Assembly: GCA_016790285.1 (NCBI GenBank)
Contig: JAEUPJ010000041.1
Location: 1 to 64,000, forward strand
DNA length: 64,000 bases
Direction: 5' to 3'
Source of the DNA: Roseateles sp.
Lineage (GTDB): Bacteria > Pseudomonadota > Gammaproteobacteria > Burkholderiales > Burkholderiaceae_C
The notes under the pieces are model-generated. The model was not told the DNA's origin. It was given only the letters and a program-made list of their open reading frames with translations, and did not search any database. Numbering within the stretch: the first letter of the stretch is position 1; the number at the start of each line of letters is the position of its first letter. The position numbers were made by a program, and so were the translations under genes. This document shows positions 1 to 64,000 of the stretch, piece by piece.

Positions 1-354
1 GGCGCGCCGGCCTTGATGCACCTTTCCAGGGGTGCTCAGACCATTCCCGAGGGGGCGATCGTTGATCCTGGATCGATCTGAGCGGTCGAACTTTCTCCGG
101 CAGCGTGAGCTCGATCGCAGATCGAGTTTTTCAACAGAATCGGTCGACAACTGCCGGTAGCGCGGCCTTATGCCAACGGCAGCAACCAGCCTAGCCCTGC
201 CGTTTGGCACCCTCCGCGCTTCTCGCACCCGCTGTCCGCTCACTACAAACTCCCCACACACCGCCCGCATCCGCAAGCGGGCGCCAGGTCTGCGTCGGAG
301 TCTTCGCAACGGCGGCGCGGGCGAGCCCCGTCATGCCGGCCGTTGCGGCGTCCT
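1..354. other. Left-edge segment without a supported gene
   Basis: No complete coding region is convincing here. One plus-strand frame stays open from base 1 to a TGA at 79-81 and could be the tail of a gene lying to the left, but it is too short to identify. A hairpin with a T-run follows at 108-131. A second inverted repeat (172-182 with 197-208, arms about 11 bp with one bulge) lies downstream of the minus-strand catabolic operon; it has no T-run, so it is only a possible 3' structure. Bases 245-292 closely resemble 24041-24090, the 3' end of a secretion-linked gene, and may be a gene-end remnant. Confidence 0.5.
108..131 (+). terminator. Probable rho-independent terminator
   Basis: CTCGATC (110-116) pairs perfectly with GATCGAG (120-126) around a 3-nt loop, and five T residues follow (127-131). 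The stem can extend two more pairs. It would serve a plus-strand gene ending at or before the left window edge, possibly the open frame stopping at 79-81. Confidence 0.5.
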
Positions 355-1158
355 TCAGTCCTCGAAGATGGCCACCGCCCGGGTCCAGCCGGCCGAGGCG
401 CCGCGGATCTTGTGCGGGAAGCAGCTGACCATGAAGCCATGCGGTGGCAGGGCTTCGAGGTTGTGCAGCTTTTCGAGGTGGCAGTAGCCAATGTCGCGGC
501 CGGCCTTGTGCCCTTCCCAGATGAGTGACTTGTCGCCGGTCTCGGCGATCTTCCTGGCGGTGTAGCTGAAGGGGGCATCCCAGCTCCAGGCGTCGGTGCC
601 GGTGAGGCGCACGCCGCGCTCCAGCAGGTACATGGTGGCCTCGTAGCCCATGCCGCAGCCGGCGTTGACGTAGTCGCCGTGGCCATAGCGGGACCCTGCG
701 CGGGTGTTGACCATGACGATATCCAGCGGCTGCAGGGTGTGGCCAATGCGCTCCAGCTCGGCCTGCACCTCGGCGGCCGTGACGACGTGGCCGTCGGGCA
801 GGTGCCGGAAGTCGAGCTTCACGCCGGGCTGGAAGCACCACTCCAGCGGCACTTCGTCGATGGTGATCGACGGCCGCGCGCCGCCGAGCTTGGCATCTTG
901 CGTGGAGTGGAAGTGGTAGGGCGCGTCCAGGTGGGTGCCGTTGTGGGTGGTGAGCGTCACCCACTCGGCCGCGGCGGCTTCGCCGTCGGGGTAGTCGCTG
1001 GCCTGTGTGCCGGGCAGCAGGCTCATGAACTCCTTCACCGTGTCGCCGTGCTTCTGGTAGGTGATGCGCGGCGCCAGGGGCGGGGGGTCGGACAGCACGT
1101 CGTTCTCCAGGTAGATGGAGAGGTCGACGAAGCGGCGTTGGGGCTTGGTCGCGGCCAT
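355..1158 (-). CDS. Cyclase-family (kynurenine formamidase-like) metal hydrolase
   Basis: A 267-aa protein starting at ATG 1158, 14 nt after the FAA hydrolase gene. It carries the family signature H-N-G-T-H-x-D-x-P-x-H at residues 72-82, which binds the divalent metal in the cyclase/kynurenine formamidase superfamily (PF04199). Members hydrolyse amides or lactone-like bonds; in an aromatic catabolic operon the likely role is hydrolysis of a ring-cleavage or lactone intermediate in the cytoplasm (inference). It is the last gene of the 14-gene operon. The exact substrate is not readable from sequence. Confidence 0.88.
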   Translation of the reverse strand: MAATKPQRRFVDLSIYLENDVLSDPPPLAPRITYQKHGDTVKEFMSLLPGTQASDYPDGEAAAAEWVTLTTHNGTHLDAPYHFHSTQDAKLGGARPSITIDEVPLEWCFQPGVKLDFRHLPDGHVVTAAEVQAELERIGHTLQPLDIVMVNTRAGSRYGHGDYVNAGCGMGYEATMYLLERGVRLTGTDAWSWDAPFSYTARKIAETGDKSLIWEGHKAGRDIGYCHLEKLHNLEALPPHGFMVSCFPHKIRGASAGWTRAVAIFED

Positions 1159-1172
1159 GGTGGGGCTCCAGG

Positions 1173-2162
1173 TCAAGGGTGGGTGGCAGGCACGACCTGC
1201 TGGTCGATGCGGCCGAAGGGGCCGGGGCGGCCGTCGTCGAAGCGCGCCTGCATGGCGACGCGGTCGCCGAAGCGCATGAAGGGGGTGCGGGCCTGGCCCT
1301 CGTCGATGATCTCGATGACCCGCCGCTCGGCCAGGCAGGCCGAGCCCGCCGCGCGGGCGACGTTGGACACGGTGCCGGAGCCAACGATGGTGCCGGCCGA
1401 CAGGCGGCGCGTCCGCGCGGCGTGGGCGACGAGCTGGCCGAAGTCGAAGTTCATCTCGCGGCCATGCGGCTCCCCGAAGCGCTGCCCGTTGAGTTGCACA
1501 TGCAGGGCCATGTGCACACGGCCCGCCTGCCAGGCGTCGCCGAGTTCGTCGGGCGTGACGGCCACGGGGGCGAAGCTGGTGGACGGCTTGGCCTGCAGGA
1601 AGCCGAAGCCCGTGGCCATTTCGTGGGGGCCGAGGGCGCGCAGGCTCCAGTCGTTGATCTGCACGACCAGCCGCACGGCGGCCAGCGCCTGCGCGGGCGT
1701 GGCGCCCAGCGGCACGCGGTCGACGACCACGCCGAACTCGCCCTCGAAGTCGATGCCGTCGGCCTCGCTGGGCAGGGGCACGTCTTCGCAGGGGCCGAGG
1801 AAGTCGTCGCTGGCGCCCTGGTACATGACGGGCACGGTGTCGAACTTGGGGATGGGCTTGGTGTTGAAGGCCGTCTCCATGAGGCGGCCGTGGTTCAGGA
1901 AGGCCGAGGCGTCCAGCCACTGCGGGCTGCGGGGCAGGGGGGCCATGCAGCGGGTCGGGTCAAAGTCAAAGCTGCCAACGGCGGTGCCGGCGTTCAGGGT
2001 TTCGTACAGGGCCTGCAACAGCGGGCTTTCCTGCTCCCAGCGGCTGAGTGCGGTGAGCAGGTTGGGCAGCATCGCGCCGGTGGTGACGGCGCGTGTGAGG
2101 TCGCGCGAGACGACGATCAGCCGGCCGTCGGGCGTGCCGTCGCGTAAGGTGGCGAGTTTCAT
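1173..2162 (-). CDS. Fumarylacetoacetate hydrolase (FAA) family protein
   Basis: A 329-aa protein starting at ATG 2162, which overlaps the stop of the MFS gene (ATGA). The C-terminal two thirds contain FAA-hydrolase features: the acidic metal-binding stretch IDFEGEFGVVVD, a conserved QINDWSLRALG segment and a late GSGTVSNV motif. FAA enzymes cleave C-C bonds of acylpyruvates or hydrate and decarboxylate meta-cleavage products. With the ring-cleavage-type dioxygenase upstream, a late step of aromatic ring degradation is the natural reading. The N-terminal extension matches the longer FAA family members rather than the short fumarylpyruvate hydrolases. Confidence 0.9.
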   Translation of the reverse strand: MKLATLRDGTPDGRLIVVSRDLTRAVTTGAMLPNLLTALSRWEQESPLLQALYETLNAGTAVGSFDFDPTRCMAPLPRSPQWLDASAFLNHGRLMETAFNTKPIPKFDTVPVMYQGASDDFLGPCEDVPLPSEADGIDFEGEFGVVVDRVPLGATPAQALAAVRLVVQINDWSLRALGPHEMATGFGFLQAKPSTSFAPVAVTPDELGDAWQAGRVHMALHVQLNGQRFGEPHGREMNFDFGQLVAHAARTRRLSAGTIVGSGTVSNVARAAGSACLAERRVIEIIDEGQARTPFMRFGDRVAMQARFDDGRPGPFGRIDQQVVPATHP

Positions 2163-3325
2163 GGGTGGGTTCCGTTGTCGAGGTTGGCGGGGGCGGGCGC
2201 TTCGGCCGGGCGCAGCAGCGCAAGGAAGCAAGCGATGGCGATGGCCGCGACGACGGCCGCCGCAGCGGCCAGGGGGGCGTAGCCGCCCGCCTTGACGATC
2301 GTGCCGCCGAGCACGGGGCCGACGGCGGCGCCGATCATGGTCATGGCCGGTGTGGCCGCCACGGCGCGGCCGGTCGGGTCGAGCCTGGCGATGGCGCCGA
2401 AGGCGAAGGTGTGGCTGAAGATCATCACGCAAGGCAGCAGGATGGCGGCCACGGCATACGGCCCGAAGCCCAGGCTCTGGGTGATGACGAGCGCGATCAA
2501 CACCTGCGCGGCCGGCGCGGCGAGCAGCACCTGCGGGGGCGCGAGCCGGCGTTGCAGCAGGGCCGCCAGCGGCGCGGGCAGCAGGGTCACGAAGCCCAGC
2601 GCGATGAGCATGGACGTGACGGCGGCCGTGCCGAAGCGTTCAGCGCCGATGCGCTCGACGAAGCTGAACAGCATGGCCTGCACCAGGGCCATGCAGGCCA
2701 CGCCCGCCATCGCGCGCCACGCGGTCGCGCTGAGCGGTGCGCCCGACGGGCCGGTGTGCGAGGTGGCGCCGCCATGCGGCACGGGAAAGGCCAGGGCCGC
2801 CAGCAAGGCGGCCACGAGCATCACGCCCGCGAACACCCGGAACATGGCCGCGCCGCCCACGGCCGCCACCAGCGCCGGCAGGCCGCCGAGCATGGGGATG
2901 GCGAACACGCCCAGCGCGAGCCCCGCCATCGCGAACAGCCGGTGCGGGTTGGCGCTGCGGCCGATGGTGCCGTGCGTGAATGACAGCCCGCAACCCGTGG
3001 CCAGGCCCGCCAGGGCGTGCAGCACCGCCATGGGTGCGAGCCCCTCCACGAGCGTGACACCGAAGAAGCTCAGCGCGGCCAGGCCGTAGCCCACGGCCGC
3101 CATCGGCCGGCCCGCCATGCGATGAAAGCGCGGTGCGAAGAACAGGCTGGCTGCCACGGCCCCGGCCAGGAAGAGCGTGACCAGGGCGCCCGCCTGCTGG
3201 GGATCGAAGCGGTAGGCGGAGATCAGCGTGCCCACCCAGACGGGCAGGGTCACGAGGTCGATCATGCCGGCGCAGTGCGCCGCCATCAGCACGGCGCGCC
3301 CGGGGGCGCTGTCGGTCTTGGTCAT
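2159..3325 (-). CDS. MFS transporter
   Basis: A 388-aa, very hydrophobic protein with about 12 predicted membrane segments and the usual internal pseudo-twofold pattern, typical of the major facilitator superfamily. The start is ATG 3325; the gene overlaps the FAA hydrolase start by 4 nt and follows the SDR gene by 22 nt. In this operon it probably moves the aromatic substrate or an organic-acid intermediate across the inner membrane. Nothing in the sequence fixes direction or substrate. Confidence 0.85.
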   Translation of the reverse strand: MTKTDSAPGRAVLMAAHCAGMIDLVTLPVWVGTLISAYRFDPQQAGALVTLFLAGAVAASLFFAPRFHRMAGRPMAAVGYGLAALSFFGVTLVEGLAPMAVLHALAGLATGCGLSFTHGTIGRSANPHRLFAMAGLALGVFAIPMLGGLPALVAAVGGAAMFRVFAGVMLVAALLAALAFPVPHGGATSHTGPSGAPLSATAWRAMAGVACMALVQAMLFSFVERIGAERFGTAAVTSMLIALGFVTLLPAPLAALLQRRLAPPQVLLAAPAAQVLIALVITQSLGFGPYAVAAILLPCVMIFSHTFAFGAIARLDPTGRAVAATPAMTMIGAAVGPVLGGTIVKAGGYAPLAAAAAVVAAIAIACFLALLRPAEAPAPANLDNGTHP

Positions 3326-3347
3326 GGTGTCTCCGGGTGGGGCTGGT

Positions 3348-4280
3348 TCAGGCCAGCGCGTTGTCGATGAGGTGGCGGATGTCGATGTCGTCCGTGAAGC
3401 CCAGGGCGCGGGCCCGGGGCGTGTGCAGGGGCGGCATGCGGGCGAAGGTGTTCTCGATCCCGGCATCGGGCTGGTGCCGCAGCAGCGTGTGGTGCTGCCC
3501 GGGTGCGGCGGCTTCTGCCACGTCCTGCACCGAAGCCAGGAGCACGGGCAGCTGCACCACGCGGGTCGCGGGCAGGCGCGAGGCCGGCACGGTGGCGGCG
3601 TGCAGCAGGTTGCCCACGCAGCGGGCGCGCGACATCCACCAGCACCGCCCCTGCGCGGAGACGGGGCAGGTGTAGGGCTTCCCGGCACGCAGCGCGCGGA
3701 TGAGGTCGCTCATGAACGCCGAACCGTGGCCCGCGGAGGTGCCCGGCCGCGCCACGATGCCGGGCAGGCGCAGCGACACGCCGTCGACGAGCCCGCGGCG
3801 GCACAGGTCGGCCAGGTGGACCTCGGCCATGAGCTTGTGCGCGCCGTAGCTCGACTGCGGCGCGGGTGCGGCCGTTTCGTCCAGCGTGGCCTGGGCGTCG
3901 AGTGCGCCGTAGACGGCCACGGAGCTGGCAAACACGAGCCGCGCCGGCTGGCTGCGCGCGGCCAGCGCGTCGAGGAGGTTCAGCGTGTCGTGCAGGTTGA
4001 CCTGCTGCCCGAGTGCCGGCTCGCGGCTGGCCAGGCCGCCAGGGACGCTGGCGAGGTGGTAGACGACATCCAGCGGCGCGCTGCGCACGCTGTCGAGCAC
4101 GGCGGGCTGGCCGAAGGGGCCCTCGACGAGCGTGACCCGCGCATCACGCCGCCAGGCCGCCGCCTGGGGGCCGAAGCCCTGGTCGACCAGGCTCACGCGG
4201 GTGGTCGTGTCGAGCGCGAGCAGGCGCTGCACCAGGGCTTCGCCGACATAGCCTGCGGCGCCTGTGATGAGGATGTGCAT
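3348..4280 (-). CDS. NAD-dependent epimerase/dehydratase (extended SDR)
   Basis: A 310-aa protein. The N-terminal TGAAGYVG (residues 6-13) is the Rossmann dinucleotide loop of extended SDRs; catalytic Ser at about 119-120, Tyr145 and Lys149 (S-S-Y-G-A-H-K) complete the active site. The overall pattern resembles DenD-like sugar-acid dehydrogenases, but that resemblance is weak evidence here. It sits 9 nt downstream of the cupin gene inside the catabolic operon, so a role in oxidising a hydroxylated intermediate is possible. Confidence 0.85.
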   Translation of the reverse strand: MHILITGAAGYVGEALVQRLLALDTTTRVSLVDQGFGPQAAAWRRDARVTLVEGPFGQPAVLDSVRSAPLDVVYHLASVPGGLASREPALGQQVNLHDTLNLLDALAARSQPARLVFASSVAVYGALDAQATLDETAAPAPQSSYGAHKLMAEVHLADLCRRGLVDGVSLRLPGIVARPGTSAGHGSAFMSDLIRALRAGKPYTCPVSAQGRCWWMSRARCVGNLLHAATVPASRLPATRVVQLPVLLASVQDVAEAAAPGQHHTLLRHQPDAGIENTFARMPPLHTPRARALGFTDDIDIRHLIDNALA

Positions 4281-4289
4281 GGGGGCCTC

Positions 4290-4871
4290 TCACCGGGCTG
4301 CGACGGCGGCGGCGAGTGCGGCGTCGTAGCGCCCGTCCACCAGCACGAAGAGCATCCGGCAGGGGCGCCCGGAGCGGTTGGCCCAGGCGTGGTTGGTGCC
4401 GCGCTGCACGACGACGCTGCCCGGGCCGAGTTGCACGTCTTCGTTGTCCAGCACGAGGGTCAGCTCGCCGTCGATGACGACCCCGTAGTCCACGGTTTCG
4501 GTCCGGTGCATCAGCGGGTGGGGCGAGTCCTCGCGCACCGTGCTGAGCCTGGCGTCCCCGGCCTGCGTGAAGGCTTGGGCCATGCGCTCGTGGCCGTGCG
4601 CGAGGAACTCCGGCGTGTCGGGGGGGATGTCGACGAACCGGATGCGCGTGCCGTGCGGCGGGGGCGCCAGCTGCAAGGGGCCGATGGTCGGGTCTGCCTC
4701 CTGGGCGCCGATGGGGGCCGGGGTGGCGCCGGTGGCCCACACCTCGTGGAAGACCGTGCCGGGGATGGCCTGGATCTCCACCACGCTGGGCAGGGGGCCG
4801 GCCGAGGCCACGTGGGCACGGCCGAGTTCGTCATGGCCGGTCACGACGCGGTGGATCTGGGGCAATGCCAT
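4290..4871 (-). CDS. Cupin-domain protein
   Basis: A 193-aa protein whose C-terminal half is a cupin barrel: the His-rich strand near HPLMHRTETVDYGVVIDGE and the later G-x-x-x-x-Q-R-G-x-x-H-A-W motif with its metal-ligand His. Small single-domain cupins in catabolic operons are dioxygenases, isomerases or metal-binding accessory proteins. At this length it is not a canonical gentisate dioxygenase, which is bicupin and about 350 aa. It is packed between the flavin monooxygenase and the SDR. Confidence 0.82.
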   Translation of the reverse strand: MALPQIHRVVTGHDELGRAHVASAGPLPSVVEIQAIPGTVFHEVWATGATPAPIGAQEADPTIGPLQLAPPPHGTRIRFVDIPPDTPEFLAHGHERMAQAFTQAGDARLSTVREDSPHPLMHRTETVDYGVVIDGELTLVLDNEDVQLGPGSVVVQRGTNHAWANRSGRPCRMLFVLVDGRYDAALAAAVAAR

Positions 4872-4882
4872 CGCTCGCTCCC

Positions 4883-6013
4883 TCAGATGGGCTGCGCCAG
4901 CGCGATCATCGACTCGCGCATGATGCGGGCGTGCTCGGCCTTGTCGCCGCCGGTGGCCTCGATCTCACCCAGGCGGGCGGAGTTCTGGACCACCATCCGG
5001 CAGCGCTCCCAGCGCCGTTGCTGGAAGGCCTGCAAGGCGCCGTCGACCGTCGTGGCGCGGCCCAGCTCCTCGGCCAGCACGATGCCGTCCTCGATGCCGA
5101 TGCACGCGCCCGAGGCGAGGTGCGGCGTGGTGGCGTGCACCGTGTCGCCGATGAGCACGACGCGGCCGCGGTACCAGGGCTGCGGCACGAGCAGGCCTTC
5201 GAGCGGCCGGTAGATGATCAGCGAGTCGGGGCCGAGGGCGTCGCGCGCGCGCTGCATCAGCGGGGCGGAGAAGGGCTCGAGCAGGGCCTTGAGCGCGGGC
5301 ACGAAGCGCTCGGGCGCCACCCGTTCGTTGACGGGGCGGTCCTCGGTGACGAAGAGGTACATCTCCGTGCGGGACACCGGGTTCACGCCGGTCTTGACCT
5401 TGGGGCCGACCCACATCATGGTGTTCTTGACCTCTTCGGGCCGCGGCAGCACGGCACGCCAGACGCCCTGGCCGCTGTAGCGCGGGGCGGGCGCGTCGGG
5501 GAAGACGGCCTTGCGCACGGCCGAGTAGAGGCCGTCGGCACCGACGACGAGGTCGTAGCGGCCCTGCGTGCCGTCGGTGAAGGCGACGTCCACGCCGTCG
5601 CCCGAGGGTTCGATGTGGGTGAAGCTGCAACCCAGGCGGACGCGGGCGCCGCTGGCGCGCACGGCATCGGCGAGCAGGGCGGCCAGCACCGGGCGCATGA
5701 TGGCGCCGCCGCCGGGAACGTCCGGCCCGGCGACGCGGGGCGTGGGCAGCTCGGCAATCAGTTGCCCATGCGGTGCGAAGACCTGCGCACCATCGTGCGC
5801 ACTGCCCACTTCCAGGAACCTCGGCAGCACGCCCAAGGTGCGCAGCGCACGCAAGGTCGCGCCGCCGATGCTGATGCCGGCGCCGTACGAGCGCCAGCCC
5901 GGGTCGATCTCGACAAGGTCGACCTCCAGGCCTTGGGCGGCGCATTGGATGGCTGCGGCCATGCCGGAAAAGCCGCCGCCGATGATGAGGATCTTGCGCA
6001 CGGGGGATGTCAT
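4883..6013 (-). CDS. FAD-dependent aromatic monooxygenase
   Basis: A 376-aa group A flavoprotein monooxygenase. It has GGGFSGMAAA near the N-terminus for the FAD ADP moiety, the mid-protein VVGADGLYSAVR (DG motif) that contacts FAD and NAD(P)H, and GDTVHATTPHLASG (GD motif) for the FAD ribityl chain. The family hydroxylates phenolic rings, consistent with supplying a diol to the ring-cleavage enzyme encoded upstream. The ATG at 6013 overlaps the stop of the Rieske gene, so the two are translationally coupled. Confidence 0.92.
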   Translation of the reverse strand: MTSPVRKILIIGGGFSGMAAAIQCAAQGLEVDLVEIDPGWRSYGAGISIGGATLRALRTLGVLPRFLEVGSAHDGAQVFAPHGQLIAELPTPRVAGPDVPGGGAIMRPVLAALLADAVRASGARVRLGCSFTHIEPSGDGVDVAFTDGTQGRYDLVVGADGLYSAVRKAVFPDAPAPRYSGQGVWRAVLPRPEEVKNTMMWVGPKVKTGVNPVSRTEMYLFVTEDRPVNERVAPERFVPALKALLEPFSAPLMQRARDALGPDSLIIYRPLEGLLVPQPWYRGRVVLIGDTVHATTPHLASGACIGIEDGIVLAEELGRATTVDGALQAFQQRRWERCRMVVQNSARLGEIEATGGDKAEHARIMRESMIALAQPI

Positions 6014-6375
6014 GGGTTTGTCTCCTGCAGGGATGAGAGGGCGGCGGTGAGCTCGCCTTGTGAGTTCAGTTCAAGCGGCACGGCCGTGAGGGACTGGCCC
6101 AGGCAGGGGCCCAGCACACAGACCCCGGTGGCGAGGTCGAAGCGCGCGCCGTGGGCTGCGCAGACGATGGCCTCGCCGGCCGCGTCGAGGTAGTGGTCCT
6201 TGCGCCAGGGCAGGGGGGTGTCGCCGTAGTGCGGGCAACGGTTCAGGTAGGCGCGCAGCAGGTCGGGCTTGCGGACGATGAACACGGTGTCCGTGCCCTG
6301 CCCCAGGGGGTCGAAGCCCCGCGCGCCCTGCGCTGGCAGGCTGTCCAGGCGGCACAGCAGCACGGCGGTATCCAT
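6010..6375 (-). CDS. Rieske-type [2Fe-2S] ferredoxin
   Basis: A 121-aa protein with Cys47-x-His49 and Cys72-x2-His75, the two halves of a Rieske cluster-binding site. There is no catalytic mononuclear-iron domain, so it is a small electron carrier or ferredoxin subunit rather than a ring-hydroxylating oxygenase. No matching oxygenase alpha subunit lies in this operon. It may feed electrons to, or regenerate iron in, the VOC dioxygenase or another oxygenase (inference). It overlaps the monooxygenase gene by 4 nt. Confidence 0.88.
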   Translation of the reverse strand: MDTAVLLCRLDSLPAQGARGFDPLGQGTDTVFIVRKPDLLRAYLNRCPHYGDTPLPWRKDHYLDAAGEAIVCAAHGARFDLATGVCVLGPCLGQSLTAVPLELNSQGELTAALSSLQETNP

Positions 6376-6378
6376 GGC

Positions 6379-7305
6379 TCAGCCCTTGGCCGGGGGGCCG
6401 CCCGGCGCCCACTTCTCGCGGTGCTGGAACAGGAAGAGCTGCGATGCATCCGCGCCCATCGGGGCTTCGCGTGCGATCCAGGCGTCGTCGTGCAGGTCCA
6501 TGTCGGCGTCGTACTCCACATGGCAGCCCAGCGGGCTGTTGAAGTACCAGAACCAGTTCGAGCCGAAGCGGTGGCGACCCGGGCCCCAGAAGCTCTGGTA
6601 GCCCTTGTCGACGAAGCGCGTGCCGGCCTGCATCACGGCCGTGGGGCCGCTCATGTGGAAGGTGAAATGCTCGCAACCCTTCAGGAAGGGCGGCGTCTGG
6701 ATCATGAAGAGGGTGTGGTGGTCCAGCGTGCCGGCGGGGCGCAGGAAGGGGCCCACGCCGCTGAAGCGGTCGGTGCAGACGAAGCCGAGCCGCTGCACGT
6801 AGAAGGCCTCGGCCTTGGCGGCTTCCGGCACGAAGTACACGACGTGGGAGAGCGTGCGCGGGCGGCAGTCGGCATCGTCGCTGACGGCCAGCACATTGGG
6901 TGGGCGCTGCGGCGCGGTGCCCGGGGCGTTGATCGCTTCTGCCGGCAGGGCCAGCGGGCGGCGCACGCTGAGCTGGAAGCCCAGCACGAAGCCCATGTCG
7001 TCCACCGACTCGAGCGAGCCGTCCGCAAACACCTTGACGGCGCGGTCGCGGCCCAGTTCCTCGGCGATGGCGCGCAGCGTGGCGGCGTCGGCCACGCCGT
7101 AGATGGTCTTGCGCAGCATGCTCGCGGTGCCAAGGCCCGGCGGGAGGTCGGCGTCGTCCTTGTGGCGCAGGATGATGGCCGTGCCGTCCACCGCCTCGAA
7201 GCGGCCATCTCCCGCATCCGCCAGGCCGTAGTCGAGGAGGTATTGGCGGCAGGCTTGCAGGTCGTCGACGCCGAAGACGAGGGCGTCAGGTCCGATGATG
7301 TTCAT
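6379..7305 (-). CDS. VOC-family extradiol ring-cleavage dioxygenase
   Basis: A 308-aa two-module VOC protein. In the C-terminal module His154, His213 and Glu264 are placed as the 2-His-1-carboxylate Fe(II) site of type I extradiol dioxygenases; the N-terminal module is degenerate, as is usual. The family cleaves catechol-like rings next to the two hydroxyls using O2. Lying 14 nt from the C-C-type hydrolase gene and 3 nt from the Rieske gene, it is the best candidate for the ring-opening enzyme of the pathway. Confidence 0.88.
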   Translation of the reverse strand: MNIIGPDALVFGVDDLQACRQYLLDYGLADAGDGRFEAVDGTAIILRHKDDADLPPGLGTASMLRKTIYGVADAATLRAIAEELGRDRAVKVFADGSLESVDDMGFVLGFQLSVRRPLALPAEAINAPGTAPQRPPNVLAVSDDADCRPRTLSHVVYFVPEAAKAEAFYVQRLGFVCTDRFSGVGPFLRPAGTLDHHTLFMIQTPPFLKGCEHFTFHMSGPTAVMQAGTRFVDKGYQSFWGPGRHRFGSNWFWYFNSPLGCHVEYDADMDLHDDAWIAREAPMGADASQLFLFQHREKWAPGGPPAKG

Positions 7306-7319
7306 GGGGTTCCTTGGGT

Positions 7320-8498
7320 TCAGATGCTGGAGCGGGCGGCGACGCGGCCGCCGAGGACTTCTGCCACCCAGTCCGCGATGTACTGGCCGGCATTGATGCT
7401 GTTGTCGAAGCTGGCGTGCTGCACGCCGCCCTCGCGGTCCGTGAAGACCTTGAGTTCGCGCCTGGGGCTGTTGACGAGCTGCTCATAGGTGCGCTCGGCC
7501 CACTTCAGCGGGATCTGCGAGTCCTTGGCGCCGTGCGTGACGAGGAAGGGCACCTTGATGCGGTCCAGCACGCCGTCCAGGTGCACGTTCTCGGCGATGC
7601 GCATGAAGTCCGGGATGTCCTTGGCGCCCCAGACCCAGCACACGTGGGCCCAGTAGTGCGGCACGGGGAAGTCGCCTTCCTTCTCCAGCCGGCGCTTCTG
7701 CACGTCGCGCCAGTCGTGGTTGGCGCCCCAGCAGACACCCGCGGCGAAGCGCGGCTCGAAGGCCACCGCACGCGGGCAGTAGTAGCCGCCCAGCGAGACG
7801 CCCTCGCAGCCGATGCGGCGCGCATCCACCTCGGGATGCTGCTCCAGCCAGTCCACGACGCGGCTGGCCCAGTGCTCGGCGTCGTAGCGGGCCGTGAGGC
7901 CCAGCAGGCGCAGGGCCTCGCCGGTGCCGGGCTGGTCGACGATGAGGGAGGACACGCCGCGCTTGGCCAGCCAGGCCGGCAGGCCGACGAGGTACTTCAT
8001 CTCCTTGGTCGAGTCCAGGCCGTTGACCTGCACGAGCAGTGGCGCGCGCTCGCCGGCTGCGAGGCCTTCGGCAGGCACGTACAGGGCCGAGAGGTGCCGG
8101 CCTTCGTAGGGGATCTCCACGCGCTGGACCCGGTCGCCGAGCAGCTGCGAGCCCTTCAGGAACAGCGCCAGTTCGCGGCGGTACAGCTCCAGCCGGCCGG
8201 GTGCATCGTGGGCCTGCAGCCGCTCGGCCGTGATGAGGTAGTTGGCGGCGCGGCGCAGCTTCTCGCCCGCCGACAGCAACCGGCCGCGGGCCTCGTCCTC
8301 GCTGGCGAGTTCGCACAGCTGGTCGGCCATGCGCACCCAGCTCTCGCGAAAGGCGCGGGTCCCTGCGGCGTCGGGCGCCTTGGCCGCCTCCTGCAGCGGC
8401 CCGCACATGGCCTCGATCTCGCCGATGCGGGCGCCCATCTCGATGGCGAGGTTGACCGAGAGGTTCCAGACGTAGTTGGTGGGGAAGTACTTGAACAT
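7320..8498 (-). CDS. Alpha/beta hydrolase, DHPON-hydrolase/FrsA-like
   Basis: A 392-aa hydrolase with a long helical N-terminal region (about residues 1-125) ahead of the alpha/beta core. The nucleophile elbow GVSLGG places Ser235; Asp326 in HGAKDSQIP and His361 complete the triad. This architecture matches 2,6-dihydroxypseudooxynicotine hydrolase, a C-C bond hydrolase, and FrsA-type esterases. Next to an extradiol dioxygenase it plausibly cleaves a side chain or a ring-fission product. Start ATG 8498. Confidence 0.87.
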   Translation of the reverse strand: MFKYFPTNYVWNLSVNLAIEMGARIGEIEAMCGPLQEAAKAPDAAGTRAFRESWVRMADQLCELASEDEARGRLLSAGEKLRRAANYLITAERLQAHDAPGRLELYRRELALFLKGSQLLGDRVQRVEIPYEGRHLSALYVPAEGLAAGERAPLLVQVNGLDSTKEMKYLVGLPAWLAKRGVSSLIVDQPGTGEALRLLGLTARYDAEHWASRVVDWLEQHPEVDARRIGCEGVSLGGYYCPRAVAFEPRFAAGVCWGANHDWRDVQKRRLEKEGDFPVPHYWAHVCWVWGAKDIPDFMRIAENVHLDGVLDRIKVPFLVTHGAKDSQIPLKWAERTYEQLVNSPRRELKVFTDREGGVQHASFDNSINAGQYIADWVAEVLGGRVAARSSI

Positions 8499-8529
8499 GG
8501 GTGTGGTTGAGGTTGCGGGGAGCGGGGGC

Positions 8530-10950
8530 TCAGTGGCGGGCTTGCAGGGCGCCGAAGAAGGCGGCGGAGTCCTCGGCCGAGCGGGGCTGCCGTTTCAGCA
8601 GGAAGTGGGCGAGTGCGGGCAGCAGCACGAGTGCGCCGACCATGTTCCAGAGGAACATGAAGGCCAGCAGCAGGCCCATGTCGGCCTGGAACTTGATGGG
8701 GCTGGCGACCCAGGTGACGACGCCGATGGCCAGCGTGACGCCGGTCAGCATGACGACCTTGCCGGTGAAGAGCAGCGCGCGGTAGTAGCTCTCGGACAGG
8801 CTCTTGCCTTCGCGCAGCTGCGCGAGCGTGACGCTGAGGATGTAGAGCGCGTAGTCCACGCCGATGCCCACGCCCAGCGCGATGACCGGCAGCGTGGCCA
8901 CCTTCACGCCCATGCCGAGCGCCACCATCAGGGCTTCGGCGAGGAAGGACGTCACCACCAGCGGCAGCACGGCCACGACGACGGCACGCCAGCTGCGGAA
9001 GGTGATGAAGCAAAGCAGCACCACGGCGCCGTAGACGAGCAGCAGCATGAGGCGCCAGGCCTCCTTCACGGCGATGTTGGTGGCGGCCTCGATGCCGGCG
9101 CTGCCGGCGGCGAGCAGGAACTGCACGTCGGCCGTGTTGTTGGCCTGTGCGAACGCCTCCACCTCGGCCACGACGCGCTGCAGGGTCTGGGCCTTGTGGT
9201 CGCTCAGCGTCGCGAAGACCGTCAGCAGGTTGCAGGCATCGTTGTACAGGCCGCGCGGCGCACCGGCGGTCACGGTGTTGAGCATGTCCTGGTTCGGCAG
9301 GAACTCGTACCAGCGCGGGTTGCCCTCGTTCAGGCCGGTGAGCATGCGCCGGTTCAGCAGGGCCAGGGTGCTGGTGGTCTCGACGCCTTCGGTCTGGCGC
9401 AGCTGCCACTCCAGGGCGTCCACCTTGTTCAGGGTCTCGTAGGCGGAGCACTTGCCGTCGGGGGTCTTGACCATCACGGCCAGCACGTCGCTGTTGGCGC
9501 CGTAGGCCTGGGCCATGAAGGCCACGTCGCGGTTGTAGCGGCTGTCGGCGCGCAGCTCGGGCGCGCCGGGGTCCATGTCGCCGATCTGCAGCTTGAAGCT
9601 GACCAGCAGGCCGGCAGCGCCCATCAGCAGGCCGGCGGCGACGGTGGCCGCCGCCCAGCGGCGCTGGGTGAATCGGTCCAGGAAGCGCCACAGCGGATGG
9701 CGGGCCGCACCGCTGGCATCGGCCTGTTCGTCGCGCAGGCTGCGCCGGGCTGCCGTGGCGCTCACGCCGGTATAGCTCAGCAGCACCGGCAGCAGGATCA
9801 GGTTGGTGAAGATCAGCACGCCGACGCCGATGGACGCGGCGATCGCCAGCTCGCGGATGACCTGGATGTCGATGACCAGCAGCACGCCGAAGCCCACCGC
9901 ATCGGCCAGCAGGGCCGTGAGGCCCGCCAGGAACAGGCGCCGGAAGGTGAAGCGCGCCGCCACCAGCGTGGGCACGCCGCGGCCCACGTCCTGCATGATG
10001 CCGTTCATCTTCTGCGCCCCGTGGCTCATGCCGATGGCGAAGACGAGGAAGGGCACCAGGATGGAGTAGGGGTCCAGCGAGTAGCCCAGCAGCGGCAGCA
10101 GGCCGAGCTGCCACACCACGGCCACCAGTGAGGCCAGCACCACGAGGCTGGTGCTGCGAACGCACCGGGTGTAGGCATAGACCATGGCGGTGGCGATCGC
10201 CACGGCCACCGCGAAGAAGCCGAGCACGGCCTGCACGCCGTCGATGAGGTCGCCCATGATCTTGGCGAAGCCGGTGATGTGCAGGGTGACGCCCAGGGCC
10301 TGGTATTTGGTGCGCAGCGCTTCCAGCTGGTCAGAGAGATGGCCGTACTGGATCGGGTGGCCCTCGGCGTCCTGCGCGAGCAGCGGCACGAAGAGCACGG
10401 TGGACTTCGCGTCACGCGCGACCAGCTGGCCGATCTCCCCGGAGCGGGCCACGTTGGCCTGCAGCTGCTGCAGCTTGGCGGCGCTGCCGTCGTAGCCGTC
10501 GGGGATGACGGGGCCGCCTTCCAGGCCGTCCTCGGTCACGCCGACCCAGCGGGTGTTGGGCGTCCACAGCGACTTCATGCGGGCGCGGTCCACGCCGGGC
10601 AGCAGGAAGACCTCGTCGGAGAGCTGGCGCAGCGTCTCCAGGTACCTGGCGTCGTACACCGTGCCCTGGGGCGCGGCCACGGCGATGCGCAGCGTGTTGC
10701 CCAGGCCGCTCAGGTCTGCCTGGTGCCGCAGGAAGTTCTGGATGTAGGGGTGGCTGGCCGGGATGGTCTTGTCGAAGCTGGCATTGAGCTGCAGGCGCGT
10801 GGTCTGCCAGCCCAGCAGCACGGTCACGAGCATGCACAGCAGCAGCACGACCCAGCGGTGGTTGAAGAGCGCGCGCTCGATCAGCGACCCGGACCTCGGG
10901 TCGAAGGTGGCCGCGGTGCCGGCCGTGGAGGAGGGAGATGCGAAGCTCAC
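8530..10950 (-). CDS. MMPL/RND-family exporter-like membrane protein
   Basis: An 806-aa protein with one N-terminal membrane segment, a large periplasmic loop, a block of five to six segments, then a repeat of the same plan, giving about 12 TM segments as in MMPL/HpnN/Patched-like RND proteins. These move hydrophobic lipids or sterol-like compounds. Its neighbours DUF1329, DUF1302 and YCF48 form a module often found with degradation genes for hydrophobic substrates, so handling of the substrate at the envelope is likely. Confidence 0.88.
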   Translation of the reverse strand: MSFASPSSTAGTAATFDPRSGSLIERALFNHRWVVLLLCMLVTVLLGWQTTRLQLNASFDKTIPASHPYIQNFLRHQADLSGLGNTLRIAVAAPQGTVYDARYLETLRQLSDEVFLLPGVDRARMKSLWTPNTRWVGVTEDGLEGGPVIPDGYDGSAAKLQQLQANVARSGEIGQLVARDAKSTVLFVPLLAQDAEGHPIQYGHLSDQLEALRTKYQALGVTLHITGFAKIMGDLIDGVQAVLGFFAVAVAIATAMVYAYTRCVRSTSLVVLASLVAVVWQLGLLPLLGYSLDPYSILVPFLVFAIGMSHGAQKMNGIMQDVGRGVPTLVAARFTFRRLFLAGLTALLADAVGFGVLLVIDIQVIRELAIAASIGVGVLIFTNLILLPVLLSYTGVSATAARRSLRDEQADASGAARHPLWRFLDRFTQRRWAAATVAAGLLMGAAGLLVSFKLQIGDMDPGAPELRADSRYNRDVAFMAQAYGANSDVLAVMVKTPDGKCSAYETLNKVDALEWQLRQTEGVETTSTLALLNRRMLTGLNEGNPRWYEFLPNQDMLNTVTAGAPRGLYNDACNLLTVFATLSDHKAQTLQRVVAEVEAFAQANNTADVQFLLAAGSAGIEAATNIAVKEAWRLMLLLVYGAVVLLCFITFRSWRAVVVAVLPLVVTSFLAEALMVALGMGVKVATLPVIALGVGIGVDYALYILSVTLAQLREGKSLSESYYRALLFTGKVVMLTGVTLAIGVVTWVASPIKFQADMGLLLAFMFLWNMVGALVLLPALAHFLLKRQPRSAEDSAAFFGALQARH

Positions 10951-10973
10951 GGGGAGGGTTCCAGGTCAGGCGC

Positions 10974-12041
10974 TCAACGGGGCGACGGTGCGTCTTGGGC
11001 CGGGTTGAGCACGTTCAGGCCGGCCAGGCCCAGCGCCAGCAACCGACCGTCGGGCAAGGGCAGCAGGCTGGCGGGCATGGCCAGGGGCTGGGTGGGCAGG
11101 GGCTGCAGGCGGTCGCCGTTCAGGCGCAGCAGCGCACCGGACTGGCTGGCCAGCAGCAGGCTGCCGCCGGGCCAGGGGCTCATCGCCGTCACCGTGGCGG
11201 GCACCGGGTTGGCCACGGGCGTCCAGTTGTCGCCCAGGTCGTGGCTGCGCCACACCTGCCCGCGCAAGCCGGCGAGCACGAGGCCGCCGTCCGCCTGCAG
11301 TTCGGCGGCGAACCAGCTGCCCTTGTAGGGCGAGGCCAGCGCGCGGAAGGTCTGGCCGTCGTCATCGCTGCGCGCGAGCAGGCCTTGCTCACCGGCCAGC
11401 AGCAAGGTGCCGCCCTGGCGCCGTGCGACGTACCAGTGCAGCCCGCGGGGGTTGGGCAGGCGGGACATCCAGGGCTGCCAGGTCTGGCCGCCGTCAGCGC
11501 TGTAGATGGCCAGCCCGAAGGCACCGACGGCGAGCAGCCGCCGGGCGTCCAGGGGCAGCACGTCCAGCAGAGGCTTGTCCGGGCCGTCGGCCACGAGCCG
11601 CTCGGCCTCCTGCAGCGCGCCAGCGGCGGCGCCGGGAGCCTTGGCGGCCTCGAGTGCCAGCGCCGCCAGGCGGCGGCCGTCCAGCCGCAGCTGCCAGCTG
11701 GCGCCAGCATCCTGCGTCGTCAGGACCGTGCCGCCGTGGCCCACGGCCACGCCCTGCGTCGGCGTGACGAAGCGGACGGTGGTCAGGGTCACGCTCACCG
11801 GGCAGGGGGCTTGCCGCCAGCTGCGGCCGGCGTCGTCGCTGAGCAGGACGATGCCGCGCTCCCCCACGGCCACGACTCGCGGCCCGGCCAGTGCGGCCGA
11901 CAGCAGCGCGGCACGCTCCGGTGCCCTCACCTGCAGGGCCGGGCGCTGCAGCGCGTCCCCCGCCGGCATGGCCTGCACCGTGCCGGCCAGGCCCAGCAGC
12001 AGGCCGGCGGCAGCGCTCAGGTGCTTGCCGAGGGGTTTCAT
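10974..12041 (-). CDS. YCF48/BNR-type beta-propeller, exported
   Basis: A 355-aa protein with an N-terminal signal peptide (MKPLGKHLSAAAGLLLGLAG, cleavage after VQA). Repeated blades carry the BNR/YCF48 pattern, with Ser/Asp-x-Asp-x-Gly-x-x-W, for example DDAGRSW, QDAGASW and DDDGQTF. Such propellers are assembly or scaffold factors in the periplasm. It overlaps the DUF1329 gene by 4 nt and is followed 23 nt later by the MMPL gene, so it is probably an accessory of that envelope module. Confidence 0.85.
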   Translation of the reverse strand: MKPLGKHLSAAAGLLLGLAGTVQAMPAGDALQRPALQVRAPERAALLSAALAGPRVVAVGERGIVLLSDDAGRSWRQAPCPVSVTLTTVRFVTPTQGVAVGHGGTVLTTQDAGASWQLRLDGRRLAALALEAAKAPGAAAGALQEAERLVADGPDKPLLDVLPLDARRLLAVGAFGLAIYSADGGQTWQPWMSRLPNPRGLHWYVARRQGGTLLLAGEQGLLARSDDDGQTFRALASPYKGSWFAAELQADGGLVLAGLRGQVWRSHDLGDNWTPVANPVPATVTAMSPWPGGSLLLASQSGALLRLNGDRLQPLPTQPLAMPASLLPLPDGRLLALGLAGLNVLNPAQDAPSPR

Positions 12042-13405
12042 CGCACGCCCTCACCGGCCATGGCGTCAGGCGTGAAGAAGCTGTCGCTGCGACGCGGCAC
12101 CGTGCGGTAGTGGACAGGGCGCTCGTTGACGACGCCACTGGCGTACCAGGCGCCAGAGATCAGGTCGTTGAAGCCCCACTGCTGCTGCGGCGTCGTGGCA
12201 GGCAGGTCGGGCATGACGACGGGGTGCGACCAGATCGTCTTCCAGAGCTGGCCTTTGGCGTCCCAGCGGTCACCGAGCACGGCCACCCAGGTGTCTTCGT
12301 CGACGTAGTAGCGGCTCTTGGGTGCCTGGTGGCGCTGGCCCGACTTGAGCGTGGCCTCGACGACCCAGACCCGGTGCAGCTCCCAGCGCACGTGGTCGGG
12401 GTTCAGGTGGTTGGCCAGCAGCACGTCGCTGTCCTTGGCCGGCGTGTGCAGGCGATTGCTGTTGTAGGGGATCAGCATTTCCTGCTTGCCGACGATCTTC
12501 CAGTCGAAGCGGTCGTTGCGGCCGCCGAACACGTCGATCTCGTCGAAGCTGGCCACGCCCGCCGTGGCCGGCGTGGGCGTGTCGCAGCAGGCGTTGGGCA
12601 GCTTGCGCACGCGGCGCTGGCCCGTCAGGTAGACCCAGGTGTTGCTCTTGTCCGGGTCCATGTTCAGGCGCCCGGTGATGGCCTCGCCCGCGCGCACCGG
12701 CGGGCCGCTGTTGACCAGGCGGATGAGCCAGTAGTCGCCGCTGAACTTGTCCTGCTGGCCCGGCGCGTAGTAGGGCATCTGCCACTCGCCCGTGCCCTCG
12801 ACCGACAGCACGCGCTGGCCGGTGGCGGTGCCCAGGTAGCCGCGGAAGTCGTTCTGCCAGGCCTCGCCGCGCCAGTGCAGCTCGTGGTTGGCCATCACCT
12901 CCTGGCCCGTCTTCGGGATGGGGAAGGGAATGCCGCCGTAGGCGCCCTTGACGATGTCGGCTTCGATCTTGGCGCTGGTGGCGTTGCGCAGGGTGTTGTC
13001 GTACACCCACTGCGGCGCGGCGGCGGTGCGGTGGGTCTTGTAGACATCCACGCGGAAGGACTGCGGGTACTTCTTGAGCAGTGCCTGGGTGCCCTCGGTG
13101 AGCTTGCCCGCGTGCTGGGCCATGTTGCCGGCCGTGATGCTGTAGAGCGGCTTCTCGTCGGCAAAGGGGTCGCCGCGGCGGCCACCGTTCTTGAAGCCGG
13201 GCACCGGCGTGGTGTAGCCCCCGGTCCAGGCCGGGATCGTGCCGTCGGCGTTGCCGGCGCGCTCGGCGCCCAGCGGCGTGAGGGTGGTCTTGAGCTTGGC
13301 GGCCTCGTCGGCGCTCACGGCGGCGTTCGCGGGCTGGAGGGCCAGGCTGGCCGTGGCGGCCAGCACGGCAGTGGTCAAGGCCAGGCTGCGGTTGATGATT
13401 GCCAT
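12038..13405 (-). CDS. DUF1329 family exported protein
   Basis: A 455-aa protein with a signal peptide ending around ANAAVS. The body fits DUF1329: an early PLGAERAGNADGTIPAW block, Trp-rich segments and the CCDTPTPA stretch. DUF1329 proteins have an outer-membrane-lipoprotein-sorting-like fold and nearly always travel with DUF1302 and an MMPL protein. The function is not biochemically settled; transport of hydrophobic substrate across the periplasm is the usual inference. It lies 16 nt after the DUF1302 gene. Confidence 0.9.
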   Translation of the reverse strand: MAIINRSLALTTAVLAATASLALQPANAAVSADEAAKLKTTLTPLGAERAGNADGTIPAWTGGYTTPVPGFKNGGRRGDPFADEKPLYSITAGNMAQHAGKLTEGTQALLKKYPQSFRVDVYKTHRTAAAPQWVYDNTLRNATSAKIEADIVKGAYGGIPFPIPKTGQEVMANHELHWRGEAWQNDFRGYLGTATGQRVLSVEGTGEWQMPYYAPGQQDKFSGDYWLIRLVNSGPPVRAGEAITGRLNMDPDKSNTWVYLTGQRRVRKLPNACCDTPTPATAGVASFDEIDVFGGRNDRFDWKIVGKQEMLIPYNSNRLHTPAKDSDVLLANHLNPDHVRWELHRVWVVEATLKSGQRHQAPKSRYYVDEDTWVAVLGDRWDAKGQLWKTIWSHPVVMPDLPATTPQQQWGFNDLISGAWYASGVVNERPVHYRTVPRRSDSFFTPDAMAGEGVR

Positions 13406-13421
13406 GGGGTGTCTCCGGAGA

Positions 13422-15104
13422 TCAGAAGGTGTTGCGCAGCGAGAAGGACAGGAACTGCCGGTCCTTCAGCGCCTGCTTGAACTGGGCGTTGTTGGCGTTG
13501 TCCAGCGTCGGCCCGACCGGGCCCAGGTAGCGGACGAGGTTGAGGTTGACGTTCCACGAGCCGAGGTACACCGCCCCCAGCCCGAGGCTGACGTCGCCGC
13601 CCTTGTCCACGCCGAAGGCCGGCCCGACAGCCGACGACTTGCCCCAGGCGTAGCCCAGGCCGACGCTCGGGCTGAGGTCCAGACCCGGCAGCACCTGGCG
13701 GTAGCTGGGCGTGTAGACCATGCGCAAGGCGGTCGCCTTCTTGTCGGCGTTGGGGTTCAGCATCTCTGCGTTGCGGGTGACCTTGACGCGTTCGTTCCAG
13801 GCCACCTCGCCGACAAAGCTCGCCTCCTGCGAGATGAAGCTGGGCCCGAGGCTCGCGATCCACGACAGCTGCAGGTGGGCGGTCTCACCCACGGCATAGC
13901 CCGGGTTGTCGTTGTTGTCGAGGGTCATGCCCACGCCGATGGCCGGGATGCGCGACTGCCCCGAGCTCGCCAGCGGCGCGTTCTGGCGGTAGGACGCTTC
14001 GCCCGCGAGACCCCATTCGCCCAGCGTCTTCGCGAAGCTCACGCCATAGGCCCGGATGCCCTCGGCATACACCCAGCGAAAGCTGCTGGCCGTGAGGGCC
14101 GGCGGGCGGCCGTTGAGCGTGTTCCAGATGTTGCTCGGGCCGGTGGCGTGGTAGCGGATGGCGTAGAAGCCGAGATCCGTGTCGATGGCATCGACACGCC
14201 AGCGCACCTGCACGCCGCCTTGCCCGCCGTTGCGCGCCTCCAGGTCCGCCTCGCGCACGAACACGCCCGTGGGCCCGGCATTGATGCGCTCGGCACCCGG
14301 GCCCAGCGTGTCGCTGCCGGACAGATAGGCACCGGCCGGCATCAGGCGGGTCTTCTGCCACTCGTAGGCCACGTAGAAGCCCAGGCTGACCTCCGGGCTG
14401 AGCTGCACCTGCCCCGACAGCTTGCCGGTGGGGCGCGCCACTTCCTTGAAGGTGGCGTTGGGCACGGACTGCAGCTTGATCAGGTCCAGCGGGGCCATGC
14501 CGCCGGCAATGCCGTTGGCACCGAAGAACAGGCTCTCGCCCCACAGCAGGCTGTGGCGACCCAGGCGCACGGTGACCGGGCGGTCGCCCAGCTCGAAACG
14601 ACCGAACACGAAGGCGTCCAGCACTTCAGCCTTGCGGCCCATCAGCGTGCGGGTGTCGGGTGCGAACTCGTTGGCGGGCGTGCGGTTGCTGGAGCGGCCG
14701 GCGTTGTCGTTGCTGCGGTTGTAGACCGTGTCGTACCAGGCCGCGCCGCTCAGTCGTGCCCCCCAGGAGCCGTAGCTCGCGTCGAGCTCGGTCAGCAGGT
14801 CCAGGCGGTTGGACACCAGGCCGCGGTCGAAGTTGTTGTCGCCGTCGTCCTGGTTGGTGTTGTTCGGGCCGACGACGCCCGTGGGGCCGAACACCGTGCT
14901 CGACAGCTCGGGCATGCGCTTGCTCAGCCGCACTGCGGCGCTGTACTTGACGGTGGTGTCCCAGCGCAGCTTCAGGTCGGGGTTGCCGGTGTCGACCTCG
15001 AAGGCCTGTGCGCTGGTGGCGCCCAGCGCGGCCAGCAGCAGGCAGCGGCGGGCCGTGTGGTCGAGTGAGGCGCCCCGGGGGCGCCTGGTGCGGGTCATGG
15101 GCAT
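13422..15104 (-). CDS. DUF1302 family outer-membrane barrel-like protein
   Basis: A 560-aa protein. ATG 15104 is preceded in the sense direction by an AAGGAGAC-type ribosome site. A signal peptide ends at about SAQA, and the rest alternates short amphipathic strands rich in Tyr, Trp and Gly, ending in Phe (SLRNTF), as expected for an outer-membrane beta-barrel. DUF1302 is the standard partner of DUF1329. It is likely the outer-membrane entry point for the hydrophobic compound degraded by this operon (inference). Confidence 0.88.
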   Translation of the reverse strand: MPMTRTRRPRGASLDHTARRCLLLAALGATSAQAFEVDTGNPDLKLRWDTTVKYSAAVRLSKRMPELSSTVFGPTGVVGPNNTNQDDGDNNFDRGLVSNRLDLLTELDASYGSWGARLSGAAWYDTVYNRSNDNAGRSSNRTPANEFAPDTRTLMGRKAEVLDAFVFGRFELGDRPVTVRLGRHSLLWGESLFFGANGIAGGMAPLDLIKLQSVPNATFKEVARPTGKLSGQVQLSPEVSLGFYVAYEWQKTRLMPAGAYLSGSDTLGPGAERINAGPTGVFVREADLEARNGGQGGVQVRWRVDAIDTDLGFYAIRYHATGPSNIWNTLNGRPPALTASSFRWVYAEGIRAYGVSFAKTLGEWGLAGEASYRQNAPLASSGQSRIPAIGVGMTLDNNDNPGYAVGETAHLQLSWIASLGPSFISQEASFVGEVAWNERVKVTRNAEMLNPNADKKATALRMVYTPSYRQVLPGLDLSPSVGLGYAWGKSSAVGPAFGVDKGGDVSLGLGAVYLGSWNVNLNLVRYLGPVGPTLDNANNAQFKQALKDRQFLSFSLRNTF

Positions 15105-15151
15105 CGTTGTCTCCTTGTTTTTTGTGGCGTGAGGTGAGGGTGAAACGGCGG

Positions 15152-16234
15152 CTAGGCGGGCTCCGCGACGAGGCTGGACAGCCGGTGGAACAGGTCGTGC
15201 AGGTCGGTGGCCTCGTTGGGCGACACCTGCGAGCGGGCTGCGTCGGTCACGATGTCGTAGACCTGGCTGGCGCGGGCATGGCGCCGCTCGGTGAAGCGCT
15301 GCGCCAGCGCGGTGGGCGCCAGGCCCTGTGCCAGCAACGCCTTCAGCACGACGGCGTCTTCCAAGGCTTGCGCTGCCGATTGCCCGAAATGCGGCGGCAA
15401 GGCATGCGCGCACTCGCCCACGCAGACCAGTGCGCCCCGATGCCAGGGCGCCGGCAGCAACCCCGCCAGCAGCGGGCGCTCGACGCGGGGGGTGGCGGGG
15501 GTCAGGTGTGCAAGCAGGGGCTGCAGCACCGGTGGCATGGCGCGGGCGTCCTCGCCACGGGTGAGCGCGATGCCGACCGCCGACGGGCCGATCGGCACGA
15601 CAAAGGCCCGCTGGCCGCCGGAGTCCAGCACCAGCATTGCGTGGTCCAGGCCGGGTGGGCGTGGCAGCTGCGCGTAGGTCCAGTCCGGGCCGAGGCAGCT
15701 GGGTGCGGGGCTGCAGCCCAGGGCCGCCAGGCGCAACGGCGAGCGCGCCCCCGTGGCCAGCAGGATGAGGTCGGGCACGCGCTCTCGCCCACCGCTCAGC
15801 CCCAGCACGGCCTTGCCCTGGCGCCAGACGAGCGTCTCGACGCGGGTCTGCATCTGCAGGGCCACGCCCCGCTCCTGCGCGGCCCGGGCGAGGATGTGGG
15901 TCAGGTCTGCATGGGCCATGCCCAGCGCCTCGGGGTAGCCAGCCGGCGCCAGGCGAGGGGTGGGCAACTCGAAGCAGGTGCGCCCCGAGCCATCCAGCAC
16001 CCGGATACCCCGGTACGGGAAGCCGGCCCGCACGCACTCCTGCGCCACGCCCAGCGTGACGAGGTCGCGCAGCAGGTTGGGCACGACATTGACGTGGGTG
16101 GGGTGCGCGCTCAGGGTCGGGCGCTCATCCAGCACCTCGACCCGGGCACCCTGCGCAGACGCCGCCACCGCGCAGGCCAGGCCGGCCAGTCCCGCCCCGA
16201 TCACGCACACCTGCAACGTGAAGCCGGGCTTCAT
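15152..16234 (-). CDS. FAD-dependent oxidoreductase/monooxygenase
   Basis: A 360-aa flavoprotein, the first gene of the operon. The N-terminal VIGAGLAGLACAVA is a dinucleotide-binding motif, ATGAR corresponds to the DG-type region, and VGECAHALPPHFGQSAAQ is the C-terminal GD-type motif (here G-E). The layout is that of group A monooxygenases, shorter and more divergent than the second flavoprotein at 4883-6013. It could carry out an additional hydroxylation. It starts next to the intergenic region shared with the LysR gene. Confidence 0.85.
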   Translation of the reverse strand: MKPGFTLQVCVIGAGLAGLACAVAASAQGARVEVLDERPTLSAHPTHVNVVPNLLRDLVTLGVAQECVRAGFPYRGIRVLDGSGRTCFELPTPRLAPAGYPEALGMAHADLTHILARAAQERGVALQMQTRVETLVWRQGKAVLGLSGGRERVPDLILLATGARSPLRLAALGCSPAPSCLGPDWTYAQLPRPPGLDHAMLVLDSGGQRAFVVPIGPSAVGIALTRGEDARAMPPVLQPLLAHLTPATPRVERPLLAGLLPAPWHRGALVCVGECAHALPPHFGQSAAQALEDAVVLKALLAQGLAPTALAQRFTERRHARASQVYDIVTDAARSQVSPNEATDLHDLFHRLSSLVAEPA

Positions 16235-16558
16235 GGCTGCACCGTCCGCTGGGCGGAATGTGGAAGGGGCAAGGCAGGCGCCTGGCGCGAGGCCATTCGT
16301 TGTCTCCGTGTTGTCTTTTTGATCGGTACTTCAGGTTACGAACCGGTCACGCATTAGGAAAATGGTTTGAGTCAATCCTTCAAATCCACCGCGTGAATAG
16401 ATCAAGGGTTGACCCGCAGTCACCCCGCCCGGCCCATGGGCGTCCCCGGCAGGCTTGGGTTTTGGAGCGCATGCGAAGGCCCAATCCATTGCAAAAATGG
16501 GCTTCACGCGGCTCTCGAATCGACGCGGCGAATACATTCAGGGTTAACGCCAGACCCC
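16235..16558. promoter_or_regulatory. Divergent promoter region with near-direct repeat
   Basis: A 324-bp region between the catabolic operon (minus) and lysR (plus). It is more A/T-rich than its surroundings. Two similar blocks occur: 16395-16416 and 16530-16551, sharing GAATA-x-AT and AGGGTT-x-AC-x-C (16 of 22 positions), 135 bp apart. The second lies immediately before the lysR ATG. Such a pair fits LysR binding sites controlling both directions, but binding is inferred. Confidence 0.6.
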
Positions 16559-17497
16559 ATGCACTTCAACAAGCTGGACCTGAACCTGCTCGTCGCGCTG
16601 GACGCGCTGCTGACCGAGCTCAGCATCAGCCGCGCGGCTGAACGCTTGCACATGAGCCAGCCCGCCATGAGCAATGCGCTGGCGCGGCTGCGCAGCTATT
16701 TCGACGACCCCTTGCTCGTGCAGGTGGGGCGCCGCATGGAGGCCACGCCGCGTGCCGAGGCCCTGCGCGACGCCGTGCGTGACGTGCTGGTGCGCGTGGA
16801 CGCCACCATCACCGCCCAGCCGCGGTTCGACCCGGCGCAGTCCGACCGCGAGTTCAACCTGCTCGTCTCTGACTTCACGCTCAGCGTGATCGGCACGCAG
16901 CTCCTGTCGCTCGCGGCCCGCCAGTCGGCCACCGTGCGGTTTCGCTTCCATTCCCAGGTCGACAACCCGCAGCGGGCCCTGGAGCGCGGCGAGGTCGACA
17001 TGCTGGTGATTCCGTCGGGCTATTGCTCGCCGGACCACCCCACCGACACGCTGTTCGAGGAGTCATTCAGCTGCATCGTCTGGCGCGAGAGCCGCCTGGC
17101 CCGGCAGGGTCACCTGAGCTTTGACGAGTACACGGCGGCCGGCCACGTCGTGATGCAACCGCCTGGCGGCGTGACCTTCGAGAGCTGGTTCATGCAGCGC
17201 TACGGGGTCTCGCGGCGCGTCGAGGTCACGAGCTTCAGCTTTGCCACGGCGCCCTCGCTGGTGGTGGGCACGCAGCGCATTGCGACCGTCCACACCCGGC
17301 TCGCGCGGCTGGCCGCCACCTACCTGCCCCTGACCCTGCTGGAGCCGCCCATGCCGATGCCGCGCATGCAGCAGGCCATCCAGTGGCACAAGTACCGCAC
17401 CCAGGACCCCGGGCTGGTGTGGCTGCGGCAGCTCCTGCACGATGCCGCGGCGGCCATGGACAGCGCTTGGGCGTCATCGGAGCCGCCAGCGCCGTGA
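16559..17497 (+). CDS. LysR-type transcriptional regulator
   Basis: A 312-aa LTTR. The start is ATG 16559, not the longer upstream frame, because MHFNKLDLNLLVALDALL is the usual LTTR beginning. The winged helix-turn-helix spans about residues 6-65 (SISRAAERLHMSQPAMSNAL), and the periplasmic-binding-like effector domain about 90-300. The sequence style is that of the NodD/NahR-like branch, which responds to aromatic effectors. Divergent from the catabolic operon, it is its likely regulator, with the effector probably the substrate or an intermediate. Confidence 0.93.
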   Translation: MHFNKLDLNLLVALDALLTELSISRAAERLHMSQPAMSNALARLRSYFDDPLLVQVGRRMEATPRAEALRDAVRDVLVRVDATITAQPRFDPAQSDREFNLLVSDFTLSVIGTQLLSLAARQSATVRFRFHSQVDNPQRALERGEVDMLVIPSGYCSPDHPTDTLFEESFSCIVWRESRLARQGHLSFDEYTAAGHVVMQPPGGVTFESWFMQRYGVSRRVEVTSFSFATAPSLVVGTQRIATVHTRLARLAATYLPLTLLEPPMPMPRMQQAIQWHKYRTQDPGLVWLRQLLHDAAAAMDSAWASSEPPAP

Positions 17498-17803
17498 TGT
17501 CGAGGGCGCGCAGCGTCGTTGCGAACCGGGGCAGGTGAGGCCTGCGCCCGAGCAGTCGTGGGCATTGCTGCAGAACCGCCGCATCCGCATCGACCGCGCC
17601 GACGTGCCGGAGGGGTTTGAGGAGTGGGACGTGTTCGTCGTGCAGACGCCGTTCGAGTTCTCGGCGTGATGTTCGCCGTGGTCATCGCGCTCCAGCGCGA
17701 GAAGGTCAGGTGGCGCTCAAGCAAGGGCTTGCAGCTTGAGCAATGACTCAGGGCCTTGCGCGCCTCCGGGCCTGCGAGCCCGATCTCTTTGGGTGTCGGC
17801 CGC
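17498..17803. other. Gap with a possible gene remnant and a hairpin
   Basis: 306 bp between lysR and the cysteine-rich gene. A plus-strand frame ending at TGA 17667-17669 reads like the tail of a real protein (RRIRIDRADVPEGFEEWD, then a Phe-rich end), but I see no start or upstream part, so it may be a gene fragment. An inverted repeat, GCTCAAGC (17715-17722) with GCTTGAGC (17734-17741), follows without a T-run. Confidence 0.35.
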
Positions 17804-18265
17804 TCATACCTTGGCGAGGAAGGCTGCCGCATCGCCCCCTTCGCACTTCCAGTCAGCGAAGACCCCGACCAGATTGCACTCCACGCAGTGGCAGGCGATG
17901 TAGTACCAGCGCACGTCGTGCGTGCCCTCGTACACGGAGACGCCGGACATCAGCTCGAACACCTCGTTCTCGCACACGCACTCGTGCGTCTCGGGCGCGG
18001 CGTCTTCAACGTAGTCCGCACTGTCGCCCATCAGGTGTTCCTGCCCGCAGTCCGTGCAGGTGCGGATGGCCACCCCGGCCTCTTCATCGGTCTGCAGCGC
18101 GAAGGTGCGGCACCCGCACTCGCATTTGGACGCGGCGAACCGGACGGCCTCATGGCGATTCGCAATGCTGTAGCTGCGCAGCTCGGCTTGGGTGTCGCCA
18201 GACGTCGTCCCGTACCAGAACTCGCCTTTCTTCGTCAGCGCCATGGATGCGGTTCCATTGTTCAA
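17804..18265 (-). CDS. Cysteine-rich zinc-ribbon-like hypothetical protein
   Basis: A 153-aa protein; translation may instead begin at the internal Met8 (MALTKKGEF). It contains paired cysteines: CECGC near residue 50, CTDCG near 70, CVCEN near 95 and CHCVEC near 132. These suggest two small zinc-binding sites. No signal peptide or membrane segment is visible. Its composition is that of a host gene rather than of the A/T-richer island that begins just to the right. No function can be assigned. Confidence 0.6.
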   Translation of the reverse strand: MNNGTASMALTKKGEFWYGTTSGDTQAELRSYSIANRHEAVRFAASKCECGCRTFALQTDEEAGVAIRTCTDCGQEHLMGDSADYVEDAAPETHECVCENEVFELMSGVSVYEGTHDVRWYYIACHCVECNLVGVFADWKCEGGDAAAFLAKV

Positions 18266-18534
18266 GGTGGGCTTGCCGGCAGGGCTGACGGCCTCGCCCG
18301 ATCGCGTGGATTTTGCCTGGAGGCCAAGAGAATCGTTGCGAAGGCTCGGGTTTGCGTGATCGCCTGGAGTCGAGCCGCGGTGGCGGCCGGCTGCTTCGCA
18401 GCGGGAGCGGTCCTACCTGAGGCTGGATTCGACTCCGGAATGCGGACGTTCAACTTGGAACTAATGCGCTGCAATAGGCAGTTATCTAGCCTGCGTGGAC
18501 TGACTACAGGATCTGAGCTTGTAGCAATTGACGT
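18266..18534. other. Non-coding transition into the low-G+C island
   Basis: About 270 bp between the cysteine-rich gene and the end of the nitrilase gene. Composition drops from the surrounding high G+C toward the island. I see no convincing gene, hairpin terminator or tRNA-like sequence. It probably contains the left junction of the acquired segment. Confidence 0.4.
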
Positions 18535-19482
18535 TCAGTCCTGAGTGAACAGTGGGATGGCCACTGGCAATGGGCCTTCCGGGGGCACAGCAGTGTGATC
18601 GGCAATAGCCGTGAAGCCCGGTGGCAAGTGCTTGTACGTGGCCTTTGGCTTGGTGTCGTGACCGTGAATGGCTGCATCGAGATCGCGTACCGGAAGCCTA
18701 ACGCACTGAGCATTGAAAATATTTCCCCCGTCTACAGAGTATCCAACGCGCTTGAACGCATCGTAGTATGGGCTGACGACCAGCGAGCCGCCGTAGAATC
18801 CGGTATTGCAGACCACCACGTTGCAGAAGACCGTTCTTGATAAAGAAACGGCCAATGACTCAAAGAGCTTTACGTCACGGTTGTAGGCTATGACAAACAA
18901 GTGGTGAATCCGGCCGCGATAGAGGAGCGCGCGCTCAATATCCATGAAATCGTAGCAAATACTGACCCCGATCCGCCCATAAGATCCTGCATCGAAGACA
19001 TAGACGTTGGGATCGGCGTGGAACGCCCATGGCGGTATGTAATCTTTGAAGCCGGACGCCTCAGCCGGCGCGGGGTCCCGCTTGCCGAACCAAACTCTTG
19101 TGGCATAGCGTGAAGGTGTGCGCTTCCAAAAATTTCTAGGAACGAGGACGAGACCTTCATTTTTCGCAGATCTCATTCGATGGTCCAAACGGTAGTCAAC
19201 CCCAACGATTGCTAGCGCATTCATGGAACAGACAAGCCGCTCGAAGTCATCCAGTCGCGTCCTTGGGAGTGCTAGCTCAGGGAGAAGAATGATGCGAGGC
19301 TGATCGTCGTGATCTGCCAATGCCCTTATTGCCCTGCGAATCTCATGCCATGCACGACCATCCTCGGCCGCCGAGATTTTTGGCTCACCACTAGAGGCAT
19401 TCCACGCGGCCTTGTGATCCAAGGTCGTCTGAATTACACCAAGGGTTAGTGCTTCAACCAAAGCTGGCCTCTCAGAAATCAT
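18535..19482 (-). CDS. Free-standing nitrilase-superfamily hydrolase of the RT island
   Basis: A 315-aa carbon-nitrogen hydrolase. The catalytic triad is complete: Glu69 (LLPEL), Lys134 (WFGK) and Cys176 (GVSICYDFMD). Known nitrilase-superfamily enzymes hydrolyse nitriles or amides through the Cys. Here the gene is the third of a three-gene cassette and its ATG overlaps the RT stop (ATGA). In DRT type 1 (UG1) defence proteins a nitrilase domain is fused to the reverse transcriptase C-terminus; here it is a separate protein, which is notable. The substrate is unknown, and a defence role is inferred from context. Confidence 0.82.
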   Translation of the reverse strand: MISERPALVEALTLGVIQTTLDHKAAWNASSGEPKISAAEDGRAWHEIRRAIRALADHDDQPRIILLPELALPRTRLDDFERLVCSMNALAIVGVDYRLDHRMRSAKNEGLVLVPRNFWKRTPSRYATRVWFGKRDPAPAEASGFKDYIPPWAFHADPNVYVFDAGSYGRIGVSICYDFMDIERALLYRGRIHHLFVIAYNRDVKLFESLAVSLSRTVFCNVVVCNTGFYGGSLVVSPYYDAFKRVGYSVDGGNIFNAQCVRLPVRDLDAAIHGHDTKPKATYKHLPPGFTAIADHTAVPPEGPLPVAIPLFTQD

Positions 19483-22400
19483 GCCGGCCCCAGTTCAAAG
19501 TAGCGCTTCCAATCAGCGTCGGTGAGGTGCATGAGATTTATAGGGGTAAGTTGCCGAGATTGTTGATTGAAGGTCGATATTTGATTTGCCTCAAGTTCGT
19601 TTTGAGCAATCGAGATGACGCGCGCCAAATCCGCTGCATCGATGAGGCTAACCGGATCATGCTCAGTGTCATCGTCGAAGTCAGGGCTCCATACTTTGTA
19701 TAGTCCGGCGAATACATTCTCGGCCGCGCGAGGTTGGAGACACGCCTCAAGAATTCCAAGAGTTGCCGACGAATAGGTGATCTCGTCTCTCAGCAGCTGC
19801 GGGAGGTGTCTGAGCATGCTTTCATGTCCCAGCCCGTTCCATTGCGCCGGCAGTAGGAACGAGCGTGAAAGCAATGCAAAGAGGCACAGACCAAGACCAC
19901 GAATTGGATTCTGCGCAGAGCCTATTTCGCTCACCACGAGCGGCGCATATCGTCTGTCATAGATTTGGCGTCGCCGAGGGACTTGTCGTAGAGCTCCAAT
20001 TCCGGGCCCTCTCAGCTTCTGTTTCCACTCTTGCCAGGAGACCGCCGCCGCGTCGACGAGATGACTCGGCAGAGCGAAGTTGAGTGGGTGTGCACAATGG
20101 GAGTGCGTATCAGCGTCTTTGCGCGACGAGCGTTGGAGATAGTCTCGGTCCAACGTCTCGGCAGTAGACGACAGAAGCAACGCTGCTTGCCTGACGATCT
20201 CTAGGCAGGTCCATTCGCCGAGTCGCCATTCCTTTGTGACTCCGGGATCGCGGCTGTCCCAGATCTTTGCTGCCCAGACCGGCAGCGCTAGTAGTTTCCC
20301 CGCCTCCGTTCCTTCAAGCGATGTCCGAACGCGAGACGCTGCTGGCGAAAGAGCCGCTACTTGCTGGATGTCGGGGCGATCGAGGCGCCCCATCAAGGCA
20401 TCAAACCACCAGCCTTCTTGATTCGCTTGAGTTGGCCTATTTGCTGACGCGATTCTCACTAGTGGTGCGATTGGTGCATCCGCGGGAAAGAACGTCCATA
20501 AATCATCGGATTCGGGCAGGCCATCGACGAGGGCTCCCAAGTGAATGATCAGATCAGACGCTCGACGAACGGGCTTGCGGAGGTCGAACTTGCACCCCCA
20601 CCAGGCAAGCGCAACGCGCAGATCCGGGGGCACGTCACCGCTACTTAGCAGCGTGCGGCCTCGATCCACAAATGGTTGACTCAGCCGTTGACCCAAGAGT
20701 TGCAAGGAACCTGGCGACTGTTCCAACAATACAGTGGCGCAATACACACCGACGAAAAACTGATTCAGGCTTTTCTGTACAAACCAGCGGTCTGCTTCAG
20801 GCAGGCCTCGATTCGTAAGCCTCGCAATATCTCGCAGAAATCTCAGCGCGGCCGCTCTGCGCCATCCAGCAGCATTGGTGTCAACAAGCAACTGTGCAGC
20901 TCGCACTGTTTCTGCAGCGAGCACCGCGTAAGAGTTGCCGAGTATGTAATTGGCTGCCAGCCGATTTACTGGGTCCCGAGCATAGCGATCGATGTCATCA
21001 AAGAGAAGTTCCAGTCCCTTCGCGCCGAGGCGGCGCGCGATGGTTAGCGCATGGGTCCACAGACGGACGCGATCAGGCCGTTCGTACAGAACTTTTCTGA
21101 CCAAGCCAAATACTCTGTCGGCAATGCTGGCAAGCCGGGCGTGAATCTGAGAGTCATTGATGCCAGTAAGACCAGCAATTGGGTCGAGCGAAGGGCCCCC
21201 ACCATTGCCGCTTATTGCTTGATTCCCGGTCGTTCGGCTTTGCCCGCGCCCGCCATCTCGAATCTCGAGTGTTTCCGGTGCGGCGAGTCTTGCTTCGGCG
21301 ACGCGAGCAAGACGCGTTGCCGCGAATGCCAGACGTGTTCGCGCGGGCATCTCCGCCTCAGGAACATCCACGAGCAATAGATGCTCCAACTGCTGCGAGA
21401 GGATTGAGAGTTCGTTGCCTTCGAGCGCCGTGAAATCAGTTCTGCCGATTGCCGAAACCAGAGCAATCGTCTTCGTCATCAATGGAGTTGGAAACTCAGG
21501 GTCGAGGCGGCACTCTTCTTGGGCTCGATTCCACGGGTCTGACCCGGCGGCGCGCTTGCTGGTGTCACTCGTTCCCAGTAGTTCCCCTAGGGCTTTCGGC
21601 TCGGTCTTTGCGGGGTTAATGCTTGCGCCGGAGCCGAGCCTATGGATCACGTCCTTGTAGTAATCGAGCCACTTCACCAGCTCCTCAAACGTCTTGGCCA
21701 AGATCACATGGTCGTCGACATAGCGGAAGTGCGCGACACGTCCGCGAGGGAGCGTTCGCGCTACTTCTTGGTCGACCGGTAGGAGTGCCGCATTTGCGAG
21801 AAACCCTGAGACCATGAGCCCAGTAGGAATTCTGCGAAATGTTTTCCGAGACGCATCAAGTTCAATGTGCTTCAGTTCTGCATCCGTCCAACCCTCAAGA
21901 TCCAATGGAAGCTGTGTCAACGTCTTTAGCAGTCGTTGAACTTCTGGGCGCAGGTCGGGCGGAACAGACTGGGAGATTGCGTCAACGCATGCTGTCAGGG
22001 GAATGGACGGATAGAACTTCTCAAGATCGACAGATGCCCAATAGATGCCATCCTTGTTGGAGTCAGTTGGCAATCTAGTCCAATAGTCAGCAAGGACAAA
22101 TGGACATCGATCGGCGCGCTGCATGCGGTGCTGAAGTTCAAGTTCTTCACGCTCATCGTCATCAAGGTTGTCCGCCTTGGAATGACCGTGCGCCGCTGCT
22201 GAAACCCCCAGGGCGATATGACGCCTAAATAGCGGCCAGGCCTGCTGAAACGGCCGATAGATTCGGCCAGAGGAGTGCCTGTATGGCCCGATCTTCCGTA
22301 TCTTTTTGCCGTGGTGACCTTCTTCAATCCATGCCGACCGGAAGAGTCTGTTGCCATAGCTCCAAACGGGCATCTGTGCGTCGACGTAGGGCCCTAGGAC

Positions 22401-22703
22401 GTTGACGACTGCAGTCCAGGCTATTTGATCTCTGACGGTGAAGTGAAAATACTGTCGAACCCTAGGATTCCCATCCCCATCAGGATTTTTTGGAAAAGCC
22501 ATAGGCCGAATTGGTGACATCCGGAATCTTCCGGAGCGTAGATCGTCACCTAGACGCTGGAGTTCGCGGCCCAAGTGAACTTCGAAATCGGCAAGATCTG
22601 CCTCATCGATCCAGATATCGCCGGGTATAGACGCTCGCTTCACCTTCTCCCATGCCCAGCGCATGTTCAACTGGTCACATACCTGACTTAGAAAGCTACG
22701 CAT
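19479..22703 (-). CDS. UG/DRT-type reverse transcriptase, 1074 aa
   Basis: The palm motifs are clear: Asp226 in SVDLEKFYPSI (motif A), RIPTGLMVSGFLAN at 291-304 (motif B), Y-V-D-D at 328-331 with HFR before it (motif C), and INPAKTEP at 362-369 (motif D region). Upstream, MPVWSYGNRLF at 111-121 resembles the unknown-group (UG) RTs used in phage defence. About 650 residues of helical, repeat-like sequence follow, comparable to the alpha-helical C-terminal parts of Abi/DRT RTs. There is no maturase or endonuclease domain, and no retron RNA or DGR template is visible. The ATG at 22703 lies inside the end of the primase gene (8-nt overlap). Lower G+C than the flanks suggests transfer. Confidence 0.9.
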   Translation of the reverse strand: MRSFLSQVCDQLNMRWAWEKVKRASIPGDIWIDEADLADFEVHLGRELQRLGDDLRSGRFRMSPIRPMAFPKNPDGDGNPRVRQYFHFTVRDQIAWTAVVNVLGPYVDAQMPVWSYGNRLFRSAWIEEGHHGKKIRKIGPYRHSSGRIYRPFQQAWPLFRRHIALGVSAAAHGHSKADNLDDDEREELELQHRMQRADRCPFVLADYWTRLPTDSNKDGIYWASVDLEKFYPSIPLTACVDAISQSVPPDLRPEVQRLLKTLTQLPLDLEGWTDAELKHIELDASRKTFRRIPTGLMVSGFLANAALLPVDQEVARTLPRGRVAHFRYVDDHVILAKTFEELVKWLDYYKDVIHRLGSGASINPAKTEPKALGELLGTSDTSKRAAGSDPWNRAQEECRLDPEFPTPLMTKTIALVSAIGRTDFTALEGNELSILSQQLEHLLLVDVPEAEMPARTRLAFAATRLARVAEARLAAPETLEIRDGGRGQSRTTGNQAISGNGGGPSLDPIAGLTGINDSQIHARLASIADRVFGLVRKVLYERPDRVRLWTHALTIARRLGAKGLELLFDDIDRYARDPVNRLAANYILGNSYAVLAAETVRAAQLLVDTNAAGWRRAAALRFLRDIARLTNRGLPEADRWFVQKSLNQFFVGVYCATVLLEQSPGSLQLLGQRLSQPFVDRGRTLLSSGDVPPDLRVALAWWGCKFDLRKPVRRASDLIIHLGALVDGLPESDDLWTFFPADAPIAPLVRIASANRPTQANQEGWWFDALMGRLDRPDIQQVAALSPAASRVRTSLEGTEAGKLLALPVWAAKIWDSRDPGVTKEWRLGEWTCLEIVRQAALLLSSTAETLDRDYLQRSSRKDADTHSHCAHPLNFALPSHLVDAAAVSWQEWKQKLRGPGIGALRQVPRRRQIYDRRYAPLVVSEIGSAQNPIRGLGLCLFALLSRSFLLPAQWNGLGHESMLRHLPQLLRDEITYSSATLGILEACLQPRAAENVFAGLYKVWSPDFDDDTEHDPVSLIDAADLARVISIAQNELEANQISTFNQQSRQLTPINLMHLTDADWKRYFELGPA

Positions 22704-23856
22704 TCATTCCTCGCGCAATCACGTCGCTGGCGTCCATGCCTTCAGGTGGAACTACAAACCGAATGCTCTTGCTTCTGGCCCGGAACTCATTTGCAAGGCA
22801 CTTCCTGAATTTCTCGCCCGCAGCATCGCCATCGGGAACACCCACTAGATCAAACGGGAGCAGTTCCTCAACCCATTCGGAACGAAACGATGTGGCACCT
22901 AAAATTGCAACTGCGGCGAGCCCAGATCCTTCCATGGCAATTGCGTCTGGCACGCCTTCGCAAATGTGAAGAAGACTTCCTGGCCGCAACTGGCTAAGCC
23001 GTTGATTGTTGAACATTGGCTTGGGGATACCAGCTGGACCGAAGAATTTCCTACTGCTCTGGAGGCATCGAACCTGTAAGTACTGCGTGGTCGCATCGAA
23101 TTTGAAGGGGAAAATTAGGGCGTAGCCAGACCAGCTTAGTGCCCGTCGGCTCCCAGATAGCCCTGCGCTACGGATTCGCTCTGCACCCCAATGCCTTTCT
23201 AGTTCTCGATACGCCCTCGCCGGGTCTACGAGTTCCACGACGCCGAACCGATGCGCCAGTTCCGGTGCAATTCCGTGAGCTTCGAGGTAGGTTGTCCCCA
23301 AGGACGCTTGGACCGGTCCGCAATGCGCTACCAGCCAGCTGTACAACTCGGGGTCGGGGCTGGCCGAGGATGCAGGAGGATGAGGACTGGCTGGCCTGGA
23401 GCTAGTAGCCCGCGAAACTGAATGAGTCCGTCGGCCGAGTGGGACGTTGCCGCCGATGATGCCGAAGTGGCCGCAGAGCCAGTTGCAGGCCTCCAAAAAC
23501 CCAAGACCGTGAATCTTCTGGACTAACGCGATTGCGTCGCCATACTCACCACATCCAAAGCACCTCCAGGTATTTCTTGCTTTGCTAACGGTGAAGCTTG
23601 GGCTCGCTGTATCGTGCCCGTTGAAGCACATCGCCTTGTTGCCGCGCAGGGTAATCCCTACTGCCGATGCAACGTCCGCCATTGGCAATTCGCGCAGGCG
23701 TGCAAGCGCCTGATCGCTCAATGGCTTCGGCCTAGCTGGCTGCAAGCTGGCTCGCCGCAAATCCGTCCCCCTTGTGCCGGGTTCTGTCTTGTTAGCAAAA
23801 TTGTCCCATGGAAACGACGGGGTGGGGTTGCGAATCTGCTGAGATTTGACCGGCAC
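22696..23856 (-). CDS. CHC2 zinc-finger / TOPRIM primase-like protein
   Basis: A 386-aa protein beginning at a GTG; the start is uncertain in the first 45 residues, which look disordered. The zinc finger is Cys77-x3-His81-x17-Cys99-x2-Cys102 (CHC2 type). A TOPRIM core follows: Glu300 in ICEGVPDAIA and Asp342-x-Asp344 in GVPDGDAAG, ending in a DnaG-like MDASDVIARG. It lacks a helicase-binding domain. The fold is that of DnaG and plasmid/phage primases, which make RNA primers. First in the cassette and overlapping the RT gene, it may prime or process nucleic acid for the RT (inference). Confidence 0.85.
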   Translation of the reverse strand: MPVKSQQIRNPTPSFPWDNFANKTEPGTRGTDLRRASLQPARPKPLSDQALARLRELPMADVASAVGITLRGNKAMCFNGHDTASPSFTVSKARNTWRCFGCGEYGDAIALVQKIHGLGFLEACNWLCGHFGIIGGNVPLGRRTHSVSRATSSRPASPHPPASSASPDPELYSWLVAHCGPVQASLGTTYLEAHGIAPELAHRFGVVELVDPARAYRELERHWGAERIRSAGLSGSRRALSWSGYALIFPFKFDATTQYLQVRCLQSSRKFFGPAGIPKPMFNNQRLSQLRPGSLLHICEGVPDAIAMEGSGLAAVAILGATSFRSEWVEELLPFDLVGVPDGDAAGEKFRKCLANEFRARSKSIRFVVPPEGMDASDVIARGMNA

Positions 23857-24012
23857 TGCGCGCGTAGATGCAAGCGGCTGCAGCCAGTTCGAGCAAGGTG
23901 GCTGCGGTAAGCATTACGTGGTCGTTTAGATGGCGCAACTGAACTGCCGTGAAGCGGTCGTTGGTGGACTTCGGCTACCAGCCTTTTCCAGCCGCCGCGT
24001 ACCCACTCCCCA
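23857..24012. promoter_or_regulatory. Region upstream of the primase-RT-nitrilase cassette
   Basis: 156 bp between the last secretion-linked gene and the cassette, all on the minus strand. Any promoter for the cassette must lie here or farther upstream. I see no strong sigma-70 boxes and no obvious structured RNA. Composition changes from host-like to lower G+C within this stretch, so it probably contains the right junction of the island. Confidence 0.4.
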
Positions 24013-24618
24013 TCACCCGCCCGCCCCCCGCACCCTCCCCACAAACTCCGCACACACCCGGCTCGCATCCGCCTGCCGGCGCCAGGCCTGGGCCAGGTCG
24101 CGCAGGGCGGCTCGCACTTCGCGGGGGAGGGTGCCGTCCAGGGGGTCGTCGGCGACGGCGGTGAGGTGGTCGGCGTAGAGGGCGCGGGCGTCGGGGGCGC
24201 AGTCCAGCAGGTCCATCACGGCGCTGGCCAGAGTCTGGAAGTGCTCGGCGGGCAGTTCGGCCGGGCCCTGGCGGGGCCAGGCGGCCAGGCACAGGTATTC
24301 GATGGGGCCGAGGCTGCGGCGCAGGCCGCCGGGGGGGCGGTGGGCGCCCCAGGCGGCTCGGGCGCCGTTGGGCAGGCGGCCCTGGCTCAGGGCCTGCACC
24401 AGGGTCTGGGCCACGGCGGCGCGGGCGGCGTATTCGCCGCGGGCGTTGATCTCGGCGAGCACGCGCAGGAAGGCGGGGTAGAGCTGGTCGCCCAGGCCGG
24501 TGCAAACGGCTTCCATCAGCGCAATGGCGCCGTCCTGCCGGGGCCCCAGGTCCACGCAGCCGCTGATGAGCGCCTGGGCGGCGTCAGCCCAGCGCGGCTG
24601 GGCGAGCAGCTCAGCCAA
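24013..24618 (-). CDS. Hypothetical protein, last gene of the T3SS operon
   Basis: A 201-aa, mostly helical, Leu/Ala-rich soluble-looking protein with a conserved-looking core SLGPIEYLCLAAWPRQG. No signal peptide or membrane segment is visible. It overlaps the preceding 73-aa gene by 8 nt, implying coupling. The position after sctT suggests a chaperone, gatekeeper or accessory role in secretion, but I do not recognise the family. Its 3' end resembles bases 245-292 of the window. Confidence 0.6.
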   Translation of the reverse strand: MAELLAQPRWADAAQALISGCVDLGPRQDGAIALMEAVCTGLGDQLYPAFLRVLAEINARGEYAARAAVAQTLVQALSQGRLPNGARAAWGAHRPPGGLRRSLGPIEYLCLAAWPRQGPAELPAEHFQTLASAVMDLLDCAPDARALYADHLTAVADDPLDGTLPREVRAALRDLAQAWRRQADASRVCAEFVGRVRGAGG

Positions 24619-24832
24619 CCAGGGCGGCGAGCACGCGTTCGGCGTGCTGCTGCACGGTGAGGCCGCGCTGGTCGGCGGCCACGTCGGCCTTCAGGGCCGG
24701 GCCGCCGTGCAGGGCGAGGCCGTCGAGCCAGGCGTCGGCGCGGGCGGGTGCGGCCCCGCCAGCCGGGGCGGCGGGCCGCAGCGTGGGCGACGAATAGAGC
24801 GACAGCGACGGTGGCAGCGGGGCGCCGATCAT
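24611..24832 (-). CDS. Small hypothetical protein in T3SS operon
   Basis: A 73-aa protein with an Ala/Pro-rich N-terminal half and a short amphipathic helical C-terminus (QQHAERVLAALVG). It lies 87 nt after sctT and overlaps the next gene by 8 nt. Short Pro/Ala-rich proteins at this position can be secretion substrates or chaperone partners, but nothing here proves it. It could be an over-called frame in G+C-rich DNA; the overlap with the next gene argues for it. Confidence 0.45.
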   Translation of the reverse strand: MIGAPLPPSLSLYSSPTLRPAAPAGGAAPARADAWLDGLALHGGPALKADVAADQRGLTVQQHAERVLAALVG

Positions 24833-24892
24833 GGCGGTGGGCCTGTGGTGGACGACAAGTGCAGCCAGCTTAGCGAGCCCGCCGCGCGGGGG

Positions 24893-24926
24893 CGACTGCG
24901 GCTGCCCCTAATTCGTGGGTCAGCTG
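24893..24926. repeat. Weak third copy of the effector-upstream element
   Basis: The segment around CTGCGGCTGCCCC, then AATTCG, resembles the reverse complement of the elements at 52972-53021 and 55762-55813. It spans the sctT stop codon and precedes the 73-aa gene by about 60-90 nt, but it lies in the opposite orientation. The match is partial and could be chance in G+C-rich sequence. Confidence 0.35.
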
Positions 24927-25708
24927 CCGAAGAGGGCGCGCAGCAGGTCTTTCACCACGGGGGCGCGGCCCAGCAGCTCTTCGTTCATCAGCGCCACGAG
25001 GCTGCCCAGTTGCAGCAGCAGCACGAGGTGGCCCACCACGGCCTTGATGGACATCGACAGGCTGAACACGTTGAGCTGCTGCGCGTAGCGGTTGATCAGG
25101 CCCAGCACGCCGTCCACCAGGTACAGCAGCACGAGCGAGGGCGCCGCCACCAGCAGCGCCAGGCGCAGCATGCGGCCGAACTCGGCCTCGAACACCACGC
25201 TGGCCTCGGGGCGCAGCGCCCAGCCGCCGTGCAGCGGCCACAGCGCAAAGCTGTCCAGCAGCAGGGCGGCAAACAGCATGAAGCCGCCGGAGGCCATGAA
25301 CACCCAGCTGGCCAGCCGCGCCAGGAACGCGCCGGTCAGCGAGGTCTGGTGGCCCGAGAGCGGGTCCTGCACCTGGGCCTGCGTGGCGCCCACCTTGTTG
25401 TCGATGAGCTGGCCGGCCATCTCGAACGACCACATCAGCCCCGCGAACAGGAAGCCGAGCGCCGCGCCCAGCAGCGCCTCGCGGCCGTAGAGCATGGCCC
25501 ACTGCCAGCCGCCCAGGGCCATCGGGCGCACGTCCTGCACCAGCAGCCCGAGCAGCGCCAGCGCCAGGAAGAGCGCGTTGCGGATGAGCGCGGGGATGAG
25601 GTCCTGCGTGAACAGCGGCACGAGCAGGAAGGCCACCGCCACGCGCATGGTCGACAAGCCCAGCAGCAGGGCCGCGTCGGTGGGGTGGCCAACCCAGAAC
25701 TCCAGCAT
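24920..25708 (-). CDS. T3SS export apparatus protein SctT (HrcT/YscT/FliR family)
   Basis: A 262-aa protein with six to seven hydrophobic segments and the FliR-family pattern (WSFEMAGQLIDNKVGATQAQ, DPLSGHQTSLTGAFLARLA). SctT forms the export gate with SctR and SctS in the inner membrane. The start at ATG 25708 shares one base with the sctS stop (TGATG), so translation is coupled. The gene order Q-R-S-T is the usual one for Hrp-type systems. Confidence 0.95.
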   Translation of the reverse strand: MLEFWVGHPTDAALLLGLSTMRVAVAFLLVPLFTQDLIPALIRNALFLALALLGLLVQDVRPMALGGWQWAMLYGREALLGAALGFLFAGLMWSFEMAGQLIDNKVGATQAQVQDPLSGHQTSLTGAFLARLASWVFMASGGFMLFAALLLDSFALWPLHGGWALRPEASVVFEAEFGRMLRLALLVAAPSLVLLYLVDGVLGLINRYAQQLNVFSLSMSIKAVVGHLVLLLQLGSLVALMNEELLGRAPVVKDLLRALFGS

Positions 25709-25983
25709 CAGCGGTTGATCTTCACGAGCCCGGGAAACTCGCTGAACACCTTGTCGCCCAGCCGGTAGAGGCTGCCGCCCAGCAGCGAGGCTGTGATGAA
25801 GATGGTCACGACGATGGCGAAGAACTTGGCCACGTACTGCACCGTCTGCTCCTGCAGCTGCGTGGCCGCCTGCACGAAGGCGATCAGCAGGCCCACGATG
25901 GCCGCCACCAGGATGGGCGGCGCCGAGAGCAGCAGCACCAGCCACAGGGCCTGCTGCGTGAGTTGGATGACTTCGCTGTTCAT
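25708..25983 (-). CDS. T3SS export apparatus protein SctS (HrcS/FliQ family)
   Basis: A 91-aa protein with two membrane hairpins and the FliQ-family motifs SAPPILVAAIVGLLIAFVQA and QLQEQTVQYVAKF. In the assembled gate it wraps around SctR/T and helps open the pore. It has the full length expected. It overlaps sctR by 4 nt and sctT by one base. Confidence 0.97.
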   Translation of the reverse strand: MNSEVIQLTQQALWLVLLLSAPPILVAAIVGLLIAFVQAATQLQEQTVQYVAKFFAIVVTIFITASLLGGSLYRLGDKVFSEFPGLVKINR

Positions 25984-26639
25984 GTCTGGTAGGTGAGCAC
26001 CAGGCCGTGCGTGAGCTTCACCCAGCCGTCGATCAGCACGAACAGCAGCAGCTTGAACGGCAGTGACACGGTGGTGGGCGAGAGCATCTGCATGCCCATG
26101 GCCATGAGGATGTTGGCGATGACGAGGTCGATGACGAGGAAGGGCAGGAAGATCAGGAAGCCGATCTCGAACGCCACCGTCAGCTCGCTCACCGTGAAGG
26201 CGGGCACCACGACGAGGAAGTCACGCTCGGTCAGGGCCTGTGCCTGCTCGGGCTTGAGGCTGCGCTGGGCGGTCTTCAGGAAGAAGGCGCGCTCCAGCGG
26301 CCGGCTGTGCTTGAGCAGGAACTCGCGCAGCGGCTCCTTGGCCACGTCGGCCGCGGCCACCATCTGCGTGGTGGAGGCCTTGCCTGCGCTGGGCAGCGTG
26401 GCCAGGCGGTCCTGCATCTCCACGCCCACGGGGTACATCACGTAGACGCTCAGGATGAGGGCCAGCCCGTTCATGACGACGTTGGGCGGCACCTGCTGCA
26501 GCCCCATGGCGTTGCGCAGCAGGCTGAGCACGACGACGAGCTTGGTGAATGACGTGACCATCACCGCCACGAAGGGCGCCAGCGCCAGCAGGATGACGGT
26601 GATGAGCGCCGAGGCCGGCGTGAAGGTACTGAGGTCCAT
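25980..26639 (-). CDS. T3SS export apparatus protein SctR (HrcR/FliP family)
   Basis: A 219-aa protein with four hydrophobic segments. The FliP-family signatures are present: FTKLVVVLSLLRNAMGLQQVPPN near the N-terminus and the C-terminal FEIGFLIFLPFLVIDLVIAN followed by GMQMLSP. It forms the pentameric core of the export gate. The gene starts 3 nt after sctQ. It lacks the cleaved signal of flagellar FliP, as injectisome members do. Confidence 0.97.
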   Translation of the reverse strand: MDLSTFTPASALITVILLALAPFVAVMVTSFTKLVVVLSLLRNAMGLQQVPPNVVMNGLALILSVYVMYPVGVEMQDRLATLPSAGKASTTQMVAAADVAKEPLREFLLKHSRPLERAFFLKTAQRSLKPEQAQALTERDFLVVVPAFTVSELTVAFEIGFLIFLPFLVIDLVIANILMAMGMQMLSPTTVSLPFKLLLFVLIDGWVKLTHGLVLTYQT

Positions 26640-26642
26640 CGC

Positions 26643-27320
26643 TCAGCAGCCCTCGATGTGCAGGGCCTGGCCGCTGCCCCAGGGCAGCAGGCGCCCGCGC
26701 GCGAGCACGGCGTCGGGCCAGGCGGTCTCCACGAGCAGGCAGGCCGCGGGCAGCGGCGGCAGCTCGCCGGCCCAGCCCATCAGCGCCTCGACGGCCACCG
26801 GCGCCTCCCAGCGCGCCACCAGCTGCCACGGCAGGTCGCCCGCGTGGGCGGGCTCGCTGCGCGCGCGGGCGCGCTGGCAGGGGGCGTCCAGCAGCAGCAG
26901 GCCGCCGGGATCGAGCGCGGCGCGCTCGTCGTCGGTGAAGCGCCACTGCGCCAGCAGGCACTCGGCCGGCACGGGCTGCCACTGCACGCCGGGCAGCGCG
27001 GGGGCCTGGGCCAGGGCGCGCAGGGTGGCCCACGGCAGGGTCAGCTGGGCCTGGGCGCGCGCGCCCTGCCACAGCGCCCGCGCGCCGCCGGCGGGCAGCG
27101 TGGGCTGCACGGCCCACTGCCAGTCAGGGGCGGGCGCCAGGCCCGTGGCCGCCAGCGCGTCGAGCAGTTCGCCCGCGAGGTCGAGCACCACGGCGGCCTC
27201 GGCGGCGCAGGGCGCGGCGCCGCCGGTCGAGACGCCCGGCGCCGTCACGCACAGGCTGGCCGGCCCGGCGCGGAAGTGCCAGGCCAGCGGCTCCTGCAGG
27301 GGTTGCAGCAGCGAGCTCAT
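26643..27320 (-). CDS. Probable T3SS cytoplasmic ring protein SctQ
   Basis: A 225-aa protein immediately upstream of sctR, where sctQ lies in most systems. The C-terminus (LARGRLLPWGSGQALHIEGC) fits a SPOA/FliN-type beta fold that builds the cytoplasmic sorting platform. It is shorter than typical HrcQ proteins (about 300 aa) and weakly conserved, so the call depends on position as much as on sequence. It overlaps the response-regulator gene by 4 nt. Confidence 0.75.
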   Translation of the reverse strand: MSSLLQPLQEPLAWHFRAGPASLCVTAPGVSTGGAAPCAAEAAVVLDLAGELLDALAATGLAPAPDWQWAVQPTLPAGGARALWQGARAQAQLTLPWATLRALAQAPALPGVQWQPVPAECLLAQWRFTDDERAALDPGGLLLLDAPCQRARARSEPAHAGDLPWQLVARWEAPVAVEALMGWAGELPPLPAACLLVETAWPDAVLARGRLLPWGSGQALHIEGC

Positions 27321-27958
27321 GCGCGCCGGCTCACCATGATGCGCGTGAGCTCGGTCACCGAGCGCGCCTTCATCTTGCGCATGCCGCGCGAGCGGTAGAG
27401 CTCCACGCTCTTGAGCGAGAGGTTGATCTCGTCGGCGATCTGCTTGTTCATGAGGCCCTTCACCACCAGCGACAGCACCTGCCGCTCACGCGGCGAGAGC
27501 GACTGCGCCCGGCGCTCGAACTCCTCGCGCGAGCCTTCCACCTCGGTGTCCAGCCCCGGGTCGAGGTCTGCGGGGGCAAAGGCGCGGTCCAGCGCAGCGC
27601 TCAGGGCCACGTCGTCCAGGGGCTTTTCCAGCAGCGAGACGGCGCCGCGCTTTTGCATGGCGGCCACGGCCAGCGGCACGTCCGCGTGGCCGCTCATGTA
27701 GATGACGGGCAGGTGGATGCCGCGTTCGTGCAGCGCGTCGTGCAGGTCCAGCCCCGACAGCTCGGGCATGCGCACGTCCAGCATCAGGCAGGTGGACTCG
27801 GGCCAGGGCGTGCCCACGGCCACGCGGGCCAGGGACTGCAGCGCGTCGCGCGGGTCGCTCCAGTCGCGCACCTGGCAGCCGAAGCCTTCGAGCCAGAAAC
27901 GCAGCGAGTCGCGGAACTCGTGGTTGTCGTCCACCACGTAAATCTGACGAGGGGTCAT
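27317..27958 (-). CDS. FixJ/NarL-type response regulator within T3SS operon
   Basis: A 213-aa protein. The receiver domain (1-125) has acidic residues Asp10-Asp11, phospho-acceptor Asp61 (LMLDVRMPE) and Lys near 108. The LuxR-type HTH (about 150-213) includes LSPRERQVLSLVVKGLMNKQ and the recognition helix near SLKSVELYRSR. It is the partner of the adjacent kinase, with the ATG overlapping its stop. It may bind the CCTA-N4-TAGG inverted repeats upstream of sctU (inference). Confidence 0.93.
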   Translation of the reverse strand: MTPRQIYVVDDNHEFRDSLRFWLEGFGCQVRDWSDPRDALQSLARVAVGTPWPESTCLMLDVRMPELSGLDLHDALHERGIHLPVIYMSGHADVPLAVAAMQKRGAVSLLEKPLDDVALSAALDRAFAPADLDPGLDTEVEGSREEFERRAQSLSPRERQVLSLVVKGLMNKQIADEINLSLKSVELYRSRGMRKMKARSVTELTRIMVSRRA

Positions 27959-29016
27959 GCCGTCTTCTCCAGAGTGGGTTGGGTCGCGGCCACCGCGATG
28001 GGCAGCGCGAAGTGAAAGCAGCACCCGCCGGCATCGCGCCGCGAGAACCAGAGCCGGCCCTGGTGCATCTCGATGAGCGAGCGGCAGATGGACAGCCCCA
28101 GCCCCATGCCGTTGGGCTTGGTGGAGCTGAAGGGCAGGAAGAGCCGCGCCTCGGTCTGCGGCGTGATGCCCGGGCCGTTGTCGGCCACGCGCAGCTCGGC
28201 GCGGCCGCCGTCCAGCTGCAGCTCGATGTCGATGAGCGGCTCGCCCGGGCGGTCCAGTCGCAGCGCGTCCAGCGCGTTGCGCAGCAGGTTGATCAGCACC
28301 TGCTGCAGCATCACTGCGTCGCCCTGCACGGGCACGGGCTGCGCGGGCAGGCGCAGCGTGAGCTGCACGGCCTCGCGCTGCAGGTCCCAGTCGAGCAGGG
28401 CCAGGCTCTCGTGCACGAGGGCGACGAGGTCGAGCAGCTCGGTGTTCGGCTGGCGCGACTGCGTGTACTCGCGTACGCGGCCGATGATCTGGCTGGCGTA
28501 CGTCACCTGCTGCACGGCCTTGTCCAGCGCGGCGAGTTCGTCGGTGCTGTCGGGGTGCTTGCGCGCCAGGCGCAGCTTCAGGCCGCGCAGCAGGTTGGCC
28601 GTGGCGCCGATGGGCTGGTTCAGCTCGTGGGCGAGCACACTGCCCATCTCGCTGACGGTCAGCGAGCGCGAGGTGAAGAGCAGGCCCTCGCGGTCGTCGA
28701 GCTGGCGCTGCAGGTGGTGCAGCCGCGCGCGCTCGTCGGTCAGGCGCAGCAGCACGTGGCGGGCGTCCAGCGCCACGCGCTGGGCCGTGTACTCGCCACT
28801 CACGCCGCAGCGCGTGCGCGCGCCCAGCGGCGCCTCCAGCGCGCTGGCCAGGCCGTGCAGCGGCGCGGCCCAGTCGGCGGCCAGGCCGCCGGTATCGCCG
28901 GGCACCAGGGCCTGCATGGGCGCGTTCAGCGCGACGAGAAAGTCGCCGTCCAGCACGGCCAGGGCTTCGTCCAGCTCGCCCAGGGCGTGCAGCAGGTCGG
29001 CATCGATGCGGTTCAT
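27955..29016 (-). CDS. Sensor histidine kinase within T3SS operon
   Basis: A 353-aa kinase without membrane segments. After an N-terminal PAS-like region (1-105) come the dimerisation helix with His130 (VLAHELNQPIGA) and an HATPase domain with N-box NLLRNALDAL, G1 VADNGPGI and G2 GMGLGLSI. The H-box with NQP is typical of FixL/DctB-like (HPK4) kinases. Being soluble, it should sense a cytoplasmic cue. It is coupled to the regulator gene and to the upstream hypothetical by ATGA overlaps. Confidence 0.93.
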   Translation of the reverse strand: MNRIDADLLHALGELDEALAVLDGDFLVALNAPMQALVPGDTGGLAADWAAPLHGLASALEAPLGARTRCGVSGEYTAQRVALDARHVLLRLTDERARLHHLQRQLDDREGLLFTSRSLTVSEMGSVLAHELNQPIGATANLLRGLKLRLARKHPDSTDELAALDKAVQQVTYASQIIGRVREYTQSRQPNTELLDLVALVHESLALLDWDLQREAVQLTLRLPAQPVPVQGDAVMLQQVLINLLRNALDALRLDRPGEPLIDIELQLDGGRAELRVADNGPGITPQTEARLFLPFSSTKPNGMGLGLSICRSLIEMHQGRLWFSRRDAGGCCFHFALPIAVAATQPTLEKTA

Positions 29017-29963
29017 GGGCCCTCCTGCGGCCACAGGGTCTGGTTGCACAGCAGCCAGGTGAGTGAAGGGCGCTCGGCCAGCAGCGCGCGCAGGCTGGGC
29101 GCCGCGGGAGCCTGCACGAGCACGGCCGTCCAGTGCGCGATGCCGGGGGCGACGTCGCCCAGGCGCAGCTCGCAGCTGACCTGGCCCGGCGGCAGCGCAG
29201 CCTGGCCGGTGCTGGCGCCGCTCGCGCCCAGCTCGCGCAGCGTGCGTGGCCGCCCCTGCGGGCCGAGGCCCAGCCGCACCGCCCACCAGCGCTCGGCACT
29301 GGCCGGGCGCGCGGCGCGCCAGTGGGCCGGCCAGCGCCGCCACTGCCACACCGAGGCGTCGCGGCTGGCCTGCAGGCTGGCCAGGCCGGCCGGGCTGGCC
29401 AGCAGCACGGGCAGGCCCACGCACCAGGCCTGCACCGCCGGGCGCAGTGCCGCGGCAGAGGCTGGCGCTGCGGCCGCCTCGCGCAGCCGCGTGAGCAGGG
29501 CCTGCGCCCAGGCGGGCACGGGTGCTGCGTTGGCGGCCTCCATCACGCCGCCCAGGTCGGGCAGGTCGTCGGCGCTGTTGCTGGGGTTGTCGCCGTGGTT
29601 GTCGCCCTCATCGTCGCCGAGGTCCTCGAACAGCTGCCGCCACGCGGGCGCGTCGGCCACGCGCCAGTGCAGCTCGGGGCCGTTTGTCAGCCGCAGGGGC
29701 TGCAGCAGCACGGGCGCCATGGGCAGCACGGCGCCTGTCGGGTCGGGCTGGCGCAGCAGCGGGGGCGGCGCGTCGGGCCCGCGGCTCGCCGCGGCGGCGG
29801 GCAGCGCCACCGCAGGCGTGGTGGCGGCCATGGCGTCGCTGCCCGGCGCCAGCATCGTGGGCGGCGCGGCCTCGGCTTCCTGCAGCGAGGCCTGCAACAG
29901 GGCCTGCCAGGTCTCGCTCGGTGCGCCGGCCTGCAGTGCGCTGATGGCGTTGATGCCGCTCAC
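29013..29963 (-). CDS. T3SS-linked hypothetical protein
   Basis: A 316-aa protein, Ala/Leu/Trp-rich in its C-terminal half with an acidic linker (DDEGDNHGDN) near residue 120. There is no signal peptide or membrane helix. It is coupled to sctP upstream and to the kinase downstream by 4-nt overlaps. It could be a cryptic large-form SctQ N-terminal part or a chaperone. The C-terminal region with CELRLGDVAPGIAHWT looks beta-rich. I do not recognise the family. Confidence 0.6.
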   Translation of the reverse strand: MSGINAISALQAGAPSETWQALLQASLQEAEAAPPTMLAPGSDAMAATTPAVALPAAAASRGPDAPPPLLRQPDPTGAVLPMAPVLLQPLRLTNGPELHWRVADAPAWRQLFEDLGDDEGDNHGDNPSNSADDLPDLGGVMEAANAAPVPAWAQALLTRLREAAAAPASAAALRPAVQAWCVGLPVLLASPAGLASLQASRDASVWQWRRWPAHWRAARPASAERWWAVRLGLGPQGRPRTLRELGASGASTGQAALPPGQVSCELRLGDVAPGIAHWTAVLVQAPAAPSLRALLAERPSLTWLLCNQTLWPQEGP

Positions 29964-30640
29964 GGAGCCACCTCGTCCACGGGGCCGTCCCGGTCGCTGG
30001 GCAGCTCGCTGGCGCGCTGGCCGGCGCGCAGCCGCGAGCGCATGAGGTCGTGGCCCGCATCGCGCAGGCGGCGGTCGAGGTCGGCGAGTTGCTGCCGGGC
30101 CTGCAGCGCCATGACCGGCGGCACGCGCAGCTCCAGCGACAGCGGCGCCTGCGGCTGGGCCTGCTCGATGTGCAGCTGCCAGCCCGGTGCCGCTGCGGGC
30201 AGCTCCAGCTGCCAGACGCGCGCGGTGGCCGGCGCAAGCCGCGGGGGCTCGGCGACCTGGCGTGCCGCCTCGGCCACGCGCGCCGCCGTCGGGCTCACGG
30301 GTTCGGGGCTGCGCGCCGTGACTGGCGCGGGCGGCGCCTGCGGTGCCGCAGCGGCGGGTGTCGGCGCCAGCCAGAGCGGCATCGGCATGAAGGGCCGCGG
30401 CGCGGCGCCTTCCTCGGCGCCTACCTCGAAGCCTTCCTCGGCACCTTCCTCCGCGCGGTCCTCGGGGTCTTGCGGCGCGGGTGCCTGCGCCCGGCCATAG
30501 GCCTGGCGCCAGTCACGGGCGGCGGCGGGGGTGTCGTCGCCCGCGCGCGAGCGGGCCTTCTGGACGGAGGCCGGGGCAGCGTCCAGTCCGGAAGCCAGCG
30601 CGGCAGTCGGCGGCGTGAACAGGGGCGGCAGCAGCTTCAT
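29960..30640 (-). CDS. Probable T3SS needle-length / substrate-switch protein SctP (HpaP-like)
   Basis: A 226-aa protein: a long Pro/Ala/Glu-rich disordered N-terminal half, then a compact C-terminal domain (about 140-215; LELRVPPVMALQARQQLADLDRRLRDAGHD). This is the layout of YscP/HpaP proteins, which measure needle length and switch substrate class by contacting SctU. Its place after sctO is the canonical one. The family is poorly conserved, so confidence depends on architecture and position. Confidence 0.72.
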   Translation of the reverse strand: MKLLPPLFTPPTAALASGLDAAPASVQKARSRAGDDTPAAARDWRQAYGRAQAPAPQDPEDRAEEGAEEGFEVGAEEGAAPRPFMPMPLWLAPTPAAAAPQAPPAPVTARSPEPVSPTAARVAEAARQVAEPPRLAPATARVWQLELPAAAPGWQLHIEQAQPQAPLSLELRVPPVMALQARQQLADLDRRLRDAGHDLMRSRLRAGQRASELPSDRDGPVDEVAP

Positions 30641-30649
30641 GGCAGGGGC

Positions 30650-31132
30650 TCAGTGGTTCGCGCGCCGCGCGTCTTCGCTGTCCAGCTCGGCCTGCTGTTC
30701 GCGGGCCTGCGACAGGGCCTGGCGCTGAGCCTGCAAGGTGGCGTCGACGGCGTCCTCGCGCGCCTGGGCGCGGGCGAGCTCGGTGCGGCGCAGCGCGAGC
30801 GTGGTGCGCACCTCATGCAGGGCTTCGTTCTCGTCCAGCAGCGCGTACTCGTCGCGCTCCAGCCGTTCGGCCAGCGCGGCGCGGTGGGCCACGAGCTGCT
30901 CGCCCCAGCGCGGCATGTCCACGCTGCCGGCGCCGCCCCAGTGCTGGGCCAGGGCGTCCAGGCGCGCGCGGCCGGCGTCGATCAGGGCCTGCCGGGCCTC
31001 GATGGCCTGCAGCGCCTGGCGCTCGGCGGCCTGCGCGGCGGCCAGGGCCTGGCGCGCGCGCTGCACGCGCAGCTGGCGCAGGCGCAGCCACTGGCGGGCA
31101 TCAGCGGTGGGCAGCCGGGCTGGCAGGGTCAT
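30650..31132 (-). CDS. Probable T3SS stalk protein SctO (HrpB7/YscO-like)
   Basis: A 160-aa protein, almost entirely charged heptad-like helix rich in Arg, Glu, Ala and Gln, as expected for the two-helix coiled coil of YscO/FliJ that rotates in the ATPase. It follows sctN with a 4-nt overlap, the standard position. Sequence conservation in this family is minimal, so the structural pattern and location carry the call. Confidence 0.82.
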   Translation of the reverse strand: MTLPARLPTADARQWLRLRQLRVQRARQALAAAQAAERQALQAIEARQALIDAGRARLDALAQHWGGAGSVDMPRWGEQLVAHRAALAERLERDEYALLDENEALHEVRTTLALRRTELARAQAREDAVDATLQAQRQALSQAREQQAELDSEDARRANH

Positions 31133-32463
31133 TGCACGATCTCTCGCAGGTGCTGCAGGCTGCCGTCCCAGTCGCTGGGCTCGTGCGTGCCTTGCTGCAG
31201 CAGGGCCTTGATCTGCGGCATGCGCTCGATGGCCTGGTCAGCCAGCGGGTCGCTGCCGGCCTGGTACTCGCCCACGCGCAGCAGGAACTCCACCTCCTTG
31301 TAGCGCGCCATCAGGGCACGCACATGGGCGGCGTCGCGCTGCTGCTCGGGGGCGGTCACGCGTGTGAACACGCGGCTCGCGCTGGCGAGCACGTCGATGG
31401 CCGGGTAGTGCTGCGACTGGGCCAGCGCGCGCGAGAGCACCAGGTGGCCGTCCAGGATGGAGCGCACCTCCTCGGCCACCGGGTCGCTGCCTTCCTCGTC
31501 TTCGGCCAGCACCGTGTAGAAGGCCGTGATGGAGCCGTGGGCGTCGTTGCCCGCGCGCTCGAACAGCCGCGGCAGCTCGGCAAACACCGAAGGCGGGTAG
31601 CCGCGCCGCACGGCGGGCTCGTGCGCGGCCAGGCCCAGCTCGCGCAGGCCGCGGGCAAAGCGCGTGACCGAGTCCATCATCAGCACCACCCGCGCGCCCT
31701 CGGCGCGAAAGCCTTCGGCGATGGCCGTGGCCGCATGCGCCGCGCGCACGCGCTCCAGCGCCGGCCGGTCGGAGGTGGACACCACCACCACCGAGCGCGC
31801 CAGGCCCTCGGCGCCGAGGCTGTCCTCCAGGAACTCGCGCACCTCGCGGCCGCGCTCGCCGATCAGGCCGATGACGTTGACCTCGGCCTGCGTGTTGCGC
31901 GCGAGCATGCCCAGCAGCGTCGACTTGCCGCCGCCGGCCATCGCGAAGATGCCCACGCGCTGGCCCTCGCCCACGGTGAGCAGGGTGTCGACAGCCCGCA
32001 CGCCGCACACCAGCGGCGCGTGCACCGGGCGCCGCTGCAGTGGCGACGGCGCCTCGCGGTACAGCGGCACGCGCGGCAGGGCGGTCAGCGGCGGGCCGCC
32101 GTCCAGCGGCTGGCCGAAGGCGTCGATCACGCGCCCGAGCAGGCCGCGGCCACTGGGCAGCTGGGCCACGTCCTGCAGCACTTCCACCGCCGCGCCCACC
32201 GGCACGCCGTGCAGCGAGCCGAGCGGCGCGAGCACGGCCTCATGGTCCTGGAAGCCGATGACCTCGGCCAGCAGCCCCGGCTCCTGCGGGCGCTGTGGGT
32301 CGAACACGCGGCAGCTCTGGCCCACGCGGGCCTGCACGCCGGTGGCGCGCATCAGCGTGCCGCCGGCCTGCACCACGCGGCCGAGCGTGGCCACGGTGCG
32401 CGCCTGCATCAGGCTGCGGCGCAGCAGCTCGGTGCCGGTCTCCACGTGCAGGGCGGGCGTCAC
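31129..32463 (-). CDS. T3SS ATPase SctN (HrcN/YscN)
   Basis: A 444-aa FliI/F1-beta type ATPase. The P-loop AMAGGGKST is at 174-182, the conserved IGLIGERGREVREF follows at 198-211, and Walker B is near VVLMMDSVTR. It unfolds and feeds substrates and releases chaperones at the cytoplasmic face. Length and order sctL-N-O are typical. The gene overlaps sctL and sctO by 4 nt each. Confidence 0.97.
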   Translation of the reverse strand: MTPALHVETGTELLRRSLMQARTVATLGRVVQAGGTLMRATGVQARVGQSCRVFDPQRPQEPGLLAEVIGFQDHEAVLAPLGSLHGVPVGAAVEVLQDVAQLPSGRGLLGRVIDAFGQPLDGGPPLTALPRVPLYREAPSPLQRRPVHAPLVCGVRAVDTLLTVGEGQRVGIFAMAGGGKSTLLGMLARNTQAEVNVIGLIGERGREVREFLEDSLGAEGLARSVVVVSTSDRPALERVRAAHAATAIAEGFRAEGARVVLMMDSVTRFARGLRELGLAAHEPAVRRGYPPSVFAELPRLFERAGNDAHGSITAFYTVLAEDEEGSDPVAEEVRSILDGHLVLSRALAQSQHYPAIDVLASASRVFTRVTAPEQQRDAAHVRALMARYKEVEFLLRVGEYQAGSDPLADQAIERMPQIKALLQQGTHEPSDWDGSLQHLREIVQ

Positions 32464-33095
32464 GGCTGCACGCCCCAGGTGCGGGCCAGGCGCTGGACCT
32501 GCGTGGCCAGGCTCGCGTCGGCCGTGCCGAACTCCGTGGTCAGGCGGCAGTCCGTCTCGGCGAGGTCGGGGTCGGCGATGAGCTCGGCGCGGGCCAGGCC
32601 GGCGCGGTCGTCCGGGTCGGCGGCCTGCAGTGCGGCGCGCAGGCCGGCGAGCTGGCCCGGGTGCACGTGCAGCCGCCAGGTGCGTGCCGGCAGCAGCTCT
32701 CGCGCCGCCTGGGCGGCGAGCCGGGCGAGGGCTTCATCGCCGGGCAGCGTGCCCAGCAGCTTGTGAAACACCTCCAGCGCCAGGCGCCCCACGTCCTGCT
32801 GCAGCTGCTCGCGGGCGGCCTCCTGCTGGCGGGCCAGCGCGGCGAGGGCATCGGCGGCCTGGGCGCGCACGTGGGCCTGGGCGTCGGCCAGGCCGCGCTC
32901 ACGGCCCTGCGCGCAGGCCTCGTCGCAGGCGGCGGCGATGCGGGCCTGCTCGGCGGCGAGCAGTGCGTGCAGTTGGGCCAGCAGCTGCTCGGCCTGCTGC
33001 AGCGCGGGCACCTCGGCCGCGCGCAGCACGCGGCGGTCGGAGGCGATGCCGTGCCGGCTGGCCGGGTCGCGGTGCCAGAGCATGAAGCCGCTCAT
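32460..33095 (-). CDS. T3SS ATPase regulator SctL (HrpB5/YscL)
   Basis: A 211-aa protein with a long helical middle (about 30-130) rich in Ala/Gln/Glu and a C-terminal V-ATPase-E-like region (ELIADPDLAETDCRLTTEFG). The TDCRLTTEFG-type end is characteristic of SctL/FliH. It links the ATPase to the sorting platform. The ATG at 33095 overlaps the sctK stop. Confidence 0.9.
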   Translation of the reverse strand: MSGFMLWHRDPASRHGIASDRRVLRAAEVPALQQAEQLLAQLHALLAAEQARIAAACDEACAQGRERGLADAQAHVRAQAADALAALARQQEAAREQLQQDVGRLALEVFHKLLGTLPGDEALARLAAQAARELLPARTWRLHVHPGQLAGLRAALQAADPDDRAGLARAELIADPDLAETDCRLTTEFGTADASLATQVQRLARTWGVQP

Positions 33096-33607
33096 GCGGG
33101 TACCTCCGCCTGCAGGGCCAGGGTCTCGCGCAGCACGGCCAGCGCGGTGGCCTGGGGCATCACCCAGGCGCCCACGGCGCCCAGGCGGCGGCTGGCGGCA
33201 TGGCGCAGCGCGCCGTGGGGCAGGCCGGCCAGCAGCACGGCGGCGCCCGCTTCGGTGAACTGCTGCGCCAGGGCCTCGGCGGTGGTGAGCTGGGGCCAGT
33301 CCACGAGCTTGCCCGGCACGCCCTCGGGCAGGGCCGGCCAGTCCGGGGCGCTGCGCAGGGCTCGCCACCACGGCGCGCCCAGGGCCGCGCGCGCGAGTTC
33401 GCGCAGCGGCCCGGCAATCCAAAGCCGCAGCGCCGGCGCGGCCAGCACCGAGCCGCAACGGCGCGCGAGCGCCAGCAGCTCGTCGCGTTCCAGCGCCAGC
33501 CAGGCCGGCGCCGCGTCCAGCTGCGACCAGGTCAGCGCGCGGGCTTCGACCGGCACGTCGGCGAGCAGGCGTTGCGCCACGGCGGCGCGCAGGGCGCGGT
33601 CAGTCAT
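33092..33607 (-). CDS. Probable T3SS sorting-platform protein SctK (HrpB4-like)
   Basis: A 171-aa protein, Leu/Ala/Trp-rich, with no membrane segment. Its place between sctJ and sctL equals hrpB4 in Xanthomonas/Ralstonia hrp clusters, whose product is the SctK-type adaptor between the inner ring and SctQ. Sequence conservation of SctK is low, so this rests largely on synteny. The ATG at 33607 overlaps the sctJ end by 8 nt. Confidence 0.75.
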   Translation of the reverse strand: MTDRALRAAVAQRLLADVPVEARALTWSQLDAAPAWLALERDELLALARRCGSVLAAPALRLWIAGPLRELARAALGAPWWRALRSAPDWPALPEGVPGKLVDWPQLTTAEALAQQFTEAGAAVLLAGLPHGALRHAASRRLGAVGAWVMPQATALAVLRETLALQAEVPA

Positions 33608-34334
33608 CGAGGCGGCCCTCCAGCGCCAGGGGCTGCGCACTGCGGCGGCGCCGCCAGGCCAGCCAGCCCGCCGTGCCCAGGCTCGTGGCGCCCAGGCCCA
33701 GCGACAGCGCCAGCACCACCGGCGGCAGCCCGGCCTCGGTGGGCACGGGGACGGCCGGCGTGGCCTCGGCCGCGAAGGCGACGACGGACACGCTGTCGTA
33801 GGGCAGGCCCTCCACGCTGTTCACGACGAGGGCGCGCACCTTGGGCAGCAGCGCCTCCACGTTCAGCCCTGGGCGGTGCTTGATCATGACCGAGGCGGAC
33901 GCGGGCTGCACCTTGTCGGACAGCGGGTGGCGCTCGGGCACCACCAGCGTCACGCGGGCCTGCAGCACGCCGTCGATGCTGGTGAGGGTGTGCGAGAGCT
34001 CCTGCGAGAGCGCGTGCATCAGCCGCGCCCGCTCTTCCACGGGCGTGGAGACGAAGCCCTCGCGCTTGAAGACCTTGCCCAGGCTGTCGAAGTCCTCGCG
34101 GGGCAGGCCCTGGGCCTTGAGGATCTGCACCGCGCGGGCGAAGTCCGCCTCGCCGGTGGTGACCTCGAAGCCGTCCTCGCGCGCTACCTTCTGCGCCGGC
34201 ACGCCCGACAGGCGCAGGGCCGAGACCATGTCGTTGGCCTGGCGCTCGTCGAGCTTGGCGTAGAGGGTCTGCTCGCCGCAGGCGGTGAGCAGCGCCGCGA
34301 AGGCGAGCGTGAGGAGGCTTCGAAGGGGTTTCAT
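33600..34334 (-). CDS. T3SS inner-membrane ring lipoprotein SctJ (HrcJ/YscJ)
   Basis: A 244-aa protein with a lipobox (AALLTAC) giving lipidated Cys19. The two YscJ/FliF ring-building motifs follow (LDERQANDMVSALRLSGVPA and later VKVQPASASVMIKHRPG-like text) and a C-terminal membrane helix lies at about 205-228. The start codon shares a base with the sctI stop. It forms the inner ring of the basal body with SctD. Confidence 0.96.
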   Translation of the reverse strand: MKPLRSLLTLAFAALLTACGEQTLYAKLDERQANDMVSALRLSGVPAQKVAREDGFEVTTGEADFARAVQILKAQGLPREDFDSLGKVFKREGFVSTPVEERARLMHALSQELSHTLTSIDGVLQARVTLVVPERHPLSDKVQPASASVMIKHRPGLNVEALLPKVRALVVNSVEGLPYDSVSVVAFAAEATPAVPVPTEAGLPPVVLALSLGLGATSLGTAGWLAWRRRRSAQPLALEGRLDD

Positions 34335-34750
34335 CACGATTGCTGGCGGAAGAGTTGCTGCAAGCCTTCGGACGTCCGGTTGGCGATGTTGGACGTCAGC
34401 TGGCAATGGAACATGAACTCCTGGCAGCGCACCGTCAGGTTGACGAGTTCGCCCGGCGTGAGCGCCTGGCCGGAAGCCGCCGCGGCGCGCGCATCGCGGC
34501 CGAGCGAAGCCGCTTCGGCGTTGATGTGCTCCAGGGGTTGCACGAGGCGCTGCATGGCCACGCCGCTGGGTTCGCTGGCCGGCTGCAGGCGCTGCAGCGC
34601 GCCGGCCATGGCGCGCTCGAAGCCCGCCACGTCGCCCGCCGCGGGCGGCATGCCCAGCTGCGACAGCGACGCGCCGGCGCCGAGTTGCACGTCGGCGACG
34701 GGCCCCGCGCCCGCGGCGCCGGGCGCTGCGATGGCGAGGCTCGCGTTCAC
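34334..34750 (-). CDS. T3SS inner rod protein SctI (HrpB2)
   Basis: A 138-aa protein whose C-terminal 45 residues carry the HrpB2 signature: VRCQEFMFHCQLTSNIANRT then LQQLFRQQS. HrpB2/SctI forms the inner rod and is an early secreted substrate. The N-terminal part is low-complexity and probably disordered before assembly. It overlaps the upstream filament-like gene by 4 nt. Confidence 0.9.
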   Translation of the reverse strand: MNASLAIAAPGAAGAGPVADVQLGAGASLSQLGMPPAAGDVAGFERAMAGALQRLQPASEPSGVAMQRLVQPLEHINAEAASLGRDARAAAASGQALTPGELVNLTVRCQEFMFHCQLTSNIANRTSEGLQQLFRQQS

Positions 34751-35043
34751 TGCTTGCGAGCCATGGTTTCGAGGGCGGAGCCGACCGTGGAGACGGCCGT
34801 GTGCGAGCTGCTCGCCAGGAAGCTCATCTTCAGCGACATGGCGGTCAGCTCGGTCACGTCGGCAGGCTTGTCGCCGCCGGCGTTCATCGCGGCCGACTTG
34901 ACCTCGATGTCGTTGGCCTGCTTGTCCAGGGCCTGGCCCCAGGCGTCGGCCATGGCCTCGAACCAGGAGCCGCCGGTGGCTTTGCCGCCGTTCGTGCCGG
35001 TGACGGGGGCGGCGGCGAGGGTGTTCAGCAGAGTGTTGGACAT
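34747..35043 (-). CDS. Candidate T3SS needle/filament subunit
   Basis: A 98-aa secreted-type protein without a Sec signal, rich in Ala, Ser and Thr, with a hydrophobic amphipathic C-terminal helix ending in ALETMARKQ. Size, position just before the rod gene, and lack of Cys fit a needle (SctF) or pilin subunit, although the usual SctF PxxP loop is not obvious. The last residues MARKQ are also the end of the 236-aa protein at 44013-44723. ATG 35043 has a good ribosome site. Confidence 0.68.
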   Translation of the reverse strand: MSNTLLNTLAAAPVTGTNGGKATGGSWFEAMADAWGQALDKQANDIEVKSAAMNAGGDKPADVTELTAMSLKMSFLASSSHTAVSTVGSALETMARKQ

Positions 35044-35078
35044 GGGAACTCCTTGGGTGACAGGGGGGTGGGGGGAAC

Positions 35079-36086
35079 TCAGAGCGTGAGCCGGGTGCGC
35101 TGGCCGTCGCGCTCGACGACGACCGCGCGCTCGGCGATTTCCACGACGCGGTGGCCGCTGGGCAGCAGCGCGCCGTTGAAGTAGCGGCTGCCGTCGGCGG
35201 TGATGAAGTAGGGGCTGTCGCTGTTGTCGATGACGGCGACCAGGCGCTTGGCGGGGTCCTCCGGCGTCGGCGCGGCCGGGGCCTGGGCGGTGGCGGGCGG
35301 CTGGTTGTCCACGCGCAGGGCGGGCAGGCGCGGCACGTCGCGGCGCGCGGCCGCCGTGGCGGCCTGCACCCGGGCGGCGTCGCGCTCGCGGGTGTGCATC
35401 ACCAGTTCGCCCTCGGGCGACCAGCTCGGCTGCGCGGCGATGCCGTAGAGGCGAAAGACCTCCACGACGCTGGCGGCCATGTCGGGCGCAGAGGTGCCGG
35501 CCAGCGCGGCGGCCTGGGCGGGCGGCACGACCTGGGCGACGACCTGGCCCGCTTCGCGCAGCGTGCCACCGCGCCAGGCGAGCGCTGCGCCGCCCAGCAC
35601 CATCACCACGCCGGCCACCGTCAGCAGCGCCTCGGCGACGGGGCGGGGCTTGGCAGCCACCGGCGGGCGCGGCGCGGGGGCGGGCGCAGCGGAAGCGGCC
35701 GGCTCGTCGTGCATCACGGGCTCGGGCCAGTAGGCCTGGTCGGCCGGGCCGTAGGCCACGACGGCGTCGCCCAGTTGCAGCGGCTGGCCCGGTGCCCAGT
35801 CGTGCACGGTGGTGCTCGGCGCCAGCGTGCGGTCGGCCAGCACGGCCAGGCCCGACACCAGCTGCAGGCCCACGCGGCCCGGCGCGGTGGGCAGCAGGCG
35901 CACCTGGAAGTCCAGGCCGCTGGCCAGCAGGATGTCGGCGAACTGGGTGTCGGCCTGGTTGGCCGCGTTCAGTCCGCAGACGAGCTGCGCCTCGTGGGCG
36001 TCGAGTCGGGCGCGCGCCCCGGCCTGGCGGCCGGCGAGCACGCGCAGTTCCAGCGGGGCGGCGGGGAGGTGCGAGGGGGCGGGCAT
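35079..36086 (-). CDS. T3SS inner-membrane ring protein SctD (HrpW/YscD-like)
   Basis: A 335-aa protein. The N-terminal 110 residues form an FHA-like cytoplasmic domain, a membrane helix follows at about 150-172 (ALLTVAGVVMVLGGAALAW), and the periplasmic C-terminal region contains ring-building folds. The end (FNGALLPSGHRVVEIAERAVVVERDG) is typical of YscD/PrgH-like proteins. ATG 36086 was chosen; a GTG 9 nt upstream is an alternative. Confidence 0.88.
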   Translation of the reverse strand: MPAPSHLPAAPLELRVLAGRQAGARARLDAHEAQLVCGLNAANQADTQFADILLASGLDFQVRLLPTAPGRVGLQLVSGLAVLADRTLAPSTTVHDWAPGQPLQLGDAVVAYGPADQAYWPEPVMHDEPAASAAPAPAPRPPVAAKPRPVAEALLTVAGVVMVLGGAALAWRGGTLREAGQVVAQVVPPAQAAALAGTSAPDMAASVVEVFRLYGIAAQPSWSPEGELVMHTRERDAARVQAATAAARRDVPRLPALRVDNQPPATAQAPAAPTPEDPAKRLVAVIDNSDSPYFITADGSRYFNGALLPSGHRVVEIAERAVVVERDGQRTRLTL

Positions 36087-36091
36087 GGCGT

Positions 36092-37909
36092 TCACTCCTG
36101 GGGCTGTGAGGCGTCCGGGGCGGGTGCAGCGGGTGGGGCGGCCGGGGCAGCCAGCGGCTCGCGCGCCTTTTGCAGCGCGTCGACCGTGGCGCGGCTGCTG
36201 GCCAGGCGCGGCGTGATGAGGAACATGCGCTCGATACGCTGGCCGCCCTTGCGCTGGGTCTTGAACAGGTTGCCCAGCAGCGGGATGTCGCCCAGCACGG
36301 GAACCTTGTCGACGCCGGCCGTGGCGCTGTCGCGCACCATGCCGCCGATGAGCAGGCTCTCGCCCTCGGAGATGAGGGCCTGGGTGTTGATGCCCGAGCG
36401 CTCGACGATGGGCAGGTTGTCCACGCTCTGGCCCGTCAGCCCGCCGTCCTCGATCTGCACGAGCAGCTTGATGCGGGCCGCGCCGTCGGCGTCGCTGCCT
36501 TCCTTGAACACGTGCGGCGTCACGCGCAGCCGCGTGCCGGCGGTGACGTTGAAGAGGTCCACGTCCTCCCGGCCCGCCACGCGCACGTAGTAGGTGGCAC
36601 TGTTGTCGAACACGGCCTCGACGTTGGAGAGCGTGACCACCTGCGGGCTGCTGACGACCTTGGCCGCGCCGTCGCTCTGCAGCGCGGTGATCCGGGCGAC
36701 GAAGGGGTAGCGGTCGCCGATGACGGCGGAGATGACGCCGCCCTTGGCACTCGGCGTCGGGTCGACCTGGCCGTTCAGGCGGTTGTCGGCGGCCGTGCCG
36801 TTGCCGAACATCAGGCTGGACAGGCCGTGGTTGTAGCGCCAGTTGATGCCCAGCTCGCGCAGGCGGTCGGTGTTGATGTCGATGATGGTCGCCTCGATCT
36901 CCAGCGACTGGGGCTCGACGTCCAGCGACTTGATGAGGGCCGCATAACGGTCCAGCCGCTCGGGCAGGTCGCGCACGATGACGGCGTTGAGCCGCGGGTC
37001 GGCCTCGATGCGCGGCGCGAAGTCGGGCGGGGCCGGCGGCTCGGCGGGCTCGGGCGCGGGCTGGCCGTAGCCGACCTGGGTGAGGGCGGCGACCAGCGTG
37101 TCGGTACCGCGCACCGAAGGCGCGGCGTCGTCCACGAGGCCGAGCGTCTGGGTGCCGCCGCGCACGCTGGCGCTGCCGCGCACGCGCTGGCTTCCCTGGG
37201 CGCGGGCGGGGTCGCTGGCGATGGCCACGCGGCCCTTGTTGGGCTGCCCCACGAGGGAGCGCAGGATGCTGGCCACGCCGGGGAGCGTCGTCTGCTGGCC
37301 GCCGAAGCTCATGGGCACGTCCTGCGCCCACGCGTAGCGCAGGTAGAAGATGCGGTAGTCGGGCAGCGGCTGCGTCTGGGCCGGGGCCCAGGACTTCATC
37401 GCCACGGCCGTGGTGCCGGGGCGCACCTGGCGCACGAGCTCCTCCACCTGCTGCACGAAGCGGCGCGCGCCCACGGCCAGCAGCGCGCCGTCGTCGCTGA
37501 ACTTCAGCGTGTTGCGCGCGTCGGGCAGCTGCAGGGCTTGCGCGGCGCGCTGCACCTGGGCGGCGGCGGCCGGCGTGAGCAGGTAGCTGCGGGTCTGGGT
37601 GTCGCTGGCGGGCGCGATGTAGAGCACGCCGCCGTCGTAGTAGCTCAGCAGGTTGTAGGCGCGGCTGAGGTCGCGCAGCAGCTTGGCCGGCGTGCCCTCG
37701 AAGCGGCCGTTGACCTGGCCCTGCACGCCGGTGGCCACGACCGGGATGTCGCTGCCCGAGAACAGGCCTTGCAGGAACTGCTCGATGGGCTGGTCGCGTG
37801 CTTCCAGGCGCACGGCGCGCAGGGTGTCGGGCAGCGGCGCGGCCAGCGTGGGCAGAGCGGGAGCCAGCAGCAGCGAGGCGGCTGCCGCGAATCGGAGGGC
37901 GTGGGTCAT
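36092..37909 (-). CDS. T3SS outer-membrane secretin SctC (HrcC)
   Basis: A 605-aa protein with a signal peptide (ending LPTLAA), N0/N1-type domains, and the C-terminal secretin core. Conserved blocks include VEPQSLEIEATIIDIN, SSPQVVTLSNVEAVFD and ESLLIGGMVRDS, then VPVLGDIPLLGNLFK near the end. It forms the outer-membrane ring. The ATG at 37909 overlaps the sctV stop by 4 nt. The presence of a secretin distinguishes this system from a flagellum. Confidence 0.97.
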   Translation of the reverse strand: MTHALRFAAAASLLLAPALPTLAAPLPDTLRAVRLEARDQPIEQFLQGLFSGSDIPVVATGVQGQVNGRFEGTPAKLLRDLSRAYNLLSYYDGGVLYIAPASDTQTRSYLLTPAAAAQVQRAAQALQLPDARNTLKFSDDGALLAVGARRFVQQVEELVRQVRPGTTAVAMKSWAPAQTQPLPDYRIFYLRYAWAQDVPMSFGGQQTTLPGVASILRSLVGQPNKGRVAIASDPARAQGSQRVRGSASVRGGTQTLGLVDDAAPSVRGTDTLVAALTQVGYGQPAPEPAEPPAPPDFAPRIEADPRLNAVIVRDLPERLDRYAALIKSLDVEPQSLEIEATIIDINTDRLRELGINWRYNHGLSSLMFGNGTAADNRLNGQVDPTPSAKGGVISAVIGDRYPFVARITALQSDGAAKVVSSPQVVTLSNVEAVFDNSATYYVRVAGREDVDLFNVTAGTRLRVTPHVFKEGSDADGAARIKLLVQIEDGGLTGQSVDNLPIVERSGINTQALISEGESLLIGGMVRDSATAGVDKVPVLGDIPLLGNLFKTQRKGGQRIERMFLITPRLASSRATVDALQKAREPLAAPAAPPAAPAPDASQPQE

Positions 37910-39897
37910 GCGGCGAGCAGGGCGGCCTGTGTCGGGGCCGGGTCCAGACGAGGAGGTGGCAAGTGGTGCAGCGGCGTGAGCCGCAGCGTCGGCAACAGTT
38001 CGTGGAAGGACAGCACGGGCGTGTCGAAGCACTCGGCCTCGATGAGCTTGCGCAGGTGCCAGCGCAGGTCGACGGCACAGACGATGGCCTGCGGCTTGAG
38101 GGCCTGCACCTGGGCCTGGACCTCGGCCGCGAACTGGCGCGCCACGTCCGGTGCGATGGCCAGCTGCGTCACGCCACCGCTCACGTGCAGCTGCTGGCGC
38201 ATGAGGTTCTCCAGCTCGGGCGAGAGCATGAGCGCCTGCAGCTCGCCGCCCGCGCAGATGCGGTGGTGCGTCTGGCGGCGCAGGGCGATGCGGGTCATCT
38301 CGGTGAGGGCCTGCACGTCCTTCTCGCGCTGGCTGGCGTCGGCCAGCGCCTCCAGGATGTCGCGCAGGTTGCGGATGGAGACCTCCTCGGCGGCCAGCCG
38401 GCGCAGCACCTCGGTGACCTTCTGCACCGGCAGTGCGCGCAGCACTTCCTTGACGACGTCGGCCAGGTCGGCCTGCGCGCGGGTGAGCAGTTCGCTGGTC
38501 TCCTGGATGCCGATGAAGAGGGCGGCGTTGCGGCGCAGGCTGTCGCGCACCTGGGCGGCCAGTGCCGTGGGGTCGCTGGCCTGCTCACCCTCGGCCAGCG
38601 GCACTTCGTGGGCCAGCAGGCGCCAGCCTTCGCGGCCCAGGCGGCCGTGCAGGGCCAGCCGGGGCAGGGGCAGGCCCTGGTCGAGCTGCAGTTCGTCGAG
38701 CATGGCCTCGACCGCCTGCGTCACGGCCACGCCGCCATCGGCCAGCAGGGGCTGCGGCAGCTCCAGCAGCAGTGGCACCGAGGGGCGCAGGCGCGGCTGG
38801 GCGGTCTTGAGGGCGGTGGCCTCGGTGGCGCGGCGCTGCGGCGTCATGGCCGGCATGTGGCTGGACACCCAGTCGCGCCCGCGCGGCGTGAGCATCACGC
38901 CGGCCAGGCCGAACACCACCCCCAGCAGGCCGAACACCAGCGGCGGGAAGCCCGGCACGGTGGCCAGCAGCAGGCAGATGGCGGCGGCCATCAGGTGCAC
39001 GCGCGGCTTGGCGCCGAGCTGCTTGCGGATGGCGTCGCCGAGGTGGCGGTCGTGCTCGTCGTCGTTGGTGCGCGTGACGAGCAGGCCCGCTGCCATCGCG
39101 CCCAGCAGCGCGGGGATCTGCGCCACCATGCCCTCGCCGATGGAGAGGATGGAGTAGCGGTGCACCGCGTCACCCACGGTCAGGTCCTGTTGCAGCACGC
39201 CGATGGCCAGGCCGCCGAGCAGGTTGATCAGGATGATGACGATGCCGGCGATGGCGTCGCCCTTCACGAACTTCATCGCGCCGTCCAGGCTGCCGTGCAG
39301 CTTGCTTTCGAGCTCGAGCGTGCGGCGGCGGCGCTTGGCTTCATCCTTGTCGATGAGGCCGGAGCGCAGGTCGGAGTCGATGGACAGCTGCTTGCCCGGC
39401 ATGGCGTCCAGCGAGAAGCGCGCCGCCACTTCGGCCACGCGCTCGGCGCCCTTGGCGATGACGATGAACTGCACCACGGTGATGATGAGGAACACCACCA
39501 GCCCCACGACGAGGTTGCCACCGGCCACCAGCTTGCCGAAGGTGGCGATGATGTGGCCGCCGTCGGCGTGCAGCAGGATCATGCGCGTGGTGGCGATGGA
39601 CAGCGCCAGCCGGAACAGCGTCGTCATGAGCAGCACGCTCGGGAACACCGAGAACTCCAGCGGCCCGGTCACGTACACGGCCAGCAGGATGAGCACGAGG
39701 CCCGAGGCGATGTTCACGGCCACCAGCAGGTCGATGAGCCACAGCGGCAATGGCAGCACCATCAGCGCCACGATGGCGACGATGCCGGCCACCAGGAAGA
39801 GGTCGCTGAAGCGGGCGATGAGGCCCTCGCGCGAGACGTCCGCGGCTGCGAAATAGCCCGTCAGGCCCTCGGCGCGCTTGCGGGTGTCGGCGCTCAT
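37906..39897 (-). CDS. T3SS export gate protein SctV (HrcV/FlhA family)
   Basis: A 663-aa protein with seven to eight N-terminal membrane segments, the FHIPEP-family central signature (GKQLSIDSDLRSGLID, then DGAMKFVKGDAIAG) and a C-terminal cytoplasmic ring domain (about 350-663). It forms the nonameric gate that binds chaperone-substrate complexes. Full length; the ATG overlaps the lytic transglycosylase stop. Confidence 0.97.
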   Translation of the reverse strand: MSADTRKRAEGLTGYFAAADVSREGLIARFSDLFLVAGIVAIVALMVLPLPLWLIDLLVAVNIASGLVLILLAVYVTGPLEFSVFPSVLLMTTLFRLALSIATTRMILLHADGGHIIATFGKLVAGGNLVVGLVVFLIITVVQFIVIAKGAERVAEVAARFSLDAMPGKQLSIDSDLRSGLIDKDEAKRRRRTLELESKLHGSLDGAMKFVKGDAIAGIVIILINLLGGLAIGVLQQDLTVGDAVHRYSILSIGEGMVAQIPALLGAMAAGLLVTRTNDDEHDRHLGDAIRKQLGAKPRVHLMAAAICLLLATVPGFPPLVFGLLGVVFGLAGVMLTPRGRDWVSSHMPAMTPQRRATEATALKTAQPRLRPSVPLLLELPQPLLADGGVAVTQAVEAMLDELQLDQGLPLPRLALHGRLGREGWRLLAHEVPLAEGEQASDPTALAAQVRDSLRRNAALFIGIQETSELLTRAQADLADVVKEVLRALPVQKVTEVLRRLAAEEVSIRNLRDILEALADASQREKDVQALTEMTRIALRRQTHHRICAGGELQALMLSPELENLMRQQLHVSGGVTQLAIAPDVARQFAAEVQAQVQALKPQAIVCAVDLRWHLRKLIEAECFDTPVLSFHELLPTLRLTPLHHLPPPRLDPAPTQAALLAA

Positions 39898-40655
39898 GCG
39901 GCCCCCCCGGCCAGTCGGCGGCGCAGTTCGGTGTAGACGGCCATCACGTTGCGCACGTAGGCCTGGGTCTCGGCAAAAGGCGGCACGCGCCGGCCGTGGC
40001 GCTCGACCGCGCCTTCGCCCGCGTTGTAGGCCGCCAGCACCAGGCGCAGGTCGTTGCCGAAGCGGGCCTGCAGCCGCTTGAGGTAGCGGGCCGAGGCTTC
40101 CAGGTTGGCCTCGGGCGTGAGCAGGGCGCGGTCGGCTTCGGCCACACCCATGCTGCGCCCGGTGGCAGGCATGACCTGCATCAGCCCGCGTGCGCCGGCT
40201 GGCGAGATGGCCTGGGCCTGGTGGCGCGACTCGATGTGGGCGACGGCGTGCAGCAGCAGCGGGTCGATGTCATGGCGCTGGGCCACGTCGGCCATCAGCG
40301 GGGCGAGGGCGCGGATGCGTGCCGCGCCGGCGGCGTCGCGCGGCTTCGGCGTGGCCGCGCGCTGGGCAGGGGCGAGCAGGCTCGGGGTGGTGGCCGGTTC
40401 CGCGGGGCCAGGTGTTGCCGGGGCGGTCTCAGCCTCCAGCGGTTCGGCCGGCGGCGCAACGGTCGACGGCGTGCGCTTCAGCGTGGTTCCGCACAGGCGC
40501 TCGGTCAGCGTGAAGCGGCCGTTGGCCGGCGCGGGGCCGGCGTCCAGCAGGGCTTGCGCAGACGGCGCGGCACAGCCTGGCGCGGCCTGCACGCTGGCGG
40601 CTGAGGCCAGCGCGGCGGTCGCCAAGACTTGGCAGATCCGGTGAAGTCCGTGCAC
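39894..40655 (-). CDS. T3SS-associated lytic transglycosylase
   Basis: A 253-aa exported protein: signal peptide ending SVQA, a Pro/Ala linker, then an SLT domain from about residue 118. Catalytic Glu142 (HIESRH), the GLMQVMPATG block and the AYNAGEGAV motif are all present. It opens peptidoglycan for assembly of the secretion basal body, like Hpa2. It is the first gene of the minus-strand secretion operon and lies next to the divergent promoter region. Confidence 0.92.
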   Translation of the reverse strand: MHGLHRICQVLATAALASAASVQAAPGCAAPSAQALLDAGPAPANGRFTLTERLCGTTLKRTPSTVAPPAEPLEAETAPATPGPAEPATTPSLLAPAQRAATPKPRDAAGAARIRALAPLMADVAQRHDIDPLLLHAVAHIESRHQAQAISPAGARGLMQVMPATGRSMGVAEADRALLTPEANLEASARYLKRLQARFGNDLRLVLAAYNAGEGAVERHGRRVPPFAETQAYVRNVMAVYTELRRRLAGGAA

Positions 40656-40890
40656 TTTTTCTCGTCCCTGTGGGTTTTGAAGCCGGGCGGACTATGCGGG
40701 CAACCCTCTTCGGCAGGTTGACCATTGCAAGCAGACGTAACTGACTGACCCGTAGACATTGCTCCTTTGTATGTAGAGAGGTGCCCCCCACGTTTACGCG
40801 TAGAAACATCTGGTGCACCGCCGCAATCCGCGAGCGGGCATCGTTCGGTCCCGCCGTGTCCTTCCGCCTGGGAAGAGCCGGTTGAACGGC

Positions 40891-40905
40891 CCCCTAGAAG
40901 TAGGT
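40891..40905. promoter_or_regulatory. CCTA-N4-TAGG operator candidate, box 1
   Basis: CCCCTAGAAGTAGGT, an inverted repeat with half-sites CCTA and TAGG separated by four bases, 71 nt before the sctU ATG. A near-identical copy lies exactly 60 bp to the right. Such symmetric sites suit LuxR-type response regulators like the one encoded in the operon. Confidence 0.6.
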
Positions 40906-40950
40906 CTGGCCAAGCGAGTGACAACAAGTTTTCACAAACCCCGTTTGCAC

Positions 40951-40965
40951 CCCCTAGAAATAGGT
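40951..40965. promoter_or_regulatory. CCTA-N4-TAGG operator candidate, box 2
   Basis: CCCCTAGAAATAGGT, differing from box 1 at one position. It ends 11 nt before the sctU start codon, so it would overlap the 5' leader or ribosome region of that gene. For the divergent operon it would sit far upstream. Confidence 0.6.
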
Positions 40966-40976
40966 GTTAGGGCGCC

Positions 40977-42185
40977 ATGGCCGACGACAGCGGCGACAAA
41001 ACCGAGCAACCCACACAGAAGCGCCTGCAGGACGCCCGCAAGAAGGGCGACATTGCCAAGGGCAAGGAGCTCACGAGCACGGCGACGCTGCTCGTGTGGC
41101 TGGTGGTGGGTGCGCTGTGCCTGCGCATGGCCTGCGAGCGCGTCGCGGCCTTGAGCGAGTCGCTGCTTGCGCGCGTGGCGCTGGGCTGGCGCGAGGAGGG
41201 CTTCGGCCACGTGGCGGCCCTGCTGGGTTGGCAGAGCGTGGAGCTGGTCGTGCTGCTGGTGGCGGTGCTCATGGTGCCCGTGGCAGCGCTGGGCACGCTG
41301 GTGGAGTACCTGCAGGCGGGCCCCGTGCTCGCCTTCGAGAAGGTGGCCCCGAAGCTCGAACACCTCAACCCCGCGTCAGGCCTGAAGCGGATGTTCTCGA
41401 TGGACAACCTCGTCGAGCTGCTCAAGGGCATCCTGAAGACGGCGCTGCTGCTGGCCATCGGTTGGGCGGTGGCGCACACGCTGCTGCCCGACGCCATGCG
41501 GCTGGCGCTGGCCACGGACCGCCCCGCGCAGCACCTGGGCGGGCTCATCTGGGAGGGCACGGTCAGCACGCTGGCATGGACGGTGGGCGTCTTCGCGGGC
41601 GTGGCGTTCCTCGACGTGCTGTGGACGCGCCACCGCTTCACCAAGAAGATGCGCATGAGCATGCGCGACATCAAGCAGGAGATGAAGGAGAGCGAAGGCG
41701 ACCCCCATCTCAAGCAGCAGCGCAAGCAGGCACACGCGGAGTGGAGCCAGCGCAACCAGACGTCAGCGGCGCGTGGCGCCAACGCGCTGATCGTCAACCC
41801 GACGCACGTGGCCATCGCCATCGACTTCGAGCCTGGCCGCTGCCCGGTGCCCACGGTGAGCGCCAAGGGCGAGGACCACGTCGCCCGCGCCATGCGCGAG
41901 GCGGCCGAGGAGGCTGGCGTGCCCATCGTGCGCAACGTGCCGCTGGCCCGCGAGCTGCTGGCGCGCTGCGAGGAGGGCGAGGTCGTGCCACCGGACCTCT
42001 TCGACGTGCTGGCCGAGGTCATCGTCTGGGCCGAGGGCGTGCGCGAGCAGCTGAAGTGGGAGGCGGCCCGGGCCGACCCGCACCGGCGCGACGAGGTGCC
42101 GGCGCAGCCGCCGCGATCGCGGCCCGCCCCGGGCGAAGACCTGACCCCCCACCCCGCGCTCGACCCGCGCGCCGCACCGGCCTGA
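40977..42185 (+). CDS. T3SS export switch protein SctU (HrcU/FlhB family)
   Basis: A 402-aa protein that starts with the family N-terminus (DKTEQPTQKRLQDARKKGDIAK). Four membrane segments occupy about 35-215. The autocleavage motif N-P-T-H is at 274-277, cutting between Asn and Pro and controlling the rod/needle-to-effector switch. A C-terminal tail of about 40 Pro/Arg-rich residues extends beyond most homologues. It is the first gene of the plus-strand operon. Confidence 0.96.
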   Translation: MADDSGDKTEQPTQKRLQDARKKGDIAKGKELTSTATLLVWLVVGALCLRMACERVAALSESLLARVALGWREEGFGHVAALLGWQSVELVVLLVAVLMVPVAALGTLVEYLQAGPVLAFEKVAPKLEHLNPASGLKRMFSMDNLVELLKGILKTALLLAIGWAVAHTLLPDAMRLALATDRPAQHLGGLIWEGTVSTLAWTVGVFAGVAFLDVLWTRHRFTKKMRMSMRDIKQEMKESEGDPHLKQQRKQAHAEWSQRNQTSAARGANALIVNPTHVAIAIDFEPGRCPVPTVSAKGEDHVARAMREAAEEAGVPIVRNVPLARELLARCEEGEVVPPDLFDVLAEVIVWAEGVREQLKWEAARADPHRRDEVPAQPPRSRPAPGEDLTPHPALDPRAAPA

Positions 42186-42201
42186 ACAACGCCTGAACAC
42201 G

Positions 42202-42480
42202 ATGCAAGACCTGCTGCTCAACATCGCCAGCACCCTGGCGGCCCTGGCCTTCGTGCTGGCACTGGCCTGGCTGCTCCTGCGCGCATGGCGCCGCCTGCAG
42301 GGCCTCGGCGGCGGAGGTGGCGGGCCCGATGCGCAGGCGCTGCGCTTCGTGCGTGCGCTGCCGGTGGGTTCGCGCGAGCGGGTGGTGCTGCTGGATCACG
42401 CCGGTGAGCGCTGGATGCTCGGCGTCACGCCGGGCGGCATCAGCCTGCTGGCGCGCTGGCCTGTGGACGGCCCGCCATGA
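42202..42480 (+). CDS. FliO-like export accessory protein
   Basis: A 92-aa protein: one N-terminal membrane helix (about 5-28), a Gly-rich linker, then a small domain with GSRERVVLLDHAGERWMLGV and TPGGISLLARWP. The RERVV ... W-x-LGVTP-x-x-I-x-LL pattern is the FliO signature. FliO is a flagellar scaffold for FliP assembly and is regarded as absent from injectisomes, so its place 16 nt after sctU is unusual. No flagellar genes lie in the window. Confidence 0.75.
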   Translation: MQDLLLNIASTLAALAFVLALAWLLLRAWRRLQGLGGGGGGPDAQALRFVRALPVGSRERVVLLDHAGERWMLGVTPGGISLLARWPVDGPP

Positions 42481-43154
42481 CTCGGCCCGGCCTGATCTGC
42501 CGAAGCGAACGGCTGCTGCTGCGCGAGTTCACGCCAGCAGACGCCGCCGACGTGCAGGCCCTGCACGCGGACCCGCGGGTGCGCGCGCTGCTGCCCGACG
42601 AGCAGCCCCTGCACGAGCCACGCTGGGCGGCGAACTTCGTCGCCTGCCTGGCAGACTTCTACCGGCGCCACGAGGGCCTCGGCATCTGGCGCTGCGACGT
42701 GCCGCTGGCCAGCGGCCAAGACAGCAGCCACGGGGCTTTCGCGGGATGGTTCAGCCTCATGCCCATGCACCCGGGCGCAGACGCCTCGGCCCTGGGCGTG
42801 TGCGGCGGCGACGTCGAGCTCGGCAGCCGCCTGTTGCCGCTGCACTGGGGCAGTGGGCTGAGCCTTGCCGGCGGGGAGCTGCTCCTGCGCCACGCCTTCG
42901 AGCGCCTGCGCGTGCGCGCGGTCTGGGGCGTGTGCCACCCCGACAACCACCCGGCCCGCGCCTGCCTGGCCGCACTCGGCTTTGCGCCTCAGGGCCAGGC
43001 GCTGTACGAAGGCCAGCCCTCCGATCACCACGCCCTGGTGGCGGCCGACTGGGCCGACCTCCAGCCCTTGAGCCACCGCGAACGCCTGCGCCGTCACCGG
43101 CGCAGCGCCGTGCCTTCTTCGTCCCACCCGCTCACCGAGCCTGCCCACCCATGA
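42477..43154 (+). CDS. GNAT-family acetyltransferase in T3SS operon
   Basis: A 225-aa protein with the RimJ/RimL-type GNAT layout: start RSERLLLREFTPADAADVQAL, a mid beta-strand region (VELGSRLLPLHWGSGLSLAGGE) matching the acetyl-CoA binding stretch, and PDNHPARACLAALGF as motif B. The C-terminal 40 residues are basic and Ser/Pro-rich. It overlaps the FliO-like gene by 4 nt. It may modify a secretion component or effector; it could also be an effector itself (inference). Confidence 0.82.
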   Translation: MTRPGLICRSERLLLREFTPADAADVQALHADPRVRALLPDEQPLHEPRWAANFVACLADFYRRHEGLGIWRCDVPLASGQDSSHGAFAGWFSLMPMHPGADASALGVCGGDVELGSRLLPLHWGSGLSLAGGELLLRHAFERLRVRAVWGVCHPDNHPARACLAALGFAPQGQALYEGQPSDHHALVAADWADLQPLSHRERLRRHRRSAVPSSSHPLTEPAHP

Positions 43155-43843
43155 CCACCGCTGCTTCTCCCAACGCCTGGCAACAGGCCCTCGGCCAACG
43201 CCTGGCGCAGGCCTTGTCCGCATCCCGGCTCGCGCACGCGCCGCAGGCCGACGCCAGCGCCGCCCTGCCGGGCACCCGCTGGCAGCTGCCCGCACGCGAC
43301 GCGTCGGCGAGTGCCGTCGAGCCCGCGCTCGCCGAGCTGCTGGGCGTGGGCGCGGCCGCCAGCCAGGCGCTGGTGGTGCAGTGCCTGAACCACTACCGGC
43401 AACTGGCAGGCGGCGCCGCGCACGATGACCTGGGGCTGGCCCTGGCCGCCTATCTGGGCGCATGCCGCCAGGCCTTCGATCACGAGCCGCTCACGCCGCA
43501 GCGCTGGCAGGCCATCGTGCAATGGCTCAAGGCCTGGGTGCTGGACGAGCTCCCTTGGGATGACGCGCCGCTGGCCGAGCGACAGGACTGCTTCGAGCGC
43601 CTGGCGGTGCTGGCCGTGGCGCTGGGCGAGTGGACGGTGCAGGCCAGCCGCCAGGGCAAGGCCGTGGTGGCCTCGTCCACCTGGATGGCGCGCAACAGTC
43701 TGCGCGGCCAGCTGGGCCTGGACCTGCCGGCCCTGTGCGCCGCGCTGCGCACGCTGGACGCTGCGACTGCGGCCAACCCTAGCGCGCCGCGTGCAGATTT
43801 AGGAGCAGCCGCATATAGGCAGCCGGGCGCCGAGCCCGTTTAA
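43151..43843 (+). CDS. DUF6683-like protein in T3SS operon
   Basis: A 230-aa, Ala/Leu-rich helical protein without a signal peptide. The block DDLGLALAAYLGACRQAF, then ERQDCFERLAVLAVALGEW, aligns with the exported protein at 49807-50532, so the two are related; both resemble DUF6683 by memory of that family, which should be verified. It overlaps the acetyltransferase gene by 4 nt. A secreted substrate or chaperone role is possible. Confidence 0.65.
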   Translation: MTTAASPNAWQQALGQRLAQALSASRLAHAPQADASAALPGTRWQLPARDASASAVEPALAELLGVGAAASQALVVQCLNHYRQLAGGAAHDDLGLALAAYLGACRQAFDHEPLTPQRWQAIVQWLKAWVLDELPWDDAPLAERQDCFERLAVLAVALGEWTVQASRQGKAVVASSTWMARNSLRGQLGLDLPALCAALRTLDAATAANPSAPRADLGAAAYRQPGAEPV

Positions 43844-44012
43844 TGAAACCCGTCAACGCCGCAGAGTTTGATTCGAGAACCTTCGCGACAAGACACGCAG
43901 CGAGCCCGGTGCTTTTTCTTCAGTCGCCGCCGGCCTCAGATGCCTCGCAGAGCAATCAATCACTGCGGCGGTCTCCGCCGCGACAACTCACCTCACATTT
44001 TCGGAGATTGAC
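43844..44012 (+). promoter_or_regulatory. Leader of the 236-aa secreted protein gene
   Basis: 169 bp separating the sctU operon from the next plus-strand gene. It is A/T-richer than the flanks and ends in a clear ribosome site (CGGAGATTGAC before ATG). TTCG occurs twice six bases apart near 43872-43886, but this does not match the usual hrp or PIP box spacing. The gene probably has its own promoter here, since a terminator follows it. Confidence 0.45.
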
Positions 44013-44723
44013 ATGGGATCAGCAGTTAGCAGCGTTTTCGGCGGTGGCGGTTCGGGCGGCATCCTGGGTGCCGTTGGCGGCATCGTGGGCGGCATCTTCG
44101 GCGGCCCGATCGGCGCCATGATCGGCCAGGCCATCGGCGGCATGCTGCAGCAAGCCATCGGCGGCGGCCTGAACAGCGCCGTCGACACGCTCGTCAAGGA
44201 ACACGGCATGCCGAAGTTCCTGGGCGATGAAGTCAAGTCCACCATCGGCAAGGTCGTGAACCAGCTGGTGCAGCAAAGCCAGCAAGGCGTGTCGGCCGAA
44301 GCCCAGGGCACCGCCCAGGCCAACTTCGGCGGCGCCATCCAGCAATGGCAGAACGACTTCGCCTCGCAGATCGTTCAAGGCGTGCTGGACCAGCTGCGCT
44401 CGCAGAGCCCCTCCGGCGGCAAGGGCACCAAGGGCACCACCGGCGGCGGCTGGCTGCAGGCCATCGCGTCCGTGATGGGCTCGGCCCTGGGCGCCAAGGC
44501 CAAGGAAATGGTCAACCTGTCGCAGCAGATCAACCAGGCCTCCGAAGCCAAGTCGCAAGCCAAGCAAGGCTCTGCCGAGCAAAGCGAGCAGGCTGACAAG
44601 TTCAACAAGCTCATGACCGAGTTCCAGGCCACCAGCCAGGAATACAACTACCTCAACAGCGTCTTCACGACGGCGTTGAAGGGCCTGGGCGAAGCGCTCT
44701 CCTCGATGGCTCGCAAGCAGTAA
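44013..44723 (+). CDS. Candidate T3SS filament or translocator protein
   Basis: A 236-aa protein with a Gly-zipper hydrophobic N-terminal region (about 10-55, G-x3-G repeats), a Gln/Ser-rich middle and a long amphipathic C-terminal helix ending in LSSMARKQ. The last residues match those of the 98-aa candidate needle gene at 34747-35043. No Sec signal or Cys. Codon choice (many CAA, GAA, AAG) differs from its neighbours, as in highly expressed structural genes. It stands alone between a promoter-like gap and a terminator. Confidence 0.68.
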   Translation: MGSAVSSVFGGGGSGGILGAVGGIVGGIFGGPIGAMIGQAIGGMLQQAIGGGLNSAVDTLVKEHGMPKFLGDEVKSTIGKVVNQLVQQSQQGVSAEAQGTAQANFGGAIQQWQNDFASQIVQGVLDQLRSQSPSGGKGTKGTTGGGWLQAIASVMGSALGAKAKEMVNLSQQINQASEAKSQAKQGSAEQSEQADKFNKLMTEFQATSQEYNYLNSVFTTALKGLGEALSSMARKQ

Positions 44724-44747
44724 CTCGCGCGTTCATCGCACACGTAC

Positions 44748-44770
44748 GGAGGGGCTTTGCCCCTCCTTTT
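44748..44770 (+). terminator. Rho-independent terminator
   Basis: GGAGGGG pairs with CCCCTCC around a 5-nt loop, followed by four T residues. It lies 25 nt after the stop of the 236-aa gene and isolates it from the lipoprotein gene that follows. Confidence 0.88.
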
Positions 44771-44792
44771 GGCATTTCAGGAAGTCGAAGTC

Positions 44793-45839
44793 ATGCACAT
44801 CAAGTTCATCCGCCGTTTCGCCGCAATCGCTCTGGGCTGCTCGGCCCTGCTGGCTGGATGCGGCGGCGGTGGGGGCGGCGAGGTCGCCAGCAACCCTGGC
44901 ACCACGCCGACGAACCCCACGACGCCGCTGCCCGCGCCTGTCGCCGCGGGCCGCTTGTGGAGCTCCGACACCACGGTGCTCGACGGCCAGGGCACCTTCG
45001 TGGCCGACCTGGTTGCCGGCACCACCGTGAAGGTGGACACGGTGAGCGAAAGTGTGCCGAGTGCCGATGGCAGCGAGCTGCTGCGCCGGGCCTACACCTC
45101 CAACGGCTCGGTGGGCGACGTCACGCGCATCACGTCGGTGCGCACCGCCGACGGCAAGCTCGTGGTGGACCTGACGGTGGACGGCTACGCCGGCGCCCTG
45201 CTGCCGTCGCCCGTCGCGCCGCATGTGGTGCTGACCCGCTGGGCGCCGAGCATCAACGAAGACCGCAGTGCCGTGGTCTATGACATCGACACGCAGAAGG
45301 TGTTGTTCGCCACGCCCCCGAGCGCCCGCCCCGAGGCCGTGGCCTGGCTGCCGGACGGCCAACTGCTGCGGGTCAAGCCGTCGGGCCAGGTCACCCGCAT
45401 GGCGCTGGGCGGCACGGAGCAGGCTGTGGCGACGCTGACCTGGCCGGAGGCGCGCGTGCCGCAGGCCGCCTACGTGAGCCCGGATGGCACCAAGGTCGTC
45501 GTGCAGCTGGCTGCGCTGCGCGACACGGGTTCGGTCGCCGGGGTCGACCTGTGGATGATGAACATCGACGGCAGCAACTTCACGCGCTTCACGAAGAACG
45601 ACCTGATCGCCAACGCCTTCTGGTCGCCGGACAGCAAGTTCGTCGGCTTCACCAAGGACACGGGCATCGTCTGCACGGCAGCGACCTGCCAGGGCAGTTG
45701 CAACGTCTGGTATGCGGGCGTCACAGCCAGCAACGTCGTGGCCGTCGCGGCCTCCGGCGATGCGCAGCAGTTCTCGGTCAAGCGGCTCAGCGGCACGACG
45801 GCGACGCTCAGTTGCCCGGTCATGGCCTGGACCCGTTGA
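44793..45839 (+). CDS. Beta-propeller lipoprotein, paralogue 1
   Basis: A 348-aa protein starting at ATG 44793. The signal peptide ends in a lipobox (ALLAGC), followed by a Gly run. The rest has TolB/WD40-like blades: WLPDGQLLRVKPSGQV, YVSPDGTKVVVQLAALRD and FWSPDSKFVGFTKDTG. A Cys-rich loop (CTAATCQGSC) and the ending MAWTR are shared with the next genes. It is probably an outer-membrane-anchored propeller; the function is not known. It is the first of three tandem relatives. Confidence 0.8.
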   Translation: MHIKFIRRFAAIALGCSALLAGCGGGGGGEVASNPGTTPTNPTTPLPAPVAAGRLWSSDTTVLDGQGTFVADLVAGTTVKVDTVSESVPSADGSELLRRAYTSNGSVGDVTRITSVRTADGKLVVDLTVDGYAGALLPSPVAPHVVLTRWAPSINEDRSAVVYDIDTQKVLFATPPSARPEAVAWLPDGQLLRVKPSGQVTRMALGGTEQAVATLTWPEARVPQAAYVSPDGTKVVVQLAALRDTGSVAGVDLWMMNIDGSNFTRFTKNDLIANAFWSPDSKFVGFTKDTGIVCTAATCQGSCNVWYAGVTASNVVAVAASGDAQQFSVKRLSGTTATLSCPVMAWTR

Positions 45840-45938
45840 GGCTCGGCGCCTGGCGGCGCTAGGGATTCCCTGGGCGCCACCGGGCAGGTCCAATGCGCGC
45901 CAGTCGGCGGCCCGTGGTGGCTGCCCCTTTGTTGGCCT

Positions 45939-46913
45939 GTGCTCAAGATCCTGTTCCTTCACGCAGCCCTGCTGGCGGGTGGCTTGTGCCTCGGTGGCCC
46001 GGCCGCTGCCGCGCCGTCCGGTTCGCTCTGGCATTCCTTCAGCGACCTCAGCAACCCCGAGGGCACCTTCGTCACCGACGTCGCCACCGGGCAGTCGCGC
46101 CGCCTGGCCGCGCAGAAGTGGGGCACGCCCTGGCCCGACGGCAGCCGCATCCTGTGGCGCAGCCACAGCTCCCAGGGTTCACGCGGCGACGAGACGCGCC
46201 TGGTCGTGCGCCGCGCCGATAGCCAGCAGCTGCTGGCCGACCAGGTCGTCGACGGCTATGTGGGTGACGACGTGCGCCCCTCGCCCACCGGCGGCAACGC
46301 GGTGCTCGTGCAGTGGGGGCCGGCGCTGTTCGGCGACCGCGGGCCTGTCGTGTACGACCTCGACACCCGCCGCCTGCTGTACGTCACGCGGCCGAGCCCC
46401 ATGCCGGATGCGCTGTCGTGGATGCCCGACGGGTCGCTGCTGCGGCTGCAGCCGTCGGGCCAGGTCAGCCGCGTGGTGCTGGGCGGGGCCGAGCAGCCGC
46501 TGGCCACCGTGCGCTGGCCGGAGGGCCGGTGGCCGCGCAGCGTGCACGTCAGCCCCGATGGCAGCAAGGCCATCGTGGAGCTCGCCGCGCTGCGGGACAG
46601 CGGCAAGGTCAGCGGCGTGGACCTGTGGATGATGGACGCCACCGGCCAGAACCTGCGGCGCTTCACGCGCAACAACCTCGTCGCGCAGGCCTTCTGGTCG
46701 CCCGACGGCCGCCATGTGGCCTTCGTCAAGGACACCGGCATGGCCTGCAGCGACGCGAGCTGCCGCGGCAGCTGCACGGTCTGGGTCGCCGAAGCCACCG
46801 CGTCCGACGTCGTGGCCGTGAAGGCCTCCAACGACGCGACGCAGGTGCCGTTGAAGCGGCCGAACGGAACGATGACGTGGGTCGGTTGCCCGGTCTCGGC
46901 CTGGACGCGTTGA
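45939..46913 (+). CDS. Exported beta-propeller protein, paralogue 2
   Basis: A 324-aa protein starting at GTG 45939. The signal peptide (FLHAALLAGGLCLGG) lacks a convincing lipobox. Blades closely follow paralogue 1: WMPDGSLLRLQPSGQV, VSPDGSKAIVELAALRD, FWSPDGRHVAFVKDTG, then CSDASCRGSC and the end VSAWTR. The high similarity shows recent tandem duplication. A 99-bp spacer without a visible promoter separates it from paralogue 1. Confidence 0.8.
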   Translation: MLKILFLHAALLAGGLCLGGPAAAAPSGSLWHSFSDLSNPEGTFVTDVATGQSRRLAAQKWGTPWPDGSRILWRSHSSQGSRGDETRLVVRRADSQQLLADQVVDGYVGDDVRPSPTGGNAVLVQWGPALFGDRGPVVYDLDTRRLLYVTRPSPMPDALSWMPDGSLLRLQPSGQVSRVVLGGAEQPLATVRWPEGRWPRSVHVSPDGSKAIVELAALRDSGKVSGVDLWMMDATGQNLRRFTRNNLVAQAFWSPDGRHVAFVKDTGMACSDASCRGSCTVWVAEATASDVVAVKASNDATQVPLKRPNGTMTWVGCPVSAWTR

Positions 46914-46927
46914 CGAGGCCGCCCCGG

Positions 46928-47938
46928 ATGCAGCGGCGATTGCAACAGGCGGGGCGCCGCCTGGCCCTGCTCGGCGCATGGGCCGCTGTGGGCGTGGTGG
47001 CTGCAGCGCCTGAGCCGGCGCCCGCGCCAACGCTTGGCCAACTGTTGATCACGCTGCCGGGGGCCGAGCGGGCCCAATGGGTGAACCTGGACCGCCCCGC
47101 GCGGCTGAGCGATCACGCCGACCCGAACGCCAAGGGTGCACGCTTCTTCGACGGCAACCGGCACTACTTCCAGATCCAGAACGCCGGCTTCAAGCAGGAC
47201 ACGCTCACCGTCTTTTCCGCCGCCACGGGGCAGGCAGAGTACGTCGCGCAGGGCCTGCCGCGGATCACGTCCGCCGACCCCTCGCCGATCAGACCGGCGG
47301 TGTTCTCGCTCGTGTTGCTGGACATCGCGAGCGACACCGGCGTGTTCGCCGTGGTGGACCTCGGGAGCGGGCAGCAGGTGCTGGCAAGCTACCCCGGTGA
47401 GGTGGGCCAATACCTGCACTGGTGGATGCCGGATGGCTCGCTGCGGCGCCTGCACGCGCACACCGGCGAGCTGTCGGCTTGGCACGGCAAGCTGTCAGAT
47501 GCCGGTCAGCGCATGGCATGGCGCGTGATCGGTGTGTCGCCCCTGCCAGAGCCCGGTGTCATCTTCAGCGCCGCGGCACTGTCACCGAACGGCCAGGCGC
47601 TGCTGGTCTCCGCCCTGGAGCCGCGTTCACGCCGGGAGGATCTCTGGATGGCCTCTCCCGACGGCGGCCCGCTGCAGCGGGTCACGCGCGACGGCTTCGT
47701 GACCTTCGTGGCGTGGGCGCCGAACGGCCGCAGCCTGCTGCTTCGGCGCAGCAATGTGTCGTCCATCGGGACCACCTTCCGGGGTCAATGTTCGTACTGG
47801 GTGGTGCCGGCAGGCGCGCGTGATGTGGCGGGCATCGTTCCCGGTGTCGCGAATCCGGGCGCCAGGCAGGTGCTCCATGGGAGCCCGCATGCGCCGGACT
47901 CATTGCCCTGTGGCAAGGTGGGCGCTTGGACCCAGTAA
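46928..47938 (+). CDS. Exported beta-propeller protein, paralogue 3 (divergent)
   Basis: A 336-aa protein starting at ATG 46928, 14 nt after paralogue 2. The N-terminal hydrophobic stretch is a likely signal peptide. Propeller-type blades are present (WMPDGSLRRLHAHTGE, SPNGQALLVSALEPRS, WAPNGRSLLLRR). The conserved Cys loop is reduced to one Cys (RGQCSYW) with a second near the end, and the protein finishes GAWTQ. It is the most divergent of the three copies. Confidence 0.75.
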   Translation: MQRRLQQAGRRLALLGAWAAVGVVAAAPEPAPAPTLGQLLITLPGAERAQWVNLDRPARLSDHADPNAKGARFFDGNRHYFQIQNAGFKQDTLTVFSAATGQAEYVAQGLPRITSADPSPIRPAVFSLVLLDIASDTGVFAVVDLGSGQQVLASYPGEVGQYLHWWMPDGSLRRLHAHTGELSAWHGKLSDAGQRMAWRVIGVSPLPEPGVIFSAAALSPNGQALLVSALEPRSRREDLWMASPDGGPLQRVTRDGFVTFVAWAPNGRSLLLRRSNVSSIGTTFRGQCSYWVVPAGARDVAGIVPGVANPGARQVLHGSPHAPDSLPCGKVGAWTQ

Positions 47939-48098
47939 CCCGGCGTCACCGCGCCCCCGCCGTGCGGCGCGGCCCGGACTTCCAACGATGGGATTGCCCG
48001 CACGCTGTCGGTTGCCCACCATCACGCCCCTCGAACTCAACGTCAGGAGGGCGGTGCGTGCCCGATGAACAGTGCTCACCCATGACCTCGGCAACCCC

Positions 48099-49784
48099 AT
48101 GCGCAGGCAGGTGCTGAACGTACCGGGCGTCACGCGGCCTTGGCCGCAGCGCCGGGTGATGCAAGGCCTGGCCTGCCTGGCCCTGGCGGTGCAGCCTGCG
48201 CTGGCAGCGGCACCGGCCCCCGGCCTGGTCAATGACCCGGCAGCGGTGGGCGAGTTGATCAGCGCCGTCAGCCTGGATGTGATGTCGGAAGCCGCGCTGG
48301 AGGCCTGCACCGAGATGGGCGTGCCCACGGCGGACACCATGCGCAATGCCTGGGTGGCCTGGCGGGAGCGGCACCAGCTCGCGCCGCTGCGTGTCATCGT
48401 CATGGAGCTGATGCGTCGGCGCGGCAGCGACGCGCCTTCGTGGACGCGGCTCACCGACCCCATGCGCGAGCGCGTGCTGGGCGACCCCAGGCCGGAGGCG
48501 GTCTGCGCCACGCTCACGGCCGACTGGCAGGCGCCGGCCATGGACGCCGCGGCGCTCTACCCCAGGGCGCGCGCCGTGGCGGCGGCGATGGTGCAGGCCA
48601 AGATGGCCTCCCGGCCCGAGCTGCCCGACCGCGCAGCAGGCGTGGTGCGGGGTCAGGTTGTGCTGCCGAGCCAGCTGCCGGCACTCGCCGTCCAGCACAA
48701 GGGCGGCTGGCGATCGCTGTCGGACGAGGTCGCGCGGCGCGAGCGCGGCGTGTTCGTGGTGAAGGGGCGGGTGGAACGCTGGTCGCGCGACCCCGACCGC
48801 TTTCGCCTCATGCAGTGGCAGGGCGAGCGGCGCAGCGCGCAACACATCACGCTGGGATTCAATGCCGAGCCCTGGGTGGGGCGCGAGCTGGTGCTCCGCG
48901 GAGCACTGACCACCCTGCAGGATGACGCGGCCACGCTGGGCGCAGCGGAGGTGGTCAGTGACCTGTCGGGCCTCACGCCTTCGCCGTTGCCGGCCGCGCC
49001 GCTGGTGCGCGAGACAGTGCTGCTGCAACGTGTGATGACGCGCCCGGGCCAAGGGCTCAAGGCGGCCGAGCTCGCGGCCGTCGTGCTGCACGGCCAGGGC
49101 AACTACAACAACGGCACCAGCTGGGACGAGGACGTGCGCTTCCTGCTGCGCGACGGCAGCTGCTACCGCCGCACCGAGATGCCGCCCGACCAGCTCGACG
49201 TGGCCGCGTCACGCCGCCTGGAGCCCCAGCACTGGTGCCGCTGGCGCAGCACGGCCAAGGGCTACGAGTTCCAGGACCAGGACGACGACGGCCGCCCGAG
49301 CGGCGGCTGGCAGCCGGCGCAGCACCTGGCCAAGCGGCCGTGGGGCGCCAGCCCCGCACTGGACGGCCGCTACAGCCGCAGCCGCTTCGACGGCAGCCTG
49401 TTCATGGGCGGGCGCTCGTCCACCCAGGGCATCCGCTTCACGCGTGACGGCCGGTTCGAGCGCAGCTACTACGCGCTGTCGAGTTCCGGCTCGCTGGCCG
49501 CAACCCTCAACAACACCGTGATCAGTGGCTCCTCCCACGGCGACGGCAGCGGCAGCAGCGGCGTGGCCGGCGGCACCGTGGGCACGGGCACCGGCACGGT
49601 GGGCGTCACGTCCGGCAGCCGCAAGGACGACGGCGCGAGCCGCCGCGGCCGCTACCGCTTCGAGGGCTACGCGGTCACGCTGGTCTACGACGACGGCCAC
49701 CAGGAGCGGCTCCTGAGCTTCCCGATGGACGAGGCCTCACGCGGCGTCTACCTCGGCAGCGGCAGTCTCGACCTCGACAAATAA
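48099..49784 (+). CDS. Exported hypothetical protein
   Basis: A 561-aa protein. ATG 48099 was preferred over a GTG at 48072; another Met, 20 residues on, precedes the best signal peptide (CLALAVQPALAAA). The C-terminal part has beta-rich, Gly/Ser-rich repeats (SHGDGSGSSGVAGGTVGTGT) and a lipocalin-like or sensor-like beta segment before the end (RFEGYAVTLVYDDGHQE). No catalytic motif is seen. The family is not recognised. It is followed 22 nt later by another exported protein gene. Confidence 0.65.
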   Translation: MRRQVLNVPGVTRPWPQRRVMQGLACLALAVQPALAAAPAPGLVNDPAAVGELISAVSLDVMSEAALEACTEMGVPTADTMRNAWVAWRERHQLAPLRVIVMELMRRRGSDAPSWTRLTDPMRERVLGDPRPEAVCATLTADWQAPAMDAAALYPRARAVAAAMVQAKMASRPELPDRAAGVVRGQVVLPSQLPALAVQHKGGWRSLSDEVARRERGVFVVKGRVERWSRDPDRFRLMQWQGERRSAQHITLGFNAEPWVGRELVLRGALTTLQDDAATLGAAEVVSDLSGLTPSPLPAAPLVRETVLLQRVMTRPGQGLKAAELAAVVLHGQGNYNNGTSWDEDVRFLLRDGSCYRRTEMPPDQLDVAASRRLEPQHWCRWRSTAKGYEFQDQDDDGRPSGGWQPAQHLAKRPWGASPALDGRYSRSRFDGSLFMGGRSSTQGIRFTRDGRFERSYYALSSSGSLAATLNNTVISGSSHGDGSGSSGVAGGTVGTGTGTVGVTSGSRKDDGASRRGRYRFEGYAVTLVYDDGHQERLLSFPMDEASRGVYLGSGSLDLDK

Positions 49785-49806
49785 CCCTACTACTCAACGA
49801 CACCCC

Positions 49807-50532
49807 ATGCAGATGACCCGGACCCGACTCTCCTCGCTGGCCTTCACGCTCACGCTCGCGCTCGCCGCCACGGCGCTGCCGGCTGCCGCCCAGGTGGCGC
49901 CTTCCATCAGCCTGGCCGAGCAGATGCGCGGCATGCTGGGCAAGCCCGCGGCGGGCGCCACGGCCGCAGCCCCTGCGTTCGCGCCCGCGCCGCCCGTGGC
50001 CAGCGGTGGCGGGATGGGCGCCTTCAATGCGCCCATCGTCGCGGCCGGCCCCGCGCAGGTGCGCCAGTCGGCGACGGAGCTGGCCCAGCGCTTCCCGGCC
50101 CAGCACCGCGCAGCCATGACCAAGGCCTACGAGGAGTCGTTCACCTTCTGGCAGAAGCTCGAGACCCAGCTGGGCCTGGCGCCCAACGACGTGGCCGCGG
50201 CCGTGGCGGCCTTCATTGCCGGCAACTACGCCGCCTTCATGCAGCAGCATGTGGCCGACGCCGACTTCAAGTCCCTCGTGCTGCAGATGCAGGGGCTGCT
50301 GGCCAGCAACCCGGCCTTCATGCAGAGCGCCCCGGCGGCCAAGCGCGCGATGTTCGAGCAGCTGGCGATGGTGGGCACCTTCATGGTGGTCTACCGCGAG
50401 CACCTGAACCGCCAGCCCAGCCCCGGTGAGGAGGTCAACTTCCGCAACGCGGCCAAGGCCAACCTGGAGGCGGCGCTGGGCCTGGCGGTGGAGCGCCTGC
50501 AGATCGGGCCGCAGGGCCTGGTGGTGCGCTGA
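49807..50532 (+). CDS. Exported DUF6683-like protein
   Basis: A 241-aa protein with a signal peptide (ending PAAAQ) and a helical domain containing NDVAAAVAAFIAGNYAAF and, further on, PAAKRAMFEQLAMVGTFMVVY. The same spacing of conserved residues occurs in the T3SS-operon protein at 43151-43843, so they are paralogues. The start could be the second Met, two codons later. It may act with the upstream exported protein (22-nt gap). No enzymatic motif is visible. Confidence 0.65.
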   Translation: MQMTRTRLSSLAFTLTLALAATALPAAAQVAPSISLAEQMRGMLGKPAAGATAAAPAFAPAPPVASGGGMGAFNAPIVAAGPAQVRQSATELAQRFPAQHRAAMTKAYEESFTFWQKLETQLGLAPNDVAAAVAAFIAGNYAAFMQQHVADADFKSLVLQMQGLLASNPAFMQSAPAAKRAMFEQLAMVGTFMVVYREHLNRQPSPGEEVNFRNAAKANLEAALGLAVERLQIGPQGLVVR

Positions 50533-50545
50533 GCGGCGGCCTTCG

Positions 50546-51328
50546 TCAGCGCAGCGGGCATTTCTCGAAGACGTCGCGGCTGGCGTTGAAGCCGTCCATG
50601 CGCCAACCCTGCGGCGTCCAGCGCAGGCTCATGGCGCCCGCGAAGTCGATGCGCGCGTCGCCCTTGCGTGACAGCGGCGGCATGTCCAGCCGGGGCGGCT
50701 GCTCGGCCTTGAGCAGGTCTCGCAGTTCGAGCCGCTGCGTGGTGGCCGTCACCCGCGGCAGGCAGCGCGCGGCGCGGCGCATCACGCTGGCGGGTGCCTT
50801 GACGATGTCGGGCCCCTCCACGAACTCCAGCTGGGGCAGGGACAGCTGCTGCAGCAGCTCGCCGTCGCCGCGCGCAAGGGCGCCGCGCAGCTGCTGCCAG
50901 AACTGCGCGAAGGCGCCATCGCGGTCCACCGACATCGCGCAGCCCTTGGCCTTGGGCGCGAGCGTGGCCGCGGCGGGCAGCTCAAGCGCGCCGCAGGCGG
51001 CGGGTTGCGGCCGCAGGCTGAAGCCATCGGCGCCCGCGCGCGTCACGTCGACGCGCTGGCGCTGACCGAGCACCTCGTCGTCCCACTCGAAGCGCCAGCC
51101 GCCGTCGGCCAGGGCTTGTGGCGCGCCACTGCTGCTGAAGTCGCATTCCCGCGCGCCGGCGGCGATGCTGACGCTCACGCCCACCGGCGTGCCGGCGGCG
51201 TCGCGCGCCAGGCGCCAGCGCGTGGTGGCGTCAGGCGAGCAGCTGAGCTGGGTGGGCGGCGGGGGCAGGGCCTGGGTGGCGAGCGGCAGGGCCAGGAGCA
51301 GGGAGAGGGCAGGGCGCATGGGCCTCAT
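50546..51328 (-). CDS. Exported hypothetical protein
   Basis: A 260-aa protein with a signal peptide (LSLLLALPLATQA). The mature part contains six cysteines, several spaced as likely disulfides (CSPD, ECDF, ACGA, KGCAM, ARCLP, EKCPLR). It is convergent with the DUF6683-like gene, with a 13-nt gap. The family is not recognised; the pattern suggests a small periplasmic or secreted protein. Confidence 0.6.
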   Translation of the reverse strand: MRPMRPALSLLLALPLATQALPPPPTQLSCSPDATTRWRLARDAAGTPVGVSVSIAAGARECDFSSSGAPQALADGGWRFEWDDEVLGQRQRVDVTRAGADGFSLRPQPAACGALELPAAATLAPKAKGCAMSVDRDGAFAQFWQQLRGALARGDGELLQQLSLPQLEFVEGPDIVKAPASVMRRAARCLPRVTATTQRLELRDLLKAEQPPRLDMPPLSRKGDARIDFAGAMSLRWTPQGWRMDGFNASRDVFEKCPLR

Positions 51329-51394
51329 CTTCGGCCAGGGCCTGGTGCGGCCCTGTCACATCAACCGGGGGCAAGCGCGCCGCTGGCGCCGGCC

Positions 51395-52903
51395 TCAGGG
51401 CGCGCGGCGCACGCCCAGGGCCGAGGCGAGCGAGCGGTCGGCGTAGGTGACGCCGTCGTAGTGCTCGCCGCGCACGCCCTGGTTGCCGCCGATGACGCGC
51501 ACCATGCCGTTGTCCAGCACCTCCGACACGATGGCCACGTGGCCCTGCGCAGGGTTGTTGCCGCGCGGGAAGACGATCACGTCGCCCGGCTTCACGTGCG
51601 CCGCATCCTTGGGCACGGCTTGGCCCCAGTTCAGCCAGCTGCGCGCTGCGGCGCTGTTGGTGCCCTGCACGCCGGCCTGGCTCATCGTCCAGTTCACGAA
51701 CGACGAGCACCACGACGTCTCGTCGTTGCGGGCCTTGAGGCTGGTGGCCTGGTGGTACTCGACGACGCGCGGGTTGTCCTGGGCGCCGCGGATCTCGTGC
51801 GTGCCGAGCTCGCCCTGGGCGATCTGCAAGTGGCGCGGCACGCCGGCGGCCGCTGCGGGTGCCACCGCGGGGGCTGCAGCCGCCGGGGCCTGGGTGAGCA
51901 GCCCCTGCTGCTGCAGCGCGCCCTCGACGGCGTTCATGCGCCGCTGCTGGTCGGCACGGATGACGGCCTGGACCTGGGCTTCGGTCGGCGCATGCCCGAG
52001 CTGGTGGCGGGCGATGTTCACGAAGCCGCTGCCGGCCTGGCCGCCGCTTGCCAGGCGGAAGCGCTCGCCGGTGTTGCGGTCCACGAAGGCGTCCACGCGC
52101 AGCTGCGTCAGGTGGGCCACGTCCAGCGGCTGCCCGCGCAGCGTGCCGAGCTGGTTGAGGAAGCGTGCCGCGGCGCTGGGCGACTGGTTGTAGAGGTCCA
52201 GGTAGGCCGAGGCGAGCCGCGCGTTGGCCGGGTCGAGCCCGGCCTGGCGGGCGGCGGCCTCGTAGGCGGGCAGCCGGCCCTGCAGGGTCTGCAGCTGGCG
52301 GCGGTCGGCGTCGGCCGGGCTGCTGGCGGTGTGCTGGTACGAGAAGGAGCCGCGGTTGTGCGCGGCGTTGCCGGGGTCGGCATGGCCGCCGTAGGCCGGG
52401 GTGAATCCGCCGTCGGCGCGGCGCGTGCCCTCGGCGCTGCCGATGACGATGGCCGCAGCGGCGTTGGAGCCGAGGGCGGGGTCGGTGAAGCGTTGCAGGT
52501 CCAGGCGGCCCGTGGTGGCGGCCGTGTTCGTGGCCGTTGCAGCGGTCGCAGTCGCAGTCGCAGTCGGTGTTGGCCCTGCGTCCTGCGCGCCCAGGAAGGG
52601 CAGGTTGGCCTTGATCAGTTCCCAGAGCCCCACGCCCCAACGCTCGGCAATGCTGGCCAGCGTCTCGCCCGGGGCGACCTGGTGCTGGCGCTCGAGCCCC
52701 GGCGTGGCCACGGGGATGGTTAGGCGCTGGCCCACCTGCAGGCGGTCGGGGTCGTGCGCCTTGCGGCCGATGTGGCCGTCGGCGAGCGCCGGGTCCATGC
52801 CGTTGGCGCGCATCAGCGCCTCGGGTTGCACGCCGTGGCGGTGGGCGATCTCGTTGAGGGTGTCGCCGCGCTGGACGCGGTAGCTCTGCACTGCTGCGGT
52901 CAT
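51395..52903 (-). CDS. LysM-CHAP peptidoglycan-targeting protein
   Basis: A 502-aa protein starting at ATG 52903. Two LysM domains lie at about 7-64 (RVQRGDTLNEIAHRHGV) and 74-118, followed by an Ala/Thr linker with TATATA repeats, a central helical region, and a C-terminal CHAP-like (TIGR02594) amidase domain with catalytic Cys in SWCSSFVNW and His in GHVAIVSE. It binds and cuts peptidoglycan. There is no Sec signal, so export would need another route, possibly the T3SS; the shared upstream element with the DUF1521 gene supports that (inference). Confidence 0.82.
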   Translation of the reverse strand: MTAAVQSYRVQRGDTLNEIAHRHGVQPEALMRANGMDPALADGHIGRKAHDPDRLQVGQRLTIPVATPGLERQHQVAPGETLASIAERWGVGLWELIKANLPFLGAQDAGPTPTATATATAATATNTAATTGRLDLQRFTDPALGSNAAAAIVIGSAEGTRRADGGFTPAYGGHADPGNAAHNRGSFSYQHTASSPADADRRQLQTLQGRLPAYEAAARQAGLDPANARLASAYLDLYNQSPSAAARFLNQLGTLRGQPLDVAHLTQLRVDAFVDRNTGERFRLASGGQAGSGFVNIARHQLGHAPTEAQVQAVIRADQQRRMNAVEGALQQQGLLTQAPAAAAPAVAPAAAAGVPRHLQIAQGELGTHEIRGAQDNPRVVEYHQATSLKARNDETSWCSSFVNWTMSQAGVQGTNSAAARSWLNWGQAVPKDAAHVKPGDVIVFPRGNNPAQGHVAIVSEVLDNGMVRVIGGNQGVRGEHYDGVTYADRSLASALGVRRAP

Positions 52904-52971
52904 GAAGCCTGCTCCTGCGGCCCCGGGCCGGGGCGCCTGCTGGCATTGCAGTCGTTGTGCGCTCGGTGCGC

Positions 52972-53021
52972 CAGCTAGGACCGCCCGCAATTCGGGTCAG
53001 CCGCAGCTGGGGTCGGCCGCA
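52972..53021 (-). promoter_or_regulatory. Conserved upstream element, copy 1
   Basis: Contains CCCGCAATTCGGGTCAGCC, then GCAGCTGGGGTCGGCCGCAG on the plus strand. The same series occurs at 55762-55813 before the DUF1521 gene. The central CCCGCAATTCGGG block lies about 80 nt from the LysM-CHAP ATG, equal to the spacing at the other copy, and a shared ATTGCA lies between block and gene. It is likely a promoter or operator common to both genes. Confidence 0.65.
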
Positions 53022-53030
53022 GCCCGGGTG

Positions 53031-53693
53031 TCACCGGGGGCGGTGGTAGGCGCCGTCGATGGCGTCCTGCACCGTGCGGGTCCAGGTGTCGAGGTGAACG
53101 AAGTCGACCGACTCCGGGAAGCGGTGCGCACCGAAGAGCAGCGGCTCCAGGTCGAGCACGGCCTCGCGCGTCTCGGGCGTGGGTTCGGCCAGGTCGGCCA
53201 GCAGCACCACGCGGCGCGAGGTGGCCATGCCGTCGGCCAGGTCGATGGCGTCCAGGTTCAGGCCCCAGTGCCAGTCGGGGTTGGCGCGGCGGATGGCTTC
53301 GCCCAGGCTCGCGGCGAGGTCGCCGAGCAGGCTGTAGACGATGAAGGCGCCATCGCGCGGGCAGTCGGGCCAGGGAGCGTGGGCGGGCAGCCGGGCAAAG
53401 GCGGGCAGCCGGGCCCAGTGCGTGCGCGCCCAGGCCTTGAGGGCGGTGGCGTAGGCAGCGCCGGGCAGCGCCTGGGCGTCCGGGCCGTCGTGGGCCAGCA
53501 GCCACTGGCGCAGCGCCTGCTGCCGCGGGCCGAGGGACGCCTCGAAGCGAGCGAGGTTCTCCTGGGCCTGGGCCAGGCTCAGCGCCTTGCCGCAGCCGGG
53601 GTGGGGCAGCGGGAAGGGCGGGTAGTCGCTCAGCGCCCAGGCCTCGGGCCGGGGGGTGCCGAGCCAGCGCTGGAAGAGTTGGCGCATGGGCAC
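53031..53693 (-). CDS. Hypothetical protein
   Basis: A 220-aa soluble protein, Trp/Leu/Pro-rich, without signal peptide or membrane segment. An internal Met (53687) is an alternative start. It lies between the toxin-like gene and the LysM-CHAP gene on the same strand. It could be an immunity or chaperone partner of the toxin-like protein by position, but I recognise no family and see no diagnostic motif. Confidence 0.55.
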   Translation of the reverse strand: MPMRQLFQRWLGTPRPEAWALSDYPPFPLPHPGCGKALSLAQAQENLARFEASLGPRQQALRQWLLAHDGPDAQALPGAAYATALKAWARTHWARLPAFARLPAHAPWPDCPRDGAFIVYSLLGDLAASLGEAIRRANPDWHWGLNLDAIDLADGMATSRRVVLLADLAEPTPETREAVLDLEPLLFGAHRFPESVDFVHLDTWTRTVQDAIDGAYHRPR

Positions 53694-53704
53694 AGTGCAA
53701 TCAC

Positions 53705-53732
53705 GAAAGGGGCGACCCGCCGGGCCGCCCCT
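53705..53732 (-). terminator. Possible terminator after the toxin-like gene
   Basis: Read on the minus strand, AGGGGCGgCC pairs with GGgtCGCCCCT and is followed by TT-C. The stem is strong and G+C-rich but the T-run is short, so this may be a partial terminator between the toxin-like gene and the hypothetical gene. Confidence 0.45.
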
Positions 53733-53762
53733 GGTTCAACGGTCGAGCGGCGAGCCGCCGGG

Positions 53763-54908
53763 TCAGAACCAGCCTTTTACCGTATCGAAGATACCGCGGC
53801 CCGCGGCGTCGCCGGCGAGTGCCCCGCCGATGCCACCGACGATGCCGCCCACCACCGTGCCCACGCCAGGGAAGATGGCCGTGCCGATGGCCGCACCCGC
53901 GGCCGCGCCACCCCAGCCGCCCAGCGCGCCGCCCGCCACGCCCGAGGTGGTGCGGCCGGTGTTCTGGCCGACGCGGTTGCCGTCGGCCTGGTAGGCCTGG
54001 CCCAGGGAGATGGCGTCCAGCACCACGCCCACGGGCCGCGCGACCTTGCCCACGCCTTCGAGCACCCGGCCGGCGCCGCGCATGCCGCGATTGGCGGCGA
54101 GCGCCTCCGCGTCACGCGCGACCTGGCCGCGGATGTCGCTGTCCAGCGTCGTGCGGCCGACCTTGGACTCCACCTCGATGCGCTGGCGCATGCGCGGGTC
54201 GGCGGCGGGCGGCTCGGCCACCACGTCCACGCGGCGCGCGCCGTCCAGCACGGGCACCTCGGTGCGCGTCGGGATGCCGGCCGCACGGAAGCGGTCGGCG
54301 ATCGCGTCGCGCGCCAGGGCGCCGTTGGTGTTGTTCGCCACGGCCGCGCGCACGCCCGAGCTGCGCGTGAGCGACCCCGGGGGCGCGGGGTGCACGGTCG
54401 TCGCCACGTCGATGCCGTGGGACTGCAGCAGCTGGGTCAGGCCCTGGCTGAAGCCGCCCTTGCCCGTCCACGCGCTGGTCGTGGCCTCCCAGCGCTTGAT
54501 CAGGATGGGGTTCTCACGCAGCAGCTGGCCGCCCTGCTGGACCCAGGTCTGGCCCGGGGCCCACAAGCCGTTGGGCACGCCGATGGGCACGCCGTTGGGC
54601 ACGCCGGTGGGCAGGCCCGCGTCGCCGGGGGCGCGCTCGCGGGCCGCGGCGAGCAGGTCCTGGTGGTAGTGCGCCACGTCCCCGGGGTGACCCGAGGCCA
54701 GCAGCTGCGCCTCGATGGCGGCGTGGGCCGCGTCGGCCGCCTGCGGGTCGCTGCGTCGCGCGTCGATCACCCAGTGCGCCAGGCGCTGGGTGTCCACCGC
54801 GCCGGTGCGGGCGTCGGTGGCCTGGCTGATCACGTCCGCCGCGGGGTTGCGCTCGGGCGGCGGTGCCGCCCGAGCGCCCGAGGCGCCGTCAAGTGCAAGC
54901 ACGCTCAT
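53763..54908 (-). CDS. Polymorphic-toxin-like protein with nuclease-type domain
   Basis: A 381-aa protein. Residues 100-115 are a G-V-P-x tandem repeat. The middle carries a PD-(D/E)xK-like pattern: Asp228 in RRVDVV and E-x-K at 247-249 (EVESKVG), then the DIRGQVARDAEAL helix typical of restriction-endonuclease-fold toxin domains. The C-terminal 100 residues are a Gly-rich hydrophobic glycine zipper (GAAAGAAIGTAIFPGVGTVVGG). It lacks a Sec signal. It follows the DUF1521 gene by 12 nt, so it may be a T3SS-exported toxin; that is inferred. Confidence 0.62.
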   Translation of the reverse strand: MSVLALDGASGARAAPPPERNPAADVISQATDARTGAVDTQRLAHWVIDARRSDPQAADAAHAAIEAQLLASGHPGDVAHYHQDLLAAARERAPGDAGLPTGVPNGVPIGVPNGLWAPGQTWVQQGGQLLRENPILIKRWEATTSAWTGKGGFSQGLTQLLQSHGIDVATTVHPAPPGSLTRSSGVRAAVANNTNGALARDAIADRFRAAGIPTRTEVPVLDGARRVDVVAEPPAADPRMRQRIEVESKVGRTTLDSDIRGQVARDAEALAANRGMRGAGRVLEGVGKVARPVGVVLDAISLGQAYQADGNRVGQNTGRTTSGVAGGALGGWGGAAAGAAIGTAIFPGVGTVVGGIVGGIGGALAGDAAGRGIFDTVKGWF

Positions 54909-54920
54909 GGCGCTCTCCGG

Positions 54921-55697
54921 TCAGAACTCCAGGCGGACCATCGTCAGCGTGAAGCGGTGCGCGTCACGCGTGGCGGGCTCGGGTTGGCGGCGGGCTTCGC
55001 CGGCGTCGCCCGCAGCGCCCAGGGCGCTCAGGAAGGCGCCGCTGAGGGAGGCCGACAGCAGGCCCGAGAACATGCTGAGCGCGGCGCGCAGGAAGTCGCC
55101 GCCTTGCTGCGTGGCCGCCGCGGGCGGGTTCTTCTGCAGGTCGGTGGCGTTGATGTAGGCCTGGTCGACCTTGTGGATGGTGCCCTGGGCATCCACCGCG
55201 AGGAAGCCCTTGCCGGCGGGGTTCTCCTGCAGCACGTTGCCGTCGTCGTGCGTCCAGTCCAGCGTGCTGCCCCAGCCGGCGGCCTCGTCGATGCGCAGGT
55301 CGCCGACCTTGTTGGTGTCCACGCCGCTGATCTTCACGCCGTAGTCGCCGTTGGTGATGGCGACGGTGCTGGCCAGCGTCATGTTGTTGCCCGCGGGCAC
55401 GGTCTCGATGGTGACCTTGGTGCCGTCCTCGAGCTTGAAGGTGGTGGTGCCCCAGAAATCGAAGGCGTGCTGGCCGTCGATGTTCACGTGCGGGTCGCCC
55501 CAGATGTTGTAGTTCTCGCCGGTCTTCTTGTTGAAGATGTTGACGGTGTTGTTGTCGCCCGCGGTGATGCGGTAGTTGTCGTTCTCGAACACGGCCTGGC
55601 CGCCGCTCATGTGCGTGCTGGCGTGCGTCGGGTTGGTGCCGCTGACAGCGGCGGTGGCGCTCAGCGACGTGGCGCTGGCGGTCTGGATGGTGGTCAT
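54921..55697 (-). CDS. DUF1521 protein, NopE1-like self-cleaving effector candidate
   Basis: A 258-aa protein. The DUF1521 domain covers about residues 35-150 and contains G-D-P-H-V-N at 67-72 within NIWGDPHVNIDG. In Bradyrhizobium NopE1, a T3SS effector, this domain cleaves itself between Asp and Pro of GDPHVD when Ca2+ is bound; the site here differs only at the last residue. The N-terminus is Ser/Thr/Ala-rich, as in T3SS signals, and there is no Sec signal. A hydrophobic patch lies at 205-230. It is the first gene of a minus-strand cluster and carries the conserved upstream element. Confidence 0.85.
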   Translation of the reverse strand: MTTIQTASATSLSATAAVSGTNPTHASTHMSGGQAVFENDNYRITAGDNNTVNIFNKKTGENYNIWGDPHVNIDGQHAFDFWGTTTFKLEDGTKVTIETVPAGNNMTLASTVAITNGDYGVKISGVDTNKVGDLRIDEAAGWGSTLDWTHDDGNVLQENPAGKGFLAVDAQGTIHKVDQAYINATDLQKNPPAAATQQGGDFLRAALSMFSGLLSASLSGAFLSALGAAGDAGEARRQPEPATRDAHRFTLTMVRLEF

Positions 55698-55761
55698 TGG
55701 GTCTCTCCTGATGCGTTTCTTCAGTCGCAGCGCGATTGCATGCGCACTCGCGCGCGCCGGC

Positions 55762-55813
55762 TAGCTGCGGGCACCCGCAATTCGGGGCAGCCGCAGCTAG
55801 GGGTGGCCGCAAT
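55762..55813 (-). promoter_or_regulatory. Conserved upstream element, copy 2
   Basis: AGCTGCGG at 55763-55770 pairs with CCGCAGCT at 55791-55798 around a CCCGCAATTCGGG-containing centre; GGGGTGGCCGCA follows on the plus strand. It matches copy 1 (52972-53021) over most of its length and sits about 80 nt before the DUF1521 ATG. A shared GCGCC, then ATTGCA, lies between element and gene in both copies. Confidence 0.65.
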
Positions 55814-55842
55814 CAGGAGGGCGCCGCGGGCGCCGGGGGGCT

Positions 55843-56610
55843 TCAGCCGTGGGGGGCGCGCGAGCGCAGGCCCCAGTCCCAGAGCTTCTCGCTCGGCAGG
55901 GGCAGCACCATGAACCAGTGCTCCAGCAGGGCCAGGCTCAGCAGCATGGCCACGAAGCTGCAGGCCGTGACCTCGAAGGCGCTGAAGCTCATGGCCACCG
56001 CGCTGTGCCAGGCCGTGGCGGCCAGGGCCGTGACGGCGATGACGCTCACCGGGAACAGGCCGTTGCTCGGGCGCTGGCGGAAGTAGCTGTGCATGTAGCG
56101 CAGGTGCTCGGGCAGGAACTGCTCGTTGAGGTTGCGCACGCCGAGGAACACGTTGAGCTTGGCCGACAGCCGCATCAGCCACAGCACGCCGAAGGTCCAG
56201 GCGGCCAGCGTGTTGGGCCGGCCCCAGGTGAGGGCCAGGATGGCCGCCCCCAGCACGATGAGGGCCAGCTCGTGGTACAGGATGGCCATGACGGCATGGC
56301 CCACGCGGCGCCATCCGCGGGCCTCGGGCGGGCAGGCGCGCCGGCGCGGCCCGGTGACGTAGCCGAGCAGGAAGCCCACCTCCTGCCAGGCCCACACCAT
56401 CAAGCCGGCCGTGAAGGCCAGGTAGGCGCCGGTGACGCGCGTATCCAACGCCGTCACGGCCACGCCCAGCAGCGAGATGCCCAGCAGCACGGTGGCCGCG
56501 GCCATCGTCCATTTGTGCGTCTCGCGCGGCAGGCCGTTGAGGTAGAGGATGACGCCCGTGCTGAACCACCACAGCAGCAGTGTGTAGAGCGCGGGCCAGC
56601 CGTGTTGCAT
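55843..56610 (-). CDS. Photosynthetic complex assembly protein PuhE
   Basis: A 255-aa protein with seven to eight hydrophobic segments, matching DUF3623/PuhE: WWFSTGVILYLNGL near the start, GRPNTLAAWTFGVLWLMRLSAKLN in the middle and EHLRYMHSYFRQRPSNGLFP later. PuhE is an inner-membrane assembly factor linked to the reaction centre in purple bacteria. It lies 24 nt after acsF, the same grouping known from Rubrivivax. Confidence 0.9.
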   Translation of the reverse strand: MQHGWPALYTLLLWWFSTGVILYLNGLPRETHKWTMAAATVLLGISLLGVAVTALDTRVTGAYLAFTAGLMVWAWQEVGFLLGYVTGPRRRACPPEARGWRRVGHAVMAILYHELALIVLGAAILALTWGRPNTLAAWTFGVLWLMRLSAKLNVFLGVRNLNEQFLPEHLRYMHSYFRQRPSNGLFPVSVIAVTALAATAWHSAVAMSFSAFEVTACSFVAMLLSLALLEHWFMVLPLPSEKLWDWGLRSRAPHG

Positions 56611-56634
56611 GGCGGTGGTGCGGTGCGCGCAGGC

Positions 56635-57711
56635 TTACCAGCTGGGCGCCACGCGCATGTCGTGCGGCAGGTCGTGGTGCCTGACGGGCAGCAGGTACAG
56701 CCGCGCAAAGCACAGCGTCGCGCGCACCGCGCACACGCCCTGCTGCAGCTTGCCCAGCAGGCCGCCGCGGGCCTTGGCGCGGTCGTTGGCGGCGGCGATG
56801 GTGCACAGCCTCGTCATGCCGGCGCGGAAGGCGGGGCGGTCGGTGTCCAGGCTCAGCGGGAAGACCTGGCGCGAGATCTCGGTGGTGATGTCGAACACGC
56901 GGTAGTCGTAAGCGGTCGGGTCCATGCCCAGCGCTTCGCTCAGCCAGGGGCGGGTGTGGTCGCGCACGTACATCGTCGCGTAGACGGCCAGCAGGAAGAA
57001 GCGGATCCACAGCTTGTTGCCGCCTTCCAGCAGGTGGGGCTGGGCGCGCATCATCAGCGCGAACGACTCGCCATGGCGGAACTCGTCGTTGCACCAGCGC
57101 TCGAACCACCGAAAGATCGGGTGGAAGCGCTTCTCGGGGTGCGCCTCGAGCTGGCGGTAGATGCTGATGTAGCGCGCGTAGCCGATCTTCTCGGACAGGT
57201 AGGTCGCGTAGAAGATGTACTTGGGCTTGAAGTAGGTGTAGGCCTTGGTCTGCTTGAGGCCGACGAGGTCGACCTGCAGCCCGAAGTCTTTCAGCGACTG
57301 GTTGATGAAGTTCGCATGCCGCGACTCGTCGCGCGTCAGGTAGCGCATGAGCTGCTTGATGTCGGGGTTGCTCACGTGCTTGGCGATCTCGTTGTAGAGC
57401 ACGCAGCCGGAGTACTCGCTCGTGAGCGAGCTGACAAGGAAGTCCTGGAAGTCGCGCCGCAGCTGCGGCGACCACGTGGCCGACAGCGCCGCCGCCTCGG
57501 CCGCGAACTCGGGCGTGCGGGTGAAGTGGTCGTGGTTGTTGTCGCCCTGGTACTCGGCCATCATCGCGTCCCACTCGGCGCGGATGGGGCTCACGTCCAG
57601 GCGGTCCATGGCGTCGTAGTCGGTCTTGTAGAAGCGCGGCGTGAGCATCGTCTCGGCCTTGGCCAGACGGGCGGCGTCCTCGGGGGTCTGCAGTTCAGCG
57701 CTGAGCGACAT
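56635..57711 (-). CDS. Aerobic Mg-protoporphyrin IX monomethyl ester cyclase AcsF
   Basis: A 358-aa di-iron enzyme of bacteriochlorophyll synthesis. It carries the two carboxylate/His motifs (DESRHANF and EFRHGE) that bind the di-iron site, and the family blocks [20 protein letters not shown] and [21 protein letters not shown]. It forms the E ring using O2, as in aerobic phototrophs. The ATG at 57711 overlaps the end of puhC by 17 nt and has a GGAG ribosome site. Confidence 0.96.
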
Positions 57712-58165
57712 GGGGGTCTCCAGGTGTCGGCGCCAGGAGCCGGGCGAAGACCGCCGCGTTGCTCGGGCCGAAGGATTCGAGGTCGATGCGCCGGCCGGTG
57801 CCGGGGTCGACGAGGGTGAGGCGGCCGTCGGCGCGGCCGAGCAGCTCGAAGGGCTGCTCGGGGCCCAGGCCCTGGCGCTTGCGTTCACGCACCAGGCCGC
57901 GCATGGTGCTGCGCAGGAAGCCGTTGGTGCCGGGCGCGACGGTGTCGAGCAGCGCCCCGGTGCGGGCATCGCGCACGGCGATGCCGCCGTCGGCGGCGTC
58001 CTCGAAGCGCAGCAGCCGTGTGCTGAGCGTGGCGGCGTCGGGCTGCTGCCGGGCGCTCAGGCCGGTCAGGCGCACGGCACCGACGCTCAGCACGCAGGCC
58101 AGCACCAGCGCACCCAGCGCGGCCAGGGGCAGGGCGGGCAGCTTGGCGGTGAGGCTCGCGCTCAT
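57695..58165 (-). CDS. Photosynthetic complex assembly protein PuhC
   Basis: A 156-aa protein with one N-terminal membrane helix (about 12-34) and a periplasmic domain typical of PuhC ([19 protein letters not shown] then [22 protein letters not shown]). It helps assemble the reaction centre-light-harvesting complex. It starts 7 nt after puhB and overlaps acsF. Confidence 0.92.
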
Positions 58166-58172
58166 GTTGTGC

Positions 58173-58877
58173 TCACGCGGCCTGTTGCAGCGGCGTGCGG
58201 GCGGGCTGGGCCTGCGTCACCGGGGTGGCGGCCACGGCCCGCAGAGGCAGGGCCTGGCGTGCGGCTTCGGCCTGCTGCAGCGCGGAGGCCAGCAGCTGCG
58301 CCACCGCATGCGCGTCGGCCAGCGCGCGCAGCATGGGCTGGGTGCGCTTGAGCTGCCAGGGGCGCACGTGCGGCCACAGGTGCAGGTAGGCGATGCGGTC
58401 CTGGCCCGAGAGGCTCAGCACGATGTCGCCGCCCCGCCCGCGCTCGCGCCAGCCTGCCGAGGCGATCTGGGCGAAGGGCAGGTTGAAGGTGATGCTCAGC
58501 ACGATGCCCACCCGCATCACCACGCGGCGGTTGGTGACGGTGTAGACGGTGGTGCGCGCCATCAGCCAGGCGATGCCGGCCAGCAGCCCGCAGGCCAGGC
58601 CGATCAGCGGCAGCATGCCGGCCATGGCCATCAGCGTCGGGCCCAGCGTTGCGCCGTCGTACAGGCTGGCGATGCCGCGCCAGGCCAGCAGCAGGGCGAA
58701 GTAGCCGGCCACCACGTCCAGGTGCAGGGCCTGCGTGGCCAGCAATCGGGCGTCGGGGCTGCCCTGCCAGAGCTGCACCTCGCCCTCGGGCAGGGCCTCG
58801 GGCAGGCCGTGCGTGGCCTCGAACTCGTGCTCGTGCGCGGGGGCGAGCAGGTTGACCAGGTTGGGAACGGCTCTCAC
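58173..58877 (-). CDS. Photosynthetic complex assembly protein PuhB
   Basis: A 234-aa protein starting at GTG 58877, with AGGAG seven bases before it; the next Met is too far inside. Three hydrophobic segments are followed by a PH-like domain (NRRVVMRVGIVLSITFNLPFAQI), matching PuhB. It stabilises reaction-centre assembly. The start overlaps the puhA stop (GTGA), so the order puhA-puhB-puhC is intact although puhA is not. Confidence 0.92.
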   Translation of the reverse strand: MRAVPNLVNLLAPAHEHEFEATHGLPEALPEGEVQLWQGSPDARLLATQALHLDVVAGYFALLLAWRGIASLYDGATLGPTLMAMAGMLPLIGLACGLLAGIAWLMARTTVYTVTNRRVVMRVGIVLSITFNLPFAQIASAGWRERGRGGDIVLSLSGQDRIAYLHLWPHVRPWQLKRTQPMLRALADAHAVAQLLASALQQAEAARQALPLRAVAATPVTQAQPARTPLQQAA

Positions 58878-59372
58878 AGCAGCGGCTCCTGGCGGCTCGG
58901 CGTGGCGTAGAGCGTGCCGGCGCCGTAGTAGGCCATGATCTTTTCTTCCTCCAGCAGCGTGACCTGCTCGGCCGCGCGCGTGGCGGGCACCTTGGCGAAC
59001 TGGTGGCCGAGGATGGAGGCCACGAGGATGCGGCGCTGCTGCACGCGGGCGAAGTTCATGGGCAGCAGCACGCGGCCGCCGCCGGCCACTTCCACTTCCA
59101 GGTAGCGGAACAGCATCTCCGAGCGGTCCACCCACAGGTCGACGACGCGGCCACCTTCGACCAGGTCGTCACCCAGCACCGGCAGGCCGCGCCTCGGGCA
59201 CCGCCGGCCAGCCCTGCACCGTGATGGCACGGGAGCGGTCGGACTCCAGCGGATAGCCCTCGCGCTTGTTCTCGCGGTGCAGGTAGACGATGAGGCCCGC
59301 GAAGAAGATCCAGAACGCGTAGAGCACGAGCTGGGCGACGTCGATATAGCCCGTGATGGCACCTGTTTGCAT
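58874..59372 (-). pseudogene. puhA (reaction-centre H subunit) with internal deletion and frameshift
   Basis: The N-terminal 60 residues (59372 to about 59193) are normal H subunit: [14 protein letters not shown], the membrane helix and [20 protein letters not shown]. The last 104 residues (from about 59188, [20 protein letters not shown] to the TLLEEEKIMAYYGAG end) are also normal but lie in another frame. Roughly 90 central residues are missing, and the join sits at 59188-59195. Ribosome site AGGAGG precedes the ATG. Either the gene is disrupted or the sequence has a collapsed or deleted segment here. Confidence 0.85.
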
Positions 59373-59401
59373 GGAGGCCTCCTAGCCTGGGAACTCGGCC
59401 A

Positions 59402-60486
59402 GCCCGAAACGCTGACGCTATGGTTGGGGTGCGCCGCCGGCGCGCCCGAGGGCGTCGAGCTGCAGGACCTGACGCCCGAGGTCATGGCCACCACGCTCTC
59501 GGCGGCCCTGCAGCGCTTTGGGGCCGCGCCCTCGGTGGGCGTGCTCGCCGATGCCGTCGTGGAGGTCGTGCGCAACCTCACCGGCTACGAGCGTGTCGTC
59601 GTCTACAAGTTCGACCCCGACGGCCGCGGCAAGGTGATCGCCGAGGCGCGGCATCCGCGGCTGGAGTCCCTGCTCGGCCACCACTACCCGGCCAGCGACA
59701 TCCCGCAGCGCGCGGGCGCAGTACCTGCTCAACCGCGTGCGCATGCTCGTGGACGTGGACGCCCCGCAGGCGCCGCTCATGCCGGAGCTCGTGCCCGGCA
59801 CGGCCGTGCCGTGGTCCACCACCGAGGTGGCGCTGGCGCGCGGCATCGGCGTGGCGCTGGTGGACATCATCGTGCAGGTGCAGGCCGTGCGGCTGCTGAT
59901 CGCCGAGCACCAGCTGCTGCAGATCCGCAGCGCCGTCGCCGGCTCCCGCGAGCCCGTGCTGGTGGCCGACGCGCGGGGCGAGGTCATCTTCGCCAACGAC
60001 GCGCTGCAGCTGCTGCGCGGCGCGCCGGTCGACAAGGGCAGCCCGGTGGCGGGCCTCTTCGCGCTGGCGCCGGTGGTGCAGGAGGCCCTCACGCAGATGC
60101 GCACGACCCAGCACGGCTGGCGGCGCGAGCTGGACCTGCTCGCCGCGGGCGGCACGGCCGTGCCGATGGCCGTGCATGCCGAGCCCATCAGCGGCAACGA
60201 CGGGCACCTGCTCGGGTTCGTCGTCACGCTGATGGACCAGCGCGAAGCCCGCCGGGCCGACACCGCGCGGCTCAACCTCGAAAGCTCGCTGCGCCTGGCC
60301 GCGCAGAGCAGCGCGAGCCAGGCCGACGACGTCATCTCCGCCATCCTCACCAATGCCAGCCTCGCGGCCATGGACATCGCCGACGCCCGGGGTGGCCCGC
60401 CGGTGGCGCCGCTGCTGCAGGAGCTGGAAACGTCCACGCGCCGCGCTGCGGCTCTTTACGCGCAGATCCGCAGCTTCTCGCGCTGA
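59402..60486 (+). pseudogene. Bacteriophytochrome remnant, frameshifted and internally deleted
   Basis: The GAF part of a phytochrome is clear: [35 protein letters not shown] and [13 protein letters not shown]. The frame then changes at about 59708-59715, as if one CG pair was lost from a CG run, and continues with [14 protein letters not shown]. After LVPGTAVP the rest of GAF and nearly all of PHY are absent; the sequence resumes at the PHY end ([12 protein letters not shown]), followed by a PAS domain and a helical, kinase-like dimerisation stretch without an ATPase. The N-terminal PAS with the bilin-binding Cys is also missing. Confidence 0.8.
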
Positions 60487-60517
60487 AGCGGGGGCAGCGG
60501 CGCGGCCGGCCCACGCG

Positions 60518-61165
60518 TCAGGCGGCGGTCTTGAGTTCCTCGAACAGCTGCTGGTGCAGGCGGAAGGCTTCGCAGGCTTCGGCCACGAAGGCGTCCGCTT
60601 CGCCGGGCTGCAGCGGCAGGGCGTCCAGGCCCGCGCGGAAGTCGCGCTTGAGCTGCTCCACCTGTGCCGGCTCGCCGAAGGCGTAGAAGGCCGTGCCGGA
60701 GGGGCCGCCCGCGGCCGGCAGGCCGAACTGGCGCTGGATGAGGCGGGCGAGGATCTGCCCGCCATGCAGGTCACCGAGGTAGCGCAGGTAGGCGTGCGCG
60801 AGCAGCAGGCCGGGGGCCGTGGCGGCGAGCGCGGTCAGGCGCTCGACATAGGCCCGCGTGGCGGGCGCCAGCGGTGCGTGCGCGCGCCAGTCGCCCGTGT
60901 GCAGGCGGTCCAGGTCCTGCTCGAGCGCGGGCAGCCGGCGCAGCTCGGGGCGCCACAGGCGGCCGTCGGCGGGGTGCCCGTCCAGGCCGGACTCCAGCGC
61001 CGCGTAGATGGCCTGCAGGTTGCGCAGCAGTGCGCAGTAGGCCGGCAGGCCCAGGCGGCCCTGCATCAGGTCGGCCATCACGCCGCTGCGCTCGGCCAGG
61101 GTGTGCAGGCTGCGCGTCTCGGCCTTGAGTCGTGCGGCAAGGCTGGGAGCGGGCGGGGACTGCAT
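60518..61165 (-). CDS. Heme oxygenase (BphO-like)
   Basis: A 215-aa protein of the HO-1 family. The proximal His is His21 (LHTLAE); the distal helix carries [15 protein letters not shown] with the flexible Gly pair. It opens heme to biliverdin, the bacteriophytochrome chromophore. The gene is convergent with the phytochrome remnant, 31 nt away, so the two probably served as a pair. It has full length and no visible defect. Confidence 0.92.
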
Positions 61166-61203
61166 CCGCGCATCATGCCGCAAGCCTCGCGCGGCCGTGG
61201 TGC

Positions 61204-61698
61204 TCAGGCCTGGGCGGCTTGCCGGGCCGCCAGCAGGTGCTGCATGGCCCAGCGCCGGGCGGTGTCCATGTCCGGGAAGACGCCGAAGGCCAGGCCATGC
61301 TGCTTGAACAGGGGCTCGAACCGCGAGCGCATCAGGTCCAGGCCTTCGACCTCGCTGCGCGCCACCCAGGCGACGGCAGCGTAGTGGTGGCGGCTGGCGA
61401 TGAAGGCTTCGAAGCCGCGGGCATAGCAGGCGAACGCCTCGGGTGACATCAGCGCGCTGCCTACCCAGTGCATGACGGCGGCGATGGGCTTGTCGTCGAG
61501 CTGCCAGCGCGCGAAGGCGGCCTGGCGGGTGCGGCCATAGGCCTGCAGGGCCTCGAGGTTGAACGGCCCCCGGCTTTCCCAGACCAGCAGGCCGTCCTCC
61601 ATCCAGCACGAGAACTCGCCGTGGGGGCGGAAGCCACCTTGCGTGAAGTCGTTGCTGCAGAGGTAGTCGGCGGGTGGGCTGTTGCGCAGGGCGTTCAT
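61204..61698 (-). CDS. Hypothetical protein
   Basis: A 164-aa soluble protein with aromatic-rich segments (RPHGEFSCWMEDGLLVWESRG) and a C-terminal helix. Its pattern suggests a STAS-like or ligand-binding alpha/beta fold, but this is a weak impression. It lies 38 nt upstream of the heme oxygenase gene on the same strand and may be co-transcribed. No known family was recognised. Confidence 0.65.
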   Translation of the reverse strand: MNALRNSPPADYLCSNDFTQGGFRPHGEFSCWMEDGLLVWESRGPFNLEALQAYGRTRQAAFARWQLDDKPIAAVMHWVGSALMSPEAFACYARGFEAFIASRHHYAAVAWVARSEVEGLDLMRSRFEPLFKQHGLAFGVFPDMDTARRWAMQHLLAARQAAQA

Positions 61699-61798
61699 GG
61701 CGGCGCCAGGGTGCCAACGGTTCTACCACCGGCGCCGCCGCGTGTGTTGCGAGTTAGTTACCTTGCAACGGCGCCTTTCATCACTATCAGCGAGGCCC

Positions 61799-62266
61799 TC
61801 ACAGCGCCAGGTTGCCGCTCTTGAGGCGGCGCAGCACGAAGCTGGACTTGCTGTGCCGGATGCCCGGGATCTTGTAGAGCTGCTCGCGCAGCAGCCGCTC
61901 GTAGTCGCGCGTGCCCTTGACCGCCAGGCGCAGCACGTAGTCGTAGTCGCCCGAGACGAGGTAGGCCTCCAGCACCTCCGGGATGGCCTCGAGCTGGCGC
62001 CCGAAGGCCTCCAGCGCGTCCTCGGAGTGGGAGTCCAGCGTGAGCTGCACGATGAGCTGGTCGGGCACGCCCACGAGCTCGGCGTTGACCTTGATCGTGT
62101 AGCCCTCGATGACGCCGGCCTCCTCCATGCGCTTGATGCGCGCCCAGCACGGCGAACTGCTCAGCCCCACCTCGGCGCTGAGCTCCTGCAGGCTGGCGCG
62201 CGCGTTGCGCTGCAGGGCCCGCAGCAGGGCGAGGTCGTGGCGGTCCAGCTTGATTTCCTGTGGCAT
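61799..62266 (-). CDS. Lrp/AsnC-family transcriptional regulator
   Basis: A 155-aa protein starting at ATG 62266. The N-terminal HTH (LDRHDLALLRALQRNARASLQELSAEVGLS) and the C-terminal RAM effector-binding domain (about 70-150) with GDYDYVLRLAVKG are standard. Lrp-type regulators bind amino acids. It diverges from the acetolactate synthase gene across an 89-bp region holding a triple repeat, so control of that gene by branched-chain amino acids is a reasonable inference. Confidence 0.95.
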   Translation of the reverse strand: MPQEIKLDRHDLALLRALQRNARASLQELSAEVGLSSSPCWARIKRMEEAGVIEGYTIKVNAELVGVPDQLIVQLTLDSHSEDALEAFGRQLEAIPEVLEAYLVSGDYDYVLRLAVKGTRDYERLLREQLYKIPGIRHSKSSFVLRRLKSGNLAL

Positions 62267-62355
62267 GACGCTTTGAAAGAAAAGTTTGCCGAATGCTAGG
62301 TGGTGGGCCAGAAGAGAAGAAGCCTTTTCTGCCGGATGACGCACAAACTTGCCGG
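62267..62355. promoter_or_regulatory. Divergent lrp/acetolactate synthase control region
   Basis: Three direct copies of a TGCCGRATG-type element occur at 62287-62295 (TGCCGAATG), 62330-62338 (TGCCGGATG) and 62350-62358 (TGCCGGATG); the last runs into the start codon of the acetolactate synthase gene. Repeated sites are common for Lrp proteins, which bind as multimers. The assignment is inferred. Confidence 0.55.
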
Positions 62356-64000
62356 ATGAATGCGCTTGCTGACGGGCCCCACCTGGCCCTTGCTCCCACC
62401 GCCCGCACCGGCGCCCAGGTGCTGCTGGACACGCTGGCCGACTGCGGCGTGGACACCGTCTTCGGCTACCCGGGCGGGGCCGTGCTGCCCATCTACGACG
62501 TGTTGCACGCCGAGACGCGCATCCGCCACATCCTCGTGCGCCACGAGCAGGCTGCGGTGCACGCGGCGCAGGGTTATGCGCGCAGCACCGGCCGCGTGGG
62601 CGTGGTGCTCGTGACCTCGGGCCCGGGCATGAGCAACACCACCACGGGGCTGCTGGATGCGCTGTCGGACTCGGTGCCCGTGCTGTGCATCAGCGGCCAG
62701 GTGGCGCTCGGCGCCATCGGGACCGATGCCTTCCAGGAGTGCGACGCGCTGGGCATCAGCCGCCCGGTCACCAAGTGGAACGCGCAGATCCGCGACGCCG
62801 GCCTCGTGCGTGCCCTCGTGCGCCAGGGCCTGGCCGTGGCCGCGGGTGGGCGGCCCGGGCCGGTGCTCATCGACTTCCCCAAGGACCTGCAGCAGCAGGC
62901 CGCGCCACAGCGGGCGCTGCCCGCGCCGCGAGCCCTGCGCCTGGCGCGCAGCGCGATCAACCCGGCCCGCGTGGCTCAGGCCGCGCAGTGGGTGGCCGAG
63001 GCCCGCCGGCCGGTCTTCTACGGCGGTGGGGGCCTCGTCAACGCCGGGCCCGAAGCCTGCGCCGCCTTCGCCGACGTGGTGCGCCTGAGCGGCGCCCCCT
63101 GCACGCTGACCTTGATGGGCCTGGGTGCCTTTCCGGCGTCGCAGGCGCAGTGGCTCGGCATGCTGGGCATGCACGGCACGCTGGAGGCCAACCTCGCGAT
63201 GCACGAGGCCGACCTCATCGTCTGCATCGGCGCGCGCTTCGACGACCGTGTCACCGGCCGGCTGGACCAGTTCGCGCCGAACGCCCGCGTCATCCATGCC
63301 GACATCGACCCCGCATCCATCCACAAGGTGCGCCGGGCGGACCTGCCCTTCGTCGGCGACGCGGGCGAGCTGCTCGCCGCCTTGCGCCTGGCCCTGCAGG
63401 CCGCTGCCCCCGCCCCCGGGCGGCTGGCCGGCTGGTGGCGCCAGATCGAGGCCTGGCGGGCCCGGCGTTGCCTGGACTTCGACGACACGCCGGGCGTCAT
63501 CGCCCCGCAGGCCTTGATGCGCGAACTGCAGCGCCAACTGCAGGGCCGCGACGCCATCGTCTCCACCGACGTCGGCCAGCACCAGATGTGGGCCGCGCAG
63601 CACCTGGCGTTCGACGCACCCGGGCGCTGGCTCACCTCGGGTGGCGCCGGCACCATGGGCTACGGGCTGCCGGCGGCCATCGGCGCGCAGGTGGCCCACC
63701 CGGGCCGCACGGTGGTGTGCGTGAGCGGCGACGCCTCGGTGCTGATGAACCTGCAGGAGCTCGCCACCGCGTGCCAGCACCGCACGCCCGTCAAGCTCGT
63801 GCTGTGCAACAACAGCCACATGGGCATGGTGCGTCAGTGGCAGCAGCTCATCCATGGCGAGCGCTACAGCCACAGCTACAACGCCTGCATGCCCGACTTC
63901 GTGGCCGTCGCGCGCGGCTTCGGCTGGCAGGCCGCGCGCGTGGACGAGCGTGACGCGCTGCCGGCTGCGCTGGCCGCGTGCCTGGCGTCACAGGAGCCCT
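62356..64000 (+). CDS. Acetolactate synthase large subunit, truncated by window edge
   Basis: 548 codons are present and the frame runs off the right end; the family is usually about 560-590 aa, so most of the protein is here. Catalytic Glu64 lies in RHEQAAVHAAQGYAR. The ThDP motif begins GDASVLMNLQELAT and ends LVLCNN, and FGYPGGAVLPIYD and GARFDDRVTGRLD are typical of IlvB-type enzymes. It condenses pyruvate with pyruvate or 2-oxobutyrate in branched-chain amino acid synthesis. No regulatory subunit gene is seen. Confidence 0.93.
   Translation, partial: MNALADGPHLALAPTARTGAQVLLDTLADCGVDTVFGYPGGAVLPIYDVLHAETRIRHILVRHEQAAVHAAQGYARSTGRVGVVLVTSGPGMSNTTTGLLDALSDSVPVLCISGQVALGAIGTDAFQECDALGISRPVTKWNAQIRDAGLVRALVRQGLAVAAGGRPGPVLIDFPKDLQQQAAPQRALPAPRALRLARSAINPARVAQAAQWVAEARRPVFYGGGGLVNAGPEACAAFADVVRLSGAPCTLTLMGLGAFPASQAQWLGMLGMHGTLEANLAMHEADLIVCIGARFDDRVTGRLDQFAPNARVIHADIDPASIHKVRRADLPFVGDAGELLAALRLALQAAAPAPGRLAGWWRQIEAWRARRCLDFDDTPGVIAPQALMRELQRQLQGRDAIVSTDVGQHQMWAAQHLAFDAPGRWLTSGGAGTMGYGLPAAIGAQVAHPGRTVVCVSGDASVLMNLQELATACQHRTPVKLVLCNNSHMGMVRQWQQLIHGERYSHSYNACMPDFVAVARGFGWQAARVDERDALPAALAACLASQEP

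Follow-up and report, generated by a model that had tools for sequence, protein, structure and literature searches.

The stretch of Roseateles sp. DNA analysed here, called the window (64,000 nucleotides), carries an operon that codes for a DnaG-like primase, a reverse transcriptase (RT) and a nitrilase. The genes and the sequence blocks around them are as follows:

22696..23760, minus strand: primase gene as corrected, probable TTG start at 23760, 354 aa, with CHC2 zinc finger and TOPRIM core
22696-23856, minus strand: primase gene as first drawn by the ORF call, GTG start at 23856, 386 aa
19479..22703, minus strand: UG6-class RT gene, 1074 aa, with Asp226, YVDD at 328-331 and a long C-terminal region
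18535..19482, minus strand: free nitrilase gene of the DRT1/UG5 type, 315 aa, with Glu69-Lys134-Cys176
about 23761-23914, minus strand: conserved non-coding leader, with a BLAST match in 6/7 homologues
about 23915-23993, minus strand: outer left-end block, matched in 4/7 homologues (L002, L004, L005 and L008)
18379..18534, minus strand: conserved non-coding block 3' of the nitrilase gene, interpreted as the right boundary of what was transferred

As the sequence-only reading had described, the three genes overlap, by 8 nt between primase and RT (22696-22703) and by 4 nt between RT and nitrilase (19479-19482), all on the minus strand. The primase gene was present as proposed; its start at 23856 was not retained, as the first ~32 codons are not conserved as coding sequence. 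The reading frame common to eight homologues comprises the last 354-356 codons only, and in four of the loci (L002, L003, L004 and L008) the open frame begins fewer than 20 codons before the conserved start. In the window, translation of the primase probably starts at TTG 23760 rather than at 23856. One genome (G814) gave a primase match containing one TGA; the open frame upstream of its RT is 369 aa, and the match was therefore taken as running past the start. A search for a sigma-70-like promoter site found none, and terminator-like sites were at chance level.

Protein families and class membership

The RT matched the RT_UG6 profile of PADLOC-DB 2.0.0 with 1278 bits (residues 110-1072 on positions 2-923 of 925), the next model reaching 75.6 bits, and this best match bears out its earlier assignment to the defence-class RTs. 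Pfam RVT_1 was recognised at E 1.4e-9 and similarity to group II RTs/maturases (group_II_RT_mat, TIGR04416) at 1.1e-14, with a best stretch at residues 13-124. Asp226 and YVDD 328-331 are invariant in 7/7 aligned RTs. The structure model of the protein is poor (mean pLDDT 33.3), although its best-scored part (about 520-690) is helical; the long helical C-terminus of the sequence-only reading is thus no more than possible. When a profile of the seven RTs was compared with the DRT1 chain 9yfd, an E value of 0.032 was obtained at 215-347, group II intron RTs scoring slightly better. Plasmid records searched with the RT at 1e-5 gave no match, and neither the viral contigs scanned nor a phage search, made with the RT only, yielded a relative of the queried proteins.

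The primase matched the PADLOC-DB profile RTasDnaG-like with 398 bits, covering positions 4-375 of the 550 in the model, which confirms that a DnaG-like primase gene adjoins the RT gene. It contains the Pfam domains Zn_ribbon_DnaG (1.2e-12; 48 bits for the zinc ribbon) and Toprim_2 (1.3e-5). The zinc ligands Cys45, His49, Cys67 and Cys70 and the TOPRIM residues Glu268, Asp310 and Asp312 (354-aa numbering) are invariant in 8/8 primases. With the housekeeping DnaG model TIGR01391, the protein scores 69.2 bits, below the cut-off of 283.6 bits, whereas two DnaG genes elsewhere in the same genome score 445.5 and 431.5 bits. Alignment with both of these DnaG proteins (637 and 609 aa) showed that Lys238, Glu268, Asp310, Asp312 and Asp343 are kept and that the 354-aa primase stops before the C-terminal region of DnaG.

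The nitrilase matched RTasNitrilase (PADLOC-DB) with 384 bits (E 2.1e-115), covering positions 122-396 of 397 in the model; Pfam CN_hydrolase was reached at E 0.21 only, below the Pfam cut-off. Among solved chains, phmmer returned one match, DRT1 (9yfd), at E 8.3e-10, with Cys176 aligned to Cys1116 of DRT1. The protein had been called free and intact, and we found Glu69, Lys134 and Cys176 to be invariant in 8/8 nitrilases; when UG5, DRT1-type and ordinary nitrilases were aligned as well, Glu69 and Cys176 stayed invariant (9/9) and Lys134 did not. Nineteen plasmid records matched the nitrilase, nine of them with the match under a product annotated as reverse transcriptase. Four of the others were scanned and comprise two RT_UG5-nitrilase fusions, one C-terminal piece of DRT1 and one nitrilase without an RT model.

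The locus is almost certainly a UG6-type DRT operon. The sequence-only reading had put forward a new DRT type, a proposal that we rejected because UG6, into which the RT falls, is a known class and the families of all three proteins (RT_UG6, RTasDnaG-like and RTasNitrilase; 1278, 398 and 384 bits) were already in PADLOC-DB in 2023. RTasDnaG-like and RTasNitrilase are listed there as DRT components, and a match to either need not point to UG6 rather than to another class. Mestre et al. 2022 is reportedly the classification paper for these RTs. In PMC8934634 (2021), group II RT/maturase similarity is reported for 93% of UG6 RTs, a likeness shared by the window RT; a table lists BBI33370.1, an RT put in UG6 by pplacer, with a nitrilase as neighbour, and dnaG is named among the occasional neighbours of RT genes in general. 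Together, the PADLOC matches and this table show the families to be known already, as are some members of the gene set; the agreement with earlier work is at the level of class. A literature search, with most subscription papers outside its coverage, gave no paper on the mechanism of UG6 among the papers listed.

Conservation and transfer of the operon

Relatives were collected by scanning peptide patterns of the one RT protein over genome contigs, a method that reaches close relatives only, all of them within Pseudomonadota. Eight loci were found in seven other genomes. Six genomes hold whole loci (L002, L003, L004, L005, L007 and L008), and Variovorax paradoxus 110B has the genes at two contig ends, L009 with the primase and the start of the RT, and L006 with the end of the RT and the nitrilase, which we assumed to be one locus. 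The family hits G814, G867 and G973 were taken as L002, L004 and L003 and counted once. In 7/7 of these other genomes the three genes stand together in the same order, and no RT relative was found without its partners, in agreement with the earlier view of one conserved unit. The arrangement is not due to chance, because it is kept in every other genome found. The overlap of primase and RT is exactly 8 nt in 8/8 sequences tested. Identity to the window copy is 82–88% for the RT, 76–87% for the primase and 82–88% for the nitrilase, and dN/dS relative to the window copy is 0.10–0.16 for the RT (6 pairs), 0.13–0.20 for the primase (6 pairs) and 0.10–0.22 for the nitrilase (7 pairs). Ratios of this size indicate that all three genes are under purifying selection.

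The genome samples for family, order, phylum and class overlap. Using the RT_UG6 profile at E 1e-30, we found matches in 4/399 family genomes, the window's own included, and in its own genome only among 300 genomes of the order, 398 of the phylum and 369 of the class. RTasDnaG-like matched in 381 of 398 family genomes, because this profile also recognises housekeeping DnaG; scores above 370 bits were restricted to four family genomes, which are the four with a UG6 RT. As judged by its sequence, the operon is real, conserved and functional-looking.

Composition and flanking sequence both point to horizontal transfer of a unit that spans about 5.6 kb (18379-23993). Its G+C content is 56.0% against 70.6% for the window, and in six relatives the genes have 51–56% G+C against 60–74% for the flanks. 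By synonymous distance, the copies nearest to that of the window are those of Burkholderia sp. D-99 (L005; dS 0.30–0.40) and Candidimonas nitroreducens (L008; dS 0.36–0.45), hosts that belong by name to the families Burkholderiaceae and Alcaligenaceae. The dS is 0.66–0.94 for L002, L003 and the Hydrogenophaga copy L004, which are filed in the window's own family, and 0.65–0.92 for the Variovorax copies L006 and L007. Trees, covering close relatives only, agreed on the two nearest copies whichever of the three genes was used, and left the window row in no supported clade. In fetched stretches of five congeners, homology on the flagellar side starts at 24013-24065; further left those stretches give no match, for the cassette either. 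DNA of the left flank of the window occurs in pieces at other places in 4/19 other congeners.

The flanking blocks are common to some copies, after which similarity ends. The outer part of the right block is matched by BLAST in 3/7 homologues (L002, L004 and L005), the match lying nearer the gene in the others. Searched against the genome, both end blocks gave a single full-length match apiece, further matches being of 16–22 bases. A GGCTGAA run seems, by eye, to be common to both ends in inverted orientation. As for terminal inverted repeats, comparison of the upstream with the downstream flanks gave one match, in L004 only, and no claim of such repeats is therefore made. Six homologues have a leader with 68–80% identity to that of the window, over 116–216 nt that are partly coding, and the synonymous sites of the primase are 48–71% identical; since BLAST selects the best stretch, this is only a hint that the leader is under sequence constraint. 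A conserved structured non-coding RNA next to the RT, as in retrons and class 2 DRTs, is not supported at the leader, though an RNA of a new kind may exist: Rfam at gathering scores gave no match in the window, and the alignment (7/8 sequences, L003 left out) gave no convincing structure, with a fold of -11.2 kcal/mol, an unfavourable covariation term and two-sided changes in 4/28 pairs.

Ten neighbouring ORFs from five loci code for gyrB, a CDP-alcohol phosphatidyltransferase, a NERD protein, a Fic protein, a UvrA-like frame, a response regulator, a helicase and an integrase-core transposase, and two had no Pfam match. PADLOC profiles at 1e-5 were matched by 4/10: mad3 by the UvrA-like frame (509 bits), SoFic by the Fic protein (133 bits), and weaker matches by the helicase (39 bits) and the response regulator (24 bits). 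With such varied neighbours and few PADLOC matches, the sites are different from copy to copy, and most of them cannot be recognised as defence islands.

The UG29 giants

The fifth RTasDnaG-like match, at 172 bits, belongs to a giant of the sister class UG29 (L074), a frame of 2,576 aa in a genome of the same family that scores 2646 bits with RT_UG29. Its DnaG-like part spans residues 38-449, with zinc ribbon and TOPRIM (Pfam), and its RT palm lies at about 836-912; alignment of the UG29 RT with the UG6 RT was possible around the palm only, over 67 columns. The Polaromonas plasmid pPNAP05 encodes a second UG29 protein (L075; 2,510 aa), with a tyrosine recombinase and an IS1182 transposase nearby. 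As read from the domain matches, the order of primase then RT is secure in UG29.

At its start, the C-terminal region of L074 bears a resemblance to nitrilases, for which hhalign gave E 3.3e-6 over 83 columns. PADLOC RT_UG5-nitrilase gave 33.7 bits with L074, and its best stretch (2093-2159) fails alone. L074 and L075 share LLVLPE, a KKYR motif and LICSE, which follow one another as Glu, Lys and Cys do in nitrilases, an assignment made by eye; the automatic alignment placed no UG29 Lys or Cys on Lys134 or Cys176. A two-row profile of the UG29 tail gave weaker matches to nitrilases than the single sequence (E 1.3e-4, probability 53%, and 5.1e-4, 31%), and no match was obtained against the UG6 nitrilases alone (E 0.09 and 0.12). 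BLASTP of the tail against two UG5 nitrilases gave E 0.63 and 0.041, and against solved chains no match was found at E 10. UG29 may carry a nitrilase part; the giants would then have primase, RT and nitrilase in the order of the UG6 genes, but in one polypeptide. If this is true, the matching gene order of UG6 and domain order of UG29 would be the strongest hint of one machine with three activities.

Possible mode of action and known systems

According to PMC13275509, DNA synthesis by the class 3 enzymes DRT1 and DRT5 is protein-primed and template-free. DRT1 requires both its RT and its nitrilase active site, infection is abortive, and the protein forms dormant filaments stabilised by DNA; its activity against T4 needs the phage single-strand DNA helicase Dda, which is necessary and not sufficient, and the serine used by DRT1 for priming is said there not to be conserved among the other class 3 DRTs. 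The RT of the window is remote from DRT1, and the mechanism is therefore carried over by analogy. The operon, for which an anti-phage function is very likely, would act as an abortive-infection system: the RT would make protein-linked DNA without an external RNA template, as do purified DRT1 and DRT5, this DNA would keep the separate nitrilase in a regulated assembly, and a phage replication event would free the nitrilase, which would then destroy or alter an essential small molecule. The biology of DRT1 and the many RT-fused plasmid relatives of the nitrilase suggest an effector role for the free nitrilase, with the RT product regulating it, which we consider probable by analogy. To the explanation as a whole, a UG6 DRT operon acting like a DRT1 split into subunits with a primase added, we assign a probability of about 0.6.

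DRT1 offers no precedent for the primase. Since priming by DnaG enzymes takes place on single-stranded DNA, synthesis of a second strand on the RT product would be the simplest use of such a protein. The DnaG-like protein would work on single-stranded DNA, most likely by laying RNA primers on the RT product from which a second strand is made, or else by sensing phage replication forks. That it acts on the RT's own DNA is a tentative proposal, to which we give slightly less than even odds. If the primase served reverse transcription itself, as the sequence-only reading had proposed, the RT would extend short RNA primers on phage or cellular templates; the position of the primase gene, 5' of the RT gene and overlapping it, the co-occurrence of both without exception in the genomes searched and the invariance of TOPRIM metal residues and CHC2 ligands in 8/8 would fit such a role. 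We regard it as unlikely, however, for textbook DnaG enzymes prime on single-stranded DNA, and the class 3 enzymes that have been assayed, DRT1 and DRT5, are described in PMC13275509 as protein-primed and as using no template. The main rival to second-strand priming makes the DnaG-like protein a sensor, without a job in primer synthesis, that binds phage forks or single-stranded DNA and triggers assembly of RT and nitrilase. The need of DRT1 for Dda against T4, again necessary and not sufficient (PMC13275509), speaks for a sensor, as does the absence of the DnaG C-terminal region from a protein of 354 aa, compared with 637 and 609 aa; but the TOPRIM metal residues, invariant in 8/8, suggest catalysis, and we give the sensor a low probability.

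The TOPRIM protein could also be a second effector, for example a nuclease, with the nitrilase in a regulatory role. A precedent is retron Eco2, an RT-TOPRIM fusion whose effector activity is required (PMC13275509). In the same source, however, the active site of the DRT1 nitrilase is required, and the TOPRIM protein of the operon matches a primase core (69 bits with TIGR01391, 48 bits for the zinc ribbon), which leaves a second effector quite improbable. Finally, a selfish or housekeeping retroelement would fit the spread over differing sites, few of them in recognisable defence islands, and the partial conservation of the ends. Such an element, with no function in defence, is very unlikely: there is no recombinase among the three genes, each end block has a single full-length match in the genome, and PADLOC-DB lists the RT class and both partners as DRT families.

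The role of the primase and the link to UG29 are the parts worth laboratory work. A complete three-gene set that is under selection and moves as a compact unit, and whose giant sister protein may follow the same order, is a ready test bed for the role of primases in RT-based immunity, and likewise for the targets of DRT nitrilases.

Class 3 UG/Abi RTs form a clade and combine an RT with a nitrilase or phosphohydrolase domain (PMC13275509 and PMC12489045), and here the nitrilase is associated with the RT, not fused to it. DRT1 (PDB 9yfd; PMC13275509) likewise has an RT and a nitrilase, with the catalytic Cys aligned; however, both are in one chain in DRT1 and in separate genes overlapping by 4 nt here, the DRT1 paper makes no mention of a primase, and the RT of DRT1 is only remotely similar to the UG6 RT. 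In the UG5-nitrilase RTs (L017 and L018), the nitrilase part is 23–25% identical to the window nitrilase and is fused; no primase is annotated in the stretches viewed, from plasmids whose gene tables are incomplete. DRT7/UG10 combines RT and primase activity, as does the operon. In DRT7, an AE_Prim_S-type primase-polymerase is fused to the RT (PMC8934634 and PMC13213688), whereas the operon encodes a bacterial DnaG-type TOPRIM protein in its own gene; Pfam searches up to E 1 found RVT_1 only in the RT, and Zn_ribbon_DnaG and Toprim in the primase. It is possible, although doubtful, that a single machine exists in two builds, the UG6 operons and the UG29 giants. In it, a bacterial DnaG-type primase would prime the second strand on the protein-linked DNA of the RT, and the strandedness of that DNA would hold or release the nitrilase killer; such a machine would be the bacterial-primase counterpart of DRT7 with its RT and primase-polymerase.

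Surroundings of the cassette and DnaG genes of the genome

Two frames flanking the cassette were considered, one in the window and one in the Burkholderia sp. D-99 locus that carries the homologous cassette (L005):

17804-18265 of the window, minus strand: frame of 153 aa, rich in cysteine, downstream of the cassette
1784-7678 of L005, minus strand: 1964-aa UvrA-like frame with PADLOC matches

The cysteine-rich frame gave only weak Pfam matches and none in the PADLOC scan, and nothing matching it was found in the relatives' fetched loci. The UvrA-like frame, which lies ∼1.3 kb upstream of the cassette in L005, scored 509 bits against the PADLOC model mad3 and 218 bits against mad8. The assembly of the window, for which a contamination of 3.85% is given, carries two DnaG genes that exceed the curated cut-off (L048 and L049, on contigs 41 and 26).

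Related genes on plasmids

Genes resembling components of the cassette were located on two Candidatus Manganitrophus plasmids and on Bradyrhizobium plasmid p1S06B (L019):

8040-10911 of L020 (Candidatus Manganitrophus): toprim and helicase genes
7998-10869 of L021 (Candidatus Manganitrophus): toprim and helicase genes
6518-8395 of L019: 625-aa protein resembling RT-associated nitrilases, with PADLOC matches

The toprim gene overlaps the helicase gene in both L020 and L021. As shown by the PADLOC profile scan, which covered the L020 proteins only, the toprim protein matched RTasDnaG-like (197 bits) and the helicase matched RTasHel (313 bits) and GajB (308 bits). No annotated RT was seen across the 17 kb of L020 viewed around the pair, which is possibly an RT-free defence pair. 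In the 625-aa protein, two separate stretches matched RT-associated nitrilases and no RT model was matched in the PADLOC scan; farther upstream on L019, the gene at 4176-5333 matched PADLOC effector endonucleases.

A DRT1-like gene

6020-7354 of L024 (Sphingopyxis plasmid): 444-aa gene, partial match to the DRT1 model

This gene adjoins an IS1380-family transposase. In the PADLOC scan its product covered the DRT1 model only at 759-1176, the C-terminal part of the model, and the gene looks like a truncated DRT1.
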